Positions 1-64,000 of a stretch of DNA of 64,000 bases are shown here, piece after piece. The DNA comes from Acidobacteriaceae bacterium (lineage in GTDB: Bacteria; Acidobacteriota; Terriglobia; Bryobacterales; Bryobacteraceae): NCBI GenBank assembly GCA_019240405.1, contig JAFAYL010000047.1:1-64000 (forward strand), given 5' to 3'. The notes beneath the pieces are model-generated. The model saw only the letters and a program-made list of their open reading frames with translations. It was not told the DNA's origin and did no database searches. Position 1 is the first letter of the stretch, and every line of letters starts with the position of its first letter. Made by a program: the position numbers and the translations under genes.

Positions 1-3
1 GCA

Positions 4-1506
4 TCAAGAGCCGTCGTAGAGCGTGCTGCGCTTGCGGCTGTAGGCGAAGTAGATCACGAGGCCAATGCATAGCCAGACAAGGAACCGGATCCACGTTTCA
101 AGTGGAAGTCCTAGCATCAGAAGCAGGCAGCATGCTACGGAAATCAGCGGTGTAAAGGGCGCTCCGGGGACGCGAAACGCGCGATAGCGATGCGGCTCTT
201 TGTGACGGAGCACGATGACGCCGATCGAGACCAAAACGAAGGCAAACAGTGTCCCGATATTTGCCAGATTTGCAAAAAAGGCGACGGTGAACAGGCCGGA
301 GGGGATGGCCACGACGAACCCCGCAACCCAGGTGCTGATGTGAGGAGTTCGGAATCGCTTGTGTACTTTGGAGAACAAATCGGGCAAAAGGCGGTCGCGC
401 GACATGGCGAACCAAACTCGCGCCTGGCCGTATTGATAGACCAGAAGCGATGAGATCATGCCGAGCAGTGCGCCCACGTTCACGATCGCGCCGAGCTTAT
501 TCATGTTGAGCGATTTCAGAGCGTCAGCAACGGGAGCGTCGCCGGTGAGTGTCCGCCAGTTCGCTATTCCCGTCAGCACGAGAGCGACGGATGCATAGAG
601 AAGGGCGCAGATGAGGAGAGTTCCGAAAATGCCGATGGGCATATCGCGCTGCGGATTTCGAGTTTCTTCCGCGGCGCAAGAGATGGAGTCGAAACCGATA
701 TACGTGAAAAAGATTATGGCCCCACCAGTGAGCAGGCCGGAATAACCGTTGGGGAAGAATGGGTGCCAGTTTTGGGGCTTAATTGCGTAGGCGGCGCCAA
801 AAACGAACACCAGAATTGCGACCAACTTGATGGCCACGAGAACACCGTTTGTCTCCGCGCTTTCTCTTATGCCGCGCACCAAAATCCAACTGAGCACCAG
901 GACGACGATGAAGGCGGGAATGTTGAAAAGGCTGCCGGTCGATTGCCAGTCGACAATAGGCGGCATGGAGAGGGCCGTTGGAAGATGATGGCCTCTCAGA
1001 AAGAAATCGCAAACGTCGTTGAAATAGGCGGAGAAGCCAACGGCGACGGACATGTTTGAGACGGCATACTCGAGAATCAGGTCCCAACCGATGATCCACG
1101 CGAAGATCTCGCCTAGCGTGGTGTACGCGTACGTGTAGGCGCTGCCTGCAACAGGGATCATGGATGCGAGCTCGGCATAGCACAGGCCGGCAAACCCGCA
1201 AGCAACCGCGACTAGGATAAACGATAGTGTGACGCCTGGGCCGGCGCCGGGACGCCCGACGGTGGACGCGGCATTGTGACCGTGCAGCAGAAGATCGAGC
1301 ACGGGCGCGTTGTAAATCGACTTGATTGTGAAGGTTTGTCCGGCTGCGGCGGTGCCGGTGACGGTGAAAATGCCGGATCCGATGACGGCGCCGATGCCGA
1401 ACGCGATGAGACTAACTGGCCCGAGCGAACGCCTGAGCCGCTTGTCCTCTTGCTTGGTCTCTTCGCAAAGCTCATCAATACTTTTGGTCTTGAGCAGTTG
1501 GCTCAT
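4..1506 (-). CDS. APC-superfamily amino acid permease
   Basis: Inner-membrane amino acid transporter of the APC superfamily, closest in look to the cationic amino acid transporter (CAT/YfnA) branch. The 500-residue length is normal for that branch. The first membrane helix carries the glycine-rich break FGIGAVIGSGIF (about residues 36-47) that lines the substrate site in this family. About a dozen hydrophobic segments follow, and an Ala/Gly-rich extracellular insert lies between helices 1 and 2. The stop codon sits at bases 4-6, so the gene is complete. It is divergent from the TonB-dependent receptor, with about 175 bases between them. The substrate cannot be read from sequence. Confidence 0.9.
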   Translation of the reverse strand: MSQLLKTKSIDELCEETKQEDKRLRRSLGPVSLIAFGIGAVIGSGIFTVTGTAAAGQTFTIKSIYNAPVLDLLLHGHNAASTVGRPGAGPGVTLSFILVAVACGFAGLCYAELASMIPVAGSAYTYAYTTLGEIFAWIIGWDLILEYAVSNMSVAVGFSAYFNDVCDFFLRGHHLPTALSMPPIVDWQSTGSLFNIPAFIVVLVLSWILVRGIRESAETNGVLVAIKLVAILVFVFGAAYAIKPQNWHPFFPNGYSGLLTGGAIIFFTYIGFDSISCAAEETRNPQRDMPIGIFGTLLICALLYASVALVLTGIANWRTLTGDAPVADALKSLNMNKLGAIVNVGALLGMISSLLVYQYGQARVWFAMSRDRLLPDLFSKVHKRFRTPHISTWVAGFVVAIPSGLFTVAFFANLANIGTLFAFVLVSIGVIVLRHKEPHRYRAFRVPGAPFTPLISVACCLLLMLGLPLETWIRFLVWLCIGLVIYFAYSRKRSTLYDGS

Positions 1507-1639
1507 GGATCTCCGAGCGCGCCTCGATTCAGTATTATTCCGAGCACGAGTTTCGAGCCTCTATGTTACATCTCGAACGAATTTCTTTTTTAGATTGTGC
1601 AACGAAGTAACCTAATCTAAAATCTTACTGTCTAAATTG

Positions 1640-1662
1640 CCGGGCTTGGTTAGTCGGCCCGG
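1640..1662 (+). promoter_or_regulatory. Leader hairpin before the TonB-dependent receptor
   Basis: A 6-bp perfect stem (CCGGGC at 1640-1645 with GCCCGG at 1657-1662, 11-nt loop) sits just ahead of the ribosome-binding site AGAGG (about 1671-1675) and the ATG at 1683. It could affect messenger stability or translation. It is a structural observation only. Confidence 0.25.
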
Positions 1663-1682
1663 AGCTAAAAAGAGGTTAGTCC

Positions 1683-4600
1683 ATGAAAAAAATCTGTAAA
1701 ATGCTGGCTCACCGGCTAGCAGTGGTTTTGGGCGTGCTCACGCTTTTGATCGTCGTTGCGGCGCCGGCGGGAGCGCAGTTCAATGCGAGTCTGCAAGGCA
1801 CTATCACAGACGCGACGGGGGGCGTTATTCCCGGGGCACACGTAAAGCTTCTGAACAATGGCACACAAGCTACGCAAGAAGCGACTGCCAACGATCAGGG
1901 GTTTTATCGATTTAATCAGCTTCCAGCGGGCATGTACACGCTGACCGTTGATGCAACCGGCTTTGCGACGTCGAGTGTCACGGATGTGCAGGTGGTTGCG
2001 GATTTAGCGCAGACAAAGGACGTTACGTTGCAGGCGGGGAATATCCAAACTACCACGACCGTGACTGCCTCCGCCGTGCCCACGCTTCAAACAGCAGACG
2101 CGAGTGTCAGCGGAACGATCACGAGCCAGGCTATCGAGACATTGCCGACTTTCGGCCGCGATCCCTATGAGTTGGTGCGGACGATGCCGGGGATTGACGG
2201 AACAGGCGCAAGGAGCGGGAACGGACAAGCCGCCACGCTCGGCAACACTACTGGCCCGGGCGGTTCCAGCGTTTCGATTTTCCAAACAGAGAACCAATTG
2301 CAAGTGAGCTCAAGCGGTCAACGCGTGGAGCAGAACGTATTTCTGTTGGATGGCGTTTCAGTGAACAGTTTGGGATGGGGTGGCGCGGCGGTGGTGACGC
2401 CCAATTCGGAGTCGGTGCAGGATATTACGGTGATCACGAGCGATTATTTAGCCGAGGATGGCCGTGGGAGTGGCGCGCACATCAAGATAACGTCAAAAAG
2501 CGGTACGGATCAATTCCATGGGAGCGCCTTATTTTTGTATCAGGATCCTAACTTGAACGCATTCAACAAGTGGGGTGGCCCGGATAACGCGCCTCCGGTA
2601 CGAGTTCAAAATGCCTTTAGACAGTACGCTGGGAGTGTTGGCGGACCCATCAAAAAAGATAAATTGTTTTTCTTCGCGTCATACGAAGGTCTGCGCAATA
2701 AGAGCATTTCTTACGGACAAGAGTGGGTGATAACGCCTCAGACCCTGAAATTGATAGCTGCGCAGAACAACACAATGGGCAAGATCTTCAGCTCCGTGAA
2801 CAATATGCCGCGCATTGTAGCGGTGCTGGGAGGCCCGAGCACCACTTGCGCAGCGGTTTTCGGCAGCACTGCTTCGACGTTGTGTCGCGATGTGCCAGGT
2901 GGATTGGACGTTGGATCACCAGGCCCTGGTGTCGCCGGGACACCTTACTATCCGATACCAGCGCTAGGGCCCACGCCTGCGAAAAATTTGCCCTTGGCTA
3001 TCGGCGGCGGGTTTGATGGTGTTCCAGATCTGGAGTTTGTGCAATACTACCTTCCCTCAACCCAAAAAGGAAACCAGATCAATGGGCGTATCGATTACAA
3101 TCTCACTTCGAATGACCTGATTTTTGCGTCCGGATATTTTACTCACCTGAATTCGGTGTCTGCGGATGCCGCCTCCGCAGGAGCACCCGATACCGACGTG
3201 ACGTTTAAACCCGTAAACACGGCCATCACTGCCGGATATATCAAGACGATTAACGCGAGCACTATAAATGAACTGCGCGCGAATTTTACTCGATTCTTCG
3301 ACAATGGCGTGAGCGACAATCCAAATATCAACTGGGGCATTCCTTACATCAAGATGGAGTCTTACCCCTTCGGAGCTATTTACGTTGCAGGTGCTCCCCA
3401 AAGTCCCGACACACCCTCCGTTCTCGCCCAAAATACATACGAAGTGCGCGACACGTTGATCAAAGTTTGGGGCAATCATACGGTTCGCTTCGGGGGCAAT
3501 TATCGCAAGGAGCAGGACAATAACAACCTGTTTGGCTCGGTTCGGCCTATCTACTCTTTCTCGGGGCTTTGGAATTTAGCCAATGCCGCGCCGATTTTTG
3601 AGGGCATCTCCGCCAATGTGAATACGGGTGGACCGGGAAACGCGGCGCGCTATTACAGAGATTCAGACGATGCTCTGTTCGTACAGGATGACTGGCACGC
3701 CTCACCCAGCCTAACGCTGAATCTTGGATTGCGATGGGAGTACTTCGCGCCTGTCACCGAAAAGCAGGGAAATCTTGCGAACGTGTTCCTGTACGCTACC
3801 GGACCAGCGGCGCTCGCCAATTCCGCCGTGCGACACGTAGGCCAGCTATGGAATGACAACTGGAAGGACTTCATGCCCAAGATTGGGTTCGCATTTGCCC
3901 CGCTCGCTGCGCATGAGAGATTTGTGGTTCGGGGTGGGTTCGGCATTTCTTACAACCGTCAAAATATCAACATCTATGCCAACGGCGCGGAGGATATACC
4001 TAACAATTTCAATTTCAATCTTTGCTGCGGCACTGCTCCGAAGCCGTTCAGTTTCTCAACACCTTTCGCAGGCGGCAACATTCAGTTCTACACGGGCAGC
4101 AATAATTCACCTAACAGCTATCCGGCGAATTCACGTTTGGCTGTTGGCGTGAATCCGATAACCGGCACACCCAATGCGATGGGAGCCGGCACGCCACCGG
4201 CTGTCGAGGTTTACGGAGCTTGGCCCAATACCCCAGATGCGTATACGTACCTGTATTCATTCGAGACCCAGACCCAAGTTGCAAAGGATATCGCGTTTAT
4301 TCTGGGTTATCAGGGAGCAGTCAGTCATCACCTGATTCGGTTGGTGAATCAGAACTTCCTCTACTCAAACGCTGCGGGCACGGTCGCTAGCCCCTTCTTT
4401 GCAGCCTACATCCCGACTCCCGATGTCAATGCGTCTTACAATGCGATGTACGCCCGAATGTCTAAGACCTTCTCGATGGGATTTTCCGTGGATGCGACAT
4501 ACACGTGGAGTCACAGCATCGACATGCTGTCAGCTGAGGGACCGGGCGCGGTGACGAACCAAACGGATCCCGTGCACGCCCAGACTGACGAATACGGGGC

Positions 4601-5216
4601 ATCGGACTATGATTCGCGGCATCGATTTGTGGCGAGCGGTCTGTGGACGGTTCCGATCTTCCCGCACGATAAGGGATTCCTACACAGCGTATTCGGCGGG
4701 TGGCAACTGGGTGCAATCGTGACCGCATATTCCGGGTTTCCATGGACTCCCGTCACGGGCAGCCAGTCATCGGTCGCGGCCGTACCAGGAGCCGCTACGA
4801 TCGCGCCCACGCGCCCGGTCCAATACTTCAACAACGCGAATCCCAATACAAACTCAAACACGTGTTTTCAGAACGGCTGTGAGTTTGGTGGGACTAATCA
4901 AACTGTACCGATCGTAGGTACTAATTACTTCAACATCTCCCATCCGGGGCCGCCCGGAATCGGTCGTAATTCGTTTCGTGGGCCAGGGTTCTTCTCAACG
5001 GACGCAACACTTTCGAAGCGCTTCGCCCTTCCGTTCATAAACGAGGCTGCGGGAATCGAAGTTCGAGGAATGGCGTTCAACGTATTTAATCAGTTAAATC
5101 TGATTCCATTCCCATTCGGCGATAACGACACGAAAGTCGAGAATCCGAACTTCGGCCGGCCCACCGGGGCGCTAGCAGGGCGATCGATTGAATTACAAGC
5201 CAGGTTCACCTTCTAG
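1683..5216 (+). CDS. Oar-like TonB-dependent receptor with carboxypeptidase-regulatory domain
   Basis: Outer-membrane beta-barrel receptor of the large acidobacterial Oar/TonB-dependent type. Residues 1-32 form a signal peptide ending in AGAQ. Residues 33-120 are a carboxypeptidase-regulatory-like Ig domain (GTITDATGGVIPGAHVKL; GFYRFNQLPAGMYTLTV). A plug region follows, with the phrase VFLLDGVSVN, then a long barrel rich in aromatic beta strands (for example LNLGLRWEYFAPVTEKQGN) ending in a C-terminal Phe (ARFTF), the usual barrel terminus. The length of 1,177 residues fits this family. Such receptors import large or scarce substrates, often glycans, but the ligand is unknown. No TonB/ExbBD or SusD-like partner is adjacent. 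Confidence 0.92.
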   Translation: MKKICKMLAHRLAVVLGVLTLLIVVAAPAGAQFNASLQGTITDATGGVIPGAHVKLLNNGTQATQEATANDQGFYRFNQLPAGMYTLTVDATGFATSSVTDVQVVADLAQTKDVTLQAGNIQTTTTVTASAVPTLQTADASVSGTITSQAIETLPTFGRDPYELVRTMPGIDGTGARSGNGQAATLGNTTGPGGSSVSIFQTENQLQVSSSGQRVEQNVFLLDGVSVNSLGWGGAAVVTPNSESVQDITVITSDYLAEDGRGSGAHIKITSKSGTDQFHGSALFLYQDPNLNAFNKWGGPDNAPPVRVQNAFRQYAGSVGGPIKKDKLFFFASYEGLRNKSISYGQEWVITPQTLKLIAAQNNTMGKIFSSVNNMPRIVAVLGGPSTTCAAVFGSTASTLCRDVPGGLDVGSPGPGVAGTPYYPIPALGPTPAKNLPLAIGGGFDGVPDLEFVQYYLPSTQKGNQINGRIDYNLTSNDLIFASGYFTHLNSVSADAASAGAPDTDVTFKPVNTAITAGYIKTINASTINELRANFTRFFDNGVSDNPNINWGIPYIKMESYPFGAIYVAGAPQSPDTPSVLAQNTYEVRDTLIKVWGNHTVRFGGNYRKEQDNNNLFGSVRPIYSFSGLWNLANAAPIFEGISANVNTGGPGNAARYYRDSDDALFVQDDWHASPSLTLNLGLRWEYFAPVTEKQGNLANVFLYATGPAALANSAVRHVGQLWNDNWKDFMPKIGFAFAPLAAHERFVVRGGFGISYNRQNINIYANGAEDIPNNFNFNLCCGTAPKPFSFSTPFAGGNIQFYTGSNNSPNSYPANSRLAVGVNPITGTPNAMGAGTPPAVEVYGAWPNTPDAYTYLYSFETQTQVAKDIAFILGYQGAVSHHLIRLVNQNFLYSNAAGTVASPFFAAYIPTPDVNASYNAMYARMSKTFSMGFSVDATYTWSHSIDMLSAEGPGAVTNQTDPVHAQTDEYGASDYDSRHRFVASGLWTVPIFPHDKGFLHSVFGGWQLGAIVTAYSGFPWTPVTGSQSSVAAVPGAATIAPTRPVQYFNNANPNTNSNTCFQNGCEFGGTNQTVPIVGTNYFNISHPGPPGIGRNSFRGPGFFSTDATLSKRFALPFINEAAGIEVRGMAFNVFNQLNLIPFPFGDNDTKVENPNFGRPTGALAGRSIELQARFTF

Positions 5217-5235
5217 CACTGTTAGGGCGTGATGC

Positions 5236-5257
5236 GGGCGAGGCGTGTGCCTCGCCC
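5236..5257. repeat. Perfect GC-rich hairpin downstream of the receptor gene
   Basis: A 9-bp perfect inverted repeat (GGGCGAGGC / GCCTCGCCC) around the loop GTGT begins 19 bases after the receptor stop codon. No T-run follows on either strand, so it is not a classical intrinsic terminator. It may protect the 3' end of the message or be a dispersed palindrome. Confidence 0.45.
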
Positions 5258-5327
5258 CTGCGTCCATGCAGAGCAACTCGAGAAGATTGGCGGGACAACG
5301 AACTGGCTGTGTGCGTGACAATAGGCT

Positions 5328-5630
5328 TTGCATGATTGGCATTTCCATTTCGAGTGGGATGAAGTAAAAGCTGCTAGGAACGAGCGTAAGCACGGTGTGG
5401 CGTTCGATCTCGCACGTAGCATTTTCAACGATCCTCGCCTGGTGACAGTCGCCGATCTGGACCATAGCGAGGGAGAAGAACGGTGGTTCTCAATCGGGCG
5501 TGCCAGCAATGGCGTGATGCTGTCAGTAGCTTACCTCTGGGAAAGAAGTAATGATGCCATAAAAATTCGGATTATCTCGGCACGTAAAGCAACCCGGGCA
5601 GAAATCAGTCAATATGAAGAGAGCCTATGA
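5328..5630 (+). CDS. brnT: BrnT-family toxin
   Basis: Toxin of a type II toxin-antitoxin system. BrnT proteins are RelE-fold ribonucleases. The 100-residue product shows the family signature: FEWDEVKAARNERKHGVAF near residues 8-26, a central beta sheet, and the C-terminal phrase IRIISARKATRAEISQYEE. The start is a TTG at 5328; the ATG at 5332 is in another frame. The gene ends in an ATGA overlap with the downstream antitoxin candidate, so the two are translationally coupled, in the toxin-first order normal for brnTA. Confidence 0.82.
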   Translation: MHDWHFHFEWDEVKAARNERKHGVAFDLARSIFNDPRLVTVADLDHSEGEERWFSIGRASNGVMLSVAYLWERSNDAIKIRIISARKATRAEISQYEESL

Positions 5631-5857
5631 AACAAACTCCTGAGCACAATGAAATGCCGGCTGAGATCAATTTTTCTAAAGGGGTTCGCGGTCTTCATTA
5701 CATTGCTCCCGATGCAACGGTCTTTGTACCAGCCTCCATCGAGCGTGGAGTCTGGGAATATTTTTCCGAAAAGGCGGAGCAAAAGGGCGTAGAACTCTCG
5801 GAACTCCTGAGCGAAGTGCTGAGGCGCGATATCGAAATTAATGAAGCGCTGAGATGA
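5627..5857 (+). CDS. Ribbon-helix-helix-like antitoxin partner of BrnT
   Basis: A 76-residue protein that probably neutralises the upstream BrnT toxin and represses the operon. The C-terminal half (VFVPASIERGVWEYFSEKAE, then ELSELLSEVLRRDIE) has the strand-helix-helix layout of CopG/BrnA antitoxins. The N-terminal 30 residues would be the toxin-binding part. Its ATG overlaps the toxin stop codon by four bases. It does not carry an obvious BrnA signature, so it is named by context and fold only. Confidence 0.68.
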   Translation: MKQTPEHNEMPAEINFSKGVRGLHYIAPDATVFVPASIERGVWEYFSEKAEQKGVELSELLSEVLRRDIEINEALR

Positions 5858-5872
5858 ATGCGACCCAATTAG

Positions 5873-6073
5873 GGGAGTTGCGCCTGCGTGCGGGTTAACT
5901 CATGGGCGCAAAAGGCGATTCCGCATCTCGAGGCTGGTCTCCCGCTGGATCAGAACGGCAGGCTGTATTATTTACTCGCTCGCGCGTACCGAAAGACCGG
6001 ACAATCAGAGCTGGCGAAAGACATGATGGAGAAATACCGGCAGATTCAAAAGGCAGGCGCTGGTCAGCAGTGA
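5873..6073 (+). pseudogene. Remnant of a TPR-repeat protein (3' end only)
   Basis: The open frame encodes about 60 residues that read as the last tetratricopeptide unit of a larger protein: AIPHLEAGLPLDQNGRLYYL, LARAYRKTGQSELAKDMMEK and YRQIQKAG. An in-frame TAG lies at 5870-5872 and no TPR coding is seen upstream, where the antitoxin gene ends. The only start is a GTG at 5888. It is most likely the surviving 3' end of a gene cut by a rearrangement next to the toxin-antitoxin pair. Confidence 0.6.
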
Positions 6074-6125
6074 GCAATGCGCCGAACGAGGCGTGCTCGG
6101 TCCTGCGTGGTAGCCTCAATCAGAA

Positions 6126-7052
6126 ATGCGCTGTGGCTTTCAGTTTATCCTGCTCGCATGCTGCGTGGCTCTAGCGGGGCGCGCCCAGCAGCCGGAGTCC
6201 GGTCCGGGTCTCTCGATCAAGGTGGGCACGACGCTTGTGCTCATTCCGGTTACCGTAACGGACTCGCTGAATCGATTCGTGCTCGGCCTCAATAAGGACG
6301 ATTTTCGCGTGTATGAGGACGGGGCCGAGCAGAAGGTAAAACAGTTTGCGGGCGAGGATGCGCCTATTTCCGTGGGCTTGCTTGTGGACACAAGCGGCAG
6401 CATGGGAGAGAAGATCGAAACGTCTCGGCGAGCGGTGATGCAGTTCATGAAAACGATGAATGCACAGGACGAGGCGTTTCTTATCGATTTCAGCGATCAC
6501 GCGCAGCTAGCGCTTGGTTTCACCAATAACATTGACGAAATTCAAAGCAAGCTGACGACGCTCGAATCGGAGGGGCTGACGGCGCTGCTCGATGCGGTGT
6601 ACATGGGTTTGCGCGAGATGAAGCGCGCCAAGAATCCTCGCAAGGCGCTGCTCATTGTGTCGGATGGTGGAGACAACAATAGCCGCTTTACGCCTGAGGA
6701 GATCCGGAATCTCGTCCGGGAAGCGGACGTTCAGATCTACGCGATGGGGGTTTTTGAGCAACTCTCTTATCTGAGACTCAGCCCGGAAGAAATTTCAGGG
6801 CCGCGACTGCTTTCGCAACTCGCAGATCAAACCGGCGGGCGGGCGTTTCCGGCGGCAAACGATAACGATCTTCCAAGCATTGCGACACGCGTCGGGATTG
6901 AGCTGCGCAATCAGTATGTGCTGGCGTACTCGCCTGCGAACCAGGAGCGGGATGGGAAATACCGCAAGGTGGAAGTGAAACTGAAGCAGCCGGACGGCAT
7001 GCCGCCGCTGAAGGCGCGCTGGCGACTTGGGTATTACGCTCTGACGCAGTAA
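6126..7052 (+). CDS. VWFA-related acidobacterial domain protein (secreted)
   Basis: Exported von Willebrand factor A-domain protein of the acidobacterial VWFA-related family. Residues 1-20 are a short signal peptide. An N-terminal beta region (residues 30-75, VYEDGAEQKVKQF) is followed by the A domain with the metal-ion-dependent adhesion site DTSGS at residues 88-92, a further MIDAS-type Thr (LTALLDAVY) and the strand KALLIVSDGGDN. The C-terminus (QYVLAYSPANQERDGKYRKV) is also typical. The family is very common in Acidobacteriota but has no proven role; adhesion or protein complex assembly is inferred from the A domain. Confidence 0.88.
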   Translation: MRCGFQFILLACCVALAGRAQQPESGPGLSIKVGTTLVLIPVTVTDSLNRFVLGLNKDDFRVYEDGAEQKVKQFAGEDAPISVGLLVDTSGSMGEKIETSRRAVMQFMKTMNAQDEAFLIDFSDHAQLALGFTNNIDEIQSKLTTLESEGLTALLDAVYMGLREMKRAKNPRKALLIVSDGGDNNSRFTPEEIRNLVREADVQIYAMGVFEQLSYLRLSPEEISGPRLLSQLADQTGGRAFPAANDNDLPSIATRVGIELRNQYVLAYSPANQERDGKYRKVEVKLKQPDGMPPLKARWRLGYYALTQ

Positions 7053-7065
7053 GTAGCCCGAAGCA

Positions 7066-8139
7066 CTAGCGGTGCAGGCCCGCACCCGCTCCGATATGCG
7101 TCACACCGATTCGAGGCGCTGTCGATCCGACGCTTCCTGTTCTCACGGGAGGGATGCGCGGAACGGAAACACCGCGCGGCGTTATGATGGGCGAACGCGA
7201 AATCGGAAGGCGCGAGATGCCGGTGCTTGCCGGAGGCAGGCCGGGATAGGGCCAACGAACCGGATAACGTGAGCGGCCGGGCCGGAGATAGAGAGGCACG
7301 TAGACGAAGTAAGTTGTGAACGTGTTCCAAGCGCCGATTCCGAATGGCATGTTTGAGTACATCAGGCTGTCGTACGGCCACAATCCGCCGGAAAGTGCGT
7401 TGTAATTGGGGCCGCCGTAGTTGGGGCCTCCTAGATACAAGTCGGGATCACGAGTGAGGGGCGGAGCGCCACCGATCTGATTGGGATCAGCGGGTGCAGG
7501 ATCGGCGAGGCTTTGAGCGGCGGCTCGATTATCGGCGGAGATGAAGTCGCTGCGATCCTTCGACCAGCGGTAAAAGTCGTCGTCCGCGCCCTCGCCAAAT
7601 TTCTGCGTAACCAAGCCTAAGGTGAAGAAGAAGAGGTGGGAGGAATCGACCACGGACGGCTTATTTTCCCGGGTGACTTCGGCTTCGCCGTTATAGACCT
7701 GAAGCAGGGGCGGCTCGGAATCGAGACGATAGACGCCCTTCTGCGGGAATCGAACGCGGTTATCCTTGAACGACATGAGCACTGAGTCATCCGCGGTGGC
7801 TTCGAGAGAATCTACAATCACAGAGCCTTGTAGAAATTCGACGCGCGTGTTTTTAAGGGCGGTTGAGACCATGCGGATGGAACTGTTTTCGTCAACTCGC
7901 AGGAAGACGCCGGGCGTGAGCAGAACTTCCGCTCGACCTTGAGCAGTTCGGAGCGTCGATCCTTCCTTAATATCGGGAAACGTGCCCAATTTCTGTTGGA
8001 GGGGCTGATCATCGATGAACGCTGAGCCTTCGGAGAAGTGCAGCACTCCGGAATGGACAGAGATAACCAACTGGCCATAGGCGAAAGAAGAAAGGAGTAA
8101 AGCTAAAGCAAACGCCCAAAGCAGACGCGCGGCGCGCAT
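7066..8139 (-). CDS. FecR-domain secreted protein
   Basis: A 357-residue exported protein with a signal peptide (residues 1-22, ending AYGQ) and a FecR-like beta domain at about residues 35-160 (GSTLRTAQGRAEVLLTPGVF; LQVYNGEAEV). The C-terminal third is low complexity, rich in Gly, Pro, Tyr and Arg. Unlike the sigma-regulating FecR proteins, it has no membrane anchor or cytoplasmic tail, so it is an envelope protein that borrows the fold. It faces the VWFA gene tail to tail with 13 bases between them. The function is unknown. Confidence 0.75.
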   Translation of the reverse strand: MRAARLLWAFALALLLSSFAYGQLVISVHSGVLHFSEGSAFIDDQPLQQKLGTFPDIKEGSTLRTAQGRAEVLLTPGVFLRVDENSSIRMVSTALKNTRVEFLQGSVIVDSLEATADDSVLMSFKDNRVRFPQKGVYRLDSEPPLLQVYNGEAEVTRENKPSVVDSSHLFFFTLGLVTQKFGEGADDDFYRWSKDRSDFISADNRAAAQSLADPAPADPNQIGGAPPLTRDPDLYLGGPNYGGPNYNALSGGLWPYDSLMYSNMPFGIGAWNTFTTYFVYVPLYLRPGRSRYPVRWPYPGLPPASTGISRLPISRSPIITPRGVSVPRIPPVRTGSVGSTAPRIGVTHIGAGAGLHR

Positions 8140-8191
8140 AAAAGGGTCCCTGTCAAGAGGATGGACCTAGTTTGCAGATTTGTCAATCGTT

Positions 8192-8836
8192 TCATTTGGC
8201 CGTCCGAATCGCGATGAGGGATTTTGCCAGCCCGAGTGTTTTTTCTGAGATCACCGCCGCCCCAGGAAATAACGCCTGTAATTCGCTCTTATCGAGCAGG
8301 CGCATTTGGTTTAAATAGTGGTCGAGATAAAACGCGCGTTGGGCGGGAGAGGGTTTTACAATTAACTGCCACAACGTAAACCGCTCGATAATCAGCCGTT
8401 GCCAAGCCATTGGAAGGTAATGGATGAATGGCAGCATCACGTGTTGTTCCACCGGAAACTTTCGATTCGGGGTCTGGATCCAATATGACTGGCCAACTCT
8501 GGCTACTTCGTTTGCAAACTGTTCTTGGGCATCGCGCAAACCCACGTGTTCAATTACCGAGTTGCTGAATACGATGTCAAATGCATTGTCTTTGAAAGGC
8601 AACATACATCCATCGCCGGCCACGCAATCGACGGACTTGACGCTTGATTCTAGAGCGCTTGGGAAATTTAGGATCGTCAAACGAGGCCGTGTCTCTGCGA
8701 ATTGCCAGATTGAGGAAGAGCCTCCCACGTCAAGAATGCGAGTGCTGTTTGTAATTGGGAAGGTGCGTTCAAAGAGCCGCATCCTTTCAGAGCGAAAATG
8801 CCTGAAAACTGTCGTAAGCAGCCCGGAGCGAGTCAT
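8192..8836 (-). CDS. Class I SAM-dependent methyltransferase
   Basis: A 214-residue methyltransferase of the Methyltransf_11 type. The glycine motif for S-adenosylmethionine is RILDVGGSSSIW (about residues 33-44). Motif post-I holds VDCVAGDGCMLPFKDNAFD, and the motif IV region is IVFSNSVIEHVG. The first 30 residues are basic. The substrate is unknown; similar short enzymes often sit in glycan or lipid pathways, but no such genes are adjacent. It lies 49 bases downstream of the NRAMP-like gene on the same strand, so the two may be co-transcribed. Confidence 0.8.
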   Translation of the reverse strand: MTRSGLLTTVFRHFRSERMRLFERTFPITNSTRILDVGGSSSIWQFAETRPRLTILNFPSALESSVKSVDCVAGDGCMLPFKDNAFDIVFSNSVIEHVGLRDAQEQFANEVARVGQSYWIQTPNRKFPVEQHVMLPFIHYLPMAWQRLIIERFTLWQLIVKPSPAQRAFYLDHYLNQMRLLDKSELQALFPGAAVISEKTLGLAKSLIAIRTAK

Positions 8837-8885
8837 TCAGGTCGATGCGTTTTCGTGCGGGATCTGCGCACTTACATGCATCAAT

Positions 8886-10202
8886 CTAAACAAACCAACT
8901 GATCAGAAGTCCGGCGCTTGCGGAGAAAATCGCTAGCGTAGTGATCCAGCCGAGTATATTGATGCCACGCCCGTTTACTCTAGCCCCCATAATGGCGGAA
9001 TTGTTTGTCATGCGCATAATGAGCAGCATGAGAGGTGGGGTCGAAAAGCCCTGAACGATCCCCGCTAAAACTAGCGCTTTCATCGGATTAATTCCGAAGA
9101 AGTTCAACCCAATCGCAATAAACGTAAAGATTGCGATCGCGACGTAAAATTTCTTAGCTTCGGCGGGTCTGCGATATAGACCATTTTTCCAGCCCGTGCT
9201 TTGACAGAGATCGTACGCAGCTCCAGTTGTCATCACCGGGACGGCAAGAAAGCCCACTCCGATCACGCCCAACGTGAACAGCAGGCCTGCCGCGTTGCCG
9301 GCCAAAGGCCGAAGAGCCTCTGCCGCATCGGCTGCTGAATTGACATCTGTTTTACCGGCTTTGAAAAGCGTGGCCGCTGTCGAGAGGATGATGAAGTACA
9401 TTACCGCATTTGCGAAGAACATGCCGAAGACAATGTCCCACATAGACTGCTTCAACTCGGCGCGGCTTGTTCCTTTTCGCTCCCAGAGCCGTCTCCGTCC
9501 GGCAGCAATCTTTTCCTCCACCTCCTCATTTGACTGCCAAGTGTAAATGTATGCCGACAGTGAGGTCCCGATTACTGCAACAATCATCGCCAGAAAATCC
9601 TTGCTAAACCGAATTGTGGGTATCAGGGTACCTTTCAGAGTCGAAGCTATGTCCGGATGCGCGAGCACTGCAGACCCGACATACGCCAGAAGGGCGAGCG
9701 AAAGAACTCGAAATATATTGCGAATGAGCGTATAAGATCCCCAGATTTGGAGAGCTAGCACGAGCAGCCCGAGACCTAGGACGACCCAACCGATTGGAAT
9801 CGGCACGAAGAGTTTTACCGCTGCTGCCATTCCGCCGATGTCAGCGCCCGCTTCGATGATGTTCCCCATAATTACACCAATCAAGATCGTGAAGAGAAAC
9901 CATCGCGAGTAATGTTGACGGATTATTGCGAATAGACCTTTTCCCGAGACCAAACCGAGCTTCGCGGACAAGTAGACAACACACACCATCATTGGGAACA
10001 GAACCGGCGCGGTCCATAAGAAAGAGGGTCCAAATTTCGCGCCTGCGCTGCCGTATGTTCCGATGGCGGAGGGATCGTCGTCTGCAGCTCCGGTGATGAG
10101 CCCTAGTCCGATTGCGCGGACAACGCTCGAGTACCGGGCGGATTGTGCTCCCCCCGAAGGATCTTCGGGGGATTCAACTGGGGGGTGTTCTAGAGTGCTC
10201 AC
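8886..10202 (-). CDS. NRAMP-family divalent-metal transporter, non-canonical metal site
   Basis: A membrane protein of the NRAMP (SLC11) family, 438 residues with about 11 membrane helices. The start of helix 1 reads GAADDDPSAIGTYGSAG (residues 38-54). It keeps the Asp-Pro of the family DPGN motif (D43, P44) but has Ser-Ala where Gly-Asn is expected. Helix 6 reads TSLSAYIYTWQS (213-224), with Ser in place of the metal-binding Met of the usual MPH motif. Canonical NRAMPs use those residues for Mn2+ and Fe2+, so this branch may move another ion. Its start codon lies beside the hypB remnant, divergently. Confidence 0.8.
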   Translation of the reverse strand: MSTLEHPPVESPEDPSGGAQSARYSSVVRAIGLGLITGAADDDPSAIGTYGSAGAKFGPSFLWTAPVLFPMMVCVVYLSAKLGLVSGKGLFAIIRQHYSRWFLFTILIGVIMGNIIEAGADIGGMAAAVKLFVPIPIGWVVLGLGLLVLALQIWGSYTLIRNIFRVLSLALLAYVGSAVLAHPDIASTLKGTLIPTIRFSKDFLAMIVAVIGTSLSAYIYTWQSNEEVEEKIAAGRRRLWERKGTSRAELKQSMWDIVFGMFFANAVMYFIILSTAATLFKAGKTDVNSAADAAEALRPLAGNAAGLLFTLGVIGVGFLAVPVMTTGAAYDLCQSTGWKNGLYRRPAEAKKFYVAIAIFTFIAIGLNFFGINPMKALVLAGIVQGFSTPPLMLLIMRMTNNSAIMGARVNGRGINILGWITTLAIFSASAGLLISWFV

Positions 10203-10228
10203 ATATTACTGATTCGAATACAGCCTTG

Positions 10229-10720
10229 ATGTTTCCTGCTGTCGCGGCGGCGCTGGTTGGTGATCTAGCAACTGATAACGATGCGGTTCGATTGGCTCGC
10301 AGCGGGACACCGGTGCGGCAGATTACTACCGGCACCGTTTGTCACCTCGATGCAGATATGGTCGGGAAGGCGCTTGAGGGATGGAATCTCGCCGACCTGG
10401 ATTTGTTGTTTATCGAGAACGTGGGAAACCTGGAATGTCCTTCGAGTTATGACTTGGGCGAGAACCTTCGGGTCGTTCTGATGTCCGTCACGGAAGGCGA
10501 GGACAAACCGCTCAAATACCCGACTATCTCCAACACTGCGGATCTGGCTGTGATCACAAAATTTGACCTGGCGGAAGTTGTCGAGTTTGACTGGCAGGCG
10601 GCGAAGCGAAATATCAACGCCGTTCGTCCCGGAATGGACGTGATCGCCGTGTCTTCGAAAACCGGCAATGGCATAGATGATTGGTTGGAGCGGTTGGTGA
10701 GCTCGCCCCACAAGAGCTAG
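10229..10720 (+). pseudogene. hypB: Truncated hypB (hydrogenase/urease nickel GTPase), N-terminus lost
   Basis: The encoded 163 residues match the C-terminal two-thirds of the nickel-insertion GTPase HypB: GDLATDNDAVRLARSG, the metal-site region TGTVCHLDADMV, the G3-like IENVGNL and SVTEGEDKPLKYP. The N-terminal His-rich segment and the P-loop (GxxGxGKT) are absent, because the frame upstream runs into the start of the NRAMP gene on the other strand. The G4 motif is TKFD rather than NKxD. Without a P-loop it cannot bind GTP, so it is probably a remnant left by a rearrangement. No hydrogenase or other hyp gene is present. An ATG at 10229 could still allow translation. Confidence 0.75.
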
Positions 10721-10767
10721 TTCTTTCAAGCGCGCCACGTATACCTCTTTTTTAGTGGGCTGATCGA

Positions 10768-10786
10768 CGATCTTCCCTGAAGATCG
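10768..10786 (+). repeat. 8-bp perfect hairpin ahead of the pilin-like genes
   Basis: CGATCTTC and GAAGATCG pair around a CCT loop between the hypB remnant and the first TadE-like gene. It is followed by GAGAGAAAATGG rather than a T-run, so it is not an intrinsic terminator for the plus strand. It may be a leader structure. Confidence 0.3.
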
Positions 10787-10805
10787 GAGAGAAAATGGCG
10801 ACGAT

Positions 10806-11414
10806 TTGCCGATAGGACTCAATAGAGGCACGTGCGAACAATTGGCCTTGATCGCCACTTCAACAAAAGAGGCCCTCACGCTGAGGAATGTAGTGTGCTT
10901 ATCCGCTAGGTTGAAGAATTTCTTTCGGCGTCGATCTATTTCGGCTTGCGCAGAGCAAGGCACCGAGATCGTTGAATTCAGTCTCGTTCTTATCCCGATG
11001 TTGGGTTTGACGTTCCTGATCATGAACATAGGCTGGGTGCTCTTTGCCAAGGCCAGTCTTCAAGAAGCGGTCCGGGAGGGCGTACGATACGGGGTAACGG
11101 GCGCGCCGTTGAACGGGCAGCCGGGTCTCACGTCCTCAATCCGGCAAGTTGTCCTGCAGTATTCAGCCGGCTTCATTCCGGCAGGCAGGGCGCAGACAGA
11201 GATTTCGATCCAGTATCTCTCGCCATCAACGTTGCAGCCGGTTACCGGCGCGGGGAGTTGCGCTGGCGGAAACATCTTGCAAGTTTCGATTAGTGGCACC
11301 GCAGTGAGTCCCTTGTCTGCTCTTTTAATCAGTCCGTCCGCTCTGAATTTGGGAGCGATTTCTTCTGACGTGATGGAGAGCTCTCCAAACGGTATCGTGC
11401 CTTCCTGTCAATAA
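10806..11414 (+). CDS. TadE-like pseudopilin
   Basis: Small membrane protein of the TadE family (minor pilins of the Tad/Flp pilus or of a type IV-like secretion system). The signature is the type III signal region EQGTEIVEFSLVLIPMLGL (around residues 50-68), where a conserved Glu follows the prepilin peptidase site, followed by the hydrophobic helix and ASLQEAVREGVRYG. The periplasmic part is beta-rich with two Cys. The start is uncertain: TTG at 10806 gives a 50-residue leader, while GTG at 10893, preceded by GAGGA, gives a more usual length of 173 residues. It is followed by a second TadE-like gene after 17 bases. Confidence 0.7.
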   Translation: MPIGLNRGTCEQLALIATSTKEALTLRNVVCLSARLKNFFRRRSISACAEQGTEIVEFSLVLIPMLGLTFLIMNIGWVLFAKASLQEAVREGVRYGVTGAPLNGQPGLTSSIRQVVLQYSAGFIPAGRAQTEISIQYLSPSTLQPVTGAGSCAGGNILQVSISGTAVSPLSALLISPSALNLGAISSDVMESSPNGIVPSCQ

Positions 11415-11431
11415 GGCGGAGAAAGAAGAAC

Positions 11432-12079
11432 ATGCGGAAGGATGTTTGCAAAGAAAAGCGCCGGAAGACAGGCGAGCGGGGCAGCGCCATGGTTGAATTC
11501 ACGCTCGCGGCGGGCCTGTTCCTGGTGCCTTTACTGCTGGGCACGATCATTATTGGACAGAATCTGATTCGTGAGATTGAAACCACTCAGGTCTGTAGAG
11601 ACGCGAGTCACATGTACGCTTACGGAGTGGATTTCTCGGTGCCGTCAAACCAACAAATTCTGGTGAATATCGGCCAGGGATTGAATCTGCAGGTTTCGGG
11701 CGGAAATGCAGTTGTGATCCTCTCTACAGTCACGTACATTGACGGCACTGCCTGTCAGGCCGGCGGTTATCAGCCCAATAGTTCGAGCTGTGCGAATTAC
11801 GATCAAACAGTTTTCATGCGCCGCATCGTTATTGGGAACAGCTCTATTAGACAGAGCGCGTTCGGTACTCCCAATCCGAGTTTGATAGACAGCAGCGGGA
11901 ACATCTCGCAAGCAGGGTATTTGAACGACACGAGTACGCGCGCGGTGGGCTTTTCGAACTTGATTCCGCTGAGTGCCGGGCAGTATGCATACATGGGCGA
12001 GATGTTCCTTTCCAGCCCCGATCTCGACTGGTGGGGTTTCCTCGGGAGCACAGGAACCAGCGCCCGATCTATCTTTTAA
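11432..12079 (+). CDS. TadE/TadG-like pilus-assembly protein
   Basis: A 215-residue protein with the TadE-type N-terminus GERGSAMVEFTLAAGLFLVP (residues 14-33) after a strongly basic leader, followed by a periplasmic domain with a Cys pair (TACQAGGYQPNSSSCANY). It probably forms an operon with the TadE-like gene just upstream. No TadA ATPase, TadB/C, RcpC or secretin gene is in the window, so either the machinery is encoded elsewhere or these act as stand-alone pseudopilins. Confidence 0.65.
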   Translation: MRKDVCKEKRRKTGERGSAMVEFTLAAGLFLVPLLLGTIIIGQNLIREIETTQVCRDASHMYAYGVDFSVPSNQQILVNIGQGLNLQVSGGNAVVILSTVTYIDGTACQAGGYQPNSSSCANYDQTVFMRRIVIGNSSIRQSAFGTPNPSLIDSSGNISQAGYLNDTSTRAVGFSNLIPLSAGQYAYMGEMFLSSPDLDWWGFLGSTGTSARSIF

Positions 12080-12166
12080 GCTGACTTCGATACACAAGAA
12101 GCGACTTGCACCTCCGTGCAATCGCGCGCTTACATACAATGGGTGAGTTCGGATTGTACTCATCCT

Positions 12167-12778
12167 ATGAATCGCCGCGAGCTTTTTCGTTCTACTGTCC
12201 TGGGCAGTTTGGGAGCAACGCTATCTACTGTGGCCGTTCCGGCCGCCGGGCGAGAGTTTCCATTCGGCTATGACGCTTCGAAGGAACTCGAGCGTCCGGA
12301 TTGGAAGCCGGTTTTTCTAGACGAGCATCAAAACGCAACGCTGATTGCATTAAGCGATCTGCTGATTCCGGCAACCGGCACGCCTGGAGCAAAAGAAGCC
12401 CTGGTGAATCGATTTCTGGACCTTCTGATGAGCGCCGAGCAGGCCGAAACACAACGCGCGTTTATTGCGGCTTTGGCGTACATCGACGGGGAGTGCATGA
12501 GGCGCTATAACTCGGCTTTCGTGTACGTTGCTCGCGAGCAGCAACTAGAATTTCTAACGCTCCTTGCATACCCGCATTCACTTGAAACGTGGGGTGAAGA
12601 GTTGGCCTCATTTTCAGGACACGATCATTTTATGAAGCTAAAGAGCTGGATTGCCGGGGCCTATTACAGCTCGCCAGCGGGGTTGAAGGAATTAGGATGG
12701 GACGGCACTTTCCCGCACGGGGTGTTTACGGGCTGCGAGCACGGACCGGACGAGCACGGCGGGGAGACTTCGAAGTAA
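12167..12778 (+). CDS. Gluconate 2-dehydrogenase subunit 3-like protein (first copy)
   Basis: Small subunit of a membrane or periplasmic GMC-type sugar dehydrogenase. Subunit 3 proteins carry the twin-arginine signal for the FAD subunit, which lacks one. The start at 12167 gives MNRRELFRSTVLGSLGA, a Tat-like RR motif followed by a hydrophobic stretch; an upstream TTG would only add unlikely residues. The middle (ALSDLLIPATGTPGAKEA) and the C-terminus (AYYSSPAGLKELGWDG) are typical of the family. It ends five bases before the GMC oxidoreductase it most likely serves. Confidence 0.85.
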   Translation: MNRRELFRSTVLGSLGATLSTVAVPAAGREFPFGYDASKELERPDWKPVFLDEHQNATLIALSDLLIPATGTPGAKEALVNRFLDLLMSAEQAETQRAFIAALAYIDGECMRRYNSAFVYVAREQQLEFLTLLAYPHSLETWGEELASFSGHDHFMKLKSWIAGAYYSSPAGLKELGWDGTFPHGVFTGCEHGPDEHGGETSK

Positions 12779-12782
12779 GACT

Positions 12783-14471
12783 GTGAAAGAGCGCAAGATT
12801 TATGATGCTCTGATCGTCGGGTCCGGAGCGAGCGGGGGTTGGGTCGCCAAGGAACTCACCGAACGCGGGATGGAAGTGCTGATGTTAGAGGCGGGCCCGC
12901 CGCGATTCCCAGGCCGCGATTTCACGGAGCACGTTTGGCCTTATCAACTGAAGTTTCGCGGGTTTGGAGACCGGAAGCGCGCGCTCACGGATCAGCCGGT
13001 GCAGAGCCTGTGCTACGCATGCGACGAGTACAGTCATCAGTTCTTTATCAACGATTCCGAACATCCGTACACATTTCCGCCTGAGAAACCGTTTATGTGG
13101 ATTCGCGGGCGACAAGTTGGCGGAAAAACCTTCTGTTGGGCGCGCGAAAGTTACCGCTACAGCGATTTTGAGTTCAAGGCTGCGAGCCGCGATGGCTATG
13201 AGCAAGACTGGCCATTCAGCTATGCCGATCTTGAACCGTATTACGACAAAGTGGAGAGCTTCATTGGGGTGAGCGCTTCCTATGAAGGGCTGCCACAGAT
13301 GCCGGATGGAAAGTTCCTGCCGCCCATGAATCTGTCGTGCGGGGCGGTGCATGCCAAACAGGTGATCGAGAAGCGATTCAGGTGGCGCGTAATGCCGGAC
13401 CGTGTAGCGAATCTGACGTTGCCTCACAATGGCCGGCCGGCGTGCCATTACTGCGATCAGTGCCAGCGCGGTTGTTACACCGCATCGTACTTCAACAGCC
13501 CATCGGTAACGCTTCCGGCGGCTGCACGAACGGGGAGATTCACGCTCGTGCCGGACGCGGTCGTCAGCCATGTATTGATGAATCGGGAGGGCAAGGCTGA
13601 GGGCGTGCATTATGTCGATCGTGTTACGAAAAAGGATCGCGAGGCTCGCGCGAGGATTGTCGTTCTTGCCGCCGCAACACTCGAATCCACGCGCATTTTG
13701 CTGAACTCGCGGTCGCCTCGTTTCCCAAATGGAGTTGGGAACTCGAGCGGCATTCTCGGCCATTATTTGATGGATCATTTCACGATTGAGGGCGCGGGAG
13801 GTGAATTCGCAGAGCTTCAAAGCTCAGAGCGGGAGCCGGTGGGGAACCCATGTGGCTATCTGATCCCTAAGTACGTGAATGCAGGCGGCGTGAAGAATCG
13901 GAATTTCTTACGTGGCTACCGGTTCGACGGCGATGCGAGCCAGGAACTGTATTCGCAAGCCTTTTCATTCCCGGGATTCGGGCGCACGTGGCGCGAAAGA
14001 GTGCGGCGCGAGATTCCATATCGCTTCTCGATTGAAGCCCAGGGTGAATGCCTGCCGAGGTATGACAACTATGTTGAGCTCGATCCAGAGAGGAAAGACG
14101 CTTGGGGTATTCCGGCCTTGCGTATTCACGCGAGCTACGGCGAGAATGAGCGCGCCATGGCGAAGGCCATGCGCCAGGATATCGGAGACATACTTGAAGC
14201 TCTTCAGGTGAAGAACACGAGCCCGCCGAGCACGGACCTGAGCGTGTTTGGAAAAAACATTCACGAATGCGGCACGGCGCGCATGGGAATGGACCCCAAA
14301 ATGAGCGTTTTGAACCGGTACAACCAGGTTCATGATGCGAAGAATGTTTTTGTTACCGACGGTGCTGCTTTCGTGACCCAGGGATGTTATGAGCCGACGC
14401 TAACGATCATGGCGATTTCGGCACGTGCTGCGGACTACATGGCAGATGCGTACAAAAAGGGCGAGTTGTAG
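12783..14471 (+). CDS. GMC-family FAD oxidoreductase with four-cysteine cluster (first copy)
   Basis: Catalytic FAD subunit of a sugar/alcohol dehydrogenase resembling gluconate 2-dehydrogenase and bacterial FAD-glucose dehydrogenase. The dinucleotide-binding motif is VGSGASGGWVAKEL near residues 12-25. The cysteine array ACHYCDQCQRGC (C221, C224, C227, C231) corresponds to the region that binds an iron-sulfur cluster in FAD-glucose dehydrogenases. The C-terminal GMC signature is HECGTARMG. At 562 residues it has the expected length. No signal peptide is seen, which fits export by hitch-hiking on the Tat signal of the subunit just upstream. The sugar oxidised is unknown. Confidence 0.88.
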   Translation: MKERKIYDALIVGSGASGGWVAKELTERGMEVLMLEAGPPRFPGRDFTEHVWPYQLKFRGFGDRKRALTDQPVQSLCYACDEYSHQFFINDSEHPYTFPPEKPFMWIRGRQVGGKTFCWARESYRYSDFEFKAASRDGYEQDWPFSYADLEPYYDKVESFIGVSASYEGLPQMPDGKFLPPMNLSCGAVHAKQVIEKRFRWRVMPDRVANLTLPHNGRPACHYCDQCQRGCYTASYFNSPSVTLPAAARTGRFTLVPDAVVSHVLMNREGKAEGVHYVDRVTKKDREARARIVVLAAATLESTRILLNSRSPRFPNGVGNSSGILGHYLMDHFTIEGAGGEFAELQSSEREPVGNPCGYLIPKYVNAGGVKNRNFLRGYRFDGDASQELYSQAFSFPGFGRTWRERVRREIPYRFSIEAQGECLPRYDNYVELDPERKDAWGIPALRIHASYGENERAMAKAMRQDIGDILEALQVKNTSPPSTDLSVFGKNIHECGTARMGMDPKMSVLNRYNQVHDAKNVFVTDGAAFVTQGCYEPTLTIMAISARAADYMADAYKKGEL

Positions 14472-15215
14472 ATGACGCGCCGCGATTGGATGCTGAGCGT
14501 TGGAAATGCCGGAGCCGCGTTTAGTCTGGTGAGCATCGCTGCCGGCGAGGAGAGCGGCGATAGCCAGCTTCCGCCTGGCGTATTCGGACCATCGACTGAT
14601 CATCTCAGCCACGCCTTAACTCCGGCACGGTTCCACGCGATCCCTCCCGGATGCCCAACTGATTACGTGCAGCGTGGAGCGACGGCTTTTGAGCCGCAAT
14701 TTTTTTCGGCGCAGGAATTTCGTGTGATCCGCCGGGTAACAGAGCTTCTACTGGGAGAGCCGTTAAATAACGATGAGGCCATCCAAGAAGTGGCCGCGTG
14801 GATTGATCGTTTTGTGTACAATTCGGCGGGCGTGCGTGACGCGGCGCAACATATGGATCCGCTGCACCGGTCTCTTGCACGAGCCTATTACGGCGCAGAT
14901 GAATTGAATGAGCTGGAACACTCCGATCCGCAGAAAATCTGCCGTGAGGGGTTGACGTGGCTTGCCAGCACGGCCCAAATCCGACATGGCACAGCGGAAT
15001 TTGTTTCTCTTAGCGCTGCGGATCAAATTGCGATGCTCGATGCAGTCAGCGATGAGCGTCGCGACAAATCATCTGAAAACCCGGGTACGCGCTTGTTCGC
15101 GTTGCTGAAAGCACAGACTGTCCGGGGCTTTTATACGTCTCAATCCGGCTTGAAAGAGCTTGGTTACAAAGGCAACGGGTTTTATGCTCGCTCTCCGGGC
15201 TGCGATACAAAATAG
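14472..15215 (+). CDS. Gluconate 2-dehydrogenase subunit 3-like protein (second copy)
   Basis: A 247-residue second subunit-3 protein, starting on the base after the stop of the first GMC gene. The N-terminus MTRRDWMLSVGNAGAAFSL has a twin-arginine motif and a hydrophobic stretch. A longer N-terminal half precedes the family core (FRVIRRVTELLLG; AYYGADELNELEH). The C-terminus GFYTSQSGLKELGYKGN matches the end of the first copy. The last residues include CDTK. It is followed after 11 bases by the second GMC gene, which it probably exports and supports. Confidence 0.82.
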   Translation: MTRRDWMLSVGNAGAAFSLVSIAAGEESGDSQLPPGVFGPSTDHLSHALTPARFHAIPPGCPTDYVQRGATAFEPQFFSAQEFRVIRRVTELLLGEPLNNDEAIQEVAAWIDRFVYNSAGVRDAAQHMDPLHRSLARAYYGADELNELEHSDPQKICREGLTWLASTAQIRHGTAEFVSLSAADQIAMLDAVSDERRDKSSENPGTRLFALLKAQTVRGFYTSQSGLKELGYKGNGFYARSPGCDTK

Positions 15216-15226
15216 CGAGATTATTC

Positions 15227-16912
15227 ATGTTTCAAGACTCTCTGACCAGAACATACGACGCGATTGTGGTCGGTTCGGGTGCAACAGGCGGATGGGCTGC
15301 GAAACGCCTGTCAGAAGCCGGGCTCAGCGTGGCGCTGCTTGAGGCGGGCCGCAGTGTTTCGCCCAAAGAGTTTACCGAGCACATGCCCGAATTTCACTTG
15401 AAATATCGAAACGTCTCGCTCGACTGGCTCAAATCGCGCCCCGTACAAAAGCAGTGCTACGCGTGCATGGAGTACAACTACGACTGGTTTGTCGATGATC
15501 TTCAGAATCCGTACAGCACGCCTCCGGACAAACCGTTCACGTGGCAGCGGCTTCGCATTCTCGGCGGGCGGACGCTCGTCTGGGGACGCCAGAGCTATCG
15601 GATGAGTGATTTGGATTTCAAGGCTGCGAGTCACGATGGGTATGGAAGCGACTGGCCCTTTTCGTACAAGGACCTTGCGCCTTATTACGATCAGGTTGAA
15701 GATTACGTTGGGATCAGCGGCGCTGCGGAAAGCAACGACGCATTGCCGGATGGCCATTTCCTGCCACCGATGAAGATGACGTGCGGCGAATTGCACCTTC
15801 GCGAACGCGTTCAAAAGCAGTTTGGACGAACAGTGACGATTGGCCGCACCGCGATATTGACAAAGAATCACAATGGACGTGCGGCCTGCCATTACTGCGG
15901 GCCATGCGAAAGAGGCTGTAGCACGTTCTCGTACTTCAGTAGTCCGTTTACTACGGTTAAAGATGCTGTGAACACGGGGAAGTGCACGGTGATCACAAAT
16001 GCGGTGGTCGCGCGCGTCGATATGGATGCGGGGACGAATCGGGCCACCGGTGTGACGTTTGTGGATGCGATTACGCGACAGACGAAGGGCGTTCGGGGAA
16101 AAACTGTCGTTCTGTGCGCACAGGCTATGGAGTCGACGAGAATTCTGCTAAATTCTTCGACTCGAGAGCACAGCGCAGGGCTCGGAAACTCGAGCGGGCT
16201 ACTCGGGCGTGGATTGATGGACCACTCAACCGGGGCAGGCGCAGACGGTGAGCTCCCGGGTTTTGATACGAAACCAGCTCCGTACAGCGGTCCGCATCGC
16301 GCGAATGGCATTTATGTCATCCGCTTTCGCAATCTGGAGAAAGGGCCTCAGCATCCGCGTTTTATCCGCGGTTATGGGTTTCAAGGCAGCGCTATTCCTG
16401 AGTTCAATTTCCACGCGCAAGGCTACGGGCTGAGTTTCAAGCAGGCTGTGAAAAGCGGAATTTACGGCATCAGCCTTGGAGCGTTCGGAGAATCGCTGGC
16501 GCGGGATGACAATTTTGTTTCGATCGATCCCGAATTGAAAGATGCCTGGGGTATTCCGGCGCTGCACATCTCCATGACGCATGGGGATAACGAGAAGGCT
16601 TTGCATGAAGACGCGGCCGAAACTGCGGCGGAGATGCTGGAAGCGGCAGGCGCTAAGAATGTTCGTATTCAGTCAACCGTGGCCGAGCCTGGAATGGCGA
16701 TTCACGAGCTTGGGACAGCGCGAATGGGTGCGGATCCCAAGAAGTCCGTAACCGGCCCGTTTTGCCAATTGCATGACGTCCAGAACATTTTCGCTATGGA
16801 CGGAGCGTGCTGGGTCTCGTCAGGTTGCCAAAATCCAACGCTCACGATGATGGCGATCACGGTTCGCGCATGTGATCACCTGATTGAGCGGTTCCGGCGG
16901 GGCGAAGTATAA
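15227..16912 (+). CDS. GMC-family FAD oxidoreductase with four-cysteine cluster (second copy)
   Basis: Paralogue of the GMC gene 750 bases upstream, 561 residues. It has the same architecture: FAD motif VGSGATGGWAAKRL, the cysteine array ACHYCGPCERGC at the same residues (221, 224, 227, 231), and the C-terminal HELGTARMG. Conservation of the array in both copies argues that it binds a cofactor. The divergence between the copies suggests different substrates. No cytochrome c subunit (CxxCH protein) follows; after about 85 bases comes an ECF sigma gene. Confidence 0.88.
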   Translation: MFQDSLTRTYDAIVVGSGATGGWAAKRLSEAGLSVALLEAGRSVSPKEFTEHMPEFHLKYRNVSLDWLKSRPVQKQCYACMEYNYDWFVDDLQNPYSTPPDKPFTWQRLRILGGRTLVWGRQSYRMSDLDFKAASHDGYGSDWPFSYKDLAPYYDQVEDYVGISGAAESNDALPDGHFLPPMKMTCGELHLRERVQKQFGRTVTIGRTAILTKNHNGRAACHYCGPCERGCSTFSYFSSPFTTVKDAVNTGKCTVITNAVVARVDMDAGTNRATGVTFVDAITRQTKGVRGKTVVLCAQAMESTRILLNSSTREHSAGLGNSSGLLGRGLMDHSTGAGADGELPGFDTKPAPYSGPHRANGIYVIRFRNLEKGPQHPRFIRGYGFQGSAIPEFNFHAQGYGLSFKQAVKSGIYGISLGAFGESLARDDNFVSIDPELKDAWGIPALHISMTHGDNEKALHEDAAETAAEMLEAAGAKNVRIQSTVAEPGMAIHELGTARMGADPKKSVTGPFCQLHDVQNIFAMDGACWVSSGCQNPTLTMMAITVRACDHLIERFRRGEV

Positions 16913-16997
16913 AAACCACCCGCTTTCAAAATTCTTTTGAATAATTCTGAACACTACGGCCCCATCGACGGTCTTAGCTGATGAACGTGCCGCATGC

Positions 16998-17579
16998 ATG
17001 AGGGCGTTTTCAGAACAGATCGCGCGGGAGGGGCCGGATCGGGTGGCGCACCAGGAGGCGGCGGACAGCGATGCTCGATTTTGCGCCTTAGTGGAGCGGC
17101 AGGCGCGATTTGTGTTTCGGGTAGCGCATGCGCTGCTTCGCAAAGTACACGATGCCGAGGACGTGGTCCAGGAGACCTTCGTAAAGGTTTATCGGGGCGG
17201 CAAGTGGGAATCCGTAGAGAACGAGCGGGCATTTCTCGCTACCGTGGCGTGGCGAATTGCAGTGGAGAGGCTTGCGAAGCGCCGGAGAGAAAAGCCCAGC
17301 GAAATGCCTGTGTGGGAAATGCAATCGAGGGATGCAGATCCGGAGCAAAACGCGATCCGGGCGAGCTGGAATCGAGTCGTGCACGGGGTCATGGATGGAC
17401 TGCCCGAGGAGTTGAGGCAGCCACTTGCGCTTTCGACCGTGGAGGATTTGAATTCGCGAGAGATCGCGCGAGTTATGCGCATTCCGGAAGGGACGGTGCG
17501 CACGCGATTGATGCGAGCGCGTCAGTTGCTGAGGGCGAAATTGAGTGCGTTGATGGAAGGTCGTTATGAAGGGCGATGA
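16998..17579 (+). CDS. ECF-family RNA polymerase sigma factor
   Basis: A 193-residue extracytoplasmic-function sigma factor. Region 2 reads VFRVAHALLRKVHDAEDVVQ then ETFVKVYRGG (residues 34-63), and region 4 reads LPEELRQPLALSTVEDLNSR then EIARVMRIPEGTVRTRLMRA (around 134-173) with the usual helix-turn-helix. The ATG at 16998 is in the sigma frame; an ATG four bases upstream is in a different frame that only shadows it. It begins a three-gene unit with overlapping ends, in which the next gene has the place of an anti-sigma factor. Confidence 0.9.
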   Translation: MRAFSEQIAREGPDRVAHQEAADSDARFCALVERQARFVFRVAHALLRKVHDAEDVVQETFVKVYRGGKWESVENERAFLATVAWRIAVERLAKRRREKPSEMPVWEMQSRDADPEQNAIRASWNRVVHGVMDGLPEELRQPLALSTVEDLNSREIARVMRIPEGTVRTRLMRARQLLRAKLSALMEGRYEGR

Positions 17580-18084
17580 GCTCGATCAGATCTTAGCGAG
17601 AGGGCTGAGAAGCTATGCGGACGCAGAGCCCCGCCCAGGACTGGAAAAGCGGGTAATCAATCGCGTTCGAGAGACAAGAGAGATACGCAGCTTGAAATGG
17701 CTGCGATGGGCAATCAGCGTTCCAGTGTTTGCGTCTCTGCTGATCATCGCGATCACGTTTTGGCCAAAACGCGAGCGCACGCCGGAGTTTCACGCATCAT
17801 CTACGCCCGTTGCTAAGTCAGTTTCAGCGGCACCGGTAATCCCGAAAGCCGCTGAGGCGGCTGTTAGGCGACCGAGATCGCAACGTGTGCTGGCGCCGAA
17901 GCGCGAACAATTCCCGACGCCAGTTCCGCTCACTGAAGAAGAACGTGCGTTGCTGGCGTTTGCGAATGGAGTGCCGCACGCAGAGGAGGTTATGGCGACC
18001 CAGGAGAAGCGTATGTCGGAGCCGCTTGAGATTGCGGAAATTCATATCGAGCCGCTGCAGGAAAAAGGAGATGAACAGAGATGA
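17566..18084 (+). CDS. Single-pass membrane protein, possible anti-sigma factor
   Basis: A 172-residue protein that overlaps the sigma gene by 14 bases. The cytoplasmic N-terminus (ELDQILARGLRSYADAEPRP, about 45 residues) precedes one membrane helix (SVPVFASLLIIAITFW). The periplasmic part is Pro/Ala-rich with a short helical segment (LTEEERALLAFANGVPHAEE). There is no zinc-binding anti-sigma motif (HxxxCxxC). Position and topology suggest sigma control, but nothing in the sequence proves it. Confidence 0.6.
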   Translation: MKGDELDQILARGLRSYADAEPRPGLEKRVINRVRETREIRSLKWLRWAISVPVFASLLIIAITFWPKRERTPEFHASSTPVAKSVSAAPVIPKAAEAAVRRPRSQRVLAPKREQFPTPVPLTEEERALLAFANGVPHAEEVMATQEKRMSEPLEIAEIHIEPLQEKGDEQR

Positions 18085-18575
18085 AATCAGGCAGAATCCT
18101 TCTGGCTAGCGTGTTGTTCGTCGGGGCGTGTTTCGCGCAGACAGAGAAGCCGTCTTCTCAAGAGGAACACTTCTACCGCTTAGATTACGTGGTCAAAGAA
18201 GTCGACGGCGCGAGGGTAGTGAACAGTCGAAACTACTCGACCATGATCTCTACAGGACACGTGAGCGAGATTAGAACAGGAAGTAAGGTCCCGGTTAGCT
18301 CTGATAACAAAGTCGAGTACATGGACATCGGAGTGAACGTGGATTCCCGGAGGCCTCGCGAGCTAGAGAATCAACTGGCGTTAGAAATTTCAGCGGAAAT
18401 AAGCAGCGTGGCAAGCGGGGAGGCTCGCTCCGGCGAGCCCCCCCGAGTTCGCCAGAATCGATGGCAAGCTGATGTTCTTCTTCCGCTGCGAAGACCCGTC
18501 GTGGTCTTCTCGTCCGATGATCCAGGTTCAACGCACAAGATGCAACTTGAGGTTACGGCAACACAGATCAAGTAG
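18081..18575 (+). CDS. Secreted protein of unknown function in the sigma operon
   Basis: A 164-residue exported protein (signal peptide MKSGRILLASVLFVGACFAQ). It starts in an ATGA overlap with the gene before. The mature part looks beta-rich (FYRLDYVVKEVDGARVVNSR; EIRTGSKVPVSS; VEYMDIGVNVDSR), a pattern somewhat like the secretin-type N-terminal domains, but I do not recognise a family with certainty. A strong palindrome at 18417-18444 lies inside the gene and encodes a Ser/Gly/Glu/Pro/Arg linker. Confidence 0.6.
   Translation: MKSGRILLASVLFVGACFAQTEKPSSQEEHFYRLDYVVKEVDGARVVNSRNYSTMISTGHVSEIRTGSKVPVSSDNKVEYMDIGVNVDSRRPRELENQLALEISAEISSVASGEARSGEPPRVRQNRWQADVLLPLRRPVVVFSSDDPGSTHKMQLEVTATQIK
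18417..18444. repeat. Palindrome inside the secreted-protein gene
   Basis: GGGG at 18417-18420 pairs with CCCC at 18441-18444, and GGCTCGC at 18422-18428 pairs with GCGAGCC at 18433-18439, around the loop TCCG, with one mismatch between the two arms. It is in frame and encodes a linker rich in Gly, Glu, Arg and Pro. It looks like a palindromic element that has been tolerated inside a coding sequence. Confidence 0.4.
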
Positions 18576-18620
18576 TTAATTTAGTACTACACTGGATATG
18601 CGGAATGTGAGTTTGGACCC

Positions 18621-18626
18621 GGAGGG
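18621..18626 (+). promoter_or_regulatory. Ribosome-binding site that fixes the CBS gene start
   Basis: GGAGGG ends four bases before the ATG at 18631, a near-perfect Shine-Dalgarno sequence. This favours 18631 over the in-frame ATG at 18598. Confidence 0.6.
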
Positions 18627-18630
18627 TGCT

Positions 18631-19101
18631 ATGGAAATCGTGGATCCCGTTTCGAAGCTCCTTGAACAAAAGAGCCCGGAAGTGATTTCAATTCGCTCGG
18701 ATGAATCGGTCTTTTCCGCAATCAAATTGCTTGCAGAAAAGAGAATCGGCGCGGTTCTGGTGATCGACGATGGCAAGCTGGTGGGCATCTTGTCGGAACG
18801 CGATTACGCTCGCAAGGTCATCTTGAAAGGGCGGTCATCAAAAGACACGCTGATTCGCGAGATCATGACGCCATCGCCGATTACGATTAGTCCCGACGCA
18901 TCGGTTGATGATGCCATGCACGTAATGACAAGCAACAAGTTCCGGCACCTGCCTATCGCGGATAGCGAGGGGCGCGTTCTCGGCGTTCTATCGATTGGCG
19001 ATCTTGTGAAATGGATCGTCTCTTCGAAAGATGAAGCGATAAAGCACCTGGAGCGGTACATCACTGGAGGCCAAGCCGCGGGCGCGGCTAGCGGGGCTTA
19101 G
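18631..19101 (+). CDS. CBS-pair domain protein
   Basis: A 156-residue soluble protein made of two CBS motifs. The first (residues 13-63) reads VISIRSDESVFSAIKLLAEK then GAVLVIDDGKLVGILSERDY. The second (77-130) reads ITISPDASVDDAMHVMTSNK then HLPIADSEGRVLGVLSIGDL. Tandem CBS domains bind adenine nucleotides and act as energy sensors. There is no attached catalytic or channel domain, so this is a stand-alone sensor or regulator. Its 3' end overlaps the convergent RND adaptor gene by 14 bases. Confidence 0.87.
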   Translation: MEIVDPVSKLLEQKSPEVISIRSDESVFSAIKLLAEKRIGAVLVIDDGKLVGILSERDYARKVILKGRSSKDTLIREIMTPSPITISPDASVDDAMHVMTSNKFRHLPIADSEGRVLGVLSIGDLVKWIVSSKDEAIKHLERYITGGQAAGAASGA

Positions 19102-20299
19102 ACGTAGAGCTGGAGCCTGAGGGGTTCTGCGAGTCTGTCGATTTGCGCCGATCAGCAATACGAACCATTTCACCGTCGACGAGAGAATCAGGGGGAGTGA
19201 GAATAACGGACGCGTCTTGGGACAGCCCCGAAACTACCTCAACATTTGCTCCGAAGTCGCGACCCAATGTAATGGGTACAAGCCGAGCGTGATTCCCATT
19301 CCCTAGAATCGCGGCTCGTAGACCCTCTGAGCGAAAGATAAGGGCCGTTGCCGGGATAAGCAGAGCCGTGACGTTGCTCCTGATTTTCAGGTGAGCTTCT
19401 GTGTAGGCGCCAGGAAACAGTAATCCAGTGGTGTTCACGACGTCAACCTCTGTTAACAGCGTTCGCGTAGCGGGCTCCATGGCATCGGCTGTGCGAACCA
19501 GTGTGCCTGGAAAACGACGACCCGGAAGCTCGGGCAGCGTGAGATCGGCTTTGATGCCCGGCACGGCGTCATGTGAGTAGGTTTGGGGGACGTTTATGAA
19601 AACTCGCAGCTTGTGGACCGATGCGATGTGGAAAAGCTCGCGATTCGGCCCGCCGGACGAGCCCGGATCGATGAGCTGCCCAATGTCAGTATTGCGCGCG
19701 GTGACCACACCGTCGAAAGGTGCATAAATCCTTTCAAACGAAACGAGTTCCTCGAGCCGCTTTACATTCGCTTGCTGCGATTTGACGATTGCGCTTTTTG
19801 CGGCTGCATCCTGGACAGCGTTGTCGACATCCTGCTTTGCCACAGAATCTGTTTTGAAAAGATTCAGATATCGGGCGGCTGTAATTTGTGAAAGCTTCAG
19901 ATTCGCTTCGCCGGTTGACAGATCCGCGCGCGCTTGTGCAAGCTGTTGATCGACCTCAGGCGCTTCGATATCGGCAAGCAGTTGACCTTCTTTGACGTGA
20001 GTGCCGATATCCGCGTACCACTTCTTTAGATACCCGCTTGTGCGCGCGTAGATCGGGGCATCAATAAAGGCCTGAATGTTCCCGGGAAGAACGACTTCTT
20101 CGGCGGCGGCTTCGCGCTGGGGGTGGCCGACTGTGACAACTGGAACCGCGGAACGGTTAGTCTCTTCCCGTAGAGCTTGTCGCGCACGCAGCCTGGGAAG
20201 TATACCCGAAAGCACTACGACGGCGACAATGGCGATCAGGACAACGGCCAGCAAGACAAAGCGCAAACGGCGCCAGGCGGGATTCGACGGCATGCTCAC
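19088..20299 (-). CDS. RND efflux membrane-fusion (adaptor) protein
   Basis: Periplasmic adaptor of a tripartite RND pump, 403 residues. An N-terminal membrane anchor (residues 12-35) is followed by the lipoyl/barrel-sandwich domain (YLKKWYADIGTHVKEGQLLA), a coiled-coil hairpin (residues 115-185) and beta-barrel domains (TRTLLTEVDVVNTTGLLFPG). The start ATG overlaps the permease stop codon by four bases, so the order is permease then adaptor, the reverse of most acrAB-like operons. No outer-membrane TolC-type gene is nearby. Confidence 0.9.
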   Translation of the reverse strand: MSMPSNPAWRRLRFVLLAVVLIAIVAVVVLSGILPRLRARQALREETNRSAVPVVTVGHPQREAAAEEVVLPGNIQAFIDAPIYARTSGYLKKWYADIGTHVKEGQLLADIEAPEVDQQLAQARADLSTGEANLKLSQITAARYLNLFKTDSVAKQDVDNAVQDAAAKSAIVKSQQANVKRLEELVSFERIYAPFDGVVTARNTDIGQLIDPGSSGGPNRELFHIASVHKLRVFINVPQTYSHDAVPGIKADLTLPELPGRRFPGTLVRTADAMEPATRTLLTEVDVVNTTGLLFPGAYTEAHLKIRSNVTALLIPATALIFRSEGLRAAILGNGNHARLVPITLGRDFGANVEVVSGLSQDASVILTPPDSLVDGEMVRIADRRKSTDSQNPSGSSSTSKPR

Positions 20300-23200
20300 C
20301 GCCTGCGATGCAGGATACTGAAGAACACTGGAACGAAGAACAAGGTCGAGACCGTTGCGAATAGGAGACCACCAATGACGGCGCGCCCAAGCGGAGCGTT
20401 CTGCTCGGCTCCTTCGCCCAAGCCAAGCGCCATGGGCAACATGCCGATAATCATCGCGAGCGCAGTCATCAGCACGGGGCGAAATCGAGTGAAGCCAGCA
20501 AGAATGGCTGCGTCAGCGGAGGTTTCGACGTCCGGGAGCTGCTCGCGCGCGAAACTAACGACAAGGATGCTGTTCGCCGTCGCGACACCCATGCACATAA
20601 TAGACCCCGTGAGCGCGGGCACGCTTACAGTTGTGTGCGTGATGAACAGAAGCCATACAATTCCAGCTAAGGCGGCCGGGAGTGCAGAGATGATGATGAA
20701 CGGATCGAGCCAGGACTGAAAATTGATCACGATCAGCATATACACGAGAATGATGGAAAAGAGCAGGCCGGCGATTAGGCCACTAAATGAAGAGCGCATG
20801 GTTTCGATCTGCCCGCGAACGATCACTTTCGAGCCACGCGCAAGGGACTTGCTGTTTTTCTTAATGAGCTGATCGAGCGCGCGCGACACACCTCCTAGAT
20901 CAGTACGCTCGACTGATCCGTAGATATCCACCACAGGCGCGATGTTGTAGTGGGAGACGGTCGCGAGACCCGTTCCGCGCTGAATGGAAGCGAGACTGGC
21001 TAGAATTTGCGGAGGCATGCCGTTTCCGGATATCGGAATATTTCTGAGATCCTGCAGCGTATCCATCTGATACTGTGGCGACTGCGCAACGATGCTGTAG
21101 CTCACGCCCGTTCGAGGATCGAGCCAGAATGTGGGCGACGTCTGGAAGCTTCCGCTCAATGAAACCAGAACATTTCCGGCGATGTCGCGCGCGCTGTAGC
21201 CAACCTGTTGCGATTTAGTGCGATCAATATTCAGGAAGAATTTCGGCTGATCGAAAGATTGCTGAATGCGAAGGTCGGTCGCGCCAGGAATGCGCTTCAT
21301 CTGCTCTAGGAATGTGTCGGCGAACTCGCGATCGGCTTCAAGATCCCGGCCCGTGATCTGCACATCAATGGGCGCAGGCAGCCCGAAATTGAGAATCTGG
21401 CTAACCATGTCCGCGGGCAGGAAATAAAAGAGAACACCTGAAAACTCGTCTTGCAACCTGCCGCGGATGGTGGTGACGTACTCGGATGTTGGGCGATGCT
21501 CCTTGGCTAAAGAGACTTGGATGTCCGCATCTGCGGGGCCGATAACTCCGGAGTTGCTATACGACGTGTTGATTGAGCTATATGGAAGGCCAATGTTGTC
21601 CAGAATGTTTAGCAGTTGATCCGGCGGAATAACTTCACGGATGCGTTGTTCTACGAGGTCGCAGAGTTTGGCCGTTTCCTCGATCCGGGTGCCTGTCCGA
21701 GCACGAACGTGAAGCCGGAACTGCCCGCTATCGACCGCCGGGAAGAAATCTTGCCCGAGCCACGGGAAGAGAGCGAAAGACGCCACGCAGGCGAGAAAAA
21801 ACAAGAGTGCAAAAGTGCGGCTATGCCGAGTGCAGGCCTCGAGCAGAGAGCGATAGCGGAGGCGGATTTTCTCAAAACTTGATTCAAAAGCAGTTTGCAA
21901 TCGAACGAATGGGTTGCGCCGATTCGCGTGCGCAAGCGCGTCGTGATGCGAGTGACCTCGGAGAAGATATTTCGCCATTGTGGGAACTATGGTGCGGGAG
22001 AGCAAATAGGAAGCGAGCATGGCGAAGGAAATTGCCTCGGCGAGCGGCACAAAAAGGTAACGCGCGACTCCTGTAAGGAAAAACATCGGCACGAAAACGA
22101 TGCAAATGCTGAGGGTGGAGACAAAAGCAGGAACAGCGATCTGAGCTGCGCCATCGAGAATGGCCTGTTCGATCTCTTTGCCCATTTCGAAATTCCGATT
22201 GATGTTTTCGATTTCTACTGTTGCATCGTCAACCAGAATTCCTACTGCCAAAGCAAAGCCGCCGAGCGTCATGATGTTGATTGTTTCGCCGAGAGCGCTG
22301 AGCAGGAAAAGCGAGCACAGAATCGAGAGTGGAATTGACACGGCGATGATCAGCGTGCTGCGCCAGCTTCCGAGAAAGACCAGGATCATGATTGCGGTGA
22401 GGCAGGCTGCGATGACCGCTTCGCGGAGAACGCTGTTGACGGATGCGCGGACGAAAATCGATTGATCGGCGATGGGGGTGATCTTCAGCTCCGGTGGCAG
22501 AGTAGCGGCGATGGACGGCAGTATTTTGCGGATTCCCGCAACGATGTCTAGCGTCGATACGTCGCCCGATTTAAGAACAGTCATCAGTGATCCGCGCGCG
22601 CCGTCGGAGCGGACGATATTGGTCTGGGGCGGGTAGCCGTCTCGCACGTGCGCCACATCGCGAACGTAGATAGTGGCGCCGTTCAACGTTCGAATCGGCA
22701 GGTCGTTCAATTCGGAAACATTTCTAGGACTTCCGTTGATCTGCACGTCATATTCGAGCGAGCCTATCTTCGAAGTACCGCCGGGGAGAATCAAATTCTG
22801 AGTGATTATGGCGTTAACGACATCTGAAGCCCCGAGTCCTTTCGACTGCAGGGCCTGCGTATTCAAGTCGACCTGAACCTGCCGCTGTTTGCCGCCATAG
22901 GAGTACGGAATTGCTGTTCCAGGAATGGTGACGAGCTGTGTGCGAATGAAATTCTGGCCGAAATCATTCAACTGCTGTTCCGTGAGTCCCTGGCCTGATA
23001 ACGCGAGCTGCAGAATGGGAACAGTCGAAGCGTTATACATGATGATTAGCGGCGGCGTGGTGCCTTCCGGGAGTTGCCTGAGCTGCGTCTGTGAAATTGC
23101 CGTCACCTGAGCAATTGCTGAGGCGATATCGGCGTGCGGCTGGAAGAAGATTTTTACAACCGATCTTCCGTTCATCGATTGCGATTCGATGTGCTCAATA

Positions 23201-23430
23201 TTGTTGACGGTGGTGGTGAGCGCACGCTCGGTTTGATAGACAATGCGGTCGGACATTTCCTCTGCGGAAAGCCCCGCGTACTGCCAAACTACGCTCACCA
23301 CCGGAATATCAATATTGGGAAAGATGTCAGTGGGCGTCCGCAGAATGACGACGGGCGCCAGAATGAACAGCATCAGGGATAGAACGACAAAGGTGTAGGG
23401 TCGCCGTAGTGCTAGGCGAACGATCCACAT
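20296..23430 (-). CDS. RND-family efflux permease
   Basis: Proton-driven inner-membrane pump of the hydrophobe/amphiphile efflux type, 1,044 residues, the usual length for AcrB-like proteins. It opens with RRPYTFVVLSLMLFILAPVV (TM1). The TM4 motif with the proton-relay acids is GGFALAVGILVDDATVEIEN, and the N-terminal half ends near TM6 (VPMFFLTGVARYLFVPLAEA). The second half repeats the fold (FSGLIAGLLFSIILVYMLIV; LTGSIMCMGVATANSILVVS). Substrates cannot be predicted. It is co-transcribed with the adaptor downstream. Confidence 0.92.
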   Translation of the reverse strand: MWIVRLALRRPYTFVVLSLMLFILAPVVILRTPTDIFPNIDIPVVSVVWQYAGLSAEEMSDRIVYQTERALTTTVNNIEHIESQSMNGRSVVKIFFQPHADIASAIAQVTAISQTQLRQLPEGTTPPLIIMYNASTVPILQLALSGQGLTEQQLNDFGQNFIRTQLVTIPGTAIPYSYGGKQRQVQVDLNTQALQSKGLGASDVVNAIITQNLILPGGTSKIGSLEYDVQINGSPRNVSELNDLPIRTLNGATIYVRDVAHVRDGYPPQTNIVRSDGARGSLMTVLKSGDVSTLDIVAGIRKILPSIAATLPPELKITPIADQSIFVRASVNSVLREAVIAACLTAIMILVFLGSWRSTLIIAVSIPLSILCSLFLLSALGETINIMTLGGFALAVGILVDDATVEIENINRNFEMGKEIEQAILDGAAQIAVPAFVSTLSICIVFVPMFFLTGVARYLFVPLAEAISFAMLASYLLSRTIVPTMAKYLLRGHSHHDALAHANRRNPFVRLQTAFESSFEKIRLRYRSLLEACTRHSRTFALLFFLACVASFALFPWLGQDFFPAVDSGQFRLHVRARTGTRIEETAKLCDLVEQRIREVIPPDQLLNILDNIGLPYSSINTSYSNSGVIGPADADIQVSLAKEHRPTSEYVTTIRGRLQDEFSGVLFYFLPADMVSQILNFGLPAPIDVQITGRDLEADREFADTFLEQMKRIPGATDLRIQQSFDQPKFFLNIDRTKSQQVGYSARDIAGNVLVSLSGSFQTSPTFWLDPRTGVSYSIVAQSPQYQMDTLQDLRNIPISGNGMPPQILASLASIQRGTGLATVSHYNIAPVVDIYGSVERTDLGGVSRALDQLIKKNSKSLARGSKVIVRGQIETMRSSFSGLIAGLLFSIILVYMLIVINFQSWLDPFIIISALPAALAGIVWLLFITHTTVSVPALTGSIMCMGVATANSILVVSFAREQLPDVETSADAAILAGFTRFRPVLMTALAMIIGMLPMALGLGEGAEQNAPLGRAVIGGLLFATVSTLFFVPVFFSILHRRR

Positions 23431-23520
23431 ACTTCTCTCCTAGTACGTCGCCCGCAATCGATTTCGATCGTGCAAAACAACAATTATGAACCAGCAACTT
23501 CCGGCGGCGGTGAGCGGATT

Positions 23521-25389
23521 TTATTGCAATGCAAACGCCACGACGGAATCTCCCATCTTGGAGCCGAGCTTTCCGTGGCCGCCAGCACAGATGATGACGT
23601 ATTGTTTGTCGTCCAGGCGGTAAGTCATGGGAGTGGATTGCGCGCTCGCGGGCAGTTCAGCCTTCCATACTTCGTGGCCGGTCTGGGCATCAAAAGCCCG
23701 CAGGTACGTGTCCATGGCAGCAGCGGAGAAGACCAGCCCGCCCGCGGTAAGCATCGGCCCACCTAGATTCGGAGTGCCAGTTTGCATGCTGGGAATCATG
23801 GTCCCGAGCGGCGTTTCCCATTTCCTTTTTCCTGTGTTCAGATCAAAAGCTACCATCGCGCCCCATGGCGGTTTATTGCAGAGAGTGCGTTGAGGAGTGA
23901 TCAGCCATTCGCGATACATCGCGTAGGGCGTGCCAGATTGCTGGCCAAATTCACCGAGGAAGCGATTTTTCTCCGCCTTTTCGCGAGCGCTCACGTATTC
24001 GTCGCGCGGGATAAGCCGCACCATGCCGGCCAAACGATTTGTGTTCGCATACAGAACGCCGTGCTCGTTGTCGACGGCCACACTGCCCCAGTTCACTCCG
24101 CCTGCGTTGCCGGGGAACACCAGCGTGCCTTCGAGACTGGGCGGAGTATAGAAACCCTCGTTCCGCAATTTGGCCATGAAGTCGCTGCACCACTGGCGGG
24201 TTTCGGGAGTTGGCCCCCAAGCCTCTTCTTGCTTCAAGCCAAGTGGCACGAGCCCGTCCCAGGCGGGAATCGGCTGCGTTGGGGAGGCTTGCTCACCTTT
24301 GATATCGCTTTTGGGCACGGGCCGTTCGACCACTTCGTGCAGCGGTTTTCCGGTTTCACGATCGAGGACGAATAACAAGCCCATCTTGGTGGCCACTGCA
24401 ACTGCAGGCCGGCCACGAAAATCGATCAGCGCGGGTTGCGCCGCGACGTCATAATCCCAGAGATCGTGATGCACAACCTGATAGCTCCAGATCAATTTCC
24501 CGGTGGACGCCCGCAGAGCAGTTACTGCGTTTGCGTGCTCGTCGTTGCCAGGCCGCATTCCGCCATAAAAATCTGGACTGGAACTTCCCGTCGGAATAAA
24601 AATCAAATCGCGCTGCGGGTCCGCTGAAATGGGCGCCCAGGCGTTCCCCGCGCCGGTTTGCGCCGGCAGCTCGGGCTTCCATGGGATTGGGTCCCAGCTC
24701 CAGTGCAATTCGCCTGTACGCGCATGGAATGCGCGCACGACACCACGCTCGACGTCAAAAGCGCGGTTATCTCCAATTGATGAACCTGTAATCACTAGAT
24801 CTCCGACAACCGTGGGCGCGGACGTGACCTGATAATCGCCGCGATTGCGCAAGCGCACGTCTTTCGTTAGATCGACCTGTCCGTGATTTCCGAAATCATC
24901 GCATAAGCGACCGGTAGCCGCATCCACAGCGATCAACCGCGCATCGATCGTACCTTCAAAGAGCCGGGTTTTGCACGAGCCTCCTGGCTGCGCTCTCGTG
25001 TCTGTCCATGCAGCGACTCCTCGGGAAGCGACTTCGGAATAGTCACCATCACGATCTATGTGCGGATCGTATTTCCACTTTTCGGCTCCGGTGGCCGGAT
25101 CGAGCGCAATGATCTGATTGAACGGTGTTGATAGGTAAAGAACGCCGTTTACGAGGATCGGCGTGCACTCGAAGGCTGCTTTGTGATTGAGGTGCGTTTC
25201 AGGTTGGAGTGCGCCCGTGTGATATTCCCAAACTTTCTTGAGCTTTTCGATGTTCCGAATGTTGATTTGATCCAAGCGCGAGAAACGAATTCCGCCGGGG
25301 TCACCGCCGTAATAGCTCCAGTCCGAGGCTAAAGCGGAACACGACAGCGCAACAAAAATGATGAGAGCTTTCTTTTGAGTTCGCAGCAC
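23521..25389 (-). CDS. PQQ-dependent dehydrogenase (quinoprotein)
   Basis: A 622-residue periplasmic beta-propeller quinoprotein. A signal peptide (residues 1-22, ending ALAS) is followed by W-motif repeats such as ALDPATGAEKWKYDP, AVDAATGRLCDDF, ALRASTGKLIWSYQ and AFDLNTGKRKWETPLGT. The start of the mature protein, DWSYYGGDPGGIRFSRLDQI, is typical of the glucose/alcohol quinoprotein family. No heme-binding CxxCH is seen, so electrons must pass to a separate cytochrome or quinone. It could act in parallel with the two GMC dehydrogenases in oxidative sugar or alcohol metabolism. No PQQ synthesis gene is in the window. Confidence 0.88.
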   Translation of the reverse strand: MLRTQKKALIIFVALSCSALASDWSYYGGDPGGIRFSRLDQINIRNIEKLKKVWEYHTGALQPETHLNHKAAFECTPILVNGVLYLSTPFNQIIALDPATGAEKWKYDPHIDRDGDYSEVASRGVAAWTDTRAQPGGSCKTRLFEGTIDARLIAVDAATGRLCDDFGNHGQVDLTKDVRLRNRGDYQVTSAPTVVGDLVITGSSIGDNRAFDVERGVVRAFHARTGELHWSWDPIPWKPELPAQTGAGNAWAPISADPQRDLIFIPTGSSSPDFYGGMRPGNDEHANAVTALRASTGKLIWSYQVVHHDLWDYDVAAQPALIDFRGRPAVAVATKMGLLFVLDRETGKPLHEVVERPVPKSDIKGEQASPTQPIPAWDGLVPLGLKQEEAWGPTPETRQWCSDFMAKLRNEGFYTPPSLEGTLVFPGNAGGVNWGSVAVDNEHGVLYANTNRLAGMVRLIPRDEYVSAREKAEKNRFLGEFGQQSGTPYAMYREWLITPQRTLCNKPPWGAMVAFDLNTGKRKWETPLGTMIPSMQTGTPNLGGPMLTAGGLVFSAAAMDTYLRAFDAQTGHEVWKAELPASAQSTPMTYRLDDKQYVIICAGGHGKLGSKMGDSVVAFALQ

Positions 25390-25552
25390 TCTTTACATTA
25401 ACCTTAGACGTTGTTTCTATACTCTGACGAGTCGCACTGCTGCATTGATAAGGGGACTTATCCGGCCATTTACAGAATCATTGAAAAAGCTTTACACGAA
25501 ACCTGGATCCTTCGATTCGGCGATACGTCCAAGCGAGCAGAAGGCCACAAAG

Positions 25553-26629
25553 ATGTCACTCAGGCGCATGCTGGACCCAACCAGAACCGGAACCGAGGCG
25601 GATGTGCTCAAAGAAAGCCTCCACAGGCGGGTCATCGGGCAAGATGAAGCAATCGATGAGATCGCCAGTGCTTATCAAGTATTTCTCACCGGGCTGCGAA
25701 CACCAGCACGCCCGGTCGGAAGTTTTTTATTCCTAGGTCCGACCGGCTCTGGCAAGACGCGAATCGTTGAAGCGACGGCGGAGAGTTTAGCGGGCACGGC
25801 GAGCGCGGTCGTGAAGATTGATTGCGCCGAGTTCCAGCACAGCCATGAGATTGCGAAACTCATCGGGTCGCCTCCGGGGTACTTAGGGCACCGTGAGACT
25901 CACCCCGCGCTGAGTCAGGAGGTTCTGAACCAGTACCAGAGTGAACGGCTGAGACTTAGCTTTGTTCTGTTTGACGAAATCGAAAAAGCTAGCGACGCCC
26001 TTTGGAATCTGTTATTAGGAATTCTTGATAAAGGGACTTTAACGCTTGGCGATAACCGCAAAGTAGACTTTTCTTCGGCGATGATCTTCATGACGAGCAA
26101 TCTTGGGGCTGCCGAGATGAGCGCGATTTCGAGCCCGCGAATGGGGCTGTTGCGTACAGGGTTGATGGGCGATAACCGGGTGGAGGAGCGCGCCTCGAAC
26201 AGCGCACGGGAAGCGGCGCGGCGAAAATTCACACCCGAGTTCATTAACCGTTTGGACAAGATCGTTGTATTCAAGCGCCTTGGGCGCGTTGAACTCGAAC
26301 GCATTCTCAATCTCGAGCTGCTAAACGTGCGCGACCGTCTGTTTCGGTCCCATCCTACTAACTCGTTTCACTTCGCGCTGACCGACCTGGCTAAAGACGT
26401 TCTCTTGCGCAGCGGCTCGGACCAGCGATACGGCGCGCGACACCTGAAGCGCGCGGTCGAGAATCTATTGGTTCAGCCGATTTCGAATTTGTTGGCCACG
26501 CGCCAAGTTCAGACGGGAGACTCGGTGCTGGTGGATTCGGCTGAAGATCGGGAACATCTCGTCTTCTTTAAGGAGTCGCGCACGGGAACAAAGTCCGCTT
26601 CAGAGCGGGGAAGCTCTGTTGCAGCCTGA
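25553..26629 (+). CDS. Stand-alone ClpB/ClpA-like AAA+ ATPase (single ATPase domain)
   Basis: A 358-residue protein corresponding to only the second ATPase domain of a Clp/Hsp100 protein. It shows LHRRVIGQDEAIDEIASAYQ, Walker A GPTGSGKT, the pore-region phrase GSPPGYLGH, Walker B VLFDEIEKA, sensor 1 MTSNLG, the arginine finger EFINRLD, and the D2-small domain with sensor 2 (QRYGARHLKRAVENLL). The ATG at 25553 is preferred; an upstream frame to 25445 would add 36 unrelated residues. There is no N domain, first ATPase domain or ClpP-binding loop, so it is a disassembly motor of unknown target. It diverges from the PQQ dehydrogenase. Confidence 0.82.
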   Translation: MSLRRMLDPTRTGTEADVLKESLHRRVIGQDEAIDEIASAYQVFLTGLRTPARPVGSFLFLGPTGSGKTRIVEATAESLAGTASAVVKIDCAEFQHSHEIAKLIGSPPGYLGHRETHPALSQEVLNQYQSERLRLSFVLFDEIEKASDALWNLLLGILDKGTLTLGDNRKVDFSSAMIFMTSNLGAAEMSAISSPRMGLLRTGLMGDNRVEERASNSAREAARRKFTPEFINRLDKIVVFKRLGRVELERILNLELLNVRDRLFRSHPTNSFHFALTDLAKDVLLRSGSDQRYGARHLKRAVENLLVQPISNLLATRQVQTGDSVLVDSAEDREHLVFFKESRTGTKSASERGSSVAA

Positions 26630-26674
26630 AGTGACTGCAACCTCACACTTCCGCCAAACATCAAGATACTTAGC

Positions 26675-27619
26675 ATGCCTGCCCGTCTTTGGGCTGTTGT
26701 TTTCGCTATTTGCGTGTCCATGGCCGTCCAATTCAGCGCGGCGCAAGCTGCGTCAAACCATCTCGGATCATCTTTGGCCTCGCGCACGCCGCAAGGCACG
26801 CGCCTCATCAACGACATCGAGTACGGCCAAGTGAGAGGCATCAGCCTGCGTATGGATGCGAGTATTCCGGCGGGCCCGGGAAAATTTCCGGCGGTGATAA
26901 TCGTCCATGGCGGGGGCTGGGTAACTGGCGACCGCCGTTCGAATGTCGAACCGCTGTTCCGGCCGCTTTCCAACGCCGGCTTCGCTTGGTTCTCAATCAG
27001 CTACCGGCTCGCAACGGACCTCACCCATTTCGGTTCCGCGATTAACGATGTCGAGCAGGCAGTCCGATTCATCAAATCGAATGCAAGTGACTATCACGTC
27101 GACCCACAAAGAATTGCCTTGCTGGGTGAATCTGCGGGAGGGCAGCTCGCGGCAATGGCAGCTCTCCACCGGGATCCCGACACTTCTGTTAAAGCCGTTG
27201 TCGCTCTGTACGCTCCGAGCGACTTGGTCAGCCTCGCGAGAAGTTCGGAATACATCCCGTCGTCCATTCGCGATTCAATCCGCGGCACGCCGTGGGAAGG
27301 CCTGGTGCTGGCGGGCTTGGCTCAGCTCTCTCCCATCAATAGCGTCCGCTCGGATATGCCGCCTTTTCTTCTGATCCATGGAACAGCGGATGCGCTGATT
27401 CCGTTCGAGCAATCAAAAGAGATGTGTGCGCGCATGCGAGAGGCTGGCGCGAGCTGTGAGCTCTATCCGGTCGAAGGCGGTGGACATGGCATCCGGTGGT
27501 GGGAGTCATTCCCTAAATTGGCGGCCGGGTATAAAGAGAAGCTTGTGACGTGGCTGGGCCGCACCTTGGGAAGCGGCGGATCTGTTGCTCCACTGCCTCA
27601 GCGCCTTGCCGGGTCCTAG
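26675..27619 (+). CDS. Secreted alpha/beta-hydrolase (esterase/lipase type)
   Basis: A 314-residue exported hydrolase of the HSL/BD-FAE kind. A signal peptide covers residues 1-25 (VVFAICVSMAVQFSAAQA). The oxyanion-hole motif is HGGGWVTG, the nucleophile elbow is GESAGGQLA, a catalytic Asp lies in HGTADALIPFEQ, and the catalytic His is in GGGHGIRWW. The substrate is probably a short-chain or aromatic ester, by family. It follows the ClpB-like gene after 45 bases but is not obviously related in function. Confidence 0.87.
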   Translation: MPARLWAVVFAICVSMAVQFSAAQAASNHLGSSLASRTPQGTRLINDIEYGQVRGISLRMDASIPAGPGKFPAVIIVHGGGWVTGDRRSNVEPLFRPLSNAGFAWFSISYRLATDLTHFGSAINDVEQAVRFIKSNASDYHVDPQRIALLGESAGGQLAAMAALHRDPDTSVKAVVALYAPSDLVSLARSSEYIPSSIRDSIRGTPWEGLVLAGLAQLSPINSVRSDMPPFLLIHGTADALIPFEQSKEMCARMREAGASCELYPVEGGGHGIRWWESFPKLAAGYKEKLVTWLGRTLGSGGSVAPLPQRLAGS

Positions 27620-27808
27620 ATTATTGCCCAGAAGCTCTTCTGTCGTCGAAGAACCTTTTGACGGATAGAATACATTTCTCTCTTTTTTATCCGTCCACTT
27701 ACTTCTTGATTCGGATCCTGCGCCGTGATAATGTCCCAATCGGAGCATTCGCGCTGAAATGCTCTGAGGACATTTCAGTTCTTCATCTCTTCCCAAGGAG
27801 TTCAATGC

Positions 27809-28843
27809 ATGCTTCGTTCTTCAATGCTTGTGAGCGCAGGGCTGCTCGCGACACTCTGCTTAATAAGCTCGGTACCTACTCTCGCGCAACGCGATGACCG
27901 ATGGGGCACCAGTGCTGCAGTTACAGCGGCCCGTGTTCCCGACACTGCTGTTCTACCCGACGTAGACCCGACTTTTATTTCTAATGAACTCGAGGAGGCG
28001 AGTGCACCTGCCGCGACTGGTTTCTCTTACGCAACAGGAGGCGGAGCTCTTCGGAATCGCTCCACCACCGCCATCGGGATTAGCGGCGTCGTTTCTCCGA
28101 CAGTGGCCGCATATCTTTACTGGGCCGTGATAACCGAAGGGACGCCCCCCACCTCTGTCACGAGCGTCACACTAAGTCGCGAATCCCCCGCGCCACCGGC
28201 AACCGCGGTTATTAAAGGCACTGCGATCGGGAGCGGGATTTCGCCTTGCTGGCTGGGCAATCAGATCACGGTTTACCGCGGAACTGTATCAACTTCGCTT
28301 GCCAACGGAAATGGCTTGTATCGCGTGACAATCTCATCTGCGAAGGGCACGGCGGGCAGTACTGACGGAGCCGATCCGTGGCTCGAGGCAAAGGATCCCC
28401 TTTGGGAGGGCGCATCGCTCGTGGTGGTCGGGAAGGGTACAGGTTCGGTTGTCATTTTCGACAAGGGCTTAGCTGGCGCCACATTCAAGAATTCGCTCAG
28501 CTATAAGTTGAATCTTCCCGTGACGGCCTCCGGCAAGCTCACGCTGTTTGACAACATTGCTGCGGATGGCCAATATGGCGTCAGCCGGATACCCAAAATA
28601 GCTGACAAGCTCACCGAAATGAATGGCAAGTATGTCATGGGCAAGGACTCTCCCTATAATGACGCCGGATGGAACGGAAGTTCGGGTCTTCCTTTGCCAC
28701 AGTTATGGGATGACACGGGGGTTGACATCACACCAGCGACACCAAAAGGCACGAAAACGATCAGCGTAAGCATAACCCAAAGCAATTCGAGTGGCTTTAA
28801 TGACTGCCTGACGCCTGTCGCGAATGTGCTAGAAATTCACTAG
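27809..28843 (+). CDS. Secreted beta-rich protein of unknown function
   Basis: A 344-residue exported protein with a clear signal peptide (MLRSSMLVSAGLLATLCLIS, cleaved after TLAQ). It is rich in Ser, Thr and Gly, with phrases such as VAAYLYWAVITEGTPPTSVT, ADPWLEAKDPLWEGASLVVV and VVIFDKGLAG that suggest a jelly-roll or Ig-like fold, reminiscent of the DUF3344 class. I do not recognise it with certainty. Two Cys (near residues 149 and 332) may form a disulfide. It converges on the CHASE3 kinase gene with a four-base overlap. Confidence 0.55.
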   Translation: MLRSSMLVSAGLLATLCLISSVPTLAQRDDRWGTSAAVTAARVPDTAVLPDVDPTFISNELEEASAPAATGFSYATGGGALRNRSTTAIGISGVVSPTVAAYLYWAVITEGTPPTSVTSVTLSRESPAPPATAVIKGTAIGSGISPCWLGNQITVYRGTVSTSLANGNGLYRVTISSAKGTAGSTDGADPWLEAKDPLWEGASLVVVGKGTGSVVIFDKGLAGATFKNSLSYKLNLPVTASGKLTLFDNIAADGQYGVSRIPKIADKLTEMNGKYVMGKDSPYNDAGWNGSSGLPLPQLWDDTGVDITPATPKGTKTISVSITQSNSSGFNDCLTPVANVLEIH

Positions 28844-30393
28844 TTCGCATCTTGGACTCCCGGCGCTAGGGCTTCGGGAGCATCTGTCCGAGTGTCAGAG
28901 TAAGCGGGAGGAGCATTTCTTCGAGCCGTTCTAGGACGCGAGTTCGGTTTTGCTGTTGCGCCCGAGAAGGGCAGCGTGAAGAAAAAAGTGGAGCCCGCAC
29001 CTGGCTCGGATTCAGCCCATAAGCGACCGCCGTGGTGTTCGATGATCCGGCGGCAGATCGCGAGACCTATTCCGTTCCCCGTGTAATTGTTCACGCCATG
29101 GAGCCTTTGAAACATTTGAAAAATGCGATCTGCATATTTCGGCTCGAATCCGATTCCGTTGTCGTCGATTGCGAAAACCCACTCTGAATCTCGTGGCGTA
29201 GCGGTTACTGCAATCTCTGGAGGGGTGTCTGCCTTACGAAATTTGATCGAATTCCCGATCAGGTTTTGCACCACCAGCGTCAGCTTGATTTCGTCGGCTT
29301 GGATAACCGGTAAGTCGCCATACCGCACAACGGCAGAGCTCTCTCTTATCGCCAAATCGAGATTGGCGAGCGCACGTTCGACGATATCTCTGAAAGAAGC
29401 CGGCCGTTTTTCGATCCTTTCAGTACCGGCGCGCGAGTAGGCCAACAAGTCATTAATCAGCTCCTGCATTCTCCGAGCGCCGTCTACGGCAAACTCGATG
29501 TATTCGTCCGCATTGCTATCCAGGCGGCCTTTGTATCGCCGCACGAGTAGCTCCAAATAGCTTGCAACCATTCGCAACGGCTCCTGCAAATCATGGCTGG
29601 CCATGTAGGCGAACTGCTCTAGATCGGCGTTTGAGCGCTGCAGCTCAGCCGAGCGCTGTTCCAGTTCTGCCGTTCTCGTTTCCAGATCCGCAGTGCGCTC
29701 ATGCACGCGCCATTCGAGGCTCTCATTTAGACGCCGGATCTCAGCCTCGGTCCTGTCCCGCTGCTTCACATATAGGGAGTTGAACCTGTCCGCCAGAAAG
29801 AGCAGTAGAAAACTGAGCGCCACCCCGATGCCAAGAACGATGTTTAACAATTGCCGGGTTTCTCGCTCTTCCTCCAGCCTTGCTTCAAACGCGGCGGCCT
29901 GCTCAGTTTTCAGGCTGTCCATCACCGTACGGATGCGGTCCATATACATCCGGCCGCGGCCGCTTTCAACGATTGCTAATGCAGGCGCAAGTCCTGCTGT
30001 CCGCCGCAGATCAATGGTTTCTTGGAGCTCGGACATCTTCGAATCAATAAGGCGGCGCAATTCCCTCATTTGGGATTGCGGAACTCCATTGCGGCCCGCG
30101 GATCGATCTAGTGTGGATAATTGTCCCGGTAAACGCAATTTCGCGCTTTCGAAAGGCGTGAGGTACTGATCTTCCCCGGTCAACAAATAGCCGCGCTGGC
30201 CCGTTTCCGCGTCTTGTAGTGTCGAAAACAACTGGTCCAGGCTGCGAATCAGCTCAGTCGTCGACAGAGTGGCTCTGGCGCTCTCGAGATGTTGAGAGCC
30301 AGTCTTATAGGCGGCAAATGCTAATAAAATGGGCAGCAGACCCAACGGCCAGATAACCAGGCGCTGACTGCTTCTATGTGGCAGGATGTTCAT
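28840..30393 (-). CDS. CHASE3-domain sensor histidine kinase
   Basis: Membrane sensor kinase of 517 residues from the ATG at 30393; an upstream in-frame start would add 25 residues with no membrane character. TM1 (LVIWPLGLLPILLAFAA) is followed by an extracytoplasmic CHASE3 domain (GQRGYLLTGEDQYLTPFESA), TM2 (LLNIVLGIGVALSFLLLFLA), a coiled coil, and the HisKA box YMASHDLQEPLRMVASYLEL. The HATPase domain shows the N box NLIGNSIKFRK, DDNGIGF and GNGIGLAICRRIIEHHGG. No response regulator is adjacent, so it is an orphan kinase. Confidence 0.88.
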   Translation of the reverse strand: MNILPHRSSQRLVIWPLGLLPILLAFAAYKTGSQHLESARATLSTTELIRSLDQLFSTLQDAETGQRGYLLTGEDQYLTPFESAKLRLPGQLSTLDRSAGRNGVPQSQMRELRRLIDSKMSELQETIDLRRTAGLAPALAIVESGRGRMYMDRIRTVMDSLKTEQAAAFEARLEEERETRQLLNIVLGIGVALSFLLLFLADRFNSLYVKQRDRTEAEIRRLNESLEWRVHERTADLETRTAELEQRSAELQRSNADLEQFAYMASHDLQEPLRMVASYLELLVRRYKGRLDSNADEYIEFAVDGARRMQELINDLLAYSRAGTERIEKRPASFRDIVERALANLDLAIRESSAVVRYGDLPVIQADEIKLTLVVQNLIGNSIKFRKADTPPEIAVTATPRDSEWVFAIDDNGIGFEPKYADRIFQMFQRLHGVNNYTGNGIGLAICRRIIEHHGGRLWAESEPGAGSTFFFTLPFSGATAKPNSRPRTARRNAPPAYSDTRTDAPEALAPGVQDAN

Positions 30394-30537
30394 CCGACGA
30401 GGCGAGGGAAAATTCCTTAGCCCAGCCCCTCTGAGTCCACAACCAGAAAAGTATGAACTATAGAGCAATTATATTGTCGCTATCAGCATTGGGCGCGGTT
30501 TGCGTGCGATGGGTGGACAATGTTGCTCATCCATTCA

Positions 30538-30555
30538 GACATTTTGTCGTATAAT
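30538..30555 (+). promoter_or_regulatory. Putative promoter/operator of the Xre-RES operon
   Basis: The palindrome GACA-TTT-TGTC (30538-30548) directly abuts a consensus -10 box TATAAT (30550-30555), 11 bases before the GTG start at 30567. A repressor bound there would block the promoter, as expected for an autoregulated antitoxin. No good -35 box is seen at the right spacing. The start implies a very short or leaderless message. Confidence 0.4.
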
Positions 30556-30566
30556 GGTCGCAGGTT

Positions 30567-30989
30567 GTGTCGACTAATGTTGCAGCCGTAAGCCGCTTAA
30601 TTGGGCTAAAGGCGAAAAACCTAAACGAGCTAATTGGCGCGATTGAGCAAGGATTGCCATTTGAGAGCATCGACAGATTTCAGGCTATGACGGGACTGAG
30701 TCTTTCCGAAATAACAGAATTGCTCGGAATCCATTCCCGTACGGTCAGCCGGCGGCGAGAAAAGGGCAAGCTGGATCAATCCGAATCCGAGCGGCTCTTG
30801 CGAATGTCAGATTTGTACCGACAAGCGAATGCTCTATTCGAGGGCAACGAAGCGGGCGCCCGATCATGGTTGAAGCAACCGCAGCGCGCGCTCCGGGGGC
30901 AATCTCCCTGGGAATATGCCAAAACCGAAGTGGGGGCGCGGCGAGTAGAACAACTCATTGGACAACTGGAACACGGTGTCTTTAGTTAA
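30567..30989 (+). CDS. Xre/MbcA/ParS-type antitoxin (DUF2384)
   Basis: A 140-residue antitoxin of the RES-Xre class. The N-terminal half has a helix-turn-helix (LSLSEITELLGIHSRTVSRR, residues 49-68) and the C-terminal half the toxin-binding DUF2384 region (ANALFEGNEAGARSWLKQPQ, then ALRGQSPWEYAKTEVGARRV). The start is GTG. The gene ends 11 bases before the RES toxin gene. It should bind its own promoter, where a palindrome overlaps the -10 box. Confidence 0.85.
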   Translation: MSTNVAAVSRLIGLKAKNLNELIGAIEQGLPFESIDRFQAMTGLSLSEITELLGIHSRTVSRRREKGKLDQSESERLLRMSDLYRQANALFEGNEAGARSWLKQPQRALRGQSPWEYAKTEVGARRVEQLIGQLEHGVFS

Positions 30990-31000
30990 CCCCCAGGCAA

Positions 31001-31480
31001 TTGCGGTACCATCTGAGGCTTGTGCGGTCATGGCGCATTGTCAAAAAGAAATATCAACATACGGCATTTGATGGCTCGGGCGCCCGCTTGTATGGCGGCC
31101 GGTGGAATTTACCCGGCACTGCCGTTGTCTATACGGCATTCTCGCGATCCCTGGCGATTCTTGAGATCTTGGTTCATATGAATGCGTCGGGTTTGCTTGA
31201 GAGTTACGTCTTATGCCCCTGTGAATTCGATCGCGAATTCGTTCAACGCGTCAGTCCTGCCAGTCTGCCGTCGAAATGGCGCCAGAGTGGTGTTTCGGAC
31301 AAGATTCAAGTCTTCGGAGACGAGCTGATCCGACACGCGTCCGTACCTGTTCTCCAATTTCCCAGTGCGGTTGTACCGCAGGAAGAAAACTATTTGCTTC
31401 TGCCGGAACATCCACTTTTTATAAAGATTAGGATCGGAGAGCCGGAACCATTTCTGTTTGATCGGCGATTCCGCGCATGA
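31001..31480 (+). CDS. RES-domain toxin (NAD+-depleting)
   Basis: A 159-residue toxin with the Arg-Glu-Ser signature that names the family: R34 in YGGRWN, E55 in LAILEILVHM and S121 in FPSAVV. Characterised RES toxins (for example MbcT) degrade NAD+ by phosphorolysis or hydrolysis, and are held inactive by the Xre/DUF2384 antitoxin encoded just before. Its stop overlaps the ATG of the next gene, an NAD(P)H-dependent quinone oxidoreductase, by four bases, so translation continues into redox genes. Confidence 0.87.
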   Translation: MRYHLRLVRSWRIVKKKYQHTAFDGSGARLYGGRWNLPGTAVVYTAFSRSLAILEILVHMNASGLLESYVLCPCEFDREFVQRVSPASLPSKWRQSGVSDKIQVFGDELIRHASVPVLQFPSAVVPQEENYLLLPEHPLFIKIRIGEPEPFLFDRRFRA

Positions 31481-32457
31481 TCGCGATTGAGATTTCCTCG
31501 TTCGGTCCTCCCGATGTTCTAAGACCTGTGGAGCGGCCGAAGCCGGTGCTGAACGAAAATGAGGCGCTGGTTCATATTGAAGCTGCTGGTGTTGCGCGCG
31601 CGGACATCTTGCAGCGGCAGGGAAAGTATCCACCTCCGCCCGGAGCGTCTGACATTCCTGGTTTGGATGTCGCAGGGACCATTGAAGAAATCGGCGATGG
31701 CGTGCATAACTGGAATATCGGCGACCGGGTTTGCGCGATCCTCGCTGGCGGAGGTTATGCCGAATTTTGCGCAGTTCCGGCTGCGCAGGTGCTGCCGATT
31801 CCAGACGGCTGGAGCGCGCCGGAGGCCACAACACTGCCAGAAAACATCTTCACGGTTTACGACAATCTTGTCATTCGCGCCGGCTTGAAGAGGGGAGAAA
31901 CGGTGCTGATCCATGGGGGCACCAGCGGTGTCGGGAGCATGGCGATTATGCTTAGTCGCGCATGCTCCGCACGGCCGATTGTCACAGCGGGTAGCCGCGA
32001 AAAATGCGATGCAGCGCTCCGATTCGGCGCTGAATACGCCATTAATTATAAGGAGCAGGATTTTGTTGCAGAAACACTACGGATCACGGAAGGCCGGGGA
32101 GCAAATGTTGTTCTCGATATCGTCGGTGGTCCGTATTTAGAAAGAAATGTCGAGGTGCTTGCCGTGGAGGGGCGACTGTCGATAGTCTCCACGCAAGGCG
32201 GCCGAACCGGACAGCTTGAGATCGGCAAGCTCATGGGGAAACGGGGCAGAGTGCTCGCGTCAACGCTGCGCGCCAGGACTCCCGAGGAGAAGGGCGAAAT
32301 CGCACGCCGGTTACGGCGCGACATCTGGCCGATACTTGCCGCTAAGAACGTGATACGGCCCATCATCGACTCAACGTTCCCGCTGCGCGACGCGCGGATG
32401 GCCCACGAGCGAATGGAAGGCGGAAAACATATGGGGAAAATTGTCCTGCTAACATAA
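31477..32457 (+). CDS. NAD(P)H:quinone oxidoreductase (zinc-free MDR family)
   Basis: A 326-residue medium-chain reductase of the quinone oxidoreductase/PIG3 type. The N-terminal GroES-like domain holds EAAGVARADILQRQGKYPPP and GLDVAGTIEEIGDGV. The Rossmann motif is HGGTSGVGSMAIML (around residues 145-158). No catalytic or structural zinc cysteines are present. It reduces quinones or alpha,beta-unsaturated carbonyls with NADPH. It overlaps the RES toxin gene by four bases and ends eight bases before an AhpD-like gene, so these may form one redox-related transcript. Confidence 0.88.
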   Translation: MIAIEISSFGPPDVLRPVERPKPVLNENEALVHIEAAGVARADILQRQGKYPPPPGASDIPGLDVAGTIEEIGDGVHNWNIGDRVCAILAGGGYAEFCAVPAAQVLPIPDGWSAPEATTLPENIFTVYDNLVIRAGLKRGETVLIHGGTSGVGSMAIMLSRACSARPIVTAGSREKCDAALRFGAEYAINYKEQDFVAETLRITEGRGANVVLDIVGGPYLERNVEVLAVEGRLSIVSTQGGRTGQLEIGKLMGKRGRVLASTLRARTPEEKGEIARRLRRDIWPILAAKNVIRPIIDSTFPLRDARMAHERMEGGKHMGKIVLLT

Positions 32458-32465
32458 CGAAACGA

Positions 32466-33062
32466 ATGGAACCGATGTTTTTACCCGATGTCGAGGATAC
32501 TCGCGCGCCAAGTCCTTATCTCGATGCGATCCGGGCGATGAAGACGGCGGGCCCGGAATATCCGCAAATCTGGCATATGTTTGCATTCCTGCCGCGCGCG
32601 ACGGAGCATTTAGCGCGATTCACCCAGGAGATTATGCGTGAAGCGGCCCCGCTCAGTCCAGGACTTCGGGAGTTAATCGCCGCGTATACATCTCATGAGA
32701 ATCAGTGCCCGTTTTGAGTGAAGTCGCACGCCGCAGTTGCGGCGGAACTGTTAGGAAGTGAAGAGTTGGTTTGGGGCGTACTGCGCGATCTCGATAGCTC
32801 AGAACTGTCAGAGAAAGACAAGGCGCTATTTCGATTCGTCAGTAAAGTGAATCGTAATTCGCAGGAAATCGCCGCGGCGGATATGAAACCGCTGTATGCT
32901 TGCGGATGGACTGACGAAGCAATCTATTACGCCATAACGGTGTGCGCCCTGTTCAATTTCTACAATCGCTGGGTAGATGCGTCTGGCGTTCACGCTCTTT
33001 CAGACGAGGCGCACCGGCAGGGCGGAAAGCGCATGGCAGCACAGGGTTACGTTCGAAAGTAG
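32466..33062 (+). CDS. AhpD/carboxymuconolactone-decarboxylase-like protein, probable selenoprotein (in-frame TGA at Sec84)
   Basis: Two frames (32466-32717 and 32718-33062) are in register and form one 198-residue AhpD-family protein if TGA 32715-32717 is read as selenocysteine. The region reads ENQCPF-[TGA]-VKSHAAVA. Against AhpD (Glu118, Cys130, Cys133, His137) the residues are Glu69, Cys81, position 84 and His88, with identical spacing, so the TGA replaces the peroxidatic Cys of the CxxC. The rest of the fold is intact (KDKALFRFVSKVNRN; YYAITVCALFNFYNRWVDAS). A hairpin fitting a bacterial SECIS follows the TGA. The product would be a peroxidase or thiol-oxidoreductase. The alternative is a nonsense mutation or sequencing error; Sec genes are not in the window. 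The start could also be the ATG at 32475. Confidence 0.72.
32729..32744 (+). promoter_or_regulatory. Candidate bacterial SECIS element
   Basis: A perfect 6-bp stem, CGCCGC-AGTT-GCGGCG, starts 11 nt after the TGA; the loop begins 17 nt after it. With A-T pairing the loop closes to GT. Bacterial SECIS elements (for example fdhF) sit at this distance and carry a G in the first loop positions. Caveat: the arms encode His-Ala-Ala-Val-Ala-Ala, a conserved stretch whose alanine codons favour such palindromes by chance. Confidence 0.55.
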
Positions 33063-33101
33063 AAATCGAACGCGACCTCAAGCTGGATTTTCCCTGGTTT
33101 G

Positions 33102-33704
33102 CTAGCGTGCGCTCAAACCTTGCTTTTGTCGAATATCGAACACGACTACGGTTGCTTTTCCCTGCTTGTCGCACACGGTTGTGGGATGCGTATAAGCGGT
33201 ATGCATGCCTGCATTTTCGAGACAGCGGTCGATGTTTTTTGAATAAAATCCGAGAGCATTCTGGGTATTTGGCAATTCGCGAGTAAAGATTGGGTCGGCC
33301 GATTGCAAACATTGCCAGATCTGGTCCTCATCTTCTTTTGGATAGATCCGGGCGGGCAATAAAGGCAGTTCGTCCGATACGTTCAAGGACAGCACCACGC
33401 CGGGTTTGCCCGGGACGAGATTGTACGCATAATCGACTATCGAGATCAGCCCCGTTGATGTCAGTCTGTGACATGCCTCGTTGATGATGTCGTAATTTAC
33501 TTTTTGACCGACTTTCAGGTCTGAAATACGAATAACTGATTCTTTAGGCAGACGCGTGCCGTTGACTTCGATGCCACCCAACTCGACTAATTTGTGAGGA
33601 TCGACATCCTGACTAGGCGCCCGGGAGGCCGAATCCTGCGACAATGCGATCGGTCCGAAAGAGAAGATTATTAACGGGGCGATAACTGCTCTTGGTAGTG
33701 TCAT
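33102..33704 (-). CDS. Secreted POTRA-domain protein without a barrel
   Basis: A 200-residue exported protein. The ATG at 33704 gives a signal peptide (VIAPLIIFSFGPIALSQ); the longer frame to 33896 would intrude into the neighbouring kinase gene. After a linker, residues 38-120 look like one POTRA domain of the BamA/TamA type (ELGGIEVNGTRLPKESVIRI; INEACHRLTSTGLISIVDYA; KPGVVLSLNVSDELPL). A Cys-containing C-terminal region follows (DQIWQCLQSADP; IDRCLENAGMH). No beta-barrel is attached, so it may assist or modulate an assembly machine. The function is inferred from fold only. Confidence 0.6.
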   Translation of the reverse strand: MTLPRAVIAPLIIFSFGPIALSQDSASRAPSQDVDPHKLVELGGIEVNGTRLPKESVIRISDLKVGQKVNYDIINEACHRLTSTGLISIVDYAYNLVPGKPGVVLSLNVSDELPLLPARIYPKEDEDQIWQCLQSADPIFTRELPNTQNALGFYSKNIDRCLENAGMHTAYTHPTTVCDKQGKATVVVFDIRQKQGLSAR

Positions 33705-33750
33705 TCGAGCAACTTCCTCTCTCCACGATACTGCGTCTCGGAGGTCTGGA

Positions 33751-35634
33751 TCAGTTTGCAAGTACTGGAGACTGATGTTGCCGAACAACGGATTTTTCGG
33801 GTGGCGTTTCCAAATGTTTCCGGACAGTAAAGTAGAATCTTGAACCCACCCCGAGTTCAGACTCCACCCAAATCTTCCCGCCATGCCACTCAACAATTTT
33901 CCGGCAGGTCGCGAGCCCGATTCCTGAGCCGGGGATGTCTCGCCCGTGAAGCCGCTTTAATGGCCCGAAAATGCGCATCCAGTTCTCTTGTGAGATTCCG
34001 ATTCCGTTATCTTCGACAGCAATGATCCACTCATCGCCATTGTCTTTTGCGCTGACATGAACGTGAGGAACACCGTCGTGTTTCCGGTACTTGATTGCAT
34101 TAGAAACAAGATTTTGCAAAATCTGGACGATCTGTGCGGGATAGCCAAGAATCGTTGGGAGCCCATCCCAAGTGACTTGAGCCTTTGCCTCTTCTATGGG
34201 CAATTGAAGATTCAATAATGCCCGCTGCAAGGCATTCTCAAGTGACACTTGCTGTTGACCGCCCGGCTCGGGTTGTGTAGCTGTCGCATACTTCAAGAGC
34301 GACTGCGTCAATTCACTCATGTAGATCAGGTTGTCTTCGATAAAACGAAGAAACTCTCGCGCAGTCTCGTCCAGGCGGTCGCCGTATCTACGTACCAGAA
34401 GCTGAGCGAACTTATTCGCCAATCCCAGAGGCGCCTGCAGATCATGTGAAACAATATGCGCAAATTCTGAGAGGGCTACATTGGAACGTTTGATGGCCTC
34501 TTCCCCGGCCTTGTGTTCCGTAACGTCCTCATACGTACCCAGAACACCAAATACTTGACCGTCTCGGTCATACAAGGGGATACTGCTCGCGCGCAACCAG
34601 CGTTCTCCTCCGACATCGGATAGCCGATACTCAGAATTCAGAACAGCTCTTCTGGTCTCCAGGACGGCTCTGAGATCCGATGAAAAGGGTCGCAAGCGCT
34701 CATCAGGGAAGAGGTCAGCGTCCGTTTTCCCCGCGACGTCCTCAGGATTCTCTAAACCTGCGTCTTTCGCAAACGCCCGGTTACATCCTAGATAGCGGTT
34801 GTCGCGATCCAGCCAAAACACTCTTTGCGGAACATTGTCCAGAATGGATTGCAGCATCTGCCGCGAGAGATACAGTTCCTCGGCCAGTCTCCGGTGAGCT
34901 GTGATCTGTTGATCGGCAATTGAAGTGAAAACCGCAAAGCCCAGCAGCAGAAAAGTAACGATCACAATACCCGCAATCCCGAGCGAAGAAACCGTAACCG
35001 CGTGCGAGTAATCGACCGCTTCGCCGCTTCGAGTAAAGCTCGCGGCTGCCATGCCGGTGTAGTGCATGGCAGCTATTGCGAAGCCCATGGCCACTGCGCC
35101 TGAGATTTTGAGAAGTCCGCCCTTGTCCTGCGCACGAAGCCGGAAAGTCAGCCAAAGAGCCGCGTATGAACCGGCGGCCGCAATAAGGCCCGAAAGCGCT
35201 AGCATTCCGGGATCGTAGTGGCACATGCCCGGAAGGCGCATAGCAGCCATCCCGATGTAGTGCATCGCTACGATCGCGCTACCCATGAACAGGCCCCCAA
35301 ATCCCAAATTGAGACCTGTTACTCGATCGCGGCTCACCACGAAGAGTGCTACGCCAGAGGCAATCATGGCGGCGAGCAGAGAAACGATTACGGTGGGCAG
35401 GTCGTATCGCACAGGAACGGGCAATGTGAAAGCCAGCATCCCGACGTAATGCATGGACCAAATTCCAAATCCCATCGCGATCGCACCGCCTGCCAGCCAT
35501 GCGATGCGTCCACCCCCGCGGGCTGCGGCCGTCCGAGCACCTAAACGAAGCGCAGCGTACGATGCACAAATTGCGATGAGTACGGAGAGAGCGACTAAAC
35601 GATAGTCATAGGCGCCCTGCATAGTCGGATTCAC
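33751..35634 (-). CDS. MHYT-PAS sensor histidine kinase
   Basis: A 627-residue membrane kinase. The N-terminal seven-helix region has three MHYT-type motifs (SMHYVGMLAF, AMHYIGMAAM, AMHYTGMAAA), which are thought to sense O2, CO or NO through a copper site. A PAS domain follows at about residues 265-385 (ILDNVPQRVFWLDRDNRYLG; PLYDRDGQVFGVLGTYEDVT). The HisKA box is FAHIVSHDLQAPLGLANKFA, and the ATPase motifs are NLVSNAIKYRK, EDNGIGI and GSGIGLATCRKIVEWHGG. There is no receiver domain or neighbouring regulator. Confidence 0.9.
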   Translation of the reverse strand: MNPTMQGAYDYRLVALSVLIAICASYAALRLGARTAAARGGGRIAWLAGGAIAMGFGIWSMHYVGMLAFTLPVPVRYDLPTVIVSLLAAMIASGVALFVVSRDRVTGLNLGFGGLFMGSAIVAMHYIGMAAMRLPGMCHYDPGMLALSGLIAAAGSYAALWLTFRLRAQDKGGLLKISGAVAMGFAIAAMHYTGMAAASFTRSGEAVDYSHAVTVSSLGIAGIVIVTFLLLGFAVFTSIADQQITAHRRLAEELYLSRQMLQSILDNVPQRVFWLDRDNRYLGCNRAFAKDAGLENPEDVAGKTDADLFPDERLRPFSSDLRAVLETRRAVLNSEYRLSDVGGERWLRASSIPLYDRDGQVFGVLGTYEDVTEHKAGEEAIKRSNVALSEFAHIVSHDLQAPLGLANKFAQLLVRRYGDRLDETAREFLRFIEDNLIYMSELTQSLLKYATATQPEPGGQQQVSLENALQRALLNLQLPIEEAKAQVTWDGLPTILGYPAQIVQILQNLVSNAIKYRKHDGVPHVHVSAKDNGDEWIIAVEDNGIGISQENWMRIFGPLKRLHGRDIPGSGIGLATCRKIVEWHGGKIWVESELGVGSRFYFTVRKHLETPPEKSVVRQHQSPVLAN

Positions 35635-35860
35635 TTTGCACTACTCCGCCGAGTTACGGACTTTCCGCTAAACAGGAAAGCGAATGTGGTCGCGGCTCGA
35701 CGGCCGCTCATATTAAGCTTCCGCGTGCTACGTTGTAGCCGCACTACGTCCATAACACTAATATGACAACCCGCGCTTTCAGAGCGATTTGACATCCCGG
35801 AAAACACTAGCAGCCCGAACGCAACGATGCCGGGATGCATGTCGGGCATAACCTGAAAAG

Positions 35861-36742
35861 ATGAATCAAAATGGACAGCAGGCTGCAGCCCCGCAGCTTG
35901 AAAATGTTAAGGACACGGCGCTTCTGGTCGCTGCGTGCCGCGCTATGGAGACCGACCGCCCGGATGCTCTCATCAGGGATCCGTTTGCCGCCAGATTGGC
36001 CGGCGAAAAGGGAATGGCCCTGATGAGCGCTATGCCGGCCGGGAAAGAGTTCATGAGTTATGGCGTCGGCATGCGGGCCCGGTTCATTGACGAGCTGCTC
36101 ACACGCGCTATCGGTGAAGGCGTCGACACTGTACTGAATCTGGGCGCGGGGCTCGATACCCGGCCGTGGCGACTTGATCTTCCTTCCGATTTGCGTTGGA
36201 TTGAGGTGGACTTTCCGGCCATGCTCGATTACAAGGTAGGTGTCCTCGCGGCTGACAAACCGCACTGCCATCTCGATCGTGCCAGCGCGGATCTCAACAA
36301 TGCTGCCGAACGCCGCGGAGTCTTTCAGTTGGCTTCGGCCGAAAGCAGGAAGGCATTACTGATTACCGAAGGCCTACTCATGTATCTCCCGGCTGCAACA
36401 TTGCGCTCGCTTGCAGCCGAAACCTTTGCCGATTCGCCATTTCGATTCTGGATTTTTGATGTCTTCTCGCCGCAGCTCATGCAATTGGCTCATCAAGGCA
36501 CATTCAATCTCATCGAACGCTTGCGTCCGGAGACACACATAAAGGGGCGGGACATCTTGAACGTGGTGAGTGAGACAGGTTGGACGGCTCTAGAACGCCG
36601 AAGCATGATACCCGATCCTGCCGTCATTGGACAAAGCCGGATTGCTGAGCTTGCGCAAGCCATAGGTCGCAGCGGGACTCCGCCAATGCGTCCGCCCGAT
36701 GATGGCGCAAGCGGGGTCTGGTTGTATGAGGCACAGCGTTAA
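35861..36742 (+). CDS. Class I SAM methyltransferase, leucine carboxyl methyltransferase-like (TIGR00027 type)
   Basis: A 293-residue O-methyltransferase of the LCM/polyketide family. Family marks are the N-terminal DTALLVAACRAMETDRPDAL and IRDPFAARLAGEKG, the SAM motif VDTVLNLGAGLDTRPWRLDL (residues 88-107), WIEVDFPAMLDYK, and LITEGLLMYLPAATLRSLA. Members methylate carboxyls or hydroxyls of secondary metabolites, or are orphan enzymes as here. No biosynthetic cluster is next to it. Confidence 0.85.
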   Translation: MNQNGQQAAAPQLENVKDTALLVAACRAMETDRPDALIRDPFAARLAGEKGMALMSAMPAGKEFMSYGVGMRARFIDELLTRAIGEGVDTVLNLGAGLDTRPWRLDLPSDLRWIEVDFPAMLDYKVGVLAADKPHCHLDRASADLNNAAERRGVFQLASAESRKALLITEGLLMYLPAATLRSLAAETFADSPFRFWIFDVFSPQLMQLAHQGTFNLIERLRPETHIKGRDILNVVSETGWTALERRSMIPDPAVIGQSRIAELAQAIGRSGTPPMRPPDDGASGVWLYEAQR

Positions 36743-36754
36743 GCGCTCAAGAGG

Positions 36755-37417
36755 TTATCCGCACGCTTCAGCAAAACGCTGAAAAAGTCTCATCTGCTCA
36801 GGGCGTTTGAACACCTGATCTTCGGGGTGCCACTGGACAGCGAGCACAAACTGCTTGTCGCGCCGCTCTAGGGCTTCAACAGTTCCGTCTTCACTGTCGC
36901 GGGCAGAAATATGCAAGCCCGCCCCGATCCGGTTCGCTGCCTGATGATGTCTGGAGTTCACTTGCAAGCTATTTGCGCCGGCTATGTCGGCGAGCAGGGT
37001 CCCCGGCTCAATCGTCACCTCATGTGCAATCAATGCCGCATTGGTATGGTCCGGATCGTGCCGCTCTGCCGTAGAAAGGTGCTGAATCAGTGTTCCGCCA
37101 TGATAGACATTCAAAATCTGAAGCCCTCGACAGATCGCAACAATCGGCAGATCACGTTGAATCGCTTCATGGATAAGATCTAGCTCCACTCGGTCTCGCT
37201 CATCTTCGGGCCGTTCTGTTTTACGGTGCACCTCGTCGCCATACAGCCGCGGATTTACATCGGCGCCGCCCATTAGCAGCAGACCCGCGAAACCATTGAT
37301 CGAAACTGCGCCCTTCGCCTCAACAGGCTCCGAAGTTAGACCCGCGGCGCGCGCGGCGTCGGCGTAGGCTATTACTTTCTTCGCGTGTGAATACGGTATC
37401 AGTACACGCCTATTCAT
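36755..37417 (-). CDS. Class I glutamine amidotransferase-like gamma-glutamyl hydrolase (PuuD type)
   Basis: A 220-residue hydrolase of the gamma-glutamyl-gamma-aminobutyrate hydrolase family. The nucleophile is C96 in VAICRGLQILNVYHGG, and the catalytic His/Glu lie in QWHPED near the C-terminus. LLMGGADVNPRLYG (residues 47-60) is typical. The known member PuuD cleaves gamma-glutamyl-GABA in putrescine breakdown; no other puu gene is nearby, so the substrate is uncertain. It converges on the methyltransferase gene and diverges from RNase J. Confidence 0.85.
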   Translation of the reverse strand: MNRRVLIPYSHAKKVIAYADAARAAGLTSEPVEAKGAVSINGFAGLLLMGGADVNPRLYGDEVHRKTERPEDERDRVELDLIHEAIQRDLPIVAICRGLQILNVYHGGTLIQHLSTAERHDPDHTNAALIAHEVTIEPGTLLADIAGANSLQVNSRHHQAANRIGAGLHISARDSEDGTVEALERRDKQFVLAVQWHPEDQVFKRPEQMRLFQRFAEACG

Positions 37418-37497
37418 TTGGCTACTTTCTATGCTAACTGCAAACGCTTCGATACGATGAATTCGGATGCGGCGTACCCTTTAGCTCGATACAAGAA

Positions 37498-39165
37498 ATG
37501 GCTGACAGAAAGCTGCAGATTATCCCGATTGGCGGCCTGGGCGAGTTTGGCATGAACTCGATGGCGCTGCAGTACGGCGATGACATCATCGTCATCGATG
37601 CCGGAATGATGTTCCCCGAATCCGAACTACTCGGGGTGGATATCGTCACTCCTGATTTCACTTATCTCGAGCAGCACAGCTCTCTGGTTCGAGGTTTAAT
37701 TCTCACCCATGGACATGAGGATCACATCGGCGGCGTTCCGTTCCTTTTGGCGCAGCTTAACATTCCTGTTTACGGAACCGAGTTTACGCTGGCGTTGGTG
37801 GGGCGGCGTCTGGAAGAGCACGAGCTTTTCGAGCAAGCGCAACTGAACGTGATCAAAGCCGGGGACCGGCTGACACTCGGACCATTTGAGATTGAATTCC
37901 TGCGCGTGACTCACTCTATTGTGAGCGCACTGGCGCTGGTAATCACCACACCGGTGGGCGTGGTCATTCACACCGGGGATTTCAAAGTCGACCCGACGCC
38001 CACCGACAATGAGCTGTTCGATCTCCATACCCTGGCCGATTACGGGAAGCGCGGTGTTCTGCTGCTACTTTCGGACTCGACGAATGTCGACCGGCCCGGA
38101 TATACAGAAAGCGAGCGTGCGGTTCGTCCGCGATTTGAAGAGCTATTTACGCGCAGCGAACGCCGGTTAATTATTTCGTGTTTCAGCAGCTCTATACACC
38201 GTCTTCAGCAGATCCTCGATCTGGCCGACGAATACGGCCGCAAGGTTGCCTTTTTAGGCCGCAGCATATTAAACGTTACCGAAATCGCGCATAACCTGGG
38301 TTTGCTCACGATTCCGGATTCCACGCTTTTGCGTCCGCAAGATATTATGCAAGCGCCGCCTGAGAAGGTCGCGGTCGTTGTGTCGGGAACTCAAGGCGAG
38401 CCAATGTCGGCACTCTCCCGCGTTGCCGTCGACAATCATAAACATCTCTACTTGCAGCCCGGCGACACAGTCGTTTTGAGCTCGCGAATCATTCCCGGTA
38501 ATGAGAAAGCGATTTACCGGATGATAAACCACGTCGCGCGGCGCGGGGCGGATCTTGTCTACGGCACGATGAACCCTCCCGTGCATGTTTCCGGACATGC
38601 GAGCGAAGAGGAATTGAAACTCGTTCTGAATCTCGTTCGTCCTCGATACTTCATTCCTATTCACGGCGAATATCGCCAGCTCTCGCGGCACGCTTCGCTT
38701 GCGCAGCATCTCCGTTCCGCTGGACTGGAAGATACTTTTGTACTTGAAACGGGAGAAACGCTCGAGATCGATCATCTTGGAGCTCGCCGCGGCGAGCGGA
38801 TCACTGTCGGCCGTGTCTGCATCGACTCAGGATCTCTGGACGATGTGGTCGAAGACATTATCATCCGCGATCGCCGCCACTTGTCGGAAGATGGCTTCGT
38901 TTTGCCGATCATCGCGATCAGTAAACACACAGGCAAAAGCGAAGGGCTTCCCGAAATTGTGAGCCGCGGATTTATCGGGAGCGATGGGGCAGGTGTTCTA
39001 CAGCAAGCTCGGACCGTCGTCGCCAAAACTTTGGAAACGTCGACTCCCGAAGAACGAGGCGATTGGGGCGTGATGCAGGAAAAGATTCGGACAGATTTGA
39101 AGCGCTTTCTTGCCAAAGAGACCCAGCGTAGACCGTTGATTATGCCGGTGATTCTCGAAATCTAG
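37498..39165 (+). CDS. rnj: Ribonuclease J
   Basis: Metallo-beta-lactamase/beta-CASP nuclease of 555 residues that processes and degrades RNA with 5'-exonuclease and endonuclease activity. The MBL zinc motif is THGHEDHIGG (H71, H73, D75, H76). The N-terminus is typical (LQIIPIGGLGEFGMNSMALQ). Beta-CASP motifs include LLLSDSTNVDRPGYTESE, VSGTQGEPMSALSRVA, and the metal-binding IPIHGEYRQLSRHASLA. The C-terminal domain closes with DLKRFLAKETQRRPLIMPVI. Full length. Confidence 0.95.
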   Translation: MADRKLQIIPIGGLGEFGMNSMALQYGDDIIVIDAGMMFPESELLGVDIVTPDFTYLEQHSSLVRGLILTHGHEDHIGGVPFLLAQLNIPVYGTEFTLALVGRRLEEHELFEQAQLNVIKAGDRLTLGPFEIEFLRVTHSIVSALALVITTPVGVVIHTGDFKVDPTPTDNELFDLHTLADYGKRGVLLLLSDSTNVDRPGYTESERAVRPRFEELFTRSERRLIISCFSSSIHRLQQILDLADEYGRKVAFLGRSILNVTEIAHNLGLLTIPDSTLLRPQDIMQAPPEKVAVVVSGTQGEPMSALSRVAVDNHKHLYLQPGDTVVLSSRIIPGNEKAIYRMINHVARRGADLVYGTMNPPVHVSGHASEEELKLVLNLVRPRYFIPIHGEYRQLSRHASLAQHLRSAGLEDTFVLETGETLEIDHLGARRGERITVGRVCIDSGSLDDVVEDIIIRDRRHLSEDGFVLPIIAISKHTGKSEGLPEIVSRGFIGSDGAGVLQQARTVVAKTLETSTPEERGDWGVMQEKIRTDLKRFLAKETQRRPLIMPVILEI

Positions 39166-39794
39166 TGTTGGAAGACCAACTTAAGTTTTCCGCCATCGCC
39201 GTGATACAAGACGACGAGGTTCTTTAGTCTGTGCTTGCCTTCAAGCGGGAAGTATAAGAACCCTTCTACTGGATCCGCCGTTTCTTTGAGCAGCAACTGC
39301 TTGGCTTTTAACTGCGCTTCGAGTTTCTTGCTGCCTTCATTTGCGGCATCCATATTGGAGGTCACCGTGTCTGGCTTCTTTGCGCCTCCCGGACTCGAAC
39401 CGCCTCCGAAGGGCCCAAACCCGCCGAAACCGCTAGTCCGGCTAACCTTGCCATCGGGCGATGTCTTCACGACTAACGCGCCCTGGCCGGCGAGCTCGGC
39501 TGGATCAAACGGTTTTGAACGCTGGCCGTCATCGTAAGCTAGCAACACGAAATCATCGGGGCTGATTTGAATCGGCTTATCAGTTTTCGGCGCCACGCGA
39601 ACCTCCAGGAGTGCAACGCCCTTGCCGGGATCGACGCCAATCTTCCGTGCAATGTCTTCCTCGTCAAGCGTAATCGTGGCCGAGATGTCTACTTGGTCGT
39701 TGCTCGCAGTGGTCGTGGGGGAAACAACTTTTTTTTCAGCATGGAGGCTCGCAGTTGCCAGCATTGAAATCGAAAGATAGAGTAGAAATCGCAT
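39162..39794 (-). CDS. Secreted protein of unknown function
   Basis: A 210-residue exported protein. The ATG at 39794 starts a normal signal peptide (MRFLLYLSISMLATASLHAE); the longer open frame upstream to 39911 lacks that character. The mature part has a domain of about 100 residues (DPGKGVALLEVRVAPKTDKP; SPDDFVLLAYDDGQRSKPFD) and a Gly/Pro-rich linker (GGFGPFGGGSSPGGAKKP), then the end EGFLYFPLEGKHRLKNLVVL, which resembles an effect-of-response domain seen in many acidobacterial secreted proteins. I cannot name it. It converges on RNase J with a four-base overlap. Confidence 0.65.
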   Translation of the reverse strand: MRFLLYLSISMLATASLHAEKKVVSPTTTASNDQVDISATITLDEEDIARKIGVDPGKGVALLEVRVAPKTDKPIQISPDDFVLLAYDDGQRSKPFDPAELAGQGALVVKTSPDGKVSRTSGFGGFGPFGGGSSPGGAKKPDTVTSNMDAANEGSKKLEAQLKAKQLLLKETADPVEGFLYFPLEGKHRLKNLVVLYHGDGGKLKLVFQH

Positions 39795-39926
39795 AATGGA
39801 CCCGCTACCCGTAGCGTAGCGCGAATGTTTAACCCGGCTTGAGAGAGCGAGATCCGCAGTTTGCCACTTAATGAGAAGATAAGCACATGAAAGGCAATAC
39901 CGCAGCAGCATCAGTCAGCATCCGTC

Positions 39927-40424
39927 GTGCGTAACGCAAAGGAAGCCTTTCGATCCGACCCAAACATTGAAGTCGGCTCGGCATTGCCGGGCTGGATCTG
40001 TCTTCGAATTCGCCCCGACACGCAGTTAAAAACCCAGGTTGTCGGTTTCTTCCGTTCTGAATTTCAAGATCTACCGGGCGATTTGTGTGAAAAGCTAACC
40101 TTGGCTTTGGACGAGCTTCTAGGTAACGCAATCGAACACGGGAGCAGTGTAAGCCCGAAAAGCTCTATCGAGTTTACGTGTATCCGAACGTCTCGGATGA
40201 TCTTATTTCAAATCAAAGACACGGGCTCAGGTTTTTCGCTGAACGACATACCTCACGCGGCGCTAAACAATCCGCCCGATGACCCGTTGCGCCATACGGA
40301 ATTCCGGCTGCAAAAGGGAATGCGCCCGGGCGGATTCGGCATCATGATGGTGAAGCAAATTGCCGACGACCTCATGTACAACGAGCAGGGGAACGAAGTT
40401 GTTATGGTGAAGTACCTCGATTAA
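39927..40424 (+). CDS. RsbW-like ATP-binding protein (GHKL anti-sigma kinase type)
   Basis: A 165-residue stand-alone HATPase domain of the RsbW/SpoIIAB class. The N box is LALDELLGNAIEHG (residues 50-63), the G1 box is KDTGSGFSL, and the ATP lid/G2 is RPGGFGIMMVKQIADD. Proteins of this kind phosphorylate anti-anti-sigma factors in partner-switching. No STAS-domain partner or PP2C phosphatase is in the window. The start is GTG. It overlaps the dipeptidyl peptidase gene tail to tail by 23 bases. Confidence 0.82.
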   Translation: MRNAKEAFRSDPNIEVGSALPGWICLRIRPDTQLKTQVVGFFRSEFQDLPGDLCEKLTLALDELLGNAIEHGSSVSPKSSIEFTCIRTSRMILFQIKDTGSGFSLNDIPHAALNNPPDDPLRHTEFRLQKGMRPGGFGIMMVKQIADDLMYNEQGNEVVMVKYLD

Positions 40425-42606
40425 CAGCCGCGGTTTGGTGACGATTCCCAAGATTGTTGTCAAAGAAATCAACCATGGCTTCGTAGAGCGGCTTCCTAAG
40501 CTGCCCGCCGACTCCATGACTCTTTAGCGGGTAGAGCTGCAAAAAATATTGCTTGTTAGCGCGTTCGAGCGCGTTGACCATTTGCATCGTGTTTTGAAAC
40601 AGAACGTTGTCGTCCTCAAAATTGTGCATGATGAGAAGTTTGCCCTGCAACCGGGCGGCATTTTGCACATTCGAACTCGCCTCGTAAGCTTTCTTATTCT
40701 GGTCTGGCAAACCCATGTACCGTTCCGTGTAAATCGTGTCGTAATTATGCCAGTCTGTAACGGGAGCACCGGCAACACCCACCTCGAAAATATCCGGCGC
40801 GAAAAGAAGACATCGAATTGTCATATAGCCGCCATAACTCCAGCCGGTGATGCCGATTCGATTGGGATCGACAAAACCCATTCCGATCAGGTGCTCGACT
40901 CCCAGTCGCTGATCGGCCACTTCTTGTTTGCCCAGTTCGCGATAAATAGGCTCTTCAAAAGAGTGGCCGCGCCCACTTGATCCGCGATTATCCAGCTGCC
41001 AAACGACATAGCCCCGATGGGCAAGCACCTGGTCGAGATCAAGCCCGTACCACATGTTATGGACGACTTGCACGCCGGGCCCGCCATACACGCTCACCAC
41101 CGCCGGGTATTTGGTGCCGCTTTGAAATCCCGCCGGCTTAATCAAGCGCGCATAGAGGATCGTACCGTCGGGTGCCTTCAGTTCAACGATCTCGCCCGGC
41201 AGAATGTCGTATTCTTCCAGTGGCTTCAGGTCGGGCGCGCGAAGGCTTGCGATTTGCTCGCCCGCAGTGCTGCGCAGCACAGTCTCACCCGGGCGTTTCA
41301 GATTCGAGAATGAATCCAGATAGTAAGTACCCGTCGGGTTCAAATGAATGAAGTGCACTCCGGCCTCTTTTGTCAGCTCCAGAGGCTCGCCTCCGTTGAA
41401 GCTCACGCTATATAGTCGCGATTCGAGCGGACTGGATTGATTGGACGTGTAATAGATTTGCTGCTTCGTTTCGTTAACGCCCGCGAGCGTCAAAACTTCC
41501 CAATCGCCCTTGGTCAGTTGCCCTAGAAGCTCACCGTTAACTGAGTATCGATAAATATGGCGGAAGCCACTGCGCTCGCTGGTCCACAAGAATTCGCGAC
41601 GCGAGTTGAGGAGACGCAGATTATCGGCAACATTGATCCAGGTCTTCGATTGCTCGTGTATTACCGTGTGAACGGCGCCGCTCGAAGGATCGCAAAGCAA
41701 TAAATCCAACTTGTCCTGGACACGCGAGAATCGCTCGACCGCAATAGCGGACGAATCGGGCAGCCATGCAATCCGCGCAAGGAGAGTATTCGATGTCTCT
41801 GCAAGTCGCATCCACTTCGTATTACCGCCTTGCGCAGAAATCACTCCGATTCTGACCTGCGCGTTTGGAGTGCCGGATTGGGGATAGCGCTCGGGCTCGC
41901 TGAGCGCGCGCTCGCCGAGCAGATCGGCTTGCGGATACACGAATTCATGCGAGATATCGAACTGCATATACGCGATCTGCTTGGAATCCGGAGACCACCA
42001 CGTGGCGGTTCCCAAATCGAGCTCTTCGGGATACACCCAGTCCAGCTCGCCGTTCAGTAAAGTCGGCGTTCCATCGTGAGTCAGCCGGTGCACTTGCTTT
42101 GTCGCGAGATCGATTACATATAAATCAGAACCCGTCCGGTACAGGACCTGCTTGCCATCGGGAGAAAGCTTTGGATCCTCTTCGTCGATGTCTGTTGCTG
42201 TGATCTGGTCGTACTTACCGTCTGGGTGCACGACGAAGAGATCGCCTTTTACCGAGGCAAGCAGATCCTTATTATTTGGGAACCACTGGTAGGAATCGGA
42301 CGAAACGCGGCGATTCTGCCAGTTGAAGTTTTTCGATTGAACAGGGCTCTTGGCAGCCTTTTCGAGCGGCGCTGTTTCGAACCAAACTTTCGAGCGCCGT
42401 TCCTCGACGTCATAGCGGGTCACCTTGCCCTCCTCAATATAAGCGAATGATCTGCCGTCCGGAGACCAGATAGGCTCAAGTGGCCGATGGAAAGGCTGCG
42501 TCACTACGTCATTGATGGTTATCGGCTTTTTAGATGGAGGTGCAGGAGCAAGAAAGGCCGCTGAGGTCAGGGATATTGCGAGAAGCCTACCGAGAACAGT
42601 TCGCAT
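40402..42606 (-). CDS. Dipeptidyl peptidase IV-type serine peptidase (S9B)
   Basis: A 734-residue exported prolyl-type peptidase. A signal peptide (residues 1-22) is followed by an eight-bladed propeller domain (PIWSPDGRSFAYIEEGKVTR; KLSPDGKQVLYRTGSDLYVI; EELDLGTATWWSPDSKQIAY) and a C-terminal alpha/beta-hydrolase domain with the nucleophile in GWSYGGYM, the Asp in NFEDDNVLFQNT and the His in LKSHGVGG. The family removes Xaa-Pro dipeptides from peptides in the periplasm. Full length. Confidence 0.92.
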   Translation of the reverse strand: MRTVLGRLLAISLTSAAFLAPAPPSKKPITINDVVTQPFHRPLEPIWSPDGRSFAYIEEGKVTRYDVEERRSKVWFETAPLEKAAKSPVQSKNFNWQNRRVSSDSYQWFPNNKDLLASVKGDLFVVHPDGKYDQITATDIDEEDPKLSPDGKQVLYRTGSDLYVIDLATKQVHRLTHDGTPTLLNGELDWVYPEELDLGTATWWSPDSKQIAYMQFDISHEFVYPQADLLGERALSEPERYPQSGTPNAQVRIGVISAQGGNTKWMRLAETSNTLLARIAWLPDSSAIAVERFSRVQDKLDLLLCDPSSGAVHTVIHEQSKTWINVADNLRLLNSRREFLWTSERSGFRHIYRYSVNGELLGQLTKGDWEVLTLAGVNETKQQIYYTSNQSSPLESRLYSVSFNGGEPLELTKEAGVHFIHLNPTGTYYLDSFSNLKRPGETVLRSTAGEQIASLRAPDLKPLEEYDILPGEIVELKAPDGTILYARLIKPAGFQSGTKYPAVVSVYGGPGVQVVHNMWYGLDLDQVLAHRGYVVWQLDNRGSSGRGHSFEEPIYRELGKQEVADQRLGVEHLIGMGFVDPNRIGITGWSYGGYMTIRCLLFAPDIFEVGVAGAPVTDWHNYDTIYTERYMGLPDQNKKAYEASSNVQNAARLQGKLLIMHNFEDDNVLFQNTMQMVNALERANKQYFLQLYPLKSHGVGGQLRKPLYEAMVDFFDNNLGNRHQTAAVNRGTSP

Positions 42607-42632
42607 GATGCCAGTGTGCCAGAGAAACAGGT

Positions 42633-43871
42633 TTACGGTGCTGCCGCGGTTTCGGAAACGGTAGATTTTCTCGACAGGTAATAATAGCCTAGGCTCGCGA
42701 TCACAAATAGCAATGCTGCGCTACCAAAGTAGACGTTCCTAATGCCTAATGAGGTCGCGAGCGCTCCGGCAGCCAAGATCGCTATCAGTTGAGAAGAAAA
42801 CATCATCGACATCATGCTGCCACTTACCCGTCCCAACATATTGGCCGGCGTGTGCTCCTGCATCAGAACTTGCGCTGGCACGAAGACAAAGGCAATAAAG
42901 AAGCCGATGCCAAGCATACCGACGACAGCCGTTAGATTCCTGCTGAACAGCGCAAGAATAGCAATGCAGACACCCGTTCCGACGAGGCCGGCAGTAACCA
43001 CATGCGAGGGCGACCGATTGCGGCTTGCCAACCGCACGAATTGTGTTCCGATGATCATTCCGAAGCCGATCAACGAACCCAAAATGCCGAACACGGAACT
43101 GCCCTCGCGCAAAATATCACGTACATAGACTGCGATGAGCGCTCCGAAGCACCGGATGGCGAACATGCCTGCAGTCATGGCGACAACGACGAACGAAATT
43201 GCCGGATGCGTCAGGATGAATTTCGCACCTGACGTTAACTCAGTTCCGACAGCACGAAGGCTCTTGAGTGCAGGTGATGATTCATGGGGAATGGTGAGCG
43301 TGGACAGCATCGCGGCGGAGAAGAGAAACGTTGCACTATCGAGCCAGAAACAAGAGTTCGGACCGAACATCGACACGAGCAACCCGGAAATAGCCGGGCT
43401 GACGATCTGCATCACCTGAAATGCTTGTTGAATCAGAGCATTTGCACTCATGAGTCCGGTGCGCGGCACGAGAGTTCGAACCGTGATGGATTGCGCCGGA
43501 AGGAAAAAGCTCGACACCGTACTCGCGACCAAGAGAACTGCATAAATCTGCCAAACGTTCTTCGCGAAGAGCAGCAAGAGGAACAGAACCGCCCGCATGA
43601 GATCGCTCGAGATCATGGTGCGCTTGACATTCCAGGAATCGACAAAAACTCCTGCGATGGGGCTAACGACGGCAAGCGGCAGCAGATAGAACACGAGTAC
43701 AAGACTGACTTCGGTGGCCGAGCCGCGCATCCGGAAGGAAACGATGCTAAAAATCGCGTAAATCGCAAGGAAATCGCCGAAGACGCTGACGATCTGCGCC
43801 ATCCACAACCGGCGAAGCGCGGTAATCTTGAGGACTTCGCGAAAGGTTAGCGGTGTTGGTGTACTCGACAC
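42633..43871 (-). CDS. Major facilitator superfamily transporter (DHA3/EntS-like exporter)
   Basis: A 412-residue, 12-helix MFS protein. The N-terminus (FREVLKITALRRLWMAQIVS) and the motif A-like loop PIAGVFVDSWNVKRTMISSD put it in the drug/siderophore exporter (DHA3) group. An internal break near residue 205 separates the two six-helix halves. Substrates are unknown. It sits 26 bases upstream of the peptidase gene on the same strand, so peptide-related export is possible but unproven. Confidence 0.85.
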   Translation of the reverse strand: MSSTPTPLTFREVLKITALRRLWMAQIVSVFGDFLAIYAIFSIVSFRMRGSATEVSLVLVFYLLPLAVVSPIAGVFVDSWNVKRTMISSDLMRAVLFLLLLFAKNVWQIYAVLLVASTVSSFFLPAQSITVRTLVPRTGLMSANALIQQAFQVMQIVSPAISGLLVSMFGPNSCFWLDSATFLFSAAMLSTLTIPHESSPALKSLRAVGTELTSGAKFILTHPAISFVVVAMTAGMFAIRCFGALIAVYVRDILREGSSVFGILGSLIGFGMIIGTQFVRLASRNRSPSHVVTAGLVGTGVCIAILALFSRNLTAVVGMLGIGFFIAFVFVPAQVLMQEHTPANMLGRVSGSMMSMMFSSQLIAILAAGALATSLGIRNVYFGSAALLFVIASLGYYYLSRKSTVSETAAAP

Positions 43872-43985
43872 GCTCCGTCGATCTTAGCAACCCTGCGCTA
43901 TTCCCATAGCAGAGCGTTCATAGGATCGATGCGCGTGCGATGTGAACCTGTCGTTCGGCCCAGTTTTGTTCGGACACAACCCGGG

Positions 43986-44062
43986 TGGTGGATCCTGCAG
44001 GACTCGAACCTGCGACCTCGTGCGTGTGAAGCACGCGCTCTAACCAACTGAGCTAAGGATCC
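43986..44062 (-). tRNA. tRNA-Val (anticodon CAC)
   Basis: A 77-nt gene with CCA encoded. The acceptor stem is GGATCCT/AGGATCC, the D arm is TAGCTCAGTTGGTTAGAGC, the anticodon arm CGTGC-TTCACAC-GCACG has anticodon CAC (reads GTG, Val), and the T arm is CAGGTTCGAGTCCTG. The discriminator base is A. No direct repeat of the 3' end is seen nearby, so it does not look like an integration site in this window. Confidence 0.97.
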
Positions 44063-44152
44063 ACATGAATGCAAGAATCGCACTCTTGATTTTAGATCAC
44101 ATTCTGCTAATTGCTGCGGTCCGCATAACAAGAATGTGTGACGCTAGGATTC

Positions 44153-44770
44153 ATGCCGCACCCGTTCCATATTCTTTACTGCGATGTTGGCGGAGTGCTG
44201 GGTACGAATGGCTGGGATACAACTCTGCGCAAGAAAATCGCAGCACATTTTGGAATTAACCTCAGTGAAATCGAGAGCCGGCATCACTTGATGTTTGACA
44301 GCTACGAGCGTGGACACATGAGTTTCGAAGACTATCTGCGATGTGTATTCTTTGCGGTTCCACGTTCGTTCACTCTCGAAGATGTTCGCGACTACAGTTA
44401 CGACCAGTCGATTGCGTGGCCCCAAAATATAGAGTTCTTCAAGAGAGTGAAAGAGTCGAACAGGCTGAAGCTTGCGCTGATCAGCAATGAAGGTCGCGAT
44501 CTCACCGAACATCGCGTTCACAAGTTCCGTTTACGCGAACTAGCGGATTTCTTGATTTTTTCCCACTGTGTGGGTTATCGGAAACCGGATCGCGAGATTT
44601 GGGATTTGGCGCTACACCTCGCGCAAACCAAGCCAGCCGAATCAATCTATGTCGACGATCGGTTACTCTTTGTTGAAATTGCTGAGGACATGGGGTTCAC
44701 AGCCGTTCAACATGTTTCTCTTGAAAACACGCGCGAACGGCTGCGCCAAATCGGTTTGATAGTGCCTTAA
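44153..44770 (+). CDS. HAD-superfamily hydrolase
   Basis: A 205-residue HAD protein (from the ATG at 44153; a GTG at 44138 would add five residues). Motif I is ILYCDVGGVLGTN, a DxGG form. Motif II is LALISNEGRD (residues 104-113), motif III the Lys in VGYRKPDREIWDLAL, and motif IV the acids in ESIYVDDRLLFVEIAEDMG. The last stretch resembles the phosphoglycolate phosphatase/haloacid dehalogenase group with an alpha-helical cap. The substrate is unknown. It is divergent from the tRNA gene and tail to tail with the SOD gene. Confidence 0.85.
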   Translation: MPHPFHILYCDVGGVLGTNGWDTTLRKKIAAHFGINLSEIESRHHLMFDSYERGHMSFEDYLRCVFFAVPRSFTLEDVRDYSYDQSIAWPQNIEFFKRVKESNRLKLALISNEGRDLTEHRVHKFRLRELADFLIFSHCVGYRKPDREIWDLALHLAQTKPAESIYVDDRLLFVEIAEDMGFTAVQHVSLENTRERLRQIGLIVP

Positions 44771-44782
44771 ACGCCGTGTGCC

Positions 44783-45388
44783 TTATCTCAATCGTTTGTT
44801 GACCTCGTCCCAGTTGACGACATTCCACCAAGCTGAAATGTATTCGGGCCGGCGGTTCTGATACTTGAGATAGTACGCATGCTCCCAAACGTCTAAACCG
44901 AGAATGGGCTTCTGACCTTCCATGAGCGGACTATCTTGATTGGCCGTCGAGAGGATCTCAAATTGTCCCGATTTGCCTTTCACCAGCCACGCCCAGCCCG
45001 AGCCGAAGCGCCCTGTAGCTGCCGCGGTGAACTTCTCTTTGAAGGCATCAAAGCTGCCAAAAGTAGAGTTGATTACACTTTGAATTTCACCTTTTGGCGC
45101 ACCGCCGCCAGCCTTGGAAAGAAGATTCCAAAATAATGAATGATTCGCGTGGCCTCCGCCGTTGTTTCGAACGGCCGTTCTAACGGATTCAGGAACTGGA
45201 GCGCAATTGTTCGCTAGTAACTCTTCGATGGACTTGTTTGCGAGGTCGGGCGCCGACTCCAGCGCTTTGTTGAGATTCGTCACATAGGTGCCGTGGTGCT
45301 TGTCATGATGAATTTCCATCGTTGTTTTGTCGATGTGCGGTTCCAAAGAATCCGCAGGGTAGGGAAGTGGTGGAAGTGTAAATGCCAT
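44783..45388 (-). CDS. sodA: Superoxide dismutase, Mn type
   Basis: A 201-residue Mn/Fe-family superoxide dismutase of cytoplasmic type. The metal ligands are H27, H83, D166 and H170 (IEIHHDKHH-like start, [25 protein letters not shown]). The Gln in NQDSPLM (Q151) is at the position typical of Mn enzymes, rather than the Gln near residue 77 of Fe enzymes. It removes superoxide and is followed after 64 bases by nagA on the same strand. Mn or Fe use is inferred. Confidence 0.93.
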
Positions 45389-45452
45389 ATGTTTTCTCCC
45401 GATAAGTAGATCGATTGAATTCCTTCCGTACTAGTTTCTCTTAACGGATGCA

Positions 45453-46646
45453 TCAGGCCCGGTAAACGGTGCTGCCCGCGACAACGGTTTCCCTAACTGT
45501 CAATAATTGTGCGCTCTCATCCCAAGAAAAGCGGACGAAATCAGCTTTCTCTCCGGGAGCGAGACCGCGCTGCCGCCCAGCGATGCGAGTGACGCGAGCC
45601 GGGTTCGTGCTAGCCATCACAAGCGCATCCCGAAGCGATACGCCTCCCAAACGCACTGCGTTGCCGACCGCTTGATCCATCCGGAGCGCCGAGCCCGCGA
45701 GGCGTGTAGTACCGTGCATAACGACACTGCCGTTCGCGCGAAGTTCTACATCAACCTGCCCCAGTTTGTACGGTCCTGGGCTGCACATTGCGGGCATGAC
45801 GGCATCGGTGATTAGAACAGATCTTTCAATTCCCTTGGCGCGGACGGCGGCATGGAAAAACGGAGGAGGAATGTGGATTCCATCAACAATGAAACTGGCT
45901 GCCAAACCGTCAGCCGCGAGTTGATCAAAAATATAGTTTTGCGTCTTTGGAAGCAGCGGATGTGCGGCGTTGCCGAGGTGTGTCGACATACTTGCACCGG
46001 CATCAAGCGCGGCTCGAATCTGCTCTGATGTGGCTTTCGTATGACCGATGCTCGCCACCGCTGCGGAGCGAACCACATGCCCGATATAAGAGACAATTCC
46101 GGGCCACTCGGGTGAGACTGTCACGAGCCGGACATCTCCGTTTGCAGCTTCCTGCCATCGCTTGAACTCTTCAATATCCGGCGGCCTGATGTGCTCTATT
46201 GGATGCGCACCGCGTGGCCCATCCTCGGGTGAGATATTAGGCCCTTCAACGTGAAAAGCTTCTATCGCGTCCCCTTCTGGCATGTTATTCCGACAGAACT
46301 CTTCCTTGGCGGCCGCGAGATTTTGAAGCGCACCCATCATGCGCTCTCTTGATCCTGTAATCACAGTCGGGAAGAAGCGAGTGACTCCCGTCCCAAACAT
46401 GGTACGAATCGATCGGGCGATCGCTTCGCGAGATGCGGAAGGATCGTTATAGTCCACCCCCGCGAACCCATTTACCTGCACATCGACGAAGCCTGGCGCG
46501 ACGAACTCTATCTCGTTCGGAGTGCGAATAAGTTCATCAGTTCCTTGAATGGCGCGTTGATACTCAACTTGTAAGACGGACGAGCTTCCGGCGATCTTGC
46601 CGATTAGAACTTTGTTACTTGAGCCGATGCTTTCTGCTTCCGACAT
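45453..46646 (-). CDS. nagA: N-acetylglucosamine-6-phosphate deacetylase
   Basis: A 397-residue amidohydrolase that converts GlcNAc-6-phosphate to glucosamine-6-phosphate in amino-sugar recycling or chitin use. Metal and substrate motifs are FVAPGFVDVQVNGFAGVDYN, FHVEGPNISPEDGPRGAHP, ASIGHTKAT, STHLGNAAHPLLPK and VLITDAVMPAMC. The lid sequence THLGNA differs from the more common THLFNA, which marks a subfamily. No nagB or chitinase gene is adjacent. It lies downstream of ilvE after a 361-base gap with a structured RNA candidate. Confidence 0.88.
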   Translation of the reverse strand: MSEAESIGSSNKVLIGKIAGSSSVLQVEYQRAIQGTDELIRTPNEIEFVAPGFVDVQVNGFAGVDYNDPSASREAIARSIRTMFGTGVTRFFPTVITGSRERMMGALQNLAAAKEEFCRNNMPEGDAIEAFHVEGPNISPEDGPRGAHPIEHIRPPDIEEFKRWQEAANGDVRLVTVSPEWPGIVSYIGHVVRSAAVASIGHTKATSEQIRAALDAGASMSTHLGNAAHPLLPKTQNYIFDQLAADGLAASFIVDGIHIPPPFFHAAVRAKGIERSVLITDAVMPAMCSPGPYKLGQVDVELRANGSVVMHGTTRLAGSALRMDQAVGNAVRLGGVSLRDALVMASTNPARVTRIAGRQRGLAPGEKADFVRFSWDESAQLLTVRETVVAGSTVYRA

Positions 46647-46885
46647 TACGCTTCGTCCTTGTTTTATTCACAAATATTGCACAGGTGGCGTCGCGTAACT
46701 GCATCTGAAGCCAATAAATAAAAGATGTTGAAAAGAAGGGGTGAAACTTGAAAACAAGCTAGCCTTTCTCACGGAATTGAGGTAAAACACTGAATAGATC
46801 CGGCGCGGGCGTCGGGCAAAGCAGGTAATCTCGGGGGAGGTGGCTGCTTGGTTTGAAGCTCGCGCTCGGGACTACCAAATTGGAA

Positions 46886-46981
46886 TTGGATCAACGAAAG
46901 TTGGTCCAAAACTCAGGGCAGAAATCAGATCCTCCGAGCATTCGCTGCTTGGTAGCGGTGGGTTTCTGCCCTGTAGGTTTT
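46886..46981 (+). ncRNA. Structured RNA candidate between nagA and ilvE
   Basis: This 361-base gap (46647-47007) has no gene. It holds a 10-bp hairpin with a GAAA tetraloop (46886-46909, one G-U pair), a second stem of 11 perfect bp (46914-46924 with 46963-46973) extended by AAAAC/GTTTT (46908-46912 with 46977-46981), and inside it a small hairpin (CGCT/AGCG at 46943-46957). The GNRA loop favours the plus strand. It could be a small RNA or, on the minus strand, the terminator of ilvE or leader of nagA. The rest of the gap shows nothing clear. Confidence 0.4.
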
Positions 46982-47007
46982 GAGCCTCAGTCGATTGGCA
47001 AATGCGG

Positions 47008-47958
47008 TTAGGCTTCGACAGGCTCCGCTTCGGGAACACCGGGAACGGGCATCAGCCAATTGAACGCATTCTTAACGCTTCCAGTGACTATCTCGAAGAA
47101 GCGCTGCTGAATCTCTTTCGTGATCGGCCCGCAGCGCCCGTCACCTACGACGATTCGATCGACCGAACGGATGGGAGTCACTTCCGCCGCTGTTCCCGAA
47201 AAGAAAACCTCTTCGGCGATATAGAGCATTTCGCGCGGGATGAGCGTTTCGCTCACCGGTATACCGAGCTGCTCGGCGATCTTCAGGATGGTATCGCGCG
47301 TAATCCCAGGCAAGACAGATGCCCCGAGAGGAGGAGTGAGCAGATTTCCATTACGGACTACGAACAGATTTTCACCCGAGCCTTCACTCACATAACCTGC
47401 ATTATCCAATGCGATGCCTTCTTCGTATCCGTTAACCGCTGCTTCCATACGGATGAGCTGAGAATTCATATAATTGGCACCCGATTTGGCCAGTGCTGGA
47501 AGCGTGTTCGGCGCGATACGGGTCCAAGACGAGACACAAACGTCCACGCCTCGCGCGAGGCAGTCCGGACCTAAATAGCTGCCCCATTCGTAACAGGCCA
47601 TGTAAGTTTCAATCGGGTTGTTCTTCGGCAGTACACCCACGTCGCCGTAGCCGCGCAGAATAATGGGGCGAATGTAGCAGGAGCGAAGCTTGTTTGCTTG
47701 CACCAGTTCAACCATGGCTTCTGTGAGCTCATCAAGCGAGTACGGAACTTCCATCCTGTAAATCTTGGCCGAATCGAGCAGGCGCCGCGTATGGTCGACG
47801 GCGCGGAAAATCCCAGGTCCTTGCTTAGTGTCGTAGCAACGGATTCCCTCAAAAACGGAGCTGCCGTAATTCACTACATGGGCAAGGACATGAATCTTGG
47901 CTGCATCCCACGGGATGAGCCGCCCGTTGTGCCAGATCTTCTCAGTGGCTTTCACCAT
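47008..47958 (-). CDS. ilvE: Branched-chain amino acid aminotransferase
   Basis: A 316-residue PLP enzyme of fold type IV. The start is IWHNGRLIPWDAAKIHVLAH then VVNYGSSVFEGIRCYDT. The PLP lysine lies in the segment LAKSGANYMNSQLIRMEA (around residue 161), and the strand GYVSEGSGENLFVVRNGNLL is the family signature. It catalyses the last step of Val, Leu and Ile synthesis. Its 5' end is 69 bases from the start of the histidine operon, divergently. Confidence 0.93.
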   Translation of the reverse strand: MVKATEKIWHNGRLIPWDAAKIHVLAHVVNYGSSVFEGIRCYDTKQGPGIFRAVDHTRRLLDSAKIYRMEVPYSLDELTEAMVELVQANKLRSCYIRPIILRGYGDVGVLPKNNPIETYMACYEWGSYLGPDCLARGVDVCVSSWTRIAPNTLPALAKSGANYMNSQLIRMEAAVNGYEEGIALDNAGYVSEGSGENLFVVRNGNLLTPPLGASVLPGITRDTILKIAEQLGIPVSETLIPREMLYIAEEVFFSGTAAEVTPIRSVDRIVVGDGRCGPITKEIQQRFFEIVTGSVKNAFNWLMPVPGVPEAEPVEA

Positions 47959-48027
47959 GCTGCTGCGATTATAGCGGAGAGTAGCTGTTTGGTCGAAACC
48001 CGAATGGTTCCGGGAATACTAGATAGT

Positions 48028-48195
48028 ATGAAGGACAAAAACACCGAGCGCTCGGACCTGCGGGATCGCAATAAGGCCACCGAGGAACGGCCCGTCCCGT
48101 CTCAAGCGGAAGGTGACTTGGAAACTGTCGAAGAAGACTTGGACCAGAAGGAAAAGTCAGAGAAACAGGGCGGTACGGCTTCCGGCAATCGCTAA
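48028..48195 (+). CDS. Small charged ORF coupled to hutH
   Basis: A 55-residue protein beginning MKDKNTERSDLRDRNKATEE and ending KQGGTASGNR. About half of its residues are charged, with no hydrophobic core, so it is likely disordered. Its TAA stop shares a base with the ATG of hutH (TAATG), so the two are translationally coupled and the ORF may be a leader that controls hutH translation. The ATG at 48004 would add eight residues. No family is recognised. Confidence 0.5.
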   Translation: MKDKNTERSDLRDRNKATEERPVPSQAEGDLETVEEDLDQKEKSEKQGGTASGNR

Positions 48196-49703
48196 TGTTG
48201 GAAATTAGCGGTCAGGCGCTCAGTCTCGCAGACATTGCTTCTGTAGCCCTCAGCGAGAGGACGATATCTCTTTCTGAGAGGGCACGGGGACGTATGCAGG
48301 CCTCACGAGAGGTAATTGAGCAAGTCCTCCGCGAAGGCCGCGTGGTTTATGGCGTCAATACCGGATTCGGAAAACTGTGCGATGTCCGTATTCCCGCTTC
48401 CGAGTTGGAAACGCTTCAATTGAACCTCGTTCGCAGCCACGCTTGCGGATTAGGAGAACCGCTCTCGGAGGCCGAAACGCGAGCTATGATGCTGCTTCGC
48501 GCGAATGTCCTTGCTCGTGGGAATAGCGGGTGCAGGGTTGAAGTCGTCGAAACGTTGTTGAGAATGCTCGAACAGCGAGTACATGCGGTCATTCCGGAAA
48601 AGGGGTCGGTCGGCGCAAGTGGCGATCTCGCACCACTGGCGCATCTTGCCTTATCCATGATCGGCGAAGGACAAGCGCGGTTTGGACAACAAACGCTGCC
48701 CAGCATGGAAGCGCTTAGGCAGGCCGAAATTGCCCCATTGCGGCTGGCTGCTAAAGAAGGGTTGGCATTGCTAAACGGAACGCAAGCGATGGCGGGCGTG
48801 GGGGCGCTTGCGCTATGGCGAGGCTTAAGAATTGCCGCATTGGCGGATCTCGCGGGCGCGATGAGCCTCGAAGCCTTGCGGGGCACGCCCGTTGCATTCG
48901 ATCCTCGGATCCAAGAGTTACGGCCACACCCAGGGCAAATAGTCGCAGCCGGACATTTGAGAGATCTGCTCGAGGGCAGTGAGATTCGCCAATCGCACGT
49001 GACAAACGATCCGCGTGTGCAGGATGCATATAGTCTGCGATGTATGCCTCAAGTTCATGGGGCAGTCCGTACGGCGATTCAGCATGCGCGCGAAGTCACA
49101 GAAATTGAAACAGGCTCGGCCACAGATAATCCGCTTGTTTTTGCCGATAGCGGGCAAGTATTGAGCGGCGGCAATTTTCACGGGGCGCCCCTCGGAATGG
49201 TCTATGATTACGCGGCAATCGCTCTAACTGATCTGATCAGTATGAGTGAACGTAGAATTGAGCGTTTAGTCAATCCTGATTTGAACGAAGGATTGCCGCC
49301 GTTCTTGAGTTCTCATCCTGGAACATCATCGGGCTATATGATCGCTCAGATCTGCGCAGCCTCGTTGCTGAATGAGGCCAAAGTTCTGGCGCATCCGGCC
49401 AGCAGCGACAACGTTCCGACATCGGGCGGCAAAGAAGACCACGTTTCCATGGGAATGACATCTGCGCTGAAACTCAGGCAAATTGTTTCAAACGCAGAAT
49501 CAGTTGTTTCTATTGAACTCCTTGCAGCAACGGAAGGCTTGGATTATCGAGCGCCGCTTCGCTCATCGAAGCGGATTGAGCGGGCCCGGGAGCTGATACG
49601 CTCTTTGTCTGCGCGATTGATTGCAGATCGCCCGCTATCGCCGGATATTGAACGCGTCGCGCAAGCAGTCGGCCATGGAGATTTTGACGAATTTGTGTCT
49701 TGA
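48195..49703 (+). CDS. hutH: Histidine ammonia-lyase
   Basis: A 502-residue cytoplasmic enzyme that removes ammonia from histidine to give urocanate. The self-formed MIO cofactor comes from Ala141-Ser142-Gly143 in GSVGASGDLAPLAHL. Other catalytic parts are VYGVNTGFGKLCD (Tyr52) and the conserved LLNGTQAMA. The gene overlaps the small upstream ORF by one base and is followed by hutU after 22 bases. Full length. Confidence 0.96.
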   Translation: MLEISGQALSLADIASVALSERTISLSERARGRMQASREVIEQVLREGRVVYGVNTGFGKLCDVRIPASELETLQLNLVRSHACGLGEPLSEAETRAMMLLRANVLARGNSGCRVEVVETLLRMLEQRVHAVIPEKGSVGASGDLAPLAHLALSMIGEGQARFGQQTLPSMEALRQAEIAPLRLAAKEGLALLNGTQAMAGVGALALWRGLRIAALADLAGAMSLEALRGTPVAFDPRIQELRPHPGQIVAAGHLRDLLEGSEIRQSHVTNDPRVQDAYSLRCMPQVHGAVRTAIQHAREVTEIETGSATDNPLVFADSGQVLSGGNFHGAPLGMVYDYAAIALTDLISMSERRIERLVNPDLNEGLPPFLSSHPGTSSGYMIAQICAASLLNEAKVLAHPASSDNVPTSGGKEDHVSMGMTSALKLRQIVSNAESVVSIELLAATEGLDYRAPLRSSKRIERARELIRSLSARLIADRPLSPDIERVAQAVGHGDFDEFVS

Positions 49704-49725
49704 GAAGGAGCGATAAAGGAAGTTC

Positions 49726-51387
49726 ATGATCGAGGTGACAACGGAAATCACGGCCCCCCGCGGGACAACATTGAGCTGTAAGGGTTGGCATCAAGAAGCT
49801 GCGATGCGGATGCTGATGAACAATCTTGATCCGGCAGTTGCCGAAAAGCCGGAAGATCTGATCGTTTACGGAGGAACTGGGCGTGCGGCTCGAAACTGGG
49901 AATGTTTCCATGCGATCGTGGGATCGCTACAAGGTCTCGAGGATGACGAAACATTGCTGGTGCAATCCGGCAAGCCTGTGGGCGTCTTTCGAACGCATTC
50001 AGAAGCGCCGCGTGTTTTGATTGCGAATGCAAATCTGGTTGGGCGCTGGTCGAATTGGGACGAATTTCACCGGCTCGAGAAACTGGGTTTAACGATGTAC
50101 GGCCAAATGACGGCCGGCTCCTGGATTTACATCGGCAGCCAGGGAATTGTGCAGGGTACGTATGAAACGTTCGCCGAAGCCGGGCGGAAACATTTTGGCG
50201 GTGAACTAAAACGAAAGCTCATTGTGTCTGGGGGGATGGGCGGCATGGGCGGAGCGCAGCCTCTCGCAGCCACAATGAATGGCGCGTGTTTCTTGGGGAT
50301 TGAAGTTGATCCTGCGAGGATTGAAAAAAGAGTTCAGACAAAGTATTGCGATCATCTGGCGACTGATCTGGAAGATGCGCTTTCGATGATTGATCAGGCG
50401 CGACAGCGCGGGCGTGCTATTTCAGTCGGCTTAGTAGGAAACTGCGCTGACGTTTTGCCTGATCTCGCGCGGCGCGGAGTGGTCCCGGATATCATAACGG
50501 ACCAGACCAGCGCTCACGATCCGTTGAACGGTTACGTGCCGAACGCGATGACTTTAGATGCGGCGATCCAGTTGCGAGAGCGCGATCCGGAAGAATACGT
50601 TCGGCGCTCGATGTCAGCCATGGCGACACATGTGCGAGCAATGCTTGAACTGCAACGCGCAGGGTCGGTTGCATTCGACTACGGAAATAACATCCGTGCA
50701 CAAGCGAAGAGCGAAGGCGTAGAGGACGCGTTCAACATCCCGGGTTTCGTGCCGGAGTACATTCGTCCTATGTTTTGTGAGGGCAAAGGTCCATTTCGCT
50801 GGGTCGCTCTCTCGGGAGATCCCGACGACATTCGCAGGACGGACCGGCTGGTATTGGAGATGTTTCCGCACAAAGACGATCTGATCCGTTGGATCCATTT
50901 AGCCGGAGAACGCATCAGTTTCCAGGGGCTTCCGGCGCGAATTTGTTGGCTCGGGTATGGCGAGCGTGCAGAATTTGGGCTCGCTATCAATGAACTGGTG
51001 CGTCGTGGCGAGATCAAAGCTCCTATCGTGATTGGGCGCGATCACCTCGATACAGGCTCGGTTGCATCCCCCTACAGAGAGACCGAAGGCATGCGCGATG
51101 GCTCGGATGCAATAGCCGACTGGCCGCTTCTGAACGCACTGATCAATACCGCAGCCGGCGCTTCGTGGGTTTCTATTCACAACGGAGGCGGAGTAGGTAT
51201 CGGGTACTCCCAGCACGCGGGTATGGTTGTTGTGGCCGACGGAACGGCCGAGTGTGACGGCCGGCTCGAGCGAGTGCTCACGTCTGATCCGGGTACAGGC
51301 ATCGCGCGGCACGCGGACGCGGGTTATGAGAAGGCCGTCGAGGTTGCCAAACGCAAGCACGTCAAAATCCCAATGATGCCCCGGTAA
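49726..51387 (+). CDS. hutU: Urocanate hydratase
   Basis: A 553-residue NAD+-dependent enzyme, second step of histidine breakdown (urocanate to imidazolone propionate). The NAD region is [20 protein letters not shown], and other family marks are [20 protein letters not shown] and the C-terminal [19 protein letters not shown]. The start ATG at 49726 is preceded by AAGGAAG. It shares a base with hutI (TAATG). Confidence 0.96.
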
Positions 51388-52688
51388 TGGAGTCAGAGTC
51401 GCATCCCATCGCGATTGTGAACTGTGGCCAACTGGTGACCCTTGCTGGTCCGGCGCGGCCTCGGGTAGGGCAGCAGCTTAGGGATCTTTCGATAATTGAC
51501 AGCGGCGTGATGCTCGTCCGCAATGGCCGGATCGAGACCCTGGGCAGGCATCAAGAGGTTAAGGGGCAACTGACCCCTGAATATGAAGTCATCGATGCCG
51601 AGGGTCGTGCCATTCTTCCCGGGTTCGTGGATGCGCACACGCACATTGTGTTCGCAGGAACGCGAGCAGATGAGTACGAACTGCGAGCCACAGGCGCAAC
51701 TTATCAGCAAATAGCGGAAGCTGGTGGCGGGATCCGATCGACGGTAAGAAAGACTCGCGACGCGTCCGAGGGCGCGTTATTCAACGCTGCGGAACGCTAT
51801 TCGAATTGGTTCTTGCGGACGGGAACGACTACCATTGAAGCCAAGTCAGGGTATGGGCTTTCGCTCGTAGATGAAATCAAAATTCTGCGGGTGATCCGGC
51901 GGCTGAATCGAACGACCCCCCTCGAATGCGTGCCGACGTTCTTTGGTGCCCATGAAATACCAGACGAGTATCGAGGGAGAACCCGCGAGTACGCAGAACT
52001 CGTAGCGCGGGAAATGCTTCCGGAAGTCGCTGAACAAGAGCTGGCGGAGTATTGTGATGTGTTCTGTGAGCCCGGTGTATTTGACGTTCCAACTTCGCGG
52101 TCTATTTTGACCTCCGCGCGGAAACTCAGTTTTGGTTTGCGAGTTCATGCTGATCAACTTTCACAATCGGGAGGAGCGGAAATGGCAGCCGAGCTCGGGG
52201 CGGCGACCGCTGATCACCTGGAACATGTCGCGGAGCGGGGAATTGAGGCGTTGCAGCGCGCCGGTGTGCAACCCGTGTTGCTTCCAGCTTCGGTATACAC
52301 GCTGGGATCCAAGCGATTTGCACCGGCCCGACGGATGATCGAAGCAGGGCTGGGTATTGTTTTGGCGACCGATTTCAACCCAGGCTCTTCGCCTACGCCC
52401 TCGATTCCCTTCGTGCTCTCGCTTGCGTGTACCCAAATGGGTATGACTCCGGCAGAGGCGATCACGGCAGCGACCATCAATGCAGCGTGGAGCCTAGGAC
52501 GGGGTACCGAAATTGGTTCGCTCGAGGCAGGGAAGCGCGCTAACTTCGTCATTCATGACTGCAGGGATTATCGCGAAATTCCATACTTCGCGGGAATCGA
52601 ATCCGCAATGGCAGTGTTTGTCCGCGGGGAGCCGGTCACCGCGAAGACTCCGTGCCCGGAGAACATAGGCGCGAGAGTGCCGCAGTAA
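51387..52688 (+). CDS. hutI: Imidazolonepropionase
   Basis: A 433-residue amidohydrolase that opens the ring of imidazolone propionate to give N-formimino-L-glutamate. The metal motif is [20 protein letters not shown], later ligands lie in [20 protein letters not shown], and the TIM-barrel Asp region is [11 protein letters not shown]. It joins hutU by TAATG at its start and hutF by TAATG at its end. Confidence 0.95.
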
Positions 52689-54091
52689 TGAGTGATCATA
52701 GCGAAACGGGTTGGTTCGCCGATCTTCTTTATCTGAACGGCAAATTCGAAAGCGAGCTGGCGATGTTTGCCGGCAAGAGCGGCCGAATCACACGTTTCTC
52801 CAAAGATCCCAGCGATCTTGCGCGTGCCTGCCAGTTGAGGAGGCGAGCGATCCTGCCAGGACTTATCAACTGTCACTCGCACTCCTTTCAACGCGTTATT
52901 CGCGCCCGGACCGAGCACCGAACGGCTGCACGCCGGGATACGTTCTGGACTTGGCGCGAAGCGATGTATCACGCCGCTAACCGACTCTCGCCAGAAGATA
53001 TTTATCATGTGGCCCGCATGGCATTCATCGAAATGCTGAAGTCTGGCATTACGACCGTGGGCGAGTTCCACTACTTGCATAATGCGCCGGATGGGTCGCG
53101 CTATGCGGATCCTAATTTGCTCGCCTTGAAGGTATTACGTGCGGCTGGGGAAGTTGGCCTCAGGATTGCGTTACTGCGAACGGCTTACGCGAGAGCAGGC
53201 CGTCAGAGCCAGCCAAATCCGGCGCAGGCGCGATTCATCACACCAACTCCGGAAGTGTTTTTGGCTGATACGGATGCTCTGGTCGAAAGGTTGCAGAATG
53301 ATAGAACGCTGGACTCTGCTTGGGTGGGCATCGCGCCTCACAGCATCCGTGCGCTCCCAACTGACTACTTGGTCGAGATCGCGGGGTACGCGCGCGCAAG
53401 GCAGTTGCCCGTCCACATGCACGTAGCGGAGCAGCGGGCGGAAATCGATGAATGCCTCGTAGAGCACGCGCTACGGCCAGTCGAGTTGATTGAGAGGCTG
53501 GGCGTTCTCGACGCGCTGTTTACCGCCATTCACGCGATCCATATAACTCGGGAAGAGGCCGGGTTCTTGGGCCGGGCGAGAGCACGGGTTTGTGCTTGTC
53601 CCACCACCGAACGGAATCTCGGTGACGGGGCGGTTCGAGCCGATGAACTCGGTGAAGCTGGCGTGGCGATCTGTTTAGGCTCGGACAGCAACATTCAGAT
53701 CGACCTTCTTGAGGATGCGCGCCTTCTCGAGTATCATCTCCGCATGAATAAGCTCGAGCGGGCAATTCTTGCTCCGGACTCGAGCGAAGATGCCTTAGCG
53801 AAGCGGCTCTTCGCGGCCACAACGGAAGTAGGCTCCGCGGCGCTAAAAGCTCCTGGAGGCAGCCTCGAAATCGGACGGCCCGCGGATTTCTTTACGATCG
53901 ATTTGAATGATCCCTCAATCGCGGGATCGGGGAATGAATCTCTTTTGAGTCACGTTGTCTTTTCTCTTGAGCGCACAGCGATTCGCGATGTCTTTGTAAA
54001 TGGCGACATCGTGGTCCAAGACGGGCACCACAAACTAGAAGAGACGGTTACCAGCGAATTCGACTGCATCCAGCGCCGGCTCTGGAACTGA
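52688..54091 (+). CDS. hutF: Formimidoylglutamate deiminase
   Basis: A 467-residue amidohydrolase that converts N-formimino-glutamate to N-formylglutamate, the first step of the five-step branch of histidine use. The ATG at 52688 shares its first base with the hutI stop codon. The metal motif is LINCHSHSFQRVIRARTE, later motifs are GVGIAPHSIRALP-like (WVGIAPHSIRALPTDYL), HMHVAEQRAEIDECL and CLGSDSNIQIDLLEDARLLE. In the known pathway this needs an N-formylglutamate deformylase (hutG), which is absent here; an M20 peptidase gene follows directly. Confidence 0.93.
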   Translation: MSDHSETGWFADLLYLNGKFESELAMFAGKSGRITRFSKDPSDLARACQLRRRAILPGLINCHSHSFQRVIRARTEHRTAARRDTFWTWREAMYHAANRLSPEDIYHVARMAFIEMLKSGITTVGEFHYLHNAPDGSRYADPNLLALKVLRAAGEVGLRIALLRTAYARAGRQSQPNPAQARFITPTPEVFLADTDALVERLQNDRTLDSAWVGIAPHSIRALPTDYLVEIAGYARARQLPVHMHVAEQRAEIDECLVEHALRPVELIERLGVLDALFTAIHAIHITREEAGFLGRARARVCACPTTERNLGDGAVRADELGEAGVAICLGSDSNIQIDLLEDARLLEYHLRMNKLERAILAPDSSEDALAKRLFAATTEVGSAALKAPGGSLEIGRPADFFTIDLNDPSIAGSGNESLLSHVVFSLERTAIRDVFVNGDIVVQDGHHKLEETVTSEFDCIQRRLWN

Positions 54092-54092
54092 C

Positions 54093-55235
54093 TTGAAAAC
54101 TGCACCAGAAATCTTGGTGGATCTTGTGTCGATTCCGTCCGTTTCGTCCATGACGAATCGTCCGGTCATCGAGTACGTGTTGAGCTATCTGGATGAACAG
54201 AAATGGAACATTGCTCTTTATCCGTATCACGACAACGCGGGAACGGAAAAGATCAATTTTATAGCTCGTCCTAGGAACGTCAGTGAAAGAAATACTGAGC
54301 TGGCGCTAGTCTGCCATACCGACACAGTCCCGTTTGAGTCCGACTGGGAGGAAGCCGTGCATCCCGTTGTTCGGGATGGCAAAGTGTACGGCCGCGGCAG
54401 TTGCGATGTTAAGGGCTTTCTCGCTTGTGCGCTCGAGGCGTTTACTCGGATTGATCTGCTGCGGCTCTCGAAACCGCTAGCAATCGTGTTGACGGCTGAT
54501 GAAGAAATCGGGTGCATTGGCGCAAAGCATCTTGCTTCGATAGGCGCAATCAAGTCTCGTTACATGATCATTGGTGAACCGACGGGACTCGCGCCGGTGA
54601 GCGCCGGGAAGGGATACGCACTTGCAGAAATAGTAGTGCGCGGCAAAGAGGCGCATAGCGCTTTTCCGCAGGAAGGGCATTCTGCTATCCGCGATGCGGC
54701 CCGCATTCTCGAGCGCTTGGATTCTGTTCAGCGGGCGCTTGCTTCACGCATTGACGCTCGCTTTGATCCGCCTTTTACAACGCTCAATGTTGGGTTAATT
54801 CAGGGCGGTACAGCAAAGAATATCGTGCCGGGCGAATGCCGGCTGACACTCGAGTGGAGACCCATTCCGGGGCAGGATCCGGAGTGGGCCGCAAGCTTGA
54901 TCGGGCAGCAACTTGCAGACTTGCGCTCCGAAGTCCCGGGTTTCACAGCCGAGATCGAAAGGAGAAGGAGTGATCCTCCGTTTGCGTCCGGCGGCGAGCA
55001 TCTTACTTCTCTGTTAGAGACCCTCACGAAAAGGTCTTCAATAACAGTCGCTTTTGGCACTGAAGCGTCTCATTTGGCTCCGCTGGCTTCAGACGTAATT
55101 GTCTTCGGGCCAGGGGACATGACATTGGCGCATAGGACAGGAGAGTTCGTCGCAGTCCATGAAATGCAGGACTGCGTGGCTTACCTGAGCGCAATTATTG
55201 AGCGCGTCTGCGGTGACCAGTCGAAATACTCATAG
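54093..55235 (+). CDS. M20-family amidohydrolase (ArgE-like), candidate N-formylglutamate deformylase
   Basis: A 380-residue zinc peptidase of the ArgE/DapE family. Metal and catalytic motifs are LALVCHTDTVPF (His/Asp), YGRGSCDVKGFLA, TADEEIGCIGA (general base Glu), GEPTGLAPVSAGKGY, and the C-terminal GTEASHLAP with VFGPGDMTLAHRTGEFV. By sequence it is an N-acetylornithine deacetylase. It starts with a TTG one base after the stop of hutF and is the last gene of the hut operon, which has no hutG. It may therefore release glutamate from N-formylglutamate. That role is inferred from place only; it may be a real acetylornithine deacetylase. Confidence 0.85.
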   Translation: MKTAPEILVDLVSIPSVSSMTNRPVIEYVLSYLDEQKWNIALYPYHDNAGTEKINFIARPRNVSERNTELALVCHTDTVPFESDWEEAVHPVVRDGKVYGRGSCDVKGFLACALEAFTRIDLLRLSKPLAIVLTADEEIGCIGAKHLASIGAIKSRYMIIGEPTGLAPVSAGKGYALAEIVVRGKEAHSAFPQEGHSAIRDAARILERLDSVQRALASRIDARFDPPFTTLNVGLIQGGTAKNIVPGECRLTLEWRPIPGQDPEWAASLIGQQLADLRSEVPGFTAEIERRRSDPPFASGGEHLTSLLETLTKRSSITVAFGTEASHLAPLASDVIVFGPGDMTLAHRTGEFVAVHEMQDCVAYLSAIIERVCGDQSKYS

Positions 55236-55325
55236 GCGAGCGATGATACCAGGAATCGAATTACGAAAGCTGGAAAGGAACTAGGAACGCCAACTCTTTC
55301 AATAAGCGAGTTTCCGCCGCGCCGG

Positions 55326-56012
55326 GTGCGGTGGCCAGTGATGTTTCAAAGTTGGCGCTCGCTGACTTTCATCCATTGGCGATACCGGCCAGACGCGATC
55401 CAGCGCGTCCTACCCAAGCAGTTGGAATTAGATATTTTTGATGGGTCGGCGTGGGTGGGTCTGACTCCATTCCTTCTGAAGGATTTGCGCCCGCCGTTCT
55501 TGCCGGCTCTGCCGTGGCTCTCGCAGTTCCCGGAGATGAATGTGCGGACTTATGTTCGTGGCCCCGACGGCGAACCCGGCATCTGGTTTTTCACGCTCGA
55601 ATGCGCGCGGCTGGCTGCGGCTATTGGCGCTCGACTCACCTACAGGCTGCCGTATCGATGGGCCAAGATGCGCGTTAGCCGCGGCCCTGCAAGCATCGAA
55701 TACACAAGCGTGCGGCGACGCTCTTTCGGTTCGGGCTCGGCGAGTATTGCCGTAGAAATCGGCGAGCCAGTCCGAGCTGGGGAGCTAGAGCGATTCTTGA
55801 CCGCTCGCTTCCGGTTGTACACGTGTGCCGGAAAACACGTGGCATTCGCCCAAATCGAGCATGCACCTTGGCCATTGCGGACCGCGCGAGCAATTAGACT
55901 CGAGCAGAACGTGATTCAGTTTTCGGGTGTTCCACCACCGAGCGGGGAACCCTTGGCTCATTATTCACCCGGTGTGAATGTACTAGTGGAGCGTCTTCGG
56001 AGAGCAAAGTAA
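55326..56012 (+). CDS. YqjF-family protein (DUF2071)
   Basis: A 228-residue protein of the YqjF/DUF2071 family, which is widespread and of unknown function. Family phrases are FQSWRSLTFIHWRYRPDAIQ, FDGSAWVGLTPFLLKDLRPP, ARLAAAIGARLTYRLPYRWA and YTCAGKHVAFAQIEHAPWPL. The start is uncertain: a GTG at 55326 is given, and the frame stays open upstream. It follows the histidine operon after about 90 bases and may be transcribed with it. Confidence 0.82.
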   Translation: MRWPVMFQSWRSLTFIHWRYRPDAIQRVLPKQLELDIFDGSAWVGLTPFLLKDLRPPFLPALPWLSQFPEMNVRTYVRGPDGEPGIWFFTLECARLAAAIGARLTYRLPYRWAKMRVSRGPASIEYTSVRRRSFGSGSASIAVEIGEPVRAGELERFLTARFRLYTCAGKHVAFAQIEHAPWPLRTARAIRLEQNVIQFSGVPPPSGEPLAHYSPGVNVLVERLRRAK

Positions 56013-56093
56013 ATCTCTTATTTTCAACAATAAACGACGCATTTCCTAAGGTGATGGTCGCAGGGAGGATGACTGATAACAGATATTATGTCT

Positions 56094-56101
56094 ACTCTCG
56101 T
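56094..56101. repeat. Target-site duplication, left copy
   Basis: The 8-bp sequence ACTCTCGT directly flanks the left end of the IS element and is repeated exactly at 58397-58404 on the right. Eight bases is the length the IS1595 family makes. Confidence 0.85.
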
Positions 56102-56149
56102 GGTATAAATATACTTGACTAATACACGGTCTTGGCGCATAATAGAAGT

Positions 56150-57126
56150 ATGGCGGATGGACCGAAAACCCTTTTAGAAGCAGTTGAATACTTCGCAGAT
56201 GAGCAGAACTGCATTCAGTATCTCGCCACAAAGCGTTGGCCTGACGGGGTTGCGGTCTGCCCTACCTGCGGGAGTACAAAAGTCAGCTTCCTGGCGAACC
56301 AGAAGCGCTGGCAATGCAGCGCCCGACACCCGAAGCGCCAGTTCTCGATCAAAGTCGGAACGATCATGGAGGACTCGCCTATTGGTCTCGACAAGTGGCT
56401 TCCGGTTCTCTGGCTCATTGCCAACTGCCGGAACGGAGTTAGCTCCTGGGAGATTCACCGCGCCTTAGGCGTGACGCAGAAAACGGCTTGGTTCATGTTG
56501 CACCGCGTTCGCCTTGCCATGCAGGATGCCAAGAAAAGCGGCAAGCTGCGCGGTGACGTTGAAGTGGATGAATCTTATATCGGCGGCAAGGCGCGGAACA
56601 TGCACAAGAGCCGCAAACTGAAAGCGCTCCAAGACAAAGGAGGCGGCATGCTGGAAAGATCGCCGTTCAGGGAATCCTTGAACGCGGCGGTCACATCCGC
56701 GCTCGTGTGATCGATAACAGCCAATATCAGAATGTCGTTCCGGCAGTGTATGAGAACGTCGAAAAAGGCTCACACGTTTACACGGACGACCTGCGCTCGT
56801 ATTTCGGGCTTCAAGCCGACTACCTCCACGACGTGATTAACCACACCGAGGCGTATGTGAGCGGCCAGATCCACACCAACGGGCTGGAAAATTTCTGGAG
56901 CTTGCTCAAGCGGGGACTGGGCGGTACGTATGTGGCGGTAGAACCCTTTCACCTGTTTCGCTATGTCGATGAGCAAGCGTTTCGTTACAACCATCGGAAG
57001 AATGCGGATGGCAGCAAGATGAGCGAAGCGGATCGCTTTTCGAGTCTCTGTTCCCAGATGGTAGGTCGCCAGTTGACTTATCAGCAGCTAACCGGGAAGG
57101 AGGAGCAAAAGCAGGACGATTTCTAA
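56150..57126 (+). pseudogene. ISXO2-like transposase broken by a frameshift
   Basis: The transposase of the IS1595 element is split over two frames. The first (56150-56710) has a zinc ribbon (VCPTCGSTKVSFL), then WLPVLWLIANCRNGVSSWEI and the first catalytic Asp in VEVDESYIGGKA. The second resumes from about 56653 (GKIAVQGILERGGHIRARVI) and carries the second Asp in VYTDDLRSYFG and the third active-site region TNGLENFWSLLKRGLGG. The break lies near 56651-56655 and looks like a one-base deletion; no slippery heptamer for programmed frameshifting is seen. A TTG at 56132 could lengthen the start. Confidence 0.8.
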
Positions 57127-57338
57127 GAAAGAGGCGCAGCGCCAAGGTCGCGGGAAACATCGCGCCGCTTAGGCTTCGGTCCCCGCTTGTTGATATTCTT
57201 CGCAGCTCGTTTCTTGTACGCCGCATCGCGCCGCAAGATCTCTTTACGCGGTACCGCCATCACCTTTCCGACAAGCGCATCGAACCGCTCGAACGCTTCC
57301 TCGCCCTCAACCATATCTTTCTTGGCGAGTTCCTTCAT
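57123..57338 (-). CDS. Small basic protein of the IS element
   Basis: A 71-residue, Lys/Arg-rich protein. The start reads KELAKKDMVEGEEAFERFDA and the body ALVGKVMAVPRKEILRRDAA; the latter matches a small accessory ORF often seen convergent to ISXO2-like transposases. It overlaps the transposase end by four bases. A helical, nucleic-acid-related role is possible; its function is not known. Confidence 0.6.
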   Translation of the reverse strand: MKELAKKDMVEGEEAFERFDALVGKVMAVPRKEILRRDAAYKKRAAKNINKRGPKPKRRDVSRDLGAAPLS

Positions 57339-57380
57339 GCTGCTATCATGTCACGGTCTTAACAGCAGTATGGATGCACC

Positions 57381-58310
57381 ATGCCAGATGAATATAGCAG
57401 CCAAGGCCCAACCGGGAATGCCGACAAGCAGTCTGCTCCTCTCGCGCCATCTCCATCGTCTGAACAGCAGAGCGTGATGAGAGAAGGCCGCAAGAGCGAT
57501 GCCAGCCAGCGTCAACAGGAAACCAAGGAACTTGCGCGGGAAATCCACTGGGTTGAAAAGGCGACGATGTGGAGTCAAATCGGACTCGGTGTTATCGCTA
57601 TCGTTGCCCTGATTATCTATCACAGTCAACTCACAGCGATGAAAGAACAACTCGACGTTATGAGAGACCAACTGGAATTGGCGGACAGGCCTTGGTTGAA
57701 AGTTGTAAACGCCAAGCCGCTTAACGGGTTGAACTTTATAAAAGACGGGAACAGAATTTCGGGTGAGGCAAACTTTATTGTCGTAGCCAAGAATATCGGG
57801 AAATCGGTTGCCATCAACGTGGCCATTCACGCACCGCTCATAAACGCCGATGCAGCGGAGGATTTGAGAAGGAAGGCAGCAAAGACTTGTTCTGGTCCGA
57901 TAACATCCCCATATCGTCCGGTCACCGTCTTTCCCGATGACGACACGGGTAACAGTCTCCTTGCGCTCGGTGTCGAGGAATTTGTCCCATCGGACATCAA
58001 AAGCCCCACTGTTCCGATGTCCCTCGCACCGTTCCTTGCGCCTAAGGACTCGAAATTGATCTCTCAAAGCGTCGTCGGATGCATTACCTATACATATCCA
58101 AGTTCGAGATTCGTTCACCATTCCGAATTTAATTTTGGGCTGGCCTTTGAAGAAACAATACCCACCAACAAAAAGCTCGACCCGGCTACCGCTATGATGT
58201 TCGAGCATTCCAAAGCTCCGCATATCGCCTCTTACTTCGTGCTGGGGCAAGATATTCCCAACGAGAAGCTTCGGATAGAGAATTTCTCCTCGGATATTGA
58301 CGCCAATTAA
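57381..58310 (+). CDS. Passenger membrane protein of the IS element
   Basis: A 309-residue protein inside the IS. The N-terminal 55 residues are polar (Gln/Ser/Arg), then one membrane helix (MWSQIGLGVIAIVALIIYHS, around residues 63-82), a short coiled coil (LTAMKEQLDVMRDQLELADR) and a beta-rich domain (PWLKVVNAKPLNGLNFIKDG; VVAKNIGKSVAINVAIHAPL) with three Cys. This layout is shared by many uncharacterised bacterial membrane proteins. It has no link to transposition, so it is a passenger whose advantage is unknown. An overlapping antisense frame is its shadow. Confidence 0.7.
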   Translation: MPDEYSSQGPTGNADKQSAPLAPSPSSEQQSVMREGRKSDASQRQQETKELAREIHWVEKATMWSQIGLGVIAIVALIIYHSQLTAMKEQLDVMRDQLELADRPWLKVVNAKPLNGLNFIKDGNRISGEANFIVVAKNIGKSVAINVAIHAPLINADAAEDLRRKAAKTCSGPITSPYRPVTVFPDDDTGNSLLALGVEEFVPSDIKSPTVPMSLAPFLAPKDSKLISQSVVGCITYTYPSSRFVHHSEFNFGLAFEETIPTNKKLDPATAMMFEHSKAPHIASYFVLGQDIPNEKLRIENFSSDIDAN

Positions 58311-58396
58311 CAAAACGGCTACCGCCAAGAACTTGACCAGCCCGTCACGCCGGAACCAGCGTAACAAAGCTTGGATTAGCCAAGTATATTTATACT

Positions 58397-58404
58397 ACTC
58401 TCGT
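58397..58404. repeat. Target-site duplication, right copy
   Basis: ACTCTCGT immediately after the right inverted repeat, identical to 56094-56101. Confidence 0.85.
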
Positions 58405-58483
58405 CGCTTTATTATCGCTTGCTTTAGGCGCAGTCCGTGAGTAAGGCCCGAGATCAAAATTCGCTCCTCCGCCCCACTCAGAC

Positions 58484-59059
58484 TCACGATGTCAGTCCGA
58501 TACCCTCATAAACATCCGCCAGCTTGAGACGGGCATCGACGTCCTGCAGGGAGATCGTCGCGTCGGGAATAGTGAACTCCGCGAGCATCCAGTGCTGGTC
58601 CGACTGTCGCGTCCATTGTTCTACGTGAATCACGTCTTGCGCGACTGTGAGATAGCTCTTTAGCGAAGGAACCCTACGGTAATACTGGAATTTCCGACCG
58701 CGATCGTAATCCTTGGTCGATTCCGAAAGCACTTCTATGATCAGGGTTGGGTTCAGGACCGTATCGCGCCGCTCGTCCATGAATGCGGGAGATCCACAGA
58801 TCACCATCACGTCTGGATAGGTATACAGGCCGGCACAGGCCACTCGCAGCCGGAGATCGGTTGAGTAGACTTTGCATGGACCGCGCCTGAGCTGCTGACG
58901 GAGCTCGCCAACCAAATTAGTAACGATGAGTACGTGTTCAGGACTGGCTCCCGCCATCAAGAACACTTCTCCTTGCACGTATTCACTTTTGCGTTCAGCC
59001 GCGCGTTCTTGCTTGAGATAGTCCTCTTCGCTCAAACCGGTGATTTGCGCAGAAGACAT
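58484..59059 (-). CDS. Uma2-family endonuclease-fold protein
   Basis: A 191-residue protein of the Uma2/DUF820 family, which has the PD-(D/E)XK restriction-endonuclease fold. Marks are the start GLSEEDYLKQERAAERKSEY, the acidic strand LYTYPDVMVICGSP (Asp), and the strand PTLIIEVLSESTKDYDRGRK (Glu-x-Leu/Ser core) before the Lys region. The family is expanded in Cyanobacteria and found in Acidobacteriota; its targets are unknown. It lies just beyond the IS element. Confidence 0.85.
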   Translation of the reverse strand: MSSAQITGLSEEDYLKQERAAERKSEYVQGEVFLMAGASPEHVLIVTNLVGELRQQLRRGPCKVYSTDLRLRVACAGLYTYPDVMVICGSPAFMDERRDTVLNPTLIIEVLSESTKDYDRGRKFQYYRRVPSLKSYLTVAQDVIHVEQWTRQSDQHWMLAEFTIPDATISLQDVDARLKLADVYEGIGLTS

Positions 59060-59175
59060 GCACCTATATGCTAGCAGCGAAAAATGATTTCCTTCTTTGG
59101 AAGGGCTGTGTCAGAAAAAATGCCGCTCCAGCTCTGTCAGGTGAGCCGGAGCGGCTGAGGGAAGGATCATGATCT

Positions 59176-61431
59176 TCAGCGGTGATGGCCGCCCGAAGAG
59201 TGTCCGCCACCCCCACCGCTATGCGATCCGCCGCCTCCGTGGAAGGAGCCGCCACCGCCGCTTCCATGGAATGAACTTCCGCCACCATGGAACGAAGGTG
59301 TCCCGCCCCCTTCGTGAGGAGCGCTGAAGTGCGGTGCAGAGGGCATGCTGTAGTGCGGTGTTGAAGGCGCATTGTAGTGCGGCATACTGGGTGCGCTGTA
59401 ATGTTGAGTGCTTGGCCCGCTGTAGTGCGGCACGGTCGGGGGTGCGTTATAACCACCGCGGTATCCGAAACTGCTTTGTGGTGCTCTTGTACCCTGACTT
59501 GAACCAAGCGGGCGCGACTGATAATTGCCGTTGTAGTTAGGCCCGCTAAACGAGCGGCCATAGCCCGGCGATCCTTGGAAACCGCCTGTGCGCGATTCGC
59601 CATAGTTTCCCGCACTCGGGTGTTGTGGCTGGCCGAAACTGTGCCAGCCACTGTGCTCTGCCGGCGTACTTGAGCCTCGGAAACCGTTCGCAGTTCCCGG
59701 CTCGCCGAATCGATGCCAACCGTTTCCCGACGTCTGTGCTGAGGCACCGTAGTTGCCGCGTACGGCCGCCTGGGCGCGCATATTAGGCGGAACACCGTGG
59801 AGATTTTGCTGAGCCGAGTTAATCCTGGAGCCGGTCGCAAGCGAATTTTGCGCCAAGCTCGGCATCACGCTTCGGGATACACCACCAGCCGAACCTCTTT
59901 GAGCGCTACCAATGCCCTGCCGGGAAGCTGCTGGGGAATGCATCTGCGTTTGTCCAGCCAGTGTCCGGGCAGTCTGCGGTGCCCGTTGGCTCTGAAAGAA
60001 TTGCCGGTTTGCCGCGGACGCGAGTCGCGGGTTCGCTGTTGCCGGCCGATTCGAGAATTGCCGGCTTGCTCGAACTGGATTCACCGGAAGCTGCCCCCGC
60101 AGTGCTGTTGCTCCGCGAAGCTGGGCTGCTGTTGCGCGACCGAACGTCGTTCGCCCGCGGCCAAAGCTATTGGCGGCCGCAGTAATTGCCGCGCCTCGCA
60201 CAGCCGCATTGCGGTACATGCTCGCGTTCCGATAGCCGTTATAACCATATCGGTCGTGCCAGCCGTGTCCCCACCAGTGATGGAAAAACTCGAACGGCCC
60301 CAAAGCGACCCAACCGAGGCCGCCCCAACCAAAACCAAATCCACCTCCCCACCCGAAGAACCCGACAAGTGCCGGATTCCACCAGTACGATGAAAAGATC
60401 GATCCCGGCCACCAGCACCAGCCATAGCCCGTATTCCAGAACCAGCGTCCGTAATGGAATGGCGCCCAGCCCCACGGATCGGCATCAACCCAGGTCCAGC
60501 CGTAATAGGGCTCCCATGCCCATTGACCGTTGCTATAAGGCGCCCAGTCAGCGCCTGGATTATTGGGCTCCCAAACTTGGCCATATTGCGACGGTACCCA
60601 ATTCCCATACGCATCCAAGTCGTCTGCTCCATAGATATCCCGGCTGACGTGCTGGTAGCTTTGGGAGGCAAGCAACTGGCGGTCCCGGTTATCACTCCAG
60701 TCATCGAACTGGTCTCGCGCTATCTCGGAAACCGTTTGAAATTCAGGATCGGACGAATCGCCCCGCACAAGCATGGTTCGGCCAGCCTGAAGGCGTTCTG
60801 TTCCGCGCGGGCTATATACTTCGAGTTCACCTGATCGCACCGTGATCTGAGTTGAACCGTCTTGGAGTACCGAGATCCGGTAATCACCTTGCTGAACTGG
60901 TCGTACGGCGATGCTCGGAGTGTCTATCTCGGCCTGGGCATTGGAATCTCGCAGAACACGCCAGATAATTGTCCCTGCCCCGAGTTGTACTTGATAACGT
61001 TGATACTCCAAATCGGCCAAACCCAAATCCGTATCCGGCGCGAGCCGCGCGACATTCGCGTAGTCGAACTGAACCTCTGCACGCGAGCCCGGGGATGTTT
61101 GCACGTGATCCTGCGTCACGAGCGGCGCATTGATAGCAGCCGCTACCAAGTCGCCAGAATCGCCGCGCTTCACATTCACATCACCCTGAACGATACTTAG
61201 GCGCGCGACTCCGTGCTGCTTGTCCTCGTTCGACAATTGTGCGTCGCCGGCCTGCGATGGATCTTGCTGTGGCGGCTGCCCTGCTTCATACTGTGGTTGC
61301 GATTGAGGATACTGTTGAGCCTGCGGGTAGGACTGCGTCTGATCGGAGGGCGCTTCCGTCTGTGCTCGAAGATTCGAGACAGTGAAGACGCTGAATGCTG
61401 CGATCAGAGCCCCAATAACATTGCGGTACAT
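59176..61431 (-). CDS. Large FecR-domain protein with aromatic and Gly/His-rich tail
   Basis: A 751-residue exported protein. The ATG at 61431 begins a signal peptide (MYRNVIGALIAAFSVFTVSN, cut after LRAQ); upstream starts only add 90 residues with no sense. Order: Gln/Pro-rich linker (residues 24-65), FecR-like domain (GDVNVKRGDSGDLVAAAINA; SVLQDGSTQITVRSGELEVY), then a DUF6600-like block very rich in Trp, Gly and Tyr (WAPYSNGQWAWEPYYGWTWV), an Asn/Ala/Arg-rich region, five 8-residue repeats and a Gly/His tail. It may bind metal or polymer on the surface, by composition. Confidence 0.75.
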   Translation of the reverse strand: MYRNVIGALIAAFSVFTVSNLRAQTEAPSDQTQSYPQAQQYPQSQPQYEAGQPPQQDPSQAGDAQLSNEDKQHGVARLSIVQGDVNVKRGDSGDLVAAAINAPLVTQDHVQTSPGSRAEVQFDYANVARLAPDTDLGLADLEYQRYQVQLGAGTIIWRVLRDSNAQAEIDTPSIAVRPVQQGDYRISVLQDGSTQITVRSGELEVYSPRGTERLQAGRTMLVRGDSSDPEFQTVSEIARDQFDDWSDNRDRQLLASQSYQHVSRDIYGADDLDAYGNWVPSQYGQVWEPNNPGADWAPYSNGQWAWEPYYGWTWVDADPWGWAPFHYGRWFWNTGYGWCWWPGSIFSSYWWNPALVGFFGWGGGFGFGWGGLGWVALGPFEFFHHWWGHGWHDRYGYNGYRNASMYRNAAVRGAAITAAANSFGRGRTTFGRATAAQLRGATALRGQLPVNPVRASRQFSNRPATANPRLASAANRQFFQSQRAPQTARTLAGQTQMHSPAASRQGIGSAQRGSAGGVSRSVMPSLAQNSLATGSRINSAQQNLHGVPPNMRAQAAVRGNYGASAQTSGNGWHRFGEPGTANGFRGSSTPAEHSGWHSFGQPQHPSAGNYGESRTGGFQGSPGYGRSFSGPNYNGNYQSRPLGSSQGTRAPQSSFGYRGGYNAPPTVPHYSGPSTQHYSAPSMPHYNAPSTPHYSMPSAPHFSAPHEGGGTPSFHGGGSSFHGSGGGGSFHGGGGSHSGGGGGHSSGGHHR
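59311..59430 (-). repeat. Five tandem 24-bp repeats (PHYSxPSx)
   Basis: Five consecutive units of 24 bases in the FecR gene encode PHYSGPST, QHYSAPSM, PHYNAPST, PHYSMPSA and PHFSAPHE. The block runs from 59430 to 59311 on the minus strand. Slippage here would change protein length in steps of eight residues. Confidence 0.7.
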
Positions 61432-61594
61432 GTTGATTCCGCATCTGTTTTTACACGTCAGGTTCCAAACCGTAAGTGCTTGACTTTGCTGGACTAGCTC
61501 TATCCGGTAATTGGCCTGAAATGGCCGAAAACCACCATGATGGACGACTGCGGCCATATTGCATTGGGTTTGCCTGCTGGTCCGCTTATCCGTA

Positions 61595-62398
61595 TCAAAA
61601 AGGCAGGGTGAATTTGAAGACGGAACCGTGCTGGCCGTCGCTTTCAACCCAAATCCGGCCACCGTGCCCTTCGACGATTTTGCGGCACAGCGCCAAGCCA
61701 AGCCCTACGCCAGGCACTTCCTTGCCGTGCAGCCTTTTAAAGGGTATGAATAGCTGATCACGATATCGCGGATCTATTCCGACACCGTTATCTCGAACCG
61801 AGATGACATGCTCGCCAGCGGTTTCTTCAGAGGATATGTTGATGGCCGGCGGATCGTCACTTCGATATTTCAGGGCATTACTTAAGAGATTGTGAAGTAG
61901 CTGCACGATCTGATTTTCATCGACGATCACCACAGGCAACTCGCCGCAAGTGATTTGTGCTCCAGATTCTCGCACTGACGGCTCCAGCTTGAGCAGCGCC
62001 CATTGAACTAGGGATTGCAGATTAACTGCGGTGCGGCTGGAAGGGGCGCGAGTTTTGGAATAATTCAACAGTCCGTCGATAAGGGCCGTCATTCTAGTTA
62101 CGCCATCGATGATGAAGGAAATGAACTCTGCGGCTTGGCTATCGCTGCCGTAATGACGTTCCAGAAGTTGGGTGTTGCAAGTAATGGTGCGAAGCGGTTC
62201 CTTTAGATCGTGACTCGCTGCGTAGCAGAAGCGTTGTAGCTCCTCGCTCGCCATGCGTGCGGCTTCCAAGTCTCGCGCACACTCCTCTTCACGATCTTTC
62301 AACGCAATCCTGCACCGCTCTAGGGATTCGCTTAACTTCTGAATTTCACATTCCGCTTCAGCTAATGCCTGCCGAGGCGATTTGGAACTGGAGTCCAT
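61595..62398 (-). CDS. Soluble sensor histidine kinase
   Basis: A 267-residue kinase without membrane helices (from the ATG at 62398; a TTG two codons upstream is possible). A coiled coil of about 45 residues (AEAECEIQKLSESLERCRIA) precedes the HisKA box (RFCYAASHDLKEPLRTITCN) and the HATPase domain (LLHNLLSNALKYRSDDPPA; VRDNGVGID; GVGLGLALCRKIVEGHGG). It is of the same subfamily as the two larger kinases in the window and has no input domain, so it may respond to a partner protein. No response regulator lies near. Confidence 0.88.
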   Translation of the reverse strand: MDSSSKSPRQALAEAECEIQKLSESLERCRIALKDREEECARDLEAARMASEELQRFCYAASHDLKEPLRTITCNTQLLERHYGSDSQAAEFISFIIDGVTRMTALIDGLLNYSKTRAPSSRTAVNLQSLVQWALLKLEPSVRESGAQITCGELPVVIVDENQIVQLLHNLLSNALKYRSDDPPAINISSEETAGEHVISVRDNGVGIDPRYRDQLFIPFKRLHGKEVPGVGLGLALCRKIVEGHGGRIWVESDGQHGSVFKFTLPF

Positions 62399-62446
62399 CA
62401 GCAATTAGCGCGAGCTGGAATCATGCTGCATTCTCAATCCGCCGTT

Positions 62447-64000
62447 TTACGCAGCGGAGCGCAAGCCCGAGCGCTCGAGCAGCGCATCCGGATCAGGATC
62501 GCGGCCCATAAAATCACGGAACAGCAGAGACGGGTCTTCGCTATCACCTCGCTCCAGAATGTGCCGCCGGTAATCGGAACCGGTATTTGCGTTGAAAATC
62601 CCCTCTTTTTGAAAGCGCGTGAAGGCGTCAGCATCCAAAACCTCGGACCATTTATAGGAGTAATAGCCGGCGCCATAAGCGACCGGACTCGAAAATAGGT
62701 GGGTAAAGCTAGCGAGCATGGCGTAATTCGGGGCCAGCAGCGTGGGCGAAAACTGGGCCAAAATGGAGCGCGTGTAATCCAACACGTCTCCATCGCGATC
62801 GGGCGTATATTCACGGTGCAGTTTCAAATCGACTATTCCGAATCCTAGCTGGCGCATCTGAGCGTTTGCGCTCCGAAATGTGCGCGCCTGTTTCATTTTT
62901 TGGAACAGATCGTCCGGAAGCGCCTCTCCGGTCTTGTAATGTCTCGCGAACAGATGGAGGGCATCATGTTCCATGCACCAGTTCTCCATGATTTGCGAGG
63001 GTAGTTCGACAAAGTCCCAAGGCACGTTCGTACCGGCAAGCGTGCGGACCGGAACGCGGCTGAGGATATGGTGAAGCAAGTGGCCAAATTCGTGGAATAT
63101 CGTTTCCACTTCACGATGAATCAGAAGTGAAGGCATGTCGCCAACCGGGGGCGTGAGATTTCCGCAGATCAATCCAATATGAGGCCGGCCCTCATCAGGA
63201 TTCCCCGTGATAAGTGAATCCATCCATGCGCCACCCCGCTTGTTTTCGCGCGGGAACCAGTCCGTGTAGAAATTGCCCAGTAATTCGCCCGATGAATTAT
63301 CTTCTATTCGATAGCACTTGACGGCCGAGTCCCATCCAGGAATGTCTCGCTCCTCAATAATCTTGATGCAGAGAAGACGGCCAAAAATGTCGAACATTCC
63401 AGAGACAACGCGATCAAGCTGAAAGTAGGGACGCAGCTCTTCTTCGTCGAAATCATAAAGTGCTAATCGTTGCTTCTCCGCGAGATAACTGACGTCCCAA
63501 GCAAAAATCGACTCATAACCACAGTTCTTCGCCAATTCCGCCAGGCTTTGATTTTCCAGCTCAAAGAAAGGCTTTGTTTTGCGGTGCAAATCTTCAAGGA
63601 AAGCTTGCGCACCCTCTCCGTTCTGGGCCATGCGCTCTTCGAGAACAAGATCGGCAAAATCGTGGAACCCGAGCAGATTTGCCTTTTCCCGGCGCAAGCG
63701 CAGGATGTCAGAAATCAGCTCGCGATTGTCATAAGGCGGCGATGTCGCGCGCGTGTTATGCGCTTCCCAAAGCTGTTGGCGGATGCTGCGGTCGTCCAGG
63801 TAGGTCATTGCGGCAAAGTAGCTCGGAGCCTGTAACGTGAGGCGCCATCCTTCCCTGCCCTTCGCCTTCGCGCTTTCCCGTGCGGCCAATTTTGCCGATT
63901 CGGGTAATCCGGCAAGCCGTTCCTCTTCGCTGATCAGGAATTCGTATGCGTTCGTCGCATCCAAAACATGTTCAGAAAATTTAGTAGTCGCTTCCGTCAG
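62447..64000 (-). CDS. prlC: M3-family oligopeptidase (PrlC/OpdA type), 5' end outside the window
   Basis: A partial gene: the frame continues to the last base of the window, so the N-terminus is missing (at least 517 residues seen). The zinc motif is HEFGHLLHH in the phrase VETIFHEFGHLLHH; the third ligand lies in ELPSQIMENWCMEHDA. LIHREVETIF and YSYKWSEVLDADAFTRFQKE are also typical of the family. Oligopeptidase A cleaves short peptides, including signal peptide remnants, in the cytoplasm. A start within the window (about 63964) would be internal to the protein. Confidence 0.93.
   Translation of the reverse strand: MTEATTKFSEHVLDATNAYEFLISEEERLAGLPESAKLAARESAKAKGREGWRLTLQAPSYFAAMTYLDDRSIRQQLWEAHNTRATSPPYDNRELISDILRLRREKANLLGFHDFADLVLEERMAQNGEGAQAFLEDLHRKTKPFFELENQSLAELAKNCGYESIFAWDVSYLAEKQRLALYDFDEEELRPYFQLDRVVSGMFDIFGRLLCIKIIEERDIPGWDSAVKCYRIEDNSSGELLGNFYTDWFPRENKRGGAWMDSLITGNPDEGRPHIGLICGNLTPPVGDMPSLLIHREVETIFHEFGHLLHHILSRVPVRTLAGTNVPWDFVELPSQIMENWCMEHDALHLFARHYKTGEALPDDLFQKMKQARTFRSANAQMRQLGFGIVDLKLHREYTPDRDGDVLDYTRSILAQFSPTLLAPNYAMLASFTHLFSSPVAYGAGYYSYKWSEVLDADAFTRFQKEGIFNANTGSDYRRHILERGDSEDPSLLFRDFMGRDPDPDALLERSGLRSAA

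Follow-up and report, generated by a model that had tools for sequence, protein, structure and literature searches.

A predicted selenocysteine-containing AhpD-like protein with a CPFU motif in Acidobacteriota

Described AhpD-like CxxU proteins and the gene in the window

AhpD-like selenoproteins with a CxxU motif were reported in the 2005 Sargasso Sea study (PMC1088965) and in the 2008 GOS study (PMC2398784), and 'AhpD-like protein, TIGR01926, CxxU' appears among the selenoproteins tabulated in a 2026 review, with credit to that review's reference 59 (PMC13188914). For Acidobacteriota, a 2025 paper, in its available portion, gives three known selenoprotein genes in the genome of Occallatibacter riparius (PMC12013277). 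In M. tuberculosis AhpD, Cys130 and Cys133 are both responsible for activity, according to the accessible part of PMC3141380. Since AhpD-like CxxU proteins were reported in 2005 and 2008 and have an entry in the review, the gene treated here belongs to a known kind, of which it is, on comparative sequence evidence, a well-supported further member; our literature search found nothing on its CPFU clade in particular. The new details concern the apparent exchange of selenocysteine (Sec, U) and Cys inside the subfamily and the frequent presence of an MFS transporter gene next to the gene in relatives.

The gene lies on the forward strand at 32466..33062 of the window, that is, of the whole 64,000-nt stretch analysed (contig JAFAYL010000047.1 of assembly GCA_019240405.1). 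From an ATG at 32466 to a TAG at 33060-33062 it would encode an AhpD-like, peroxidase-related protein (TIGR01926) of 198 residues, with a TGA at 32715..32717 read as selenocysteine, residue 84, in the motif C81-P-F-U84-VKS-H88. The earlier note had described two frames in register parted by this single TGA, and we found the same: the halves, of 83 residues and 114 codons, share one frame with no further stop. Plain ORF finding cuts the gene at the TGA, so that such a selenoprotein is easily missed or taken for a pseudogene.

The predicted protein scored 35.5 bits against Pfam CMD PF02627 (cut-off 23) and 98.4 bits against the NCBIfam model TIGR01926, peroxidase-related enzyme (curated cut-off 81.8), making it a member of the latter family; all 28 sequences of our alignment A1 matched the TIGR01926 model at E 0.001 or better. 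With the TIGR01926 CxxU selenoprotein of the review (PMC13188914, available portion) it shares the family model above cut-off, the CxxU motif and the second-place Sec, but its clade, with CPFU, is of an acidobacterial type. The review gives MCB9421940.1 as its example, which is likened to the window protein here by family model and motif. The CFYUT (seleno)protein NF041238 (AhpD_rel_CFYUT) likewise shares the AhpD domain, CxxU and the Sec position, but at 36 bits the window protein falls far under that model's cut-off of 175 and is not a member.

An AlphaFold2 model, computed from a 28-sequence alignment with Sec written as Cys, was all-helical with pLDDT 95.4 and pTM 0.92. Its nearest solved folds by Foldseek were the peroxidase-related AhpD proteins 6k40, 2prr, 3c1l and 2pfx (best chains E 1.8e-9 to 9.9e-9, TM 0.76-0.80 by query length, 23-26% identity), which have the same all-helical fold and an E...CxxC...H site. 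By sequence profile the recoded residue aligns with the second Cys of the CxxC in 2pfx and 3c1l, which thus have Cys where the window protein would have Sec. M. tuberculosis AhpD (1gu9/1knc) matched the model's structure weakly (E from 0.14 upwards) and has His132 where Phe83 stands here, but it shares the Glu-12-Cys-3-Cys-4-His spacing; its motif lies nearer the other chain end than in PA0269-type proteins (both from the accessible part of PMC3141380).

The active-site spacing proposed in the earlier note was borne out: Cys81 (codon 32706..32708) lies three residues before U84, His88 (32727..32729) four after it, and Glu69 (32670..32672) twelve before Cys81, and the Glu118, Cys130, Cys133 and His137 of AhpD with which the note had compared them agree with the accessible part of PMC3141380. 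These four core relay residues (E69, C81, Sec or Cys at 84, H88) are invariant in A1; by homology, Glu69 and His88 would belong to the proton relay, and Cys81 would be the partner thiol of CxxU, presumably in a resolving role. The fifth AhpD relay residue (His132; Tyr50 in PA0269) is not matched, as Phe83 occupies that position, which the accessible part of PMC3141380 describes as not absolutely conserved.

By analogy with AhpD, the Sec84 selenol would attack the oxidant, a hydroperoxide or something similar; an Se-S bond between Sec84 and Cys81 would follow, with the aid of Glu69 and His88, and a thiol or dithiol would restore the enzyme. The earlier note had named U84 the peroxidatic residue; its part as the attacking residue is proposed from homology to the CxxC of AhpD. 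A peroxidase function is likewise proposed by analogy.

Reading of the internal TGA

The same TGA stands at the residue-84 codon in all 37 relatives recovered from genome contigs, 35 of them with CPFU and two (L041 and L043) with CLFU, and retrieval was independent of it: of the six search patterns, five did not cover this codon and the sixth had Cys at it. The stretches matched in these 37 loci contained neither a frameshift nor another internal stop. Acidobacterial names are on 35 of the records, the exceptions being L016 (Chthoniobacterales) and L021 (Proteobacteria). In 26 of the 37 relatives the TGA and a C-terminal motif lie the same distance apart, and for these the median pN/pS over residues 31-195 was 0.167 before the TGA and 0.223 after it; dS is saturated in many pairs, so these values show just that both halves look under purifying selection.

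The genome, in 63 contigs with the selenoprotein gene on C12, holds all four of the Sec genes that the earlier note had named: tRNA-Sec (selC) on C57 (75 bits vs. a gathering score of 47; SeC(tca) by ARAGORN), selB on C35 (363 bits vs. 242, with the SelB winged-helix domain PF09107), selA on C5 (508 bits vs. 268) and selD on C56 (349 bits vs. 125). The tRNA-Sec model had a second match just above its gathering score of 47 (L005, C56:222206-222291, 49.2 bits), perhaps a serine or other long-arm tRNA. A probable second selenoprotein is a formate dehydrogenase alpha subunit (L118, C47, approximately 3051-3803), whose gene has an in-frame TGA in RIUHSSTVPGL and, downstream of it, a hairpin with a GGTC loop; the match of its 749-residue stretch to NF041513 is strong but partial, at 1321 bits against a cut-off of 1400 meant for the whole protein. 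G+C in the stretches with the sel genes and the formate dehydrogenase was 0.551-0.564, near the 0.548 of the window, so nothing there suggests a foreign source.

Downstream of the TGA lies a putative bacterial SECIS upper stem-loop at 32729..32744 on the forward strand (stem 32729-32734 with 32739-32744, apical loop AGTT at 32735-32738), starting 11 nt after the TGA and with 17 nt between the TGA and the loop. Published bSECIS constraints, as quoted in the available portion of PMC13188914, are a loop of 3-9 nt whose first or second base is a G, an upper stem of 4-16 bp, a distance of 16-37 nt between UGA and loop, and an MFE of at most -7.5; the window hairpin, with 6 bp, a 4-nt loop, G second in the loop and -14.3 kcal/mol over the 43 nt that follow the TGA, lies within all of them. 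Folding of this single sequence was rejected as SECIS evidence (z -0.24; 73 of 200 dinucleotide shuffles fold as well), and because the window hairpin is no more stable than shuffles we turned to covariation, testing synonymous positions since the protein motif HAAVAA itself forces some of the pairs.

Loop positions 32735 and 32738 covary too, adding a seventh pair to the six of the stem. Among 46 distinct TGA sequences, 98.8% of the 322 cells pair and four of the seven pairs change on both sides; 25 cells had double changes vs. 6.8 in shuffles (none of 500 shuffles was as high), and slid versions of the hairpin did far worse. Pairs 32735-32738 (44 of 46 Watson-Crick vs. 22.7 expected) and 32732-32741 (44 of 46 vs. 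35.9) ranked first and second among the 171 synonymous-position pairs. The 18 Cys sequences had no Watson-Crick excess at the SECIS pairs. Of the 46 TGA sequences, 44 had the helix (at least five of six pairs) in their MFE fold, and of the 18 Cys sequences none had it. When the set was enlarged to 88 distinct TGA sequences, 32735-32738 was Watson-Crick in 81, and the outermost pair, 32729-32744, was less well kept (75 Watson-Crick, 84 if G-U is counted). Minimum numbers of changes between Watson-Crick types on the tree were at least 14 at 32735-32738, five at 32732-32741 and two at 32729-32744; with so many changes of type, kinship alone does not explain the covariation. The first or second loop base was a G in all but one of the 88 (87 sequences), and the commonest loop was GGTC (53 of 88), the same as in the formate dehydrogenase hairpin of the window's own genome.

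We weighed four other readings of the locus. That the TGA is a real stop in a pseudogene, or a sequencing or assembly error for the TGC of a Cys gene, might be entertained for a draft genome of 63 contigs (95.79% complete, 3.84% contaminated), but it is largely contradicted by the identical TGA in 37 of 37 records and by SECIS covariation that has no counterpart in Cys homologues, and both gene halves are conserved; we regard it as having next to no probability. Decoding of the TGA as Trp or another residue, or readthrough without selenium, would leave a frame that looks identical under another code; against it stand the complete Sec pathway with its tca anticodon, the alignment of the TGA with the catalytic Cys of homologues and the fixed position of the SECIS after the TGA, which make this very improbable. 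Equally slight is the chance of two separate proteins, an 83-aa N-terminal part and a C-terminal part from the GTG at 32718: both ORFs are listed and that GTG directly follows the TGA, but relatives have CTG, ATC, ACG and other codons in its place, the two catalytic residues would end up in different proteins, and AlphaFold2 gives one continuous confident fold. The view of the earlier note, a selenoprotein rather than a pseudogene, is thus upheld by the sel genes, the TGA of the 37 relatives and the covarying hairpin, and we are highly confident that the gene encodes a Sec-containing AhpD-like (peroxidase-related, CMD-superfamily) thiol/selenol oxidoreductase. On this comparative evidence, SelB and Sec-tRNA-Sec would bind the hairpin at 32729-32744 and the UGA at 32715 would be decoded as selenocysteine.

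A selenoprotein that is no peroxidase but, say, a reductase, an isomerase or a dehalogenase-like CMD enzyme is the one alternative with appreciable weight. Functions differ among proteins with CMD-superfamily folds, the weaker matches include the debrominase Bmp8, and the gene often adjoins receptor and transporter genes in relatives; yet the four core relay residues are invariant in A1 and the best structural matches are AhpD or peroxidase-related proteins, and on balance we think such an activity unlikely.

Sec and Cys forms across genomes

We sampled the phylum and the class for forms with and without the TGA. Among 396 genomes of the phylum, 115 had a match, mostly to distant relatives, and selA was found, among the matches listed, in 75 of 81 TGA-bearing genomes vs. 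two of 21 with stop-free forms only (Fisher P = 1.6e-13, in a test that ignores kinship, the genomes not being independent). Here a genome counts as 'TGA-bearing' if a TGA falls within the match, with the exact codon looked at for fetched loci only; outside the 81 and 21, 12 of the 115 genomes had no row among the matches listed and one had a TAG form only. The six TGA-bearing genomes in which selA had no match were G057, G080, G104, G140, G266 and G341; G057, G080 and G266 are <80% complete, and G341 is 97% complete.

For the close subfamily in the class, matches occurred in 89 of 399 genomes and the TGA form in 72 of 399 (E 1e-40 or better). With a selA threshold of E 1e-30 or better, selA was present in 66 of the 68 TGA-bearing genomes tested (G542, among the 66, has two pieces under the cut-off) vs. 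seven of 17 stop-free-only genomes, which still retain it (Fisher P = 3.4e-7). The test left out the TGA genomes G487, G512, G521 and G545, and counted G539 and G554, which carry both forms, as TGA-bearing; selA had no match in the TGA-bearing G648 and G742. Cys was read at the codon in 16 of the 17 stop-free-only genomes, the exception being G447, with L169, where the motif was not resolved. As Sec and Cys forms thus occur in genomes with and without selA, the exchange can be tested within one family.

In a first tree of 77 rows, four Cys rows lay inside the Sec clade, but the AU test did not support this: joining the subfamily's 47 Sec rows in a single clade gave a likelihood 3.7 lnL units higher (P = 0.56). 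In a larger tree of 115 rows, of a quick kind and with the CxxU columns masked, the subfamily's 19 Cys rows (10 with CEFC) fell in several places; L135, L154 and L169 were dropped from it, and L086 was dropped because its motif was not found by pattern. For these 115 rows the test rejected a single Sec clade, whose lnL was lower by 70.5 (P = 0.0082), but it did not reject holding out only L157 and a few basal Cys rows (P = 0.075), or only the 14-row Cys clade and the basal Cys rows (P = 0.078). With a single Sec clade rejected for 115 rows and not for 77, more than one exchange between Sec and Cys is supported by the sequences of the larger set only. L157, a CPFC form from genome G410, which has selA, clusters with Sec rows in which K-Y-H likewise follows the motif (SH-aLRT 93), and we mark it as a candidate Sec-to-Cys change.

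The available portion of PMC13188914 describes documented Sec-to-Cys conversions as primarily limited to FdhA and SelD. We tentatively suggest, as a possibility somewhat short of an even chance, that the CPFU protein is an old acidobacterial selenoenzyme in which repeated changes from Sec to Cys were accompanied by decay of the SECIS pairing and, in many cases, by loss of selA, and that in part of the clade it belongs to a unit of outer-membrane receptor, selenoenzyme and MFS transporter for uptake of a specific compound. If this is true, the subfamily offers a natural Sec-to-Cys series outside FdhA and SelD.

A 65% identical CPFU copy (L126, NZ_CP007130.1), unannotated in its record, lies on the 1 Mb plasmid 2 of Gemmatirosa kalamazoonensis, an isolate of Gemmatimonadota, and groups with acidobacterial rows in the 115-row tree, which suggests transfer between phyla. 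More distant AhpD-like genes of the same phylum as the window, approximately 30% identical, have a TGA at the second CxxC position within CFYU, CHYU or CGYU (L094, L096, L098, L100, L101, L106, L107, L109, L110 and L111), and from their sequences may be further AhpD-like selenoprotein lineages. Twenty regions were taken up (19 with TGA, one with Cys), the motif being resolved in 10 of the TGA regions and in the Cys one, with the other nine left out.

Neighbouring genes

An MFS transporter gene stands directly downstream in 17 of the 37 relatives' loci (34 of which have at least 1 kb downstream), and a CarboxypepD_reg/OMP_b-brl_4 TonB-type outer-membrane receptor gene directly upstream in nine of the 37 (34 with at least 1 kb upstream). 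Because of these neighbours, the enzyme in many relatives may act on an imported compound or protect during its uptake, and the neighbours hint at where the substrate might be sought. The window copy is adjoined by neither an MFS transporter gene nor a receptor gene. Farther off in the window, 1692-2702 and 3414-5159 weakly resemble, at 28% and 24% identity, the outer-membrane receptor encoded upstream of the selenoprotein gene in some relatives.

In the window, a gene of the zinc-type alcohol dehydrogenase/quinone oxidoreductase family (31477..32457, forward strand) ends 8 nt before the selenoprotein gene, with which it is probably co-transcribed. As a conserved partner this gene was rejected: a tblastn comparison with 66 loci (L012-L048 and L065-L093, some of them short) gave no match at E 1e-8. 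Upstream of it on the same strand, at 30567-31480, are an Xre/MbcA/ParS antitoxin gene and then a RES-domain toxin gene, a pair that overlaps the quinone oxidoreductase family gene by 4 bases.
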